Below are positions 1-24,485 of a DNA stretch of 24,485 nucleotides, one piece after another; positions within the stretch are counted from its first letter, which is position 1; every line of letters begins with the position of its first letter. The notes beneath the pieces were generated by a model. The model made no database searches. It was not told the DNA's origin and saw only the letters and a program-made list of their open reading frames with translations. Position numbers and translations under genes: made by a program. The DNA is from a virus. The DNA lies in the IMG/VR virus record IMGVR_UViG_3300048593_000271, positions 1 through 24,485 of that record; one strand, given 5' to 3'.

Positions 1-204
1 TACTATTCCATAAAGACCATTATCATATCCTAAATTTTTATAAGGATTCCAAAAATTAAATATTGTTATTTTTTTATCATAATCTTTTTTATTTAAATAA
101 TAAAAAATATTACATGTAATTAAAAGTATTATAATAAAAGGTATAAGATAATAAAATATAGTACCAAAATTAATAATATATGTTTTTAATAAAATTGTTT
201 TCAT
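1..204 (-). CDS. Membrane protein, C-terminus cut by window edge
   Basis: An open frame starts at the ATG complementary to 202-204 and runs leftward out of the window with no stop (68 codons). The N-terminus MKTILLKTYI is followed by a long hydrophobic stretch (about residues 8-32, rich in I, L, F, Y), then a basic, polar part (YYLNKKDYDKK). This looks like one membrane segment with a soluble tail. The A/T-only leader (TTAACTATTAAA about 20 nt upstream of the ATG) matches the leaders of the other leftward genes, which supports the start. No family is recognised. Confidence 0.65.
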   Translation of the reverse strand, partial: MKTILLKTYIINFGTIFYYLIPFIIILLITCNIFYYLNKKDYDKKITIFNFWNPYKNLGYDNGLYGIV

Positions 205-235
205 TTGTTAAATTTTTAATAGTTAATATAAAAAA

Positions 236-349
236 AAAACCATCTAAGTAAGTGGCGACTGCTTACAAGTTTTGTTAAAAACCGTGATTGAGCTGACAGC
301 TATACTGGTTAGAAATTCACTCCTTGCCTTTTAAGGATTAGATGGTTTT
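236..349 (-). ncRNA. Structured RNA element A, closed by a 12-bp stem
   Basis: AAAACCATCTAA (236-247) is perfectly complementary to TTAGATGGTTTT (338-349). Inside are further hairpins: GTAAG/CTTAC (248-252/262-266), an AACC...GGTT arm containing AGCT/AGCT, and TCCTT/AAGGA. On the minus strand the 3' arm is followed by a T-run, so the closing stem may also act as a terminator. The element begins 2 nt after the 3' end of the tmRNA and is probably co-transcribed with it. The function is unknown. It could be a processed stable RNA or an elaborate tmRNA trailer and terminator. Confidence 0.5.
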
Positions 350-350
350 G

Positions 351-725
351 TGGACTAGGAGAGATTCGAACTCTCGTGTTTTTAATATTTCAACGAATAA
401 TACATTACAGCTTAGTTATAGATTAACGTGTTTAACTACACATAGGTCAACCAGTTAAGGTTAACTCCACCACTTAGTTTAATCTAACTAAGAAATCTTA
501 AAAAATAATTTTGGAATTATGCAGCAGCCATAACTCTACTAGTAGAGAAATAGTTTGCTTCTTCTTGTGTATCATCACCTAAAAGGTTATATACAACATT
601 CATGTTTGCTCTAATCTGAGCGTTGTTTGAATTGTTTCCGTTTAATTAAATTCACCTTAGTTTACAGTTATCTCTCTGGCTGATTATTTTATTTACTAAA
701 TTAAAAGTCAATTCCATTCTAGCCC
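351..725 (-). ncRNA. ssrA: Phage transfer-messenger RNA (tmRNA)
   Basis: tmRNA rescues stalled ribosomes by entering as alanyl-tRNA and then templating a degradation tag. Read on the minus strand, the 5' end GGGCTAG (725-719) pairs with CTAGTCC (358-352; one G-U), followed by discriminator A and no encoded CCA. The start continues AATGGAATTGAC, resembling the conserved tmRNA CTGGATTCGAC. The 3' end has a T arm GAGAG-TTCGAAT-CTCTC, preceded by ACTAAGCTGTAATG, which resembles the E. coli CTAAGCATGTA. The total of 375 nt is normal for tmRNA. An internal reading frame starts near nt 87 and ends in TAA, and CTTAGTT/AACTAAG forms a hairpin after it. The acceptor halves lie too far apart for a plain tRNA. 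Confidence 0.88.
517..639 (-). other. Predicted tmRNA tag-peptide frame (about 40 codons)
   Basis: Inside the tmRNA an open frame can be read from GGA (639-637, RNA nt 87-89, close to the E. coli resume position near 90) to TAA (519-517). The peptide begins GNNSNNAQIR and ends EEANYFSTSRVMAAA. Known tags are mostly 8-35 residues and end in LAA or MAA-like tails, so this one is long and ends MAAA. The resume codon is inferred by position only. An internal resume codon would give a shorter tag with the same C-terminus, which is what proteases read. Confidence 0.6.
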
Positions 726-742
726 ATATTTAATTTATTTCA

Positions 743-790
743 GTAGTAATAGGGGTGAGGAAAGAGTCATTCACATCTCACCCATACTAC
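743..790 (-). promoter_or_regulatory. Hairpin 18 nt upstream of the tmRNA
   Basis: GTAGTA (743-748) pairs with TACTAC (785-790) and GGGTGAG (753-759) pairs with CTCACCC (777-783). This gives 13 bp with an asymmetric internal loop. It is relatively GC-rich for this region and lies just 5' of the mature tmRNA end. It may therefore be part of the precursor and mark 5' processing. Confidence 0.45.
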
Positions 791-874
791 CGTCACAAGA
801 GTTAATTAGACCACTCTATAAGGCCAAAAATATTATTATAATACCTAACATTGGGACTTACTGATCAGAATTAC

Positions 875-907
875 CAAATATATAATATTATATAATATTT
901 ATACAAC
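875..907 (-). promoter_or_regulatory. Possible promoter for the tmRNA
   Basis: On the minus strand a -7-like TATATTTG (882-875) matches the Bacteroidota TAnnTTTG box. A GTTG (907-904) lies 21 nt upstream, in place of TTTG. Transcription would start about 140 nt before the mature tmRNA 5' end, leaving a leader that contains the hairpin at 743-790. The -33 match is imperfect, so this is tentative. The alternative is read-through from the gene cluster upstream. Confidence 0.35.
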
Positions 908-1168
908 TAATTTTTCAAGATTCTTATTTAAACGTCTTAAATCAGTTTCTTCTTGAATAATTAGTATTTCTTTATTTTTAATTTGATTATGTCTATAATC
1001 AATTAAATATTCTTCAATTTTATTTTTTATGAGAATTTGTTCATCTTCATTGTAATTATCAGTAATGAATTTAGTTAATCTTTTAGATTCATTATCTACA
1101 ATTAATTGAGAACTAGGTACATATCGAATAAGCCAATGTTTAAACCATTTTTTAATTCTTTTTTTCAT
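899..1168 (-). CDS. Small basic protein of unknown function
   Basis: An 89-residue protein not recognised as a known family. The N-terminus is strongly basic (MKKRIKKWFKHW), and the rest is charged and predicted helical (KRLTKFITDNYNEDEQ...), ending with a Leu-rich coiled-coil-like stretch (LRRLNKNLEKL). It could be a nucleic-acid-binding or regulatory peptide, but nothing proves this. The start overlaps the end of the upstream gene by 17 nt, so the two are translationally coupled. It is the last gene of this leftward cluster before the tmRNA. Confidence 0.75.
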   Translation of the reverse strand: MKKRIKKWFKHWLIRYVPSSQLIVDNESKRLTKFITDNYNEDEQILIKNKIEEYLIDYRHNQIKNKEILIIQEETDLRRLNKNLEKLVV

Positions 1169-1556
1169 AATTTAATTTTTTAAATTCTTTATAAAGATAA
1201 TCTACTGGATGAATACGTATATGTATAGGATCCCATTGTGTAAAATTATATCTAAAACAAATATCCATAAAATTATGTAAATCATTTGTAGACCTATATA
1301 ATTTTTCTAACATGTAAATACTACAGAATTCAAACCAATGAATAAAAATATCAACATCATGATAATTTTCTGAAGTACTACCATCTTCATATTTTTTAAA
1401 ACCAAATATAAATCCTGGTAAAAAATTATAAGAAATGTTTTTATCTGGTTTACCTTCATCATGATGATGAAAATAAAATATATATTCAGGAAATAATATG
1501 TCACACATTTCTAATAATTTAGATTTATGTTCTTCTGTTAATTCAATTGATTTCAT
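1152..1556 (-). CDS. Aromatic-rich protein of unknown function
   Basis: 134 residues with many His, Tyr, Phe and Trp (FYFHHHDEGKP; DVDIFIHWFEF; HIRIHPVDYLY) and acidic patches. No signal peptide or membrane segment is evident. The His/Asp-rich composition could suggest metal binding, but no recognised motif is present. The start overlaps the stop of the upstream membrane gene by 4 nt (ATGA type), and the end overlaps the next gene by 17 nt, so it is an internal member of the cluster. Confidence 0.75.
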   Translation of the reverse strand: MKSIELTEEHKSKLLEMCDILFPEYIFYFHHHDEGKPDKNISYNFLPGFIFGFKKYEDGSTSENYHDVDIFIHWFEFCSIYMLEKLYRSTNDLHNFMDICFRYNFTQWDPIHIRIHPVDYLYKEFKKLNYEKKN

Positions 1557-1738
1557 AATTCATTAATTTTATAAAACATATGACCAATACCTAATATAAA
1601 TAGTATTACTCCTACAATATCACCAAATAAACCTAATGACTCAGCTAATATAAATATTATACCAATTGTCATTAATGGTGCAATTCTTAAACAAATAATA
1701 ACAATTATTATCCACATTAATATATCTGCTATTTCCAT
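1553..1738 (-). CDS. Small membrane protein
   Basis: 61 residues, almost wholly hydrophobic: ILMWIIIVIICLRIAPLM and then GIIFILAESLGLFGDIVGVI/LFILGIGHMF. This suggests two or three closely spaced membrane segments and a short polar C-terminus. The family is unknown. Its position in a cluster of phage accessory genes fits a role at the host inner membrane, but this is inference. It is followed with a 4-nt overlap by the aromatic-rich gene. Confidence 0.75.
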   Translation of the reverse strand: MEIADILMWIIIVIICLRIAPLMTIGIIFILAESLGLFGDIVGVILFILGIGHMFYKINEL

Positions 1739-1739
1739 A

Positions 1740-2075
1740 TTATTGTTTTTTAGTTAATTCTTTTAAAATTCTCATACCAATATGTTCAGGTTTAATTTCT
1801 TTATGTTTTGTAACAATTGTCCATGATTTATCAGAATCAAATCTGAAATCATTTAATACAAAGTTCCAATATAAATTCCATAAATAACTAAAATAAGGTA
1901 ATGTTAAATAACCTACTTTATTATATTTATTACGTAATGAACAAAATTCATTTTGTTGAACCAATCTAAGATGTTTAAATATTTCTTGTGATTCAATAGC
2001 TTTAATCATTGACATCACTTTAGTTCCTTTATAATTTGCTTTTTGTAAGTTATTTACTGTTTTTAATTGTTTCAT
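1740..2075 (-). CDS. Basic protein of unknown function
   Basis: 111 residues, basic at the N-terminus (MKQLKTVNNLQKANYKGTKV), with an aromatic middle (LPYFSYLWNLYWNFVLNDFRF) and a Lys-rich tail. No membrane segment, signal or known motif is visible. The start is preceded by AACTAATTAAACATT-ATG, the same A/T-only leader as its neighbours. The stop lies directly before the ATG of the next leftward gene, as expected for an operon. Confidence 0.75.
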   Translation of the reverse strand: MKQLKTVNNLQKANYKGTKVMSMIKAIESQEIFKHLRLVQQNEFCSLRNKYNKVGYLTLPYFSYLWNLYWNFVLNDFRFDSDKSWTIVTKHKEIKPEHIGMRILKELTKKQ

Positions 2076-2088
2076 AATGTTTAATTAG

Positions 2089-2484
2089 TTATTTTTTATT
2101 AATAATTTGTAATAATCTAAAATTACACGTACTATCAGCATTATCAGAACCTAATTTTTCATTTTTTATAGTAAATAATGCATGATATCCTATCACCCAA
2201 CAATGTATTTGAAGAAATCCTTTCATAATTCCTTCTTCAATATATTGAATTTCTGCTATGATACATTTAGATGATTTTTTACCAGTTGAACTAATACCTT
2301 GAACATTATCACCAGTTCTAAATATTTGATTATCTGATAAACGTTTAATAGATAAAACACCTTTTGATTTATCATTAGCATAATAACTAATAATTTTAAA
2401 TTCTACAGGTTTTATTGGTTCAAATAATTTTTTGTATTTTTTACCACAACCACAAAAACACGGTGTTAATTTGTAATTTTTCAT
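2089..2484 (-). CDS. Protein with N-terminal Cys cluster
   Basis: 131 residues. Near the N-terminus is CFCGCGKKYKKLFEP (residues 9-23), a dense Cys cluster that could bind a metal ion. The rest alternates strand-like stretches (FKIISYYANDKSKGVLSIKRL; CIIAEIQYIEEG; FLQIHCWVIGYHALFTI) and reads like a small soluble beta-rich domain. No family is recognised. The leader TTAAATATT-ATG is typical of this cluster. Confidence 0.75.
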   Translation of the reverse strand: MKNYKLTPCFCGCGKKYKKLFEPIKPVEFKIISYYANDKSKGVLSIKRLSDNQIFRTGDNVQGISSTGKKSSKCIIAEIQYIEEGIMKGFLQIHCWVIGYHALFTIKNEKLGSDNADSTCNFRLLQIINKK

Positions 2485-2509
2485 AATATTTAATAGTTTT
2501 AGTTAATTT

Positions 2510-2806
2510 TTAATAATAATCATCATAATTATAATTATAATTATCATTCCATCCTTCAATATGTATAAATTTAGATTTTTTACAATATAATACATATTCA
2601 ATTACATCAAAAAATGATTGTCTTTTTTCTTCTTTTGTAGGATTTTTTTTTAATAACGGTTCACCACAAATAGGACATATTCTTGCTTTAATACATTTTT
2701 TAATATATATTTTTGTGTTTTTTTTAAGTTTTTTTTCTTCTTCTTTTTTAGTTAATATATCATTAGCTTTATCTAATATATCAATATTAATTTTAATATT
2801 TTTCAT
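2510..2806 (-). CDS. Small zinc-ribbon-like protein
   Basis: 98 residues. A Lys-rich helical N-terminal half leads to CPICGEPLLKK (about residues 44-54) and then YCKKSKFIHIEGW. A CxxC knuckle followed by a C/H pair fits a small treble-clef or zinc-ribbon fold. The Tyr/Asn-rich tail (DNYNYNYDDYY) is low complexity. It is probably the first gene of the 899-2806 leftward cluster, since the 1.07 kb upstream has no ORF. Its function is unknown. Confidence 0.72.
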   Translation of the reverse strand: MKNIKINIDILDKANDILTKKEEEKKLKKNTKIYIKKCIKARICPICGEPLLKKNPTKEEKRQSFFDVIEYVLYCKKSKFIHIEGWNDNYNYNYDDYY

Positions 2807-2830
2807 AATTAAGTTAGTTTAATAGTTAAA

Positions 2831-2940
2831 ATAATACTGGGGTGATTTGTAAAAGACGGATTCAATATCTCTAACATATTACACACCCCAGTGTTTATTC
2901 TACATCTAAGTGAGTGACCAGTGCTCACACGCAGTATTAT
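2831..2940 (-). ncRNA. Structured RNA element B, related to element A
   Basis: The outer stem is ATAATACTG (2831-2839) with CAGTATTAT (2932-2940). An inner or competing 9-bp stem is ACTGGGGTG (2836-2844) with CACCCCAGT (2884-2892). The ACTG is shared, so two alternative folds are possible. A hairpin GTGAG-9 nt-CTCAC (2910-2928) sits inside a 26-nt segment (2903-2928) that matches 241-266 of element A at about 20 of 26 positions, with an A-T to G-C compensatory change in the stem. It lies directly upstream of the 2806 gene, so it could be a leader regulator or a separate RNA. Confidence 0.5.
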
Positions 2941-3000
2941 ACAGATTAATAGTGATTACTACTTATAATATATAAATATATTATATTAAGACTTAACTAA

Positions 3001-3720
3001 TTAATGGTATAATTTAAAGCTCCTCGTCATTTTGAGAATTAGATATAATTTGTTTTTGTTTATTTTTTAGTCGGAAATATAACCCTCTCATATATTAGCA
3101 CCCTCTTTCTTATAGCGTCTCTTAAACTGTATAAGAGTAGGGTCACATAGCTTGCATTTATCCATCTAAGGATTTACAACTTTAAATACTCCATCAATGT
3201 GAAGTTACTACTTGCTGAGACTCATTTGTATTGTAGAGTAGGTGGATTCACTCATCTGATTTACTCTCATATTAGCCTAATTCCTTTCTCAAGGGAACAA
3301 TACATCTAGCTTTACAGCATACTACAAGGTTCTTCGTAGCTCTTGTATTCAAACCTCACACAGGGTTTTATACATCCTGTCAACTCAGGATTAGTATCTT
3401 TATGCAGAGGGTAATAGAATCGCATAACTTAGCTTCTAGTATCTCTTACAAAGGTTCAATGTTTAGCCTTTAGCTTTTAACAGATTATCAGTTCTGACGC
3501 TTTACACAGCTTAGCTATTATTTTAAAAATCACTTGTCCAAATTCTAGTGGAATATTGTTTTTTCATGGTTCTTATGTCTGACACGGAGTAGTTAATTTC
3601 CTCGACAATATCTCTACAATAAACACAACTGCTAGTACAGTTTATAAAGTTGAAAATCAATTTCATTAATTACATGCTGCGCTAGTAAAAACCTTATTGT
3701 TTATCTTCAAGCAAATGATT
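3001..3720 (-). ncRNA. Possible large structured non-coding RNA
   Basis: About 700 nt without an ORF of note in either strand. The base composition is more balanced than in the flanks, and there are many short perfect hairpins: CTCTTA/TAAGAG near 3120-3138, ACCCT/AGGGT closing around it, ATCC/GGAT, AGAGTA/TACTCT, TTCC/GGAA, TACAAG/CTTGTA, AAACC/GGTTT, and AACTG/CAGTT near 3628. The size and a phage setting near tRNA or tmRNA genes recall the large ornate phage RNAs (GOLLD and ROOL classes), but I recognise no class-specific motif. Strand is inferred from its neighbours. Confidence 0.35.
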
Positions 3721-3741
3721 TATATATTTATTTATTTTAAA

Positions 3742-3875
3742 AAATAATATTCTAAATAAGATTTACTTTAACTACTTCTCGATTTAATATAACGCTAATA
3801 ATGCATTAAATCTACTACTCGTTATTTTCAAAGGTTTATGTGATAGTTAATCACAACTCATTTAGAATATTATTT
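3742..3875 (-). ncRNA. Structured RNA element D, closed by a 16-bp stem
   Basis: A perfect 16-bp inverted repeat (3742-3757 with 3860-3875; core ATAATATTCTAAAT) encloses about 100 nt. That interior holds at least two more hairpins: GATTTAAT/ATTAAATC (3781-3788 / about 3803-3810) and TGTGA/TCACA (about 3839-3855). On the minus strand the closing stem runs into a T-run, so it can terminate transcription. It lies 7 nt after the stop of the 3883-4188 gene. The internal hairpins make it more than a plain terminator. Confidence 0.5.
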
Positions 3876-3882
3876 AATTTTA

Positions 3883-4188
3883 TTATTTGTTAGAATTTCT
3901 TCTATTGTGTTTTTTAGTTGTAATAACACCTAATGCTTTTTTATCAGCTTCAGTTAATTTTTTAACTGTTTCAGGATGTGTTTTAACTACTGATTCAATG
4001 TGTTTAGTTAAAGCAGCATAACCTTTAGATTCAGATTCTTTTTTAACTTCTTCAAAAGTTTTAGGTTTTACTGAATTATCCATTGCTTTTTTTTGTTCAA
4101 TGAATTTATTTCTTTTTTCTTTTGTATCATCTTTAGATACAAAATAAATAATACCTACTAGTATTAAAATAAACAATGCTATTCCCAT
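3883..4188 (-). CDS. Membrane-anchored basic protein
   Basis: 101 residues. One N-terminal membrane segment (GIALFILILVGIIYFV, about residues 2-17) is followed by a highly charged, Lys-rich soluble domain (DDTKEKRNKFIEQKKAMDN; KKLTEADKKALGVITTKKHNR). The topology suggests an inner-membrane anchor with a cytoplasmic basic tail. The family is unknown. The gene is separated from the next upstream gene by a strong terminator hairpin (4249-4281), so it is probably transcribed on its own. Confidence 0.75.
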   Translation of the reverse strand: MGIALFILILVGIIYFVSKDDTKEKRNKFIEQKKAMDNSVKPKTFEEVKKESESKGYAALTKHIESVVKTHPETVKKLTEADKKALGVITTKKHNRRNSNK

Positions 4189-4240
4189 GATTTTAGTTTT
4201 TTTTTGTTAATAATTTGTTATTATATTTTGATAGAGTATA

Positions 4241-4281
4241 AAAAATAAACACACGTAATATAATTTCTTTCTTACGTGTGT
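4241..4281 (-). terminator. Intrinsic terminator
   Basis: ACACACGTAA (4249-4258) pairs perfectly with TTACGTGTGT (4272-4281) around a 13-nt loop. On the minus strand it is followed by TTTATTTTTT. It lies 16 nt past the stop of the 4298-4678 gene and ends that leftward transcript. The same TTTATTTTTT tail follows several RNA-like elements further right. Confidence 0.85.
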
Positions 4282-4297
4282 CTACTAACTAACTAAA

Positions 4298-4678
4298 TCA
4301 AATTTCAAAGCGTGTTGCTCCTAAATCTGCTGTTGTTTCAACAAATAATGCTAATACATCATCTAAAGGAATTGCTTTACTTTTAGTGTCATAAAAACAT
4401 TGTGTGTTGATTGGTGTGACTTGTTTCCATTCTCTACCTTTTTCTTCAATAGTATGGAATGATTTGTTTTTTGGATTATTATCTCCACCATAATCATTGA
4501 ATGTTTTCTTTTCAATGAAATGATATGTTATTACAGCTTCACTATCACCATTTTTAATAGCTCTAAGTTTAGCGTATAATCCATTTGATTTATTAATCTG
4601 ATTAGGATTAATATGTTTAGACAATTGTGGTTTAACATTTGTGTTACTTTCCACTTTTTTAAAACTTTTACTTGACAT
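4298..4678 (-). CDS. Soluble protein of unknown function
   Basis: 126 residues. A polar, probably disordered N-terminus (SSKSFKKVESNTNVKPQLSKHINPN) is followed by a domain with strand-like stretches (AVITYHFIEKKTF; GREWKQVTPINTQCFYD; DDVLALFVETTADLGATRFEI). No known motif is present. The codon and base use is slightly richer in GC than that of the small membrane genes beside it. The leader TTAAATATT-ATG is present. It is the last gene of the 4298-5532 leftward group, ended by the terminator at 4241-4281. Confidence 0.75.
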   Translation of the reverse strand: MSSKSFKKVESNTNVKPQLSKHINPNQINKSNGLYAKLRAIKNGDSEAVITYHFIEKKTFNDYGGDNNPKNKSFHTIEEKGREWKQVTPINTQCFYDTKSKAIPLDDVLALFVETTADLGATRFEI

Positions 4679-4692
4679 AATATTTAATTTAA

Positions 4693-4914
4693 TTAGTTAA
4701 TTTGTTTTACAACTTCATTGATGTATACTGAACTAAAAAGCCATCCTAATAATGAAAAAAACCAAAATGGACCTGTCATAACACAAGACATAAATTCAAT
4801 ATCTGTTGTTATTGTAAGAAATGCTGAAATAAATGTAGAAGGTAATAAACCTAATACAAAAATAGAAAGTACAATTAATATACCTTCTAATACTTTTAAT
4901 AATAAGTGTTTCAT
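4693..4914 (-). CDS. Two-helix membrane protein, paralogue of the gene at 5317-5532
   Basis: 73 residues with two hydrophobic stretches (about 9-34 and 47-66). It is clearly related along its length to the 71-residue protein at 5317-5532: both begin MK-x-LLLKVLE, continue SIFVLG, share TDxxxxxCxxxxPFW and end with a GWL-containing second helix. The pair flanks a lipoprotein gene, so a local duplication is likely. The function is unknown. The arrangement suggests a small envelope module, possibly altering the host surface after infection, but this is inference. Confidence 0.8.
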   Translation of the reverse strand: MKHLLLKVLEGILIVLSIFVLGLLPSTFISAFLTITTDIEFMSCVMTGPFWFFSLLGWLFSSVYINEVVKQIN

Positions 4915-4939
4915 AATATTTAATTTGTTAGTTTACTGT

Positions 4940-5296
4940 TTAATAAATAGAATATGTTATAAAATCAGATTCTATTAATCTTATTTTTCCTTCCCATGTA
5001 TTACAACCTCCGAAAGTATAATAATAAGTATTTGTTACTATTTCTTCTTCAGTATTTAATAATGATTCATTATAAACAACTAATTCAGTTGAATAAAAAT
5101 ATACATTTTCTAATACTTGTGATGGATTTTCTTCATAACAAGGATATGTATAATTAGTTGTTTTTTTGAATGTATGTTTAAACATATATTCATTTAAAGG
5201 TTGATTGTTATCTTCTACATATGTATCATCATTTGTACAAGCTAAAGTAAATAATAGTATAATACATACTATTGTTGAGGTTAAAAATGTTTTCAT
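4940..5296 (-). CDS. Surface lipoprotein
   Basis: 118 residues. An N-terminal signal (MKTFLTSTIVCIILLFTLAC) ends in a relaxed lipobox with Cys20 as the lipidation site. It is followed at once by TNDDTYVED, an acidic stretch resembling the Bacteroidota lipoprotein export signal that sends lipoproteins to the outer surface. The mature domain is about 98 residues, Tyr/Asn/Thr-rich and strand-like, with two Cys (YPCYEEN and GGCNTW) that could form a disulfide. The gene lies between two paralogous membrane-protein genes. A phage-encoded lipoprotein could mask or block a receptor (superinfection exclusion); that role is inferred. Confidence 0.8.
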   Translation of the reverse strand: MKTFLTSTIVCIILLFTLACTNDDTYVEDNNQPLNEYMFKHTFKKTTNYTYPCYEENPSQVLENVYFYSTELVVYNESLLNTEEEIVTNTYYYTFGGCNTWEGKIRLIESDFITYSIY

Positions 5297-5316
5297 TATT
5301 TAATATAATAAATAGT

Positions 5317-5532
5317 TTACATTAGATCATAATCTAATATATAAGAACCAGCTATAAGCCATCCTGTAAATGTAACAACCCAAAAAGGAATAGTTACAAT
5401 ACATTCAGTCATAGTTACGTCTGTAAATATTGTTATAAATGTAGAAACAAGTAAAGGAAATACAATTCCTAATACAAAAATAGAAGCTACAATTGTAATA
5501 GCTTCTAATACTTTTAATAATAATTTTTTCAT
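5317..5532 (-). CDS. Two-helix membrane protein, paralogue of the gene at 4693-4914
   Basis: 71 residues with two membrane stretches (about 9-36 and 47-64) and a short acidic tail (DYDLM). It shares the N-terminus (LLLKVLE), SIFVLG, the TDV...C...PFW segment and GWL with the 73-residue neighbour two genes away. It is the first gene of the leftward group that includes the lipoprotein and follows the tRNA-Glu by about 30 nt, so it may be co-transcribed with the tRNA. Confidence 0.8.
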   Translation of the reverse strand: MKKLLLKVLEAITIVASIFVLGIVFPLLVSTFITIFTDVTMTECIVTIPFWVVTFTGWLIAGSYILDYDLM

Positions 5533-5563
5533 TATATTTAATTGTTTTAATTAGTTAATATTG

Positions 5564-5635
5564 TAGTCCGTATGGGATTCGAACCCATGACTTTGCCGTG
5601 AAAGGGCAATGACTTAACCACTTGTCGAACGGACC
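5564..5635 (-). tRNA. tRNA-Glu (UUC)
   Basis: A complete cloverleaf can be read on the minus strand. Acceptor GGTCCGT pairs with ACGGACT (one G-U). The D loop contains AAGTGGTTAAG. The anticodon stem TTGCC/GGCAA encloses CTTTCAC, giving anticodon TTC. The T arm is ATGGG-TTCGAAT-CCCAT, and discriminator A is the last base. CCA is not encoded. GAA is used very heavily in the phage genes here, so an extra tRNA-Glu would support translation. Confidence 0.95.
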
Positions 5636-5716
5636 GTTTACATTAGTTTTGAACATGATTAAATATACTTCACTACGATGTCTTCACGTATAATGTTATT
5701 GTTTAGTTAGTTAATA

Positions 5717-5922
5717 AAACTATTAGGTTCAATATAGTGTGTACAAGCACCAGCATACCTTTTAATATCCACAGAGCTATTGTTACCAATAGATGCTATT
5801 AAATTACAGGTGAAGTAAGTATTGTCATGACTCAATATTGTTTAATTTCTTTTCAACATAGTATTGACCTAATAGTTTGATTTAATATAATCAGTCAACC
5901 CAGCATTACCTGTAATTGACTG
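5717..5922 (-). ncRNA. Structured RNA element K with a possible pseudoknot
   Basis: AAACTATTAGGT (5717-5728) pairs with ACCTAATAGTTT (5867-5878). After one bulged base, CAATA/TATTG extends this to a 17-bp closing stem. Inside are CTATTG-TTAC-CAATAG (about 5777-5792) and TATTG/CAATA. AATTACAGGT (5802-5811), inside the closed loop, is also perfectly complementary to ACCTGTAATT (5908-5917), outside it, which would make a pseudoknot. A further hairpin CAGTCA/TGACTG (5892-5897/5917-5922) would compete. It lies between the tRNA-Glu and the 5935-6183 gene; between 5636 and 5716 there is only a weak imperfect hairpin. Strand is inferred from the flanking genes. Confidence 0.5.
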
Positions 5923-5934
5923 ACTAAAGTGTTG

Positions 5935-6183
5935 TTAAACTTGTTTAAGAATAAATGTTGAATTGTCGTGTTGATACCACAATGTACCATTAGGAATACT
6001 AATAGCGTATTTATTGTTGATATACTCAACACCATCAAATTCTCTCATAAGAAAGTCTTTTACAAATTCTGCATCTAATTTACCTAATACTTGATACTCT
6101 CTCTTGTCAGTCCAATTAGGATATACAAGATTAGATTCAATAGTATGATGAGATATACGATTAATCACTTCAAATTGTGCCAT
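5935..6183 (-). CDS. Small soluble protein of unknown function
   Basis: 82 residues, without signal or membrane segment (MAQFEVINRISHHTIESNL...). It alternates strand-like and helical stretches (REYQVLGKLDAEFVKDFLMREF; NKYAISIPNGTLWYQHDNSTFILKQV). No family is recognised. Base composition is nearer to that of the 7167-7592 gene than to the very AT-rich genes at the far left. It is isolated: non-coding structured DNA flanks it on both sides, with the tRNA-Glu downstream. Confidence 0.75.
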   Translation of the reverse strand: MAQFEVINRISHHTIESNLVYPNWTDKREYQVLGKLDAEFVKDFLMREFDGVEYINNKYAISIPNGTLWYQHDNSTFILKQV

Positions 6184-6224
6184 AATTTTGTTATTTAGTC
6201 AGTTAATAATTTGTTTTAAAAATA

Positions 6225-6278
6225 AACTAATATATGAGGTATTACATCTCATACTGTTACCAACAGCTATAATTAGTT
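6225..6278 (-). ncRNA. Structured RNA element G
   Basis: AACTAATATA (6225-6234) pairs with TATAATTAGTT (6268-6278) with one bulge. Inside are two hairpins, ATGAG/CTCAT and CTGTT-acc-AACAG. On the minus strand the closing stem is followed by TTATTTTTAAAA. Elements F and E follow immediately with the same architecture. Confidence 0.4.
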
Positions 6279-6283
6279 AAAAA

Positions 6284-6341
6284 TAAATACAAAGTGTGCA
6301 ATATACTTGTCTATACACCACTAACTTCCTCTTTGTATTTA
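6284..6341 (-). ncRNA. Structured RNA element F, closed by an 11-bp stem
   Basis: TAAATACAAAG (6284-6294) pairs perfectly with CTTTGTATTTA (6331-6341). The 36-nt interior holds a GTGT...ACAC pairing. The minus-strand 3' arm is followed by TTTATTTTTAAC. It is the middle member of three adjacent closed-stem elements (G, F, E), each separated by an A/T spacer AAAAATAAA. Confidence 0.45.
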
Positions 6342-6346
6342 AAAAA

Positions 6347-6464
6347 TAAACTCTACAAGGTTGCACCTTGAAATTATAATGAGGAACCTGTAGAAATGCT
6401 CTATTATAATATATCACTTGGTTTACAAGTCTTTGTGATAATTCCTGCAATTGGATAGAGTTTA
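6347..6464 (-). ncRNA. Structured RNA element E, closed by a 9-bp stem
   Basis: TAAACTCTA (6347-6355) pairs perfectly with TAGAGTTTA (6456-6464). Inside are CAAGG-TTGCA-CCTTG, ACTTG-GTTTA-CAAGT and AATT/AATT, giving a multi-branched, cloverleaf-like plan. The minus-strand 3' end continues TTTTTTAAA, like a terminator tail. No tRNA T-loop or anticodon loop is visible, so it is not a tRNA. Confidence 0.45.
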
Positions 6465-7135
6465 AAATTCGTGCATAGCTACGCTAGTATACTATGTTCT
6501 TTTTTGTATATCATAATCTATTTGTTCTATTGTTTGTAGCTATATTATAAATAGACAAAATACTACAACTCACCTGATCTTATTTCTGCGTCAGTGACAT
6601 AAAAATGCATTTTACACCTAAAACTTTATTTGTTATATCTTTAATAAGATAACCTATAGACTAATAATTACCTATTTTATAAGGGAATAAGCTAACTAAT
6701 AATAAAGAAACTGGTGTCCTCAACATCTTGGAAAGTTATTAAGTTTTTTAGTAAATAAATTGTTCTTTCATCATTGAACTAGTGTATATAATCAGAATAT
6801 ACTATTTAATTTACTATTTTGATAGACATTTCTACTTATATTATTCAATCAATAAGATAAACCAATTTGAGGAAATGTGCTATAATAAAAGAGCAATGTG
6901 GTTAAATTGAATGATGAAATGAGAGAGAATGTTGATTGTAGGGATAATCCTTCACTCATACCACTACATTAACCTCTGTCAAACCCTATAAACACTGACA
7001 TTTCATAGATAATAACTGTGAGATAGAGTTTTAAAAGTAATAAGAGAAATGTCGAGAACTCTTAATACATTTAAAGTATATTCTCACAGTCATATCAATG
7101 ATAGGTTGTTGCATTACTATGTGTAATACTACGTG
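6465..7135. other. Non-coding stretch full of inverted repeats
   Basis: No gene is visible. Long-range complementary arms include TTTCATCATT (6766-6775) with AATGATGAAA (6910-6919), ATGAAATG (6914-6921) with CATTTCAT (6999-7006), and ACTGTGAGA (7015-7023) with TCTCACAGT (7082-7090). Smaller hairpins include TTGTAG/CTACAA near 6534-6566. The first two pairings share bases and cannot form together. The region probably carries further structured RNAs or a long leftward 3' trailer. Strand and boundaries are uncertain. Confidence 0.4.
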
Positions 7136-7159
7136 TCAAACAAAAGAGGTCGAAACCTC
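7136..7159 (-). terminator. Terminator with UUCG tetraloop
   Basis: On the minus strand GAGGT-TTCG-ACCTC (7159-7146) is followed by TTTTGTTTG. A stable UUCG-capped stem plus a T-rich tail sits 7 nt past the stop of the 7167-7592 gene. Confidence 0.75.
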
Positions 7160-7166
7160 AATTGTA

Positions 7167-7592
7167 TTATGGGCCTACCTTAACTACAGGCTCTTTAGCA
7201 ACTTCTTCAAGTACTACAAATTGACGATGTAGTGACTCACGTTGGTCTGCAGGACATAATCTAATTTGGCTGTAACGTCCTAATTTAGCTTCTGTGGAAG
7301 GATTAATATCTTCCTCTTGTCCTTCATAGAAAGGTGTTTTAGAGAAAGCACGATAAGGAGCAATTTTACCCTTATTAACAGAGTTAATTACTAAGTCTAC
7401 TTGGCGAGACACTGCCTCTGTAGACATACCTTTAATCCACACTAAAGATTTCTCTTCTCTAACATAACCTGTGTTCATATCTAATGTTTCATCATTGATT
7501 TCAACACACATTGAGGTTTGTTCTCTACCGTCTGAAGTAGTTTTAGTCCATACTGACTGACTGTTTGCGTCTACGAATTTCTTTGCGTTCAT
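7167..7592 (-). CDS. Soluble protein of unknown function
   Basis: 141 residues, no membrane segment. The sequence is balanced and strand-rich (SVWTKTTSDGREQTSMCVEIND; YVREEKSLVWIKGMSTEAVSRQVDLVINSV; LGRYSQIRLCPADQRESLHRQFVVLEEV). Its GC content and codon use are clearly higher than in the genes left of 5500, which suggests different expression demands or a different origin. It is the first leftward gene from the divergent control region and has its own terminator, so it may be highly expressed. No family is recognised. Confidence 0.8.
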   Translation of the reverse strand: MNAKKFVDANSQSVWTKTTSDGREQTSMCVEINDETLDMNTGYVREEKSLVWIKGMSTEAVSRQVDLVINSVNKGKIAPYRAFSKTPFYEGQEEDINPSTEAKLGRYSQIRLCPADQRESLHRQFVVLEEVAKEPVVKVGP

Positions 7593-7788
7593 GATACGTT
7601 TGTTTATTGTGTAGTGAGTGTTGACAATGTAACTAAAACACTACAATTATACATTAAATTTTAGCAAGCCTATAAAACATAGGGTATACTCCAAAATTTT
7701 GAAGAAGTCGGGGCATGATATTGGCTTAGCAACCACTCTTAATCATAAAAAATTTTAAAAAAAAATATTTTTCAAAAAAAAATTACAA
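7593..7788. promoter_or_regulatory. Divergent intergenic control region
   Basis: Leftward and rightward transcription diverge here. The 5' side of the leftward gene has a hairpin TGTAGTG/CACTACA (about 7609-7646). Next is a closed element AAATTTT/AAAATTT containing CCTAT/ATAGG (about 7656-7700), then an ATGAT/ATCAT arm. A tract of nearly pure A and T (about 7747-7780) precedes promoter P1 and could be an UP-like or bent-DNA segment. No clear leftward promoter was found. Confidence 0.5.
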
Positions 7789-7803
7789 CAATTAGCTATT
7801 AGA
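7789..7803 (+). promoter_or_regulatory. Shared upstream box, copy 1
   Basis: CAATTAGCTATTAGA lies exactly 34 nt upstream of the TTTG box of promoter P1. The identical 15-mer occurs at 20062-20076, and a 13/15 match at 17594-17608, each with the same 34-nt gap. It contains TTAG repeated around CTA. A binding site for a phage or host transcription activator is the likeliest reading. Confidence 0.7.
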
Positions 7804-7837
7804 GAATGTAATTATAACAAAAATTTAACTAAAAAAA

Positions 7838-7869
7838 TTTGGAAATTACAAATAAATGTTGTATCTTTG
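7838..7869 (+). promoter_or_regulatory. Promoter P1 (Bacteroidota type)
   Basis: TTTG (7838-7841), exactly 20 nt, then TATCTTTG (7862-7869) matches the Bacteroidota TTTG/TAnnTTTG consensus. The start of transcription would be near 7875. It drives the structured leader and the T5orf172-like gene. The shared 15-nt box sits 34 nt upstream. Confidence 0.85.
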
Positions 7870-7884
7870 CACTTATTAAAATAT

Positions 7885-8155
7885 CTTACTTTGAAAGATG
7901 CTCTGCTGGATACCATAAATTTGCTCCAGTATCAAAGGGTTAAGTAAGAAGTTGGAATCCAATCGTTCCCAACAATTCAAGACTATAAATTGATTTAACA
8001 AAAAGTGTCACGAACTAAAAATGTTACTAGATAACAGTTAAATCTGGGATAATGCACTGTTTATAGTTCAAGAAGAAGTTAAAATATGACGGTTTATGCA
8101 ATACACACCAGTTTGCATATAGGGATTCTTATATCTAATTACTAAAGTTAGATAT
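7885..8155 (+). ncRNA. Structured leader RNA downstream of P1
   Basis: About 300 nt of transcribed non-coding sequence separates P1 from the first gene. It holds consecutive helices: CTTACTT/AAGTAAG (7885-7891/7942-7948) around GATAC/GTATC; GTTGG/CCAAC; ACTATAAA/TTTATAGT (7982-7989/8060-8067) enclosing GATTTAAC/GTTAAATC (7992-7999/8037-8044) and, as an alternative, ACAGT/ACTGT; TATGCAA/TTGCATA (8095-8101/8113-8119); and ATATCTAA/TTAGATAT (8131-8138/8148-8155). It could be a regulatory 5' UTR or several processed small RNAs. Confidence 0.55.
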
Positions 8156-8183
8156 TAAATAGTTAATTATAAATTAATATATA

Positions 8184-8687
8184 ATGGTGTATTTTGTGTC
8201 CGATGGTATCTATACTAAAATAGGTAAAAGTAAAACTCCTTTAAATAGAATAAAGGAATTACAAACAAGTAATGCTAATAAATTATTTTTTACACATTTA
8301 TTTGATGTAGAATATAAAACTGATTCTAATAATGAATGGTTTGATTTAAGAAATGTTAATATTGAAAATATACTTATTGGTAATCTATTTAAAATTCCAC
8401 AATTTATAGATATTAAACTAGCTGAGTTTAAAGCTTTACAATTTAATTCTAAAGTTAATAAAACATTTAAACAAAATCAAAATATTCCTAATACAGATAG
8501 TTGTGATAAAAGTAAAATTAAATTATTATTAGACGATATTAAACATTGTTTAAAGAATAAAAAAAATACAAGAATATCCTATCATAAATATATTGTTGAT
8601 TATGGTTTTACTAAAGAACAAATATCTTTTTTTGTAAAATCAGCAAGATTAAACAAATTAGTAGCTAAACACAATAATAATATTTAG
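8184..8687 (+). CDS. T5orf172 / GIY-YIG-superfamily-like protein
   Basis: 167 residues. The N-terminus (VYFVSDGIYTKIGKSKTPLNR, then IKELQTSNANKLFF) matches the T5orf172/MUG113 branch of the GIY-YIG nuclease superfamily: the VYFVSD strand, KIGKS in place of YIG, and Arg of NRIKELQ. The family normally has a helix with the catalytic Glu and a His before a final EWF motif. Here EWFDL follows only about 15 residues after THLFDVEY, so that helix appears shortened or lost and activity is doubtful. The C-terminal two-thirds is basic and helical and may bind DNA. It is a single-gene unit between P1 and a terminator. Confidence 0.7.
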   Translation: MVYFVSDGIYTKIGKSKTPLNRIKELQTSNANKLFFTHLFDVEYKTDSNNEWFDLRNVNIENILIGNLFKIPQFIDIKLAEFKALQFNSKVNKTFKQNQNIPNTDSCDKSKIKLLLDDIKHCLKNKKNTRISYHKYIVDYGFTKEQISFFVKSARLNKLVAKHNNNI

Positions 8688-8717
8688 TACCCCTCCTATG
8701 ATAGTATTGTAGGATCC

Positions 8718-8751
8718 AACCACTTTAACTTAGGTTTTAGTGGTTTTTTTT
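8718..8751 (+). terminator. Intrinsic terminator
   Basis: AACCACT (8718-8724) pairs with AGTGGTT (8739-8745), followed by a run of T. It ends the P1 transcript after the T5orf172-like gene. P2 begins about 40 nt later. Confidence 0.85.
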
Positions 8752-8792
8752 ATGTCTATATATGTTAAAGTTTTGTTAAACACTTTAAATAA

Positions 8793-8824
8793 TTTGGATA
8801 TATCATTTATTTTTTGTATCTTTG
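8793..8824 (+). promoter_or_regulatory. Promoter P2 (Bacteroidota type, no upstream box)
   Basis: TTTG (8793-8796), 20 nt, TATCTTTG (8817-8824). The predicted start lies near 8830, 18 nt before the ATG at 8848. Unlike P1, P3 and P4 it has no copy of the 15-nt box 34 nt upstream, where terminator and A/T sequence lie instead. It probably drives the long operon 8848-17624. Confidence 0.85.
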
Positions 8825-8847
8825 TACAAGATTTAAAATTAGAGGTT

Positions 8848-9042
8848 ATGACATATAAAGATTGGTGTAGTAAATTACAGTGGTTAAGAGATAAAGTTAT
8901 ATTACCAGATGGTACTTCACTTAGTAAAGCAGATTATATTACTAAAGATGGATTTGATATTAAATCCTTTAATGAATTACTTTATAACTTATATGAAAAA
9001 CAAACAAAAGAAGTTAAATATTTTAATGATGAATGGAATTAA
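8848..9042 (+). CDS. Small protein of unknown function, first gene of P2 operon
   Basis: 64 residues beginning MTYKDWCSKLQWLRDKVILPDG. A longer in-frame start at 8740 is rejected because promoter P2 and its start point lie inside that extension. The protein is mixed and charged with a short aromatic/acidic tail (YEKQTKEVKYFNDEWN). No family is recognised. The stop abuts the ATG of the next gene. Confidence 0.75.
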   Translation: MTYKDWCSKLQWLRDKVILPDGTSLSKADYITKDGFDIKSFNELLYNLYEKQTKEVKYFNDEWN

Positions 9043-9225
9043 ATGAGGATAACAGATAATATATTTATAGAACTTAATAATCCTAGAATAGAATTTACAT
9101 TAGGGTTACATCACGAAATAGATATGGTGATGATAGAGAAAGAAGATGAAGAAGAGAATGAAATTATACCAATGTATAGATTGGTTTTAGGATTTTTAGT
9201 GTTTAACATAACAATATTTTACTAA
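9043..9225 (+). CDS. Small acidic protein
   Basis: 60 residues. An acidic central part (MIEKEDEEENEIIP) follows a strand-like N-terminus, and the C-terminus is hydrophobic (LVLGFLVFNITIFY), possibly a short membrane or packing segment. It starts directly after the previous stop and ends in TAATG, overlapping the next start by 1 nt. Unknown function. Confidence 0.65.
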   Translation: MRITDNIFIELNNPRIEFTLGLHHEIDMVMIEKEDEEENEIIPMYRLVLGFLVFNITIFY

Positions 9226-9500
9226 TGTTTTTAGATATACAAAAGAAATACAACGAAATAGAACAAGATATTATAGAGAATGAAAAGGATATATTTTTAA
9301 GATATAACTATTTTTCTAAGAAATATAAGGGTGATAGATTAAATGATGTGAATGTAGGTTTATTTTTAAATGATAATTTAGAACCAGTAGCACAGATATT
9401 TGTTAGAAACAAAACGGGTTATATTAAAAAACATATAATCTTTAATAGAGAAGGAAATAAAATTTTAAATACAATAACTTTAAATTATAAAATAAACTAA
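9225..9500 (+). CDS. Small protein of unknown function
   Basis: 91 residues. A helical charged N-terminus (DIQKKYNEIEQDIIENEKDIF) is followed by a strand-rich half (LNDVNVGLFLNDNLEPVAQIFV; IKKHIIFNREGNKI). No family is recognised. It overlaps both neighbours by 1 nt (TAATG junctions), so translation is coupled. Confidence 0.75.
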   Translation: MFLDIQKKYNEIEQDIIENEKDIFLRYNYFSKKYKGDRLNDVNVGLFLNDNLEPVAQIFVRNKTGYIKKHIIFNREGNKILNTITLNYKIN

Positions 9501-9805
9501 TGGGAGATATATTTTTATATAATGAAGCAGAGCATTATGTTAATACTTTAAATGGAGTATTAAATCAAGGTAATCTTGAATTTGCTAAAAAAACATTACT
9601 GTTTGATACAGTAAGACCACACACAGAGGTTGTATCAGCTAAACAACATTATCCAGAGAATGATCTTTCTAAAGTAGAACTTAAAATTGATGTGGTTCTA
9701 ATGGATAGAGAAAGATATGATAGATTAATTAAGTTGGAGAAAGCATTAAATAGTCAATATAATAATAGTACTAAAAAAGAATATTTAAATTTTCCTAAAT
9801 TATAA
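9500..9805 (+). CDS. Small protein of unknown function
   Basis: 101 residues with no recognised family. The N-terminal half is helical (EAEHYVNTLNGVLNQGNLEFAK). A strand VELKIDVVLMDRERYDRLIK follows, with a polar tail. It could be a small binding or assembly-associated protein. It lies in the tightly packed P2 operon and starts at a TAATG overlap. Confidence 0.75.
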   Translation: MGDIFLYNEAEHYVNTLNGVLNQGNLEFAKKTLLFDTVRPHTEVVSAKQHYPENDLSKVELKIDVVLMDRERYDRLIKLEKALNSQYNNSTKKEYLNFPKL

Positions 9806-9808
9806 TTT

Positions 9809-10105
9809 ATGAGTAGTTATATGAAAAGTGGGTTACGTCAAATGAAAGTAGCTGAAGGTAAGAAAACAAAGAAACATGTAAAAGCTTCTTATAAGATTAT
9901 GCATGACATGGAAGAAATAAGTAAATTTTTAGATCCAACAATAGATTACAATGAAGAAAATATTAATGAATATGTTTTACCTTTGTACGGTAGGGATCTT
10001 GATCCAATGGAAAAGTTTCTAGTGTTAGGTAAGATACACTCACGTAAAGAAGATGTTGTTAATAATATAGAAGTTAAACATGGCTTACAAAATAACACTG
10101 AATAA
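9809..10105 (+). CDS. Small protein of unknown function
   Basis: 98 residues. The N-terminus is very basic (MKSGLRQMKVAEGKKTKKHVK) and the rest acidic (DMEEISKFLDPTIDYNEENINEYV), then DPMEKFLVLGKIHSRKEDVVNN. A nucleic-acid-binding role is possible but unproven. Its end overlaps the next gene by 26 nt. Confidence 0.72.
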   Translation: MSSYMKSGLRQMKVAEGKKTKKHVKASYKIMHDMEEISKFLDPTIDYNEENINEYVLPLYGRDLDPMEKFLVLGKIHSRKEDVVNNIEVKHGLQNNTE

Positions 10106-10361
10106 TATTAAACAGTATATTGAAGGTAATACCCAGATGATGTTAGATGGTCTGGGTATAAAACCTGACTATTATAAAGAACAGATTGCTTATAGAATGT
10201 TACAATGTAGAGATTGTATGTCTAAAGGTGAATGTGCTTATTGTGGTTGTAGTGTACCTGGAAAGTTATATGTTGCTCAATCTTGTAATAATGGTAAAAG
10301 ATTTCCTGATTTAATGGATGAAACAGAATGGACTAAATATAAAGAAGACAATGACATTTAA
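10080..10361 (+). CDS. Zinc-binding Cys-rich protein
   Basis: 93 residues. A C-terminal Cys cluster has the pattern QCRDC-MSKGEC-AYCGC (about residues 43-58) with a further Cys in VAQSCNNGKRFPD. At least four Cys in CxxC-like spacing indicate a structural zinc site. The N-terminal half is helical (KITLNNIKQYIEGNTQMMLDG). A regulatory or morphogenesis-adapter role is possible. It overlaps the genes on both sides. Confidence 0.78.
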   Translation: MAYKITLNNIKQYIEGNTQMMLDGLGIKPDYYKEQIAYRMLQCRDCMSKGECAYCGCSVPGKLYVAQSCNNGKRFPDLMDETEWTKYKEDNDI

Positions 10362-10569
10362 TAATACATATACATTAAAGGATAAAAACATTAAGAAGCT
10401 TTTAGATAAAGTAGAAGCATTTATAACTAATATGAATGTGTTTACAACTAAGCATGAAGGATATTCTTATAAGTTAGAAATTAGTAAGTTTAAAAACTTA
10501 TGGGAAGCAGAAATACATATAAAAGATGAAAAGCAAAATAGTATTAAAAGAACTGAAAAAACTCTATAA
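10351..10569 (+). CDS. Small protein of unknown function
   Basis: 72 residues from the ATG at 10351 (MTFNNTYTLKDKNIKKLLDK). An upstream in-frame ATG at 10318 would enlarge the overlap with the zinc protein from 11 to 44 nt, so I prefer 10351. The protein is Lys-rich with strand-like stretches (YSYKLEISKFKNLWEAEIHIKD). Unknown function; it overlaps the next gene by 44 nt. Confidence 0.65.
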   Translation: MTFNNTYTLKDKNIKKLLDKVEAFITNMNVFTTKHEGYSYKLEISKFKNLWEAEIHIKDEKQNSIKRTEKTL

Positions 10570-10837
10570 ACATTTAACGTATTATAATTGGTTAGCACCT
10601 TTTCCAGTATATGATACAGATTATGTAAAAGACGTTGATAATAAAATTAAAGAGATAATGGAAAATAATAAAAAAGATTATGACGAGGAACCAGTAGTAG
10701 CTTGTAAGTATTGTAAAAGTTTACACATTGAAACAGATGAATTAAACAATGATGTGTGTATGAAATGTGGTAGTATTAATGAACTACAAACATTTAAAAA
10801 TATTTTTGACTACAAAAAATTTAAAGAAGAATCATAA
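10526..10837 (+). CDS. Zinc-ribbon protein
   Basis: 103 residues. The N-terminus is helical and basic, the middle has an aromatic patch (YYNWLAPFPVYDTDY), and the C-terminal half holds a classical two-knuckle zinc ribbon, CKYC-(15 residues)-CMKCGS (about residues 60-83). Such ribbons bind nucleic acid or hold subunits of transcription complexes. It sits immediately before PhoH (1-nt gap), so a nucleic-acid role is plausible. The long overlap with the previous gene makes the exact start less sure. Confidence 0.75.
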   Translation: MKSKIVLKELKKLYKHLTYYNWLAPFPVYDTDYVKDVDNKIKEIMENNKKDYDEEPVVACKYCKSLHIETDELNNDVCMKCGSINELQTFKNIFDYKKFKEES

Positions 10838-10838
10838 T

Positions 10839-11504
10839 ATGCATCAAGCTAACAGACAACGTAAAAATGAAATTAAATATAATGTCACTTTAAATGAAGA
10901 ACAGAAAGAAGCTAAACGAGCTATTATAGATAATCAAATTGTAATAATTACTGGTAGAGCAGGTTCGGGTAAATCATTAGTAGGTGCTGTTACAGCTTTA
11001 GATTTTTTAAATACTAAACAATGTGATAAAGTATTAGTTGCTAGAAGTGCTGTTGAAGTAGGTAAATCATTAGGTTTTTTACCTGGAGATTTAAAAGAAA
11101 AGTTTAATCCTTATATGGAAGCTTTAATAGAAAATCTTTATAAGTGTATGGATAGATTAAAAATTGATGATTTTGTTAAACAAGGAAAAATTCAAGCTTT
11201 ACCTGTACAGTTTATTAGGGGTAAAACTATTGATGATATATTGATTGTTGAAGAAGCACAAAACCTAACACCTAAAGAAATGGAAGCAATTTTAACCAGA
11301 TTAGGTACTACAGGTAAAATAATTGTTAATGGTGATGCTAGTCAACGAGATATTAGTTTAGATAAAGAAACAGGTGGTATAACAGGATTAGACTTTGCAA
11401 TTGAGTTATCTAAAAACATTGAAGGTATTGTACACATTAAACTTAAAGAAAATCACAGAAGTGGACTAGTCGGAAAAATACTAGATTATATATATGGAAA
11501 ATAA
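10839..11504 (+). CDS. phoH: PhoH-like ATPase
   Basis: 221 residues. Walker A GRAGSGKS lies at about 39-46. Walker B-like ILIVEEAQN, typical of PhoH, lies at about 134-142. VARSAVEVGKSLGFLPGD and the ENHRSG near the C-terminus also match the family. PhoH-like proteins are P-loop ATPases related to RNA helicases and are common in phages, where their role is unsettled (RNA processing or nucleotide stress). The start is the ATG at 10839, directly after the upstream stop; an extension to 10767 would overlap the zinc-ribbon gene by 71 nt. The stop overlaps the next ATG by 1 nt. Confidence 0.95.
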   Translation: MHQANRQRKNEIKYNVTLNEEQKEAKRAIIDNQIVIITGRAGSGKSLVGAVTALDFLNTKQCDKVLVARSAVEVGKSLGFLPGDLKEKFNPYMEALIENLYKCMDRLKIDDFVKQGKIQALPVQFIRGKTIDDILIVEEAQNLTPKEMEAILTRLGTTGKIIVNGDASQRDISLDKETGGITGLDFAIELSKNIEGIVHIKLKENHRSGLVGKILDYIYGK

Positions 11505-11890
11505 TGAACAATGTTAAACAAGCAAATATTAATATTAAGTTAAAAAACCTATTTTTTAAATGGTTAGAGATAACAAAACCTTTACATAAGTTAACACCAC
11601 AAGAACAAGATGTATTAGCATTACTATTATATTATCATTATAAAACCAAACACGAAACTACAAACGAAAAGATCTTGTGGAAAATAGTGTTTGATTATGA
11701 TACTAAAATGAAAATTAAAGAAAATTTAAATATGAAAGATAGTGCTTTACAAACAGTACTAACTAAATTAAGACAGAAGAAAATTATAATTGATAATAAA
11801 ATCTCTCCTATCTTTATTCCTTCATTAGAATTAAATAGTAAAAATTTTAAAATGATATATAATTTTAATATTATTAGTGATGAAAAATAA
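11504..11890 (+). CDS. Winged-helix-like DNA-binding protein
   Basis: 128 residues. The sequence LTPQEQDVLALLLYY followed by a helix MKDSALQTVLTKLRQKKII and a beta-hairpin-like IIDNKISPIFIPSL reads as a helix-turn-helix with a wing. It could be a late-gene regulator or a replication or packaging accessory; the candidate target would be the 15-nt promoter box, but no evidence links them. The N-terminus is basic. It overlaps phoH by 1 nt and the next gene by 14 nt. Confidence 0.6.
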   Translation: MNNVKQANINIKLKNLFFKWLEITKPLHKLTPQEQDVLALLLYYHYKTKHETTNEKILWKIVFDYDTKMKIKENLNMKDSALQTVLTKLRQKKIIIDNKISPIFIPSLELNSKNFKMIYNFNIISDEK

Positions 11891-12149
11891 AACACATGAG
11901 AGAAAGGTACAACAATTAATTCACAGAATAGGTTTAAAACATAACTTAACAGATAAACAGGTTGAGGAGATTATAAATTCTCAATATGAGTTTATAAAAG
12001 AAAAAATAATAGAAATAGACATCAATGATGTTGAAATAAAAAGTAATTTTTTACTTAAATACTTAGGTAAATTGTATATAGATAGAGATAAATTAAAAAG
12101 TAAAATTGAATCGTATGAAAGAAGACACGCAGACAAACATGAATCATGA
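11877..12149 (+). CDS. Small helical phage protein
   Basis: 90 residues. The core LTDKQVEEIINSQYEFIKEKI followed by a short LLKYLGKLYIDR resembles a widespread family of small phage proteins with a helix pair and a Y-x-GK-x strand (an IHF-like arrangement has been my impression of such proteins). The C-terminus is basic (KLKSKIESYERRHADKH). DNA binding is possible. It overlaps the GroES-like gene by about 11 nt. Confidence 0.6.
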   Translation: MMKNKTHERKVQQLIHRIGLKHNLTDKQVEEIINSQYEFIKEKIIEIDINDVEIKSNFLLKYLGKLYIDRDKLKSKIESYERRHADKHES

Positions 12150-12492
12150 TGATATATTAGATGTTATTACAGATTTTCCTGTAAAACCATTATGGGGGCA
12201 AGTGATTATTACAGTTAACACTGATGAAGCAGACGGAGTATTAGTATTATCTGATAGTTCTTTTTCTGAAAAACAATATGTTGTATCAGGAAGTATTGAA
12301 TATGGAGATACTAAAGTTGTTCCAGGAACACCAGTATTGATTGATATTAAGAAATTAATGAAAACTGTAAAGACAGAAGTTGATAATGTTTATGGAGAAT
12401 ATAAAGTTGTAGAAATTGATCCACTTAAAGTAAATGGAATAATGTATGCAGTAGTAGATAGTAGAGTAATTAAAGCAATTGATTTAAGATAA
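12139..12492 (+). CDS. groES: GroES-like co-chaperonin
   Basis: 117 residues (ATG 12139; ATG 12115 is an alternative). The pattern fits GroES: KPLWGQVIITV (like RPLHDRVIVK), a loop region EADGVLVLSDSSFSEKQYVV corresponding to the mobile loop, then SGSIEYGDTKVVPGTPVLID (like GxVxAVGxG...VKVGDxVxF), and a final MYAVVDSRVIKAI (like ESDILAIVE). GroES caps the GroEL cavity. It is about 20 residues longer than host GroES. The GroEL-like gene lies 1.4 kb downstream in the same operon, so the phage appears to bring a full pair. Confidence 0.75.
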   Translation: MNHDDILDVITDFPVKPLWGQVIITVNTDEADGVLVLSDSSFSEKQYVVSGSIEYGDTKVVPGTPVLIDIKKLMKTVKTEVDNVYGEYKVVEIDPLKVNGIMYAVVDSRVIKAIDLR

Positions 12493-12511
12493 TAAATAAA
12501 AAATAGAAAAT

Positions 12512-12760
12512 ATGACAATAGTATTAAGTATTGTATTGATTTTAACTGTAGCAGCAGTATTTAAATATAAAAGAAAAATTAGTGAATTGAATGCAACAAT
12601 AGATGCATTAGAACTTGAAATTTTAGAAATAAACTATAGATGGGAAAAAGAACTTAATGTTTATCAACTTAGTATTGATAATCTTAAACTTACACAATGT
12701 AAGAATGAGTGTAAAGAATCTGAACCAGTTGTAGTTAAAGTTAGAAAACCTAAAAAATAA
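12512..12760 (+). CDS. Membrane-anchored coiled-coil protein
   Basis: 82 residues. An N-terminal membrane segment (TIVLSIVLILTVAAVF, residues 2-17) and a KYKRK stop-transfer are followed by a heptad-rich helix (ISELNATIDALELEILEINYR...) and a Lys-rich tail. The layout resembles a short phage inner-membrane or spanin-like protein, but no lysis gene is nearby, so the function is unknown. It overlaps the next start by 1 nt (TAATG). Confidence 0.72.
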   Translation: MTIVLSIVLILTVAAVFKYKRKISELNATIDALELEILEINYRWEKELNVYQLSIDNLKLTQCKNECKESEPVVVKVRKPKK

Positions 12761-13326
12761 TGAAGTTATTTGAAATGAAAAACCATGACCTCCAGACGAA
12801 CGAAGCTCTCTGGGGGTTATTACCTTTTAAAGCTTTACTAAAAAGAGATAAAAGTAGAAATAAAGAAATTGTATTTAAAGAAATACTCTTTATTTATTTT
12901 TATTGTGATATCCGTTCTGATTATGTTTATATAACTAATGATGAACTTAGAGCTAAAGAGATACAAAAAGATGTTGGTTTACCTACAGAATGGAAAATAG
13001 ATAAAGCTATTTTAGATGCAATTGAAATGTATGAATCTAAAACTATAACTCCAGTAGGTAAATTATATAAAAGTTCATTAAAAGCAGCAGACGATATTTC
13101 TAATTATTTAGAATCAACAAATGTACTTTTAAATGAAAGAACGGATAAAGGTAGTGTAGTAACTCCTTTAACAACTATTACTTCAGCTCTTAAATCAGTA
13201 CCAGGTATTATGAGAGATTTAAAAGCAGCTTATAAAGAAGTAGTAGCAGAACAAAAAGAAATGGAAGGAAGAACTAAAGGTAGTCGTACTTTAGGAATGT
13301 TTGAAGAAGGATTTGATCTTAATTAA
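12760..13326 (+). CDS. Conserved phage protein upstream of chaperonin and TerL
   Basis: 188 residues. A helical N-terminal part with aromatic residues (IVFKEILFIYFYCDIRSDYVYI) is followed by long amphipathic helices (WKIDKAILDAIEMYESKTI; LKAADDISNYLEST; GIMRDLKAAYKEVVAEQKEMEGRTKGSRT). It probably serves head assembly, given its location between chaperonin and terminase genes, but I recognise no family with certainty. The 5' end carries an unusually GC-rich hairpin (12789-12815), unlike the rest of the gene. Confidence 0.75.
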   Translation: MKLFEMKNHDLQTNEALWGLLPFKALLKRDKSRNKEIVFKEILFIYFYCDIRSDYVYITNDELRAKEIQKDVGLPTEWKIDKAILDAIEMYESKTITPVGKLYKSSLKAADDISNYLESTNVLLNERTDKGSVVTPLTTITSALKSVPGIMRDLKAAYKEVVAEQKEMEGRTKGSRTLGMFEEGFDLN

Positions 13327-13327
13327 T

Positions 13328-13894
13328 ATGAAAAATAATATTTGTATTTACAGACATATTAGGTTAGATACTAATAAAATATTTTATATTGGAATAGGTT
13401 CTTTAAAAAGAGCTTATAAAAAATATGGAAGAAATACTTATTGGAAAAATATTACTAATAAAATAGATTATGAAGTACAAATTCTTAAAAAAGATTTGAC
13501 TTGGGAAGATGCTAAAGAATTAGAAATAATATTAATAAAATATTATGGTAGAATAAATAATAATACAGGTATTTTAGTAAATATGACAGATGGTGGTGAG
13601 GGACAACTTAATTTTAGGCCTACAAAAGAAACTAGAGAAAAAATTGGAAATTTTCATAGAAATAAAAAAGTATCTTCTATTTCAAAAGAAAAAATGTCAA
13701 AAGCTAAAGAAGGTATGTATTATTTAGAAAATAATCCTAATTCTAAAAAAGTTGTAAATATAAAAACAAATGAAATATATAACACTTTATTAGAAGCGTC
13801 TAAAAGTATTAACATGAATTATAGTTCTTTTAAATGGGCTATTAAACATAAAAAGAATTTTAATTTTAAATATTTACAAATATGGGAGAAATAG
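13328..13894 (+). CDS. GIY-YIG homing endonuclease with NUMOD3 and NUMOD1-like domains
   Basis: 188 residues. The catalytic domain has CIYRHIRLDTNKIFYIGIG, where CIY...YIG is the GIY-YIG pair, then RAYKKYGRNTYW, the catalytic-type Glu in KELEIILIKYYGR, and NMTDGGEG. After it come NUMOD3-type DNA-binding repeats (TKETREKIGNFH; SKEKMSKAKEG) and a NUMOD1-type motif (VVNIKTNEIYNTLLEASKS). Such free-standing enzymes cut DNA near their own insertion site and spread by repair. It starts 1 nt after the previous stop and its 3' end overlaps the groEL-like start by 13 nt, so it has been neatly inserted. No intron boundary is visible. Confidence 0.9.
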   Translation: MKNNICIYRHIRLDTNKIFYIGIGSLKRAYKKYGRNTYWKNITNKIDYEVQILKKDLTWEDAKELEIILIKYYGRINNNTGILVNMTDGGEGQLNFRPTKETREKIGNFHRNKKVSSISKEKMSKAKEGMYYLENNPNSKKVVNIKTNEIYNTLLEASKSINMNYSSFKWAIKHKKNFNFKYLQIWEK

Positions 13895-15354
13895 AATTTA
13901 GTCCGAAAGATAAATTAAAAGAAGGTGTTAGAAAGTTAGCACAAGCAGTAGGTTCTACAATGGGCCCTAATGGTGCAACTGTTATTATTCCTGACAAAGA
14001 TAAATTTAATAGTTATAAGATAACTAAAGATGGTGTATCTGTTGCTAGAGAAATTAGATTTAAAGATCCTATTGAAAATATAGGTGCTAAACTAATTAAG
14101 GAAGTAGCAGAGTTACAAGTTCAACAAGCAGGAGACGGAACTACTACAGCAATTGTATTAGCTTCTGCGTTTATTGAAAACTTATTTGAATTTGAATATA
14201 ATGATATTGAAAAAGCATTTGATGAAATTATACCTAAAGTATTAAAACAATTAAAAGCTAATTCTAAAGAACTTAAAAAAGAAAATGTTAAATATGTAGC
14301 AACTATATCTGCTAATAACGATTCTAAAATAGGTGATTTAATTCAAAAAGCTTATAATTTTTCAAACTTAGTTAAAGCTGAAAAAGGTATATCACAAGAA
14401 GATAAATTAGATTTGGTAGATGGTATGAAATTACTTTCTACATATTTTTCTAAAAACTTTATCACAAATAAAGAAAAAGCTGAGTGTAATTTAGAAACAC
14501 CTAATGTGTTGTTAATTGATGGTAAATTAGAAGATTTAAAACCTTATACAGGTATTATTGAAACTAAAGCAACTAATGGTCAATCATTAGTAATTGTAAC
14601 TGAACACATATCAGATAAAGAATTACGTAAATTAGAAGCACATGTATTAAGTAAAAATATAAAATTATGTGTTATTAAAACTCCAGGATTTGGTCAGTTT
14701 AGAAAAGATATATTAAGAGATCTTTCAGACTTTACAGGAGCTTCTGTAATCAATAATCCTAAAGGAGATGTAAGTATTTCTGCTTTAGGTAAATTAAAGT
14801 CTATTAAAGTAACTAATGATTCAGCGTTACTTGTTAAAGATGATTCTATAAATGTAACAGAACTTATTGAAAGTTTAAAAATACTATCTAAAAATTTAAC
14901 TAGCTACGATAAAGAACAAGTAGATAAACGCATTGAACAGTTAACTGGTAAAGTTGCTGTTATTTATGTTGGTGGTGGTTCTGAATTAGAACGAGATGAA
15001 AGATTTGATAGATATGATGATGCTATTAAAGCAGTAGCTTGTGCATTAGAAGAAGGTATTGTAGAAGGTGGTGGTTATGCTTTAGCTGATGTTCAAAAAA
15101 TTATATATGAAGACTTTTATCAGTATAAAAATAATTCAAATATAATTAATAATTTATTATTAGTTTCATTAGTTAAACCTTGGAATACAATAGTAAATAA
15201 TGGTTATATAAATGTTAAATCAAATACAATGTTTGAACAAAATATCATAGACCCATTAAAAGTAACCAGATGTGCATTAGAAAATGCGGTATCTGTAGCT
15301 AAAACAATTTTGTCAACTAAGACAGTTGTATTAAATGAACAAGAATGGAATTAA
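13882..15354 (+). CDS. groEL: GroEL-like chaperonin
   Basis: 490 residues, about 50 shorter than host GroEL. The equatorial domain has MGPNGATVIIP (like LGPKGRNV), ITKDGVSVAREI, and GDGTTTA at 84-90 (ATP-binding Asp). The intermediate and apical parts include LITKxxG-like variation and TPGFGQFRKDILRD (like APGFGDRRK). The second ATP region has GKVAVIYVGGG, YDDAIKAVACALEEGIVEGGG (about 378-398; Asp for hydrolysis kept), and VTRCALENAVSVA. The GGM-repeat tail is absent. The chaperonin would encapsulate and fold capsid proteins. The stop overlaps TerL by 10 nt. Confidence 0.93.
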   Translation: MGEIEFSPKDKLKEGVRKLAQAVGSTMGPNGATVIIPDKDKFNSYKITKDGVSVAREIRFKDPIENIGAKLIKEVAELQVQQAGDGTTTAIVLASAFIENLFEFEYNDIEKAFDEIIPKVLKQLKANSKELKKENVKYVATISANNDSKIGDLIQKAYNFSNLVKAEKGISQEDKLDLVDGMKLLSTYFSKNFITNKEKAECNLETPNVLLIDGKLEDLKPYTGIIETKATNGQSLVIVTEHISDKELRKLEAHVLSKNIKLCVIKTPGFGQFRKDILRDLSDFTGASVINNPKGDVSISALGKLKSIKVTNDSALLVKDDSINVTELIESLKILSKNLTSYDKEQVDKRIEQLTGKVAVIYVGGGSELERDERFDRYDDAIKAVACALEEGIVEGGGYALADVQKIIYEDFYQYKNNSNIINNLLLVSLVKPWNTIVNNGYINVKSNTMFEQNIIDPLKVTRCALENAVSVAKTILSTKTVVLNEQEWN

Positions 15355-17624
15355 AAAATCTCAATCGTTATCAAACACCTATAACAGATGAATTAAAAGA
15401 ATCAGTTCCTAAAGAAGTTTGGGAGAATTTATTAGAATATGTATCTTCAGTTAAGTTTATACAAAGACTTATTGCACCTGAAGAAGTGAGAGGTTATGCT
15501 AAAGACAGACCTAAAGAAACAAAATTTTACAATGATGGTAGAATTGAAGTAGATATAACCAATCCTCATATACTTGAGGATATGGACTACTTTAGAGAAC
15601 GTGCAATTTTCTTTGATAAGAATGGTAGATATACTAATCTTATTCCTAATAGTAATCCTAAATCTGAATATGCTCAATTTTGGAAAGATGAATTAATTAA
15701 ATGGAAAGATGGTGTTGTAAGACCGTCTGATGGTGAGTGGATTCCAGGACAATTATATTTTTATTGGAATTACAGTCCAATTTGGTTAACTGAAAAAATG
15801 GAAACTACTGTTGTTAATACTAATAAGAAAAGTAAAGGTGAACGTTTAAAGAAGTTTGCCAAACCTTGGTTAGGTGATTATTTGTTTTATCATTATATGC
15901 AACAAGGTAGAGATTATGGTAAACATGGTAAACTACTTAAAACTCGTGGAGTTGGTTTCTCTTTTAAAATGGGAAGTATCAGCCCTTGTAATATGTATAC
16001 ATATACAGGATCTGGTAATCCAAACTTTCACTTAGCATCTGACAAAACATTTCTTATTGGTGATAAAGGTATTTGGGGTAAAGTAGTAGATACTTTAGAC
16101 TGGGTAGCTGATACAACACCATTACCTCGTATGAGGTTAACAGATAGATCACAACCTACACTTGAGATACAAATTGGTTATAAAGATGAGTATGGTTCAC
16201 GTAGAGGATTATTATCATCAGTTAATGGTATATCTTTAAAAGATAATCCTGATAAAGCAAGGGGTGTTCGTGGACCTTTAATACATTATGAAGAAGATGG
16301 TTTATTTCCTAATCTTGAAAAAGCTTGGGGTGTTAATAGAAAAGCAGTAGAAGATGGTGATGTATCATTTGGATATATGTTAGCTGGTGGAACAGGTGGT
16401 ACAGTAGGAGCTTCATTTGAAGGTTCTGAAAGATTATTCTATCAACCAGATGCTTATAATATTTATGGTATACCTAACGTATTTGATAAGAATACAAATG
16501 GTGAAAGTAATTGTGGATTCTTTTGGGGAGCTTATTTAAATAGAAATGAGTGTTATGACCAAACTAATGGTGAACCTGATGTAATTAAATCTTTAATTGA
16601 AATTCTTTTAGATAGACATGAAGTAAAATATGGTTCATCTGAATCATCTGCTATTACACAGAAGAAAGCTGAGGAACCTATTACACCACAAGAAGCAGTG
16701 ATGCGTATTGATGGTACTATATTTCCTGTAGCAGATTTAAAAGAATATTTAGAAAGTATTGGACCTCGAAGAGATTCATTTTTAGTTGAACATTATACTG
16801 GAGAATTAGTAGTTAATAGTCAAGGTTTAGTTGAATGGAAACCTAATGCTGATTTAACTCCTTTAAGAGCTTATGATTCATCAGATACTAATAAAACAGG
16901 TGCTATAGAAATATTTACAATGCCTCGTAAAAATAGTCATGGTGAAATAACTAGAGGTAGATATATTGCTGGTATTGACCCTATTGATTCAGATACAGGT
17001 AAATCTTTATTTAGTGTTTTAGTGTTAGATACATTTACAGATACTATTGTAGCAGAATACTCAGGTAGACCTAGATTAACTACTGATGCTTATGAGATAT
17101 GTTTAAGACTTCTTAAATTTTATAATGCTGAAGCAAATTATGAAGCTAATTTAAAAGGTTTATTTTCTTATTTTGATTCTAAAAATTGTCTTCACTACTT
17201 AGCTGATGTACCTCAAATTCTTAAAGATATGGATATGGTAAAAGCTACTAATTTATATGGTAATAAAGCTAAAGGTACACACGCTAATGCAAACATTAAT
17301 AAATGGGGTAGACAACTACAAGCAGAATGGATGTTAACAAAGTCTATACAATCTGATGATGAAAATCCTAAATTAAATATGCATTATTTAAGAAGTATTC
17401 CTTATATACAAGAATGTATAGCTTGGAATGCTGATGGTAACTTTGACCGTGTATCTGCAGCAGGTATGTTATTTATACTACGTGAAGATAGATTTAAAAG
17501 AATACAGTCAACTAAAATAAATGATAGTAACAAAGGTAGTAAATTATCACATGATCCATTTTTTGAAAAAAACTTTAAAAAAGATAAAGATAACAATAAG
17601 CTATTAGGAAAAATTAATTATTAA
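15345..17624 (+). CDS. terL: Terminase large subunit
   Basis: 759 residues. TerL packages DNA into the prohead using an N-terminal ATPase and a C-terminal nuclease. LLKTRGVGFSFKMGS (about 197-211) is an atypical Walker A without the classical GKS/T, and LIHYEEDGLF (about 312-321) is Walker B plus catalytic Glu. The RNase H-like nuclease begins YIAGIDPIDSD (Asp about 545), with NYEANLKG (Glu about 600) and later conserved acids. The size fits crAss-like TerL. The gene overlaps groEL by 10 nt; its last codons carry copy 2 of the shared 15-nt promoter box, and P3 follows. Confidence 0.9.
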   Translation: MELKNLNRYQTPITDELKESVPKEVWENLLEYVSSVKFIQRLIAPEEVRGYAKDRPKETKFYNDGRIEVDITNPHILEDMDYFRERAIFFDKNGRYTNLIPNSNPKSEYAQFWKDELIKWKDGVVRPSDGEWIPGQLYFYWNYSPIWLTEKMETTVVNTNKKSKGERLKKFAKPWLGDYLFYHYMQQGRDYGKHGKLLKTRGVGFSFKMGSISPCNMYTYTGSGNPNFHLASDKTFLIGDKGIWGKVVDTLDWVADTTPLPRMRLTDRSQPTLEIQIGYKDEYGSRRGLLSSVNGISLKDNPDKARGVRGPLIHYEEDGLFPNLEKAWGVNRKAVEDGDVSFGYMLAGGTGGTVGASFEGSERLFYQPDAYNIYGIPNVFDKNTNGESNCGFFWGAYLNRNECYDQTNGEPDVIKSLIEILLDRHEVKYGSSESSAITQKKAEEPITPQEAVMRIDGTIFPVADLKEYLESIGPRRDSFLVEHYTGELVVNSQGLVEWKPNADLTPLRAYDSSDTNKTGAIEIFTMPRKNSHGEITRGRYIAGIDPIDSDTGKSLFSVLVLDTFTDTIVAEYSGRPRLTTDAYEICLRLLKFYNAEANYEANLKGLFSYFDSKNCLHYLADVPQILKDMDMVKATNLYGNKAKGTHANANINKWGRQLQAEWMLTKSIQSDDENPKLNMHYLRSIPYIQECIAWNADGNFDRVSAAGMLFILREDRFKRIQSTKINDSNKGSKLSHDPFFEKNFKKDKDNNKLLGKINY
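17594..17608 (+). promoter_or_regulatory. Shared upstream box, copy 2 (inside terL)
   Basis: CAATAAGCTATTAGG matches copies 1 and 3 at 13 of 15 bases and lies exactly 34 nt upstream of the P3 TTTG. It overlaps the last codons of terL (NNKLLGKINY), so coding and regulation share these bases, which may explain the two differences. Confidence 0.65.
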
Positions 17625-17642
17625 ATAATAATTTGCTTTTTA

Positions 17643-17674
17643 TTTGGAATTTTAATAAAAATTTTGTATATTAG
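17643..17674 (+). promoter_or_regulatory. Promoter P3 for the portal gene
   Basis: TTTG (17643-17646), 20 nt, TATATTAG (17667-17674). The -7 box differs from consensus only at TTAG for TTTG. The spacer TTAATAAAAAT-x-TTG is almost the same as in P4. The portal ATG is 22 nt downstream of the box. Confidence 0.8.
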
Positions 17675-17695
17675 CAAGTTTAATAAAAATATCAT

Positions 17696-20068
17696 ATGAG
17701 AATAAATAATTTAACTTTACCAAGACAAAGACTTTCGTATAATCAAAAGACTAAAGAATGGCGAAAAGATAATGTTGATTATGCTGATAAGTTTTCTTTT
17801 TATAATAGTGAGAATGTAAGAAATACTCTTAAAAATAAAATTACAAATTTAAATCTGTATAATGGAATAGTTGATGTTAGAGATATGGCTAATGTTGTAA
17901 ATCCTCATCATTTAGATGCATCATTTATTCCAGACAATATTCCTCATCATGCAATAGCTGTTCCTAAAATAGATTTATTAGTAGGAGAAGAAGTTAAAAG
18001 AAGATTTGACTGGTCAGTTATTGTAACTAATCCTGAAGCTGTAACTAAAAAAGAAACAGCTAAAAAGGAATTTATAATGCAAAAATTAACTGAGTATTTA
18101 CAAGCTAATTATGCAGAAGAGGAACTTGATGCTAAAATGCAAGATCTTCAAAAATATTTAAAATATGAATGGCAAGATCTTAGAGAAAAGATGGCTAATC
18201 AGATTTTAAGACATTATTGGAAAGAACAAAAGTTTGATTTGATTTTTAATAACTGTTTTAAAGATGCATTATTATTTGCAGAACAAATTGTTCAAGTAGA
18301 TGTAATTCACAATGAACCAGTACTTATTAAATTAAATCCTTTAAAAGTACATGCTGTACGTTCAGGTAATTCAGATAAGATTGAAGATTCTTCTATTATC
18401 ATTATAGAAGATTATTGGAGTCCTGCATACTGTATTGATGTATATCACGATCAACTTAAACCTAAAGATGTAGATGCTATTTTAGAATACACTACAGTTA
18501 GTTCTAATGGATCATATACAGATGATGATAATAACCATACATTACTTCGTGATGGTATGGAAGGTAATCATATGATTGATGGAGTATTAGATTTTGCGGA
18601 AATTAATGGACATATATTTAATAATAACTTTACAGATGAACATGGTAATATACGTGTACTTAAAGTAATGTGGAGATCACTTAAACTAATTAAGAAAATT
18701 AAATTTTATGATGAGTTTGGTGAAGAACAATATAAAATAATGTCAGAAGAATATCAACCTGTAAAAGCACTTGGTGAAGAATCAACTGAATTATGGGTTA
18801 ATGAATGGTGGGAAGGTGTTAAGATAGGTAAAGACATATATGTTAATATGCGTCCTAGACCTGTTCAATATAATAGATTAAATAATCCTTCTTATTGTCA
18901 TCCTGGTATTATAGGTCAAATTTATAATACTAATCAAGGACGAGCGGTATCTTTAATGGATAGAGTTAAAAACTCTCAATATATGTATGATGCTATGTGG
19001 GATAGACTTAATAAAGCTATTGCTACAAATTATGGTAAAATTGCAAATATTGACTTAGCTGGTATTCCTGATGGATGGGAAATAGAAAAATGGTTACACT
19101 TTGCAATAGTTAATAAGATTGCTTTTAGAGATTCATTTAAAGAAGGTAATCAAGGTGCTGCTACAGGTAAACTTGCAGGTTCATTTAATAATGGACAATC
19201 AAGTTCAATTGATATGGAAACAGGTAATTATATACAACAACATATTCAATTACTTGAATTTATTAAAATGGAAATGGGTGAACTTTGTGGTGTTAGTAAA
19301 CAACGTGAAGGTCAAATATCTAATAGAGAAACAGTTGGTGGTGTAGAACGTTCAGTAAATCAATCTAGTCATATTACTGAAAGTTTATTTATGTTACATG
19401 AAAACTTTAAGATTAGAGTATTAGATGCATTTCTTGAAACAGCTAAGTTTGCTTTAAAAGGTAACAACTTAAAAACACAATATATATTAGATGACCAAAC
19501 AGTTGAGATTCTTAATATAGAAGGTGATGAATTTGCAGAATGTGATTATGGTATCTTAACTTCTAATTCACCTAAAACAATTGAGTTAGATCAAATGATG
19601 AAACAACTTGCACAAGCATATTTACAAAATGGTGGTTCAATGTCTACAATTATAGATATTTATATGTCACCATCTATTATGGATATGAAACGTAAAATTG
19701 AAGAAGCAGAAGAAAAACAAGCACAACAAGCACAAGCTCAGAATGAAGCAATGCAAGAACAAACACAAGCAATGGTTCAAATGGAGCAAATGAAAATTCA
19801 ATTAGAAGATACTAAAAATATTCGAGATAATGAAACTAAGATTTATATTGCTGAGTTAACTAAAGGAACAGAGCAGACATCTACAGATGATGGTATTTTA
19901 GATCCTCTTGAATTAGAGAAACATGAATTAAATAAAGAAAAAGTTAAAAATGATTATTTAGCTAAGATGAAAGCATTACAACAAGATATGGAAAAACATA
20001 AAGATAATGTAATGTTGAAAAAAGAATCTAATTCTATATCTAGAATTAAGAAAAAATCAAGCAATTAG
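17696..20068 (+). CDS. Portal protein
   Basis: 790 residues. The portal forms the dodecameric ring at the unique capsid vertex through which DNA passes. The sequence fits crAss-like portals: an N-terminal region with HAIAVPKIDLLVGEEVKRR, a wing and stem region (ANQILRHYWKEQKFDLIFNN; LIKLNPLKVHAVRSGNS), a long RYxx-type region (QYNRLNNPSYCHPGIIGQIYN; SLMDRVKNSQYMYD), and GVSKQREGQISNRETVGGVERS before a C-terminal coiled coil rich in Gln and Glu (about 665-790; QAQQAQAQNEAMQEQTQAM). It follows terL and has its own promoter P3. Size and position support the call. Confidence 0.88.
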   Translation: MRINNLTLPRQRLSYNQKTKEWRKDNVDYADKFSFYNSENVRNTLKNKITNLNLYNGIVDVRDMANVVNPHHLDASFIPDNIPHHAIAVPKIDLLVGEEVKRRFDWSVIVTNPEAVTKKETAKKEFIMQKLTEYLQANYAEEELDAKMQDLQKYLKYEWQDLREKMANQILRHYWKEQKFDLIFNNCFKDALLFAEQIVQVDVIHNEPVLIKLNPLKVHAVRSGNSDKIEDSSIIIIEDYWSPAYCIDVYHDQLKPKDVDAILEYTTVSSNGSYTDDDNNHTLLRDGMEGNHMIDGVLDFAEINGHIFNNNFTDEHGNIRVLKVMWRSLKLIKKIKFYDEFGEEQYKIMSEEYQPVKALGEESTELWVNEWWEGVKIGKDIYVNMRPRPVQYNRLNNPSYCHPGIIGQIYNTNQGRAVSLMDRVKNSQYMYDAMWDRLNKAIATNYGKIANIDLAGIPDGWEIEKWLHFAIVNKIAFRDSFKEGNQGAATGKLAGSFNNGQSSSIDMETGNYIQQHIQLLEFIKMEMGELCGVSKQREGQISNRETVGGVERSVNQSSHITESLFMLHENFKIRVLDAFLETAKFALKGNNLKTQYILDDQTVEILNIEGDEFAECDYGILTSNSPKTIELDQMMKQLAQAYLQNGGSMSTIIDIYMSPSIMDMKRKIEEAEEKQAQQAQAQNEAMQEQTQAMVQMEQMKIQLEDTKNIRDNETKIYIAELTKGTEQTSTDDGILDPLELEKHELNKEKVKNDYLAKMKALQQDMEKHKDNVMLKKESNSISRIKKKSSN

Positions 20069-20076
20069 CTATTAGA
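20062..20076 (+). promoter_or_regulatory. Shared upstream box, copy 3
   Basis: CAATTAGCTATTAGA, identical to copy 1 and exactly 34 nt upstream of the P4 TTTG. The first bases overlap the portal stop codon region. Confidence 0.7.
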
Positions 20077-20110
20077 AAAATCAATATTAATGAAAAAAAT
20101 ATAAAATATA

Positions 20111-20142
20111 TTTGCATTCTTAATAAAAATGTTGTATATTTG
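20111..20142 (+). promoter_or_regulatory. Promoter P4 for head genes
   Basis: TTTG (20111-20114), 20 nt, TATATTTG (20135-20142), a full Bacteroidota consensus. The downstream ATG at 20171 has a GGGAGAAA stretch just before it. It likely drives the acidic head protein and the MCP, since no promoter of this type is seen before the MCP. Confidence 0.87.
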
Positions 20143-20170
20143 TATTTTATAATAAAAATAGGGAGAAATT

Positions 20171-21271
20171 ATGGAAGAAAATGAATTTGAAATGGATCTT
20201 TTTGGAGATTCTAATTATGATTTAAATTATGAGGATAATCCTTTTGAATCTTTTACGGAAGAACAAACTGATGATAATGATAATGATGAATCACAAGATG
20301 ACAACACAGATGATCAATCTGACAACAATGATAATAATCTCGACGAGGACGAAGGTTCAGAGGAAGTAGGCGAGGATGAAGTAGGTGATGAAGGTGGGGG
20401 TGAAAGTAACAATTCTCCCAATCTGTATTCTTCTCTGTTTAGTGTCCTTTATGATGAAGGATTACTGCCCTCACTGGATCCCACTTCCACTGAAGTTAAA
20501 ACTCCTGCAGATTTAGCAGAAGCTTTTAAAAAAGAAATTGATGTTCAGACTGATTTAAAATTACAAAAGTATTTAGAAAATATTGATGTTAATCAAATAG
20601 CACAAAGTAAAGCACAGATTAATGATTTATCTCAAATCAATGAAGAATATTTAAGAGATAATTTAGATACTGCAAAAGAAATCATTAAACAAGATTATTT
20701 AAATCAAGGTTTACCTGAAGCTAAAGTAAATAGACTTTTAAATAAAACTATTGATTTAGGTGAAGATATGATTTTGGAAGAAGCTTTAGAATCTTTAGAA
20801 TCTTTAAAAGTTTTTAATCAACGTAAAATTGAACAAGAACAACTTGCTTATAAAGAACGATTAGTTCAAGAGCAAAAAGATAATGAAGTATTACAAAATA
20901 AAATTAAAGACAGTCTTTATAATTCAAAATCTTTTATCGAAGGACTACCTGTAAACAAGGCTATCCAAGATAGAGTATATAAAGCAATGAATGATGTTGT
21001 AAGTAAAGATCCAACAACAGGTGAAATGGAAAATGAATTAATGAAATCTCGTAGAGAAAATCCTCTTGAGTTTGATTTAAAATTATATTATCTATATACA
21101 CTTACAAATGGATTTAAAAACTTTAATAACATTGTTTCAAATACCAAATCTAAAGTAATTAAAGATTTAGAAACTGCAATCCGTAGAACACCTGTTAAAG
21201 ATAATGGAATACCTTCTTTTTTACAAGATAGTAATTCATATAGTGGTATGGGGGATGAACTTGTTCTGTAA
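20171..21271 (+). CDS. Acidic head protein, possibly scaffolding
   Basis: 366 residues. Residues 1-80 are extremely acidic and disordered (runs of D, E, N; TDDNDNDESQDDNTDD), then helical: LKLQKYLENIDVNQIAQSK, LNQGLPEAKVNRLLNKTIDLGED, a coiled-coil LEESLESLKVFNQRKIEQEQ-type stretch, and a tail PSFLQDSNSYSGMGDELVL. A scaffold or capsid-assembly role is inferred from its position directly before the MCP and from the acidic-helical composition. Bases 20340-20490 are richer in GC codons (GAG, GGC, CTC, CCC) than the flanks. It is driven by P4. Confidence 0.75.
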   Translation: MEENEFEMDLFGDSNYDLNYEDNPFESFTEEQTDDNDNDESQDDNTDDQSDNNDNNLDEDEGSEEVGEDEVGDEGGGESNNSPNLYSSLFSVLYDEGLLPSLDPTSTEVKTPADLAEAFKKEIDVQTDLKLQKYLENIDVNQIAQSKAQINDLSQINEEYLRDNLDTAKEIIKQDYLNQGLPEAKVNRLLNKTIDLGEDMILEEALESLESLKVFNQRKIEQEQLAYKERLVQEQKDNEVLQNKIKDSLYNSKSFIEGLPVNKAIQDRVYKAMNDVVSKDPTTGEMENELMKSRRENPLEFDLKLYYLYTLTNGFKNFNNIVSNTKSKVIKDLETAIRRTPVKDNGIPSFLQDSNSYSGMGDELVL

Positions 21272-21297
21272 ACAAATAAAATAATTAAATAATAACT

Positions 21298-22809
21298 ATG
21301 AATCTAGGTAAATTTACAATGATCAAAGGACAAGCTTGGTCAGGTTTAACTTTGAAAAATCACATTGGAGCCATATTTGGTTCTAAGCCTCAAATGGCTA
21401 CTAAAATCACAACTGTATTGTTACAAAATTCAGGAATGAAAAATTTAGATACAACTCTATCTTTATTCCCTGAAAAAATATTAGAATCAGCTGATGACTT
21501 TATGTGGAAAGTTGTAGGAAGTGAAGAAAGAAACATTCCTCTTGTTGAAGCTCGTTGGAATGGTGCTGTTGTTAATAGTGGAACAACTGGTGTTGGTGCT
21601 GCTCGTGCAACTTTTGAATTAGTATTCGGTGAAAAATGGTTTACTAAAATGCATTTAATTGCAGGACATAGACCAGATTTGTATCAAGTACGTATTATCA
21701 ACGAACCTTTTGAAGAAGGTCAAAACTACGTTTATACTGTTGAAGTATTTGGTGGTCAAGAAACATTAAATGGTATTCCAGGTGATGAGTTCTTACCAGG
21801 AAACAGATTCTCTATTGAGGGTGCTCCTGTTGAAGATGAATTATCTACTCAAGGTGCTGGAATTCAATTTACATCTCCTTACTTATTGAGAAACTCTGTT
21901 ACATCTATTCGTATGGAACATAAAGTTTCTGGTAAAATGATTGACTGTAAAGTTGAGCCAGTTTATTTTTCTGGTATTGAAACTAGAGATCCTAGTACAG
22001 GAAAAGTACACAAATCAGTAACTTGGATGCAAGAAGTTTACTGGCAGTTTGAAAAACAATTATCTCGTATTAAATCTAAAACAGTTATGTTTGGTAAAAC
22101 CAACCGTGATGAAAATAGTAGATTTTTAAATAAAGGTAATTCAAACATTGAAATTAAAGCAGGTTCAGGTATCCGTGAGCAAATGGAAGTATCTAATACA
22201 GTGACTTACAACTTGTTCTCTATTAGATTACTTGAAGATATGCTTTATGAATTGTCAGAAGGTAAACTTGATTGGGGTGAAAGAAAATTCATGTTACGTA
22301 CAGGTGAAAGAGGAGCTGCTCAGTTCCATAGAGCTGTAACACAAGAAGCTTCTGGATGGCAAGCACTTGGTTTTGATAACACTAATTCTAATGCTATCAA
22401 ACAAACTACTTCTAAATTCCACAGTAATGCTTTTGTAGCAGGATTCCAATTCACTGAATGGAAAGCCCCTAACAACATTCATGTAATGTTAGAAGTTGAC
22501 CCAATGTATGATGATAAAGTAAGAAATAAAGTTATGCACCCAGCTGGTGGTGTAGCTGAGTCTTATCGTTATGACATCCTTTACATTGGTGCAATGGAAG
22601 AGCCTAATATTCAAAAAGTAAAAGTACGTGGTTCTGATGAACTTCGTGGTTACAAAGCTGGTATTAGAGATCCATTTACAGGACGTAGAGGTGGTGTAAT
22701 GCAACACATGGAAGATTCTGCAACAATCACTGCACTTTGTGAAGGTATTGGAGCATTAGTAATCGATCCAGGTCGTACTGCAACTTTAAAACCTGCAATC
22801 ATAGATTAA
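21298..22809 (+). CDS. Major capsid protein
   Basis: 503 residues, HK97-fold type expected. The sequence fits crAss-like MCPs: an N-terminal SGLTLKNHIGAIFGSKPQM, LVEARWNGAVVNSG, FELVFGEKWFTKMHLIAGHRPD, central LRTGERGAAQFHRAV (about 345-359), VAGFQFTEWKAPNNIHVMLEVDPMYDD, GGVAESYRYDILYIGAMEEPN (about 417-437) and a C-terminal ATITALCEGIGALVIDPGRT. The codon mix is more GC-rich and regular than that of its neighbours, as expected for a highly expressed gene. No GroEL-binding tag is visible. The start is preceded only by A/T sequence. Confidence 0.9.
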   Translation: MNLGKFTMIKGQAWSGLTLKNHIGAIFGSKPQMATKITTVLLQNSGMKNLDTTLSLFPEKILESADDFMWKVVGSEERNIPLVEARWNGAVVNSGTTGVGAARATFELVFGEKWFTKMHLIAGHRPDLYQVRIINEPFEEGQNYVYTVEVFGGQETLNGIPGDEFLPGNRFSIEGAPVEDELSTQGAGIQFTSPYLLRNSVTSIRMEHKVSGKMIDCKVEPVYFSGIETRDPSTGKVHKSVTWMQEVYWQFEKQLSRIKSKTVMFGKTNRDENSRFLNKGNSNIEIKAGSGIREQMEVSNTVTYNLFSIRLLEDMLYELSEGKLDWGERKFMLRTGERGAAQFHRAVTQEASGWQALGFDNTNSNAIKQTTSKFHSNAFVAGFQFTEWKAPNNIHVMLEVDPMYDDKVRNKVMHPAGGVAESYRYDILYIGAMEEPNIQKVKVRGSDELRGYKAGIRDPFTGRRGGVMQHMEDSATITALCEGIGALVIDPGRTATLKPAIID

Positions 22810-22828
22810 GCATAAATAAATAGTGTCT

Positions 22829-22849
22829 CCCTGCACATTAGCTGCAGGG
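22829..22849 (+). promoter_or_regulatory. Hairpin after the MCP gene
   Basis: CCCTGCA (22829-22835) pairs perfectly with TGCAGGG (22843-22849) around a 7-nt loop. It is GC-rich and lies 19 nt past the MCP stop, but no T-run follows, so it is not a normal intrinsic terminator. It could protect the MCP mRNA 3' end or reduce read-through. Confidence 0.5.
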
Positions 22850-22882
22850 GTGCACTTTAAAATAATATTAAATTCGGGAGAA

Positions 22883-23752
22883 ATGAAAAAAGAGAATACA
22901 GAAACAACTTTAGAACAATCAAGTTTTACTTTACCTAATGAAATCGTAATTGTAAAACACATTCCACGTAGACGTGGTATGGCAGCAAATGTAGATGACA
23001 ACCATGTAATATCAGGAGGGATGTTAATGGGTTCAGTTAAGAAATTTTCAGCACCACTGCAACGAAATGGTGGTATTGCTAATATTTTATCTGAAGATGA
23101 AAAAGAATATTTAGAAAAAGTAACAGGTACTAATTTATCTGTTTATGGTGATTTTTGGAAAACCTTTATTGTATCATTATATAAAGAAAGTGAAAATAAT
23201 AGATTTGATTTAAGTAATCCTTTCGATTACATTTCTGTTAAATTACTTCAAAAATATAAAGATGATGTTGCACCTACATGGGAAGAAAGAGATCGAAAGA
23301 GTTCATATGAATTTGTTATTACTCGTTCTGATGAAGAATTGAATGAGAAAAAACAAAAATATGATTCTAAAAAACAAGCTTTCAAACTTTATGGTAAAAT
23401 TGAAGATGATAAAGAAAAACTTTTAGGAGTTCTTAAATTACTTTCTAATCAACCTATTTCTAAAGAATCTTCTTTAAAATGGTTACAAGCTAAAGTTGAA
23501 GAATATATTGACACAATGCCTTCATTATTTGTAAGTGTTATAAATGATGCTTCTTATGAAACTAAAATATTAATTAATAACGCAGTTGATAAAGGTATCA
23601 TTAAGATTTCAGGAAATAAATATTCTACTGCAGATGGTTTAGAGTTATCTTCAGCAGGTCAAATTGCAACATTTGATAATGCTGTTAGATATTTAGATGC
23701 TCCAAAAAATCAAGAAGTACGAGCAATTATTGAAGCTAAATTAGATAAATAA
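22883..23752 (+). CDS. Conserved structural-region protein after MCP
   Basis: 289 residues from the ATG at 22883, chosen because GGGAG lies just upstream and because a GTG start at 22823 would translate through the hairpin. Strand-rich N-terminal part (FTLPNEIVIVKHIPRRRGMAAN; VISGGMLMGSVKKF) is followed by helical parts (LSEDEKEYLEKVTGTNLSVYGDF; EWEERDRKSSYEFVI-type) and a C-terminal repeat of helices. A head-decoration or connector-support role is suggested by location; no family is named with confidence. Confidence 0.8.
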   Translation: MKKENTETTLEQSSFTLPNEIVIVKHIPRRRGMAANVDDNHVISGGMLMGSVKKFSAPLQRNGGIANILSEDEKEYLEKVTGTNLSVYGDFWKTFIVSLYKESENNRFDLSNPFDYISVKLLQKYKDDVAPTWEERDRKSSYEFVITRSDEELNEKKQKYDSKKQAFKLYGKIEDDKEKLLGVLKLLSNQPISKESSLKWLQAKVEEYIDTMPSLFVSVINDASYETKILINNAVDKGIIKISGNKYSTADGLELSSAGQIATFDNAVRYLDAPKNQEVRAIIEAKLDK

Positions 23753-23754
23753 TT

Positions 23755-24485
23755 ATGACAGTTCAAGAATTTTCAAATCATTTTGACATTTTATATAATG
23801 CTATTGCTACACAATCTGCTCCAGGAATTGACAGTTATGAAAAATCTGTTTATTTAACTAAAGCACAGTTAGAAATAATTAAAAATTATTATGACCCTGC
23901 TAGTAATAGAAAACAAAAAGGTTTTGAAGGATCTGAAAAAAGAAGAGCTGATTTAAAAGAATTAATTAAATCTTATTCTACAACAACAGTTATAAATAAT
24001 AGTACTAAAATACATTCTAGTGCTAAATTTTATCCTGTACCTGAAGATACTTTTTTAATTGTCAATGAACAAGTTAAAATTACTTCTTCAGATTGTTTTA
24101 ATGGAACTACAATAAATACTAAACCTGTCACATATGATGAGTTTAATATTCAAATTAAAAATCCTTTTAAAACACCAGATAGTACTGTTGCATGGAGATT
24201 AGATATTTCTAGATTAAATAATGTTAAAGTTGTCGAAATTGTTTCACCTTATAATGTGTTAGGTTCTTTAGAATATAAAATAAGATATTTAAAATACCCT
24301 AAACCTATTATCTTGGAAAATTTAAATACAGCTTTTCCAGGTGAAGGATTAACTATTGATGGTAAATTTTTACCACAAACATGTGAATTAGATTCACATA
24401 TACATGATGAAATTTTAGACAGAGCTGTAGAGTTGTGTTTAAGAGATTATAAACCACAAAATTTAGAATCTAAAATTCAATTAGG
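23755..24485 (+). CDS. Connector/ring-type structural protein (3' end cut)
   Basis: The frame is open from the ATG at 23755 to the window end (243 codons, no stop). It begins MTVQEFSNHFDILYNAIATQ and continues APGIDSYEKSVYLTKAQ, IIKNYYDP, GFEGSEKRRADLKELI, then a strand-rich part (FYPVPEDTFLIVNEQVKI; YDEFNIQIKNPFKTPDS; WRLDISRL). This opening is typical of a conserved crAss-like protein downstream of the MCP, thought to belong to the neck or head-tail connection. The domain is cut off by the window edge. Confidence 0.72.
   Translation, partial: MTVQEFSNHFDILYNAIATQSAPGIDSYEKSVYLTKAQLEIIKNYYDPASNRKQKGFEGSEKRRADLKELIKSYSTTTVINNSTKIHSSAKFYPVPEDTFLIVNEQVKITSSDCFNGTTINTKPVTYDEFNIQIKNPFKTPDSTVAWRLDISRLNNVKVVEIVSPYNVLGSLEYKIRYLKYPKPIILENLNTAFPGEGLTIDGKFLPQTCELDSHIHDEILDRAVELCLRDYKPQNLESKIQL

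Follow-up and report, generated by a model that had tools for sequence, protein, structure and literature searches.

The stretch of DNA analysed here (the window) is a viral contig of 24,485 bases, IMG/VR record IMGVR_UViG_3300048593_000271. Its major head protein showed 63.5% identity to that of Cellulophaga phage phi14:2 and approximately 47% identity to those of gut crAss-like phages, and GroEL, large terminase and portal families were also encoded; on the basis of these identities and families, the window is a crAss-like phage. The host of this phage is most likely a member of the Bacteroidota. The GroEL ORF (phrog_5725; positions 13882 to 15354, plus strand) adjoined and overlapped a homing-endonuclease-like ORF (phrog_314, NUMOD3; positions 13301 to 13894, plus strand).

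A tmRNA gene was located on the minus strand of the window, and the following features were assigned to it (the grounds for each are given in brackets).

351 to 725, minus strand: tmRNA gene, mature body without CCA (ARAGORN; full-length RF00023 alignment; relatives over the cut-off)
719 to 725, minus strand: 5' strand of the acceptor, GGGCTAG, pairing with 352 to 358 (sequence; G3 opposite U70, the alanine identity)
651 to 678, minus strand: block CAGAGAGATAACTGTAAACTAAGGTGAA, conserved and phage specific, located where pseudoknot 1 would be expected (IMG/VR scans; absent from bacterial and archaeal genomes)
640 to 645, minus strand: putative resume context TTAAAC, directly before the resume codon (like the host Flavobacteriia context, TTTAAAC followed by GGC)
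517 to 639, minus strand: predicted tag frame, GGA at 639 to TAA at 519 to 517, 40 codons, GNNSNNAQIRANMNVVYNLLGDDTQEEANYFSTSRVMAAA (sequence; family comparison)
580 to 618, minus strand: conserved tag core QIRANMNVVYNLL, pattern QxxANMxxVx[SN][LI][LI] (90 coding parts; dN/dS; predicted helix)
520 to 534, minus strand: degron-like C-terminal end of the predicted tag, VMAAA (family ends; close relative with RVLAAA)
352 to 375, minus strand: T arm (375 to 359) and 3' strand of the acceptor, CTAGTCC (358 to 352) (sequence)

The gene extends from its 5' end at 725 to the discriminator A73 at 351, a length of 375 nt without CCA, and ARAGORN called a tmRNA at 350 to 725 on the minus strand. Pairing between the acceptor strands GGGCTAG (725 to 719) and CTAGTCC (358 to 352) is complete, and with a T arm of GAGAG-TTCGAAT-CTCTC (375 to 359) the window has a tRNA-like domain with alanine identity (G3.U70) and discriminator A; acceptor, T arm and length were all as claimed in the initial annotation. 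Both G3-U70 and A73 were present in 85 of 85 relatives, for which the search pattern had fixed a G at position 3 and a C or T at position 70 and had left position 73 free. In an Rfam scan with an E-value threshold, the RF00023 alignment spanned tmRNA positions 1 to 374 with 25.7 bits and an E value of 4e-8. The covariance model thus supported the tmRNA over its full length, but the score lay below the 47-bit gathering score and the gene was missed in the default Rfam scan. As 18 of 20 family loci passed the RF00023 gathering score (48 to 94 bits), the sub-threshold score of the window reflects a divergent copy missing a curated threshold and not a lost structural feature. The ARAGORN call and the full-length alignment confirmed, at the level of sequence, that the one-piece tmRNA gene at positions 725 to 351 of this crAss-like phage is real, and the proposal of a phage-encoded tmRNA was in this way established computationally.

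A DNA search detected a strongly conserved stretch in phi14:2 (Crassvirales, Steigviridae), phi38:1/Calle (Pervagoviridae) and Flavobacterium Fpv phages (Fipvunavirus). Family members were gathered with patterns from the conserved DNA block upstream of the tag. These patterns matched well over a hundred IMG/VR contigs (98 and 37 in two scans and more in further scans) and had no match in 84,980 bacterial and archaeal genomes. The family tmRNA was called by ARAGORN in 65 of 99 members, and a crAss-like major head protein family was present in 33 of 36 large related phage records. By these computational searches the lineage was confined to phages in the collections examined, and it is phage specific, comprising crAss-like and some other phages of Bacteroidota; the window carries both of the family-defining features, the conserved block and a QxxANM core. 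Since the block used for collection lies outside the tag, the search itself did not produce the conservation of the tag. Furthermore, members with altered blocks also carried the tag core, one of them (L262) with the variant ESNM, which is without the Gln.

Loose blastn matches were obtained in Vibrio, Synechococcus and Pseudoalteromonas phage records, and no tmRNA was found in the three records tested. In phi14:2 (L002, 3936 to 4455), small 'hypothetical protein' genes, gp012 to gp014, are annotated inside or across the tmRNA gene and for this reason are probably not real genes. A group I intron match (RF00028, 96 bits) was observed near the tmRNA in a related phage contig (L032, 2766 to 2989, minus strand).

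No classical pseudoknot 1 was recognised upstream of the resume codon in the window, and the conserved block with a short covarying hairpin was found there. This hairpin, CAG-AGAGATAA-CTG (678 to 665), has its loop followed by AAACTAAGGTGAA. In the long-spacer class of relatives, with the hairpin XCAG-AGAGATAA-CTGX', the X-X' pair was A-T in 15, C-G in 7, T-A in 1 and G-C in 1, with no mismatch, and the pair is supported by this covariation without exception. The short-spacer class, which includes the window, has the three inner hairpin pairs only. Single-strand folding of the block was no better than that of shuffles, and a Watson-Crick pseudoknot of the AGAGATAA loop with the downstream ACTAAGGTGAA was not found by eye.

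The start of the tag was compared across 99 phage family members and at least 120 Bacteroidota host loci. A degenerate host pattern, GE-x-N-Y-A-L-A-A-stop, was detected at at least 120 genome loci, with nearly all of the 80 matches listed being labelled as Bacteroidota. Most of the host loci were called tmRNA by ARAGORN and had 9-residue tags, GE[N/T]NYALAA, with resume contexts such as TTTAAAC or TTAATT before GGC. The phage context was TTAAAC before GGA in the window and TAAAT before GGC in most family members; the GGA of the window is at gene position 87, and the resume codons of relatives were 84 to 91 nt from the 5' end. By the resume rule, an A at -4 is nearly invariant, with a purine at -3 and a pyrimidine at -1 (PMC2481249). 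A resume codon with an A at -4 and a stop-ended tag frame was found in the window (TTAAAC, GGA to TAA), and such a site, in the tag frame and at a similar distance from the block, was present in every member of sufficient length, as listed by a regular expression that itself required AA at -4 and -3. As the host-type context, the distance and the family comparison all place the resume site at GGA, the tag of the window is the 40-residue GNNSNNAQIRANMNVVYNLLGDDTQEEANYFSTSRVMAAA. Computational comparison thus placed the resume codon at GGA (639 to 637) and the ARAGORN start too late, and the tag of 40 codons counted in the initial annotation agreed with both the family and the host loci. Starts at GCT (AQIR) or GCA (ANM), of the type chosen by ARAGORN in relatives, were rejected; the -4 position of each in the window is not A, and context and distance fit GGA. 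In the product, an alanine from the charged RNA would precede the 40-residue tag.

Predicted family tags (85 distinct) were 24 to 45 residues long, with a median of 35. A review gives a range of 8 to 35 residues for tmRNA tags (PMC8012679), which is exceeded by the 40 residues of the window, as the initial annotation had recognised, and among the 97,179 sequences of a database the commonest tag length is 10 (PMC11915505). Read from the sequences, long tags are a family trait of variable length (24 to 45), and the unusual part is an internal QxxANMxxVxxLL, newly found here. All 90 unique coding parts contained QxxANM, with synonymous variation among its codons; these parts were aligned on ANM, so that ANM was fixed by the choice of members and the Q and other residues were not. 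Four Ala codons, two Asn codons, three codons at Val+5 and seven at [LI]+8 were used, with V+5 and [LI]+8/+9 being kept, and the core Gln was almost always CAA (86 of 90). Nei-Gojobori dN/dS values, pooled over pairs of related sequences and not amounting to a formal test, were 0.10 for QxxANM (a figure reduced by the anchoring on ANM) and 0.23 for xxVxxLL, with 0.85 in the five codons that follow (linker) and 0.37 in the last five, so that protein-level conservation of core and end was evident computationally. Among the 90 sequences, the core was open in frame +1 in one and in frame +2 in none, each frame being closed in at least 89. The synonymous variation of codons, the retention of residues and the closure of other frames argued for translation of the tag in the GGA frame.

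AlphaFold predicted the core as a helix with a pLDDT of approximately 85, which is suggestive only for a 40-residue peptide. The only core-less case among the first-collected members long enough to judge was a 49-aa tag without ANM (L116); the core is thus widespread in the family and not universal. GDDTQEE was found after different starts and before different ends in family tags, and the tag segments look modular. Conservation of the middle and end of the tag across about 85 related viral versions suggested a specific function of this tail for the virus. Overall, these analyses indicated, with a probability of about 0.8, a tmRNA with a 40-residue tag under protein-level selection.

A hydrophobic-Ala-Ala end ([VLIMAF]AA) was observed in 77 of 85 distinct family tags, with AVAA being the commonest. 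The window has this ssrA-type C-terminal signal, with Ala as the third-last residue in VMAAA; a close relative (L264) carries DKNTTAQIRANMQVVHNLLGDDSQEEANYFSTSRVLAAA with the end RVLAAA, and VMAAA is one residue from an LAAA end. As judged from these sequences, MAAA is a variant of the degron-like end of the family. It had been proposed at the outset that MAAA, as an ending of another kind, may direct products to a fate other than degradation. Diversion of products in this manner, or marking of host proteins for another fate, would be in keeping with a tail that is not LAA and with the AVGV end of one relative (Calle), but escape from degradation was not supported, because of the prevalence of hydrophobic-Ala-Ala ends in the family and RVLAAA in the close relative; with the last five codons also under purifying selection, diversion is unlikely.

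The conserved segment could instead be an RNA element, a structure or protein-binding site in the mRNA-like domain, with the peptide as a by-product. Its location within a structured RNA and the near-constant CAA of the Gln are compatible with such an element, but the Ala, Asn, Val and Leu codons change at their third positions with no change of residue, and dN/dS is 0.1 to 0.2, making this explanation improbable. It is still less probable that the window encodes an ordinary phage tmRNA with a short tag, resuming at the GAT chosen by ARAGORN, with the upstream frame being incidental. ARAGORN reads a 19-residue tag, DDTQEEANYFSTSRVMAAA, and the local context TAGGT before GAT also obeys the -4 A rule. 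However, the choice made by ARAGORN varies among relatives and coincides with the comparative start in no more than 9 of 65 cases, the strongest protein-level constraint falls on codons upstream of DDTQ, and host context and distance favour GGA. In most members of this family ARAGORN puts the start of the tag in the wrong place, and default Rfam thresholds miss the copy in the window. A decayed or non-functional remnant of a host tmRNA, to which the weak Rfam score of the window copy might point, is scarcely credible given an intact acceptor and T arm, an open tag, purifying selection across the family and a block that is absent from host genomes.

SmpB was not detected in 36 related phage records, which may be incomplete. 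The control for this search was positive in 10 of 14 well-known genomes, and the four without a hit were archaea. Among the window ORFs scanned, a part of the total, no smpB was recognised, and these results accord with the lack of a phage smpB noted in the initial annotation. In a search for a phage-encoded protease partner, no ClpP was found above the cut-off in the 36 records. As neither SmpB nor ClpP was found in the phage records, the tmRNA should rely on host factors. Examination of the fetched phage and host loci for a partner or mimic with the core pattern detected one longer frame with a partial match only (QIANM in L093), and as this was the sole match, no candidate partner or mimic emerged.

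We infer that the phage tmRNA with its 40-residue tag is expressed and working, being charged with alanine and using the SmpB and EF-Tu of the host, and that it rescues ribosomes stalled during infection. The tag would have three parts, (A)GNNSNN-AQIRANMNVVYNLL-GDDTQEEANYFSTSR-VMAAA, comprising a host-like start with its resume context, the core and, beyond a free linker, a degron-like end. An amphipathic helical core may dock on a host or phage factor, such as an adaptor, a protease or another partner, and the hydrophobic-Ala-Ala end should still be recognised by a host ClpXP-type protease, with degradation of the product. A docking role for the core is tentative, being somewhat less probable than its converse. 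The same holds for the proposal that QxxANMxxVxxLL is a phage-specific targeting peptide, by which chains left incomplete at rescued ribosomes would be handed to one specific partner, either a phage factor or an adaptor or protease of the host; if true, the phage tmRNA does something that the host GENNYALAA tag cannot. The reason that phages carry tmRNA is unsettled, published ideas ranging from upkeep of the hijacked machinery to tagging of host proteins (PMC9004378). Strong protein-level selection is found here inside the tag, far from the C-terminal signal, and such selection on the interior indicates that the sequence of the tag is in itself important to the phage. The family has members in culture (Cellulophaga phages phi14:2, phi38:1 and Calle and the Flavobacterium Fpv phages), which make these proposals directly testable.

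The window gene shares with bacterial one-piece tmRNAs (RF00023) a G3.U70 acceptor, a T arm, a resume site approximately 85 to 90 nt from the 5' end and a stop-ended frame, but differs in a predicted tag of 40 aa compared to a most frequent length of 10 (PMC11915505) and in having the phage block in place of the pseudoknot 1 region. With host Bacteroidota tmRNAs (GENNYALAA or GETNYALAA) it has in common a GGN resume codon after TTTAAAC or TTAATT and a tag with a Gly start and an Ala-Ala end. In contrast, the host tag has 9 aa, whereas phage tags are 15 to 36 residues longer and carry QxxANMxxVxxLL, and the block is absent from all of the bacterial and archaeal genomes scanned; the comparison with the host tag called for earlier thus set 9 aa against 40 aa.

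Phage-encoded tmRNAs are already known (PMC4131195, PMC9004378, PMC7162821), including those of mycobacteriophages, Bacillus phage G, Lactococcus phage AM1 and OM43 phage Melnitz (PMC4131195, PMC9004378). The AM1 and phage G tmRNAs exceeded the Rfam cut-off. The tag of phage G, AKLNITNNELQVA (13 aa by ARAGORN), and that of AM1, ANTQLAVA (8 aa read by eye; ARAGORN reads 16), are without the core, and since both are short and core-less, long core-bearing tags are not a general phage trait. One tmRNA has been counted in print for Cellulophaga phage Calle (PMC8776804), only the gene count being found in the main text of that paper; this tmRNA, annotated in the record, belongs to the same family as that of the window and has a tag of 30 aa by the comparative start. 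A literature search of open papers found nothing on tmRNA in flavobacterial crAss-like phages and no published description of the conserved tag.

Other RNA-like elements were observed near the gene. Directly 3' of the tmRNA (349 to 236, minus strand), a long terminal stem, AAAACCATCTAA/TTAGATGGTTTT, closes a set of four small hairpins and precedes a T run (z of -2.9); this element is a candidate terminator or separate small RNA. Upstream of the tmRNA (846 to 736, minus strand), there is a hairpin, GGTAGTATGGGTGAG...CTCACCCCTATTACTACT, in a stretch with a z of -1.5. In related phages, an RNA-like element, CAGCAGTTACTTGA...CAGTAACAGACATT, recurs just 3' of the tmRNA (L028, L043, L050, L069, L090, L100 and L120), with 16 loci matching in 4 distinct forms.

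Elsewhere in the window, positions 3540 to 3090 (minus strand) form a region of approximately 450 nt with almost no ORF, in which the blocks TTGAGAAAGGAAT, CAAATGAGT(T)CTCAGC, GTGACCCTACTCTTAT and AAGAAAGAGGGTGCTAA surround a variable hairpin. These blocks were present in none of the host loci and had no meaningful Rfam match, and the single-sequence fold of the region was only slightly better than those of shuffles. The blocks recurred in related phage loci, with GTGACCCTACTCTTAT and AAGAAAGAGGGTGCTAA being found in 20 sources (17 distinct), and the region is a candidate novel structured RNA.
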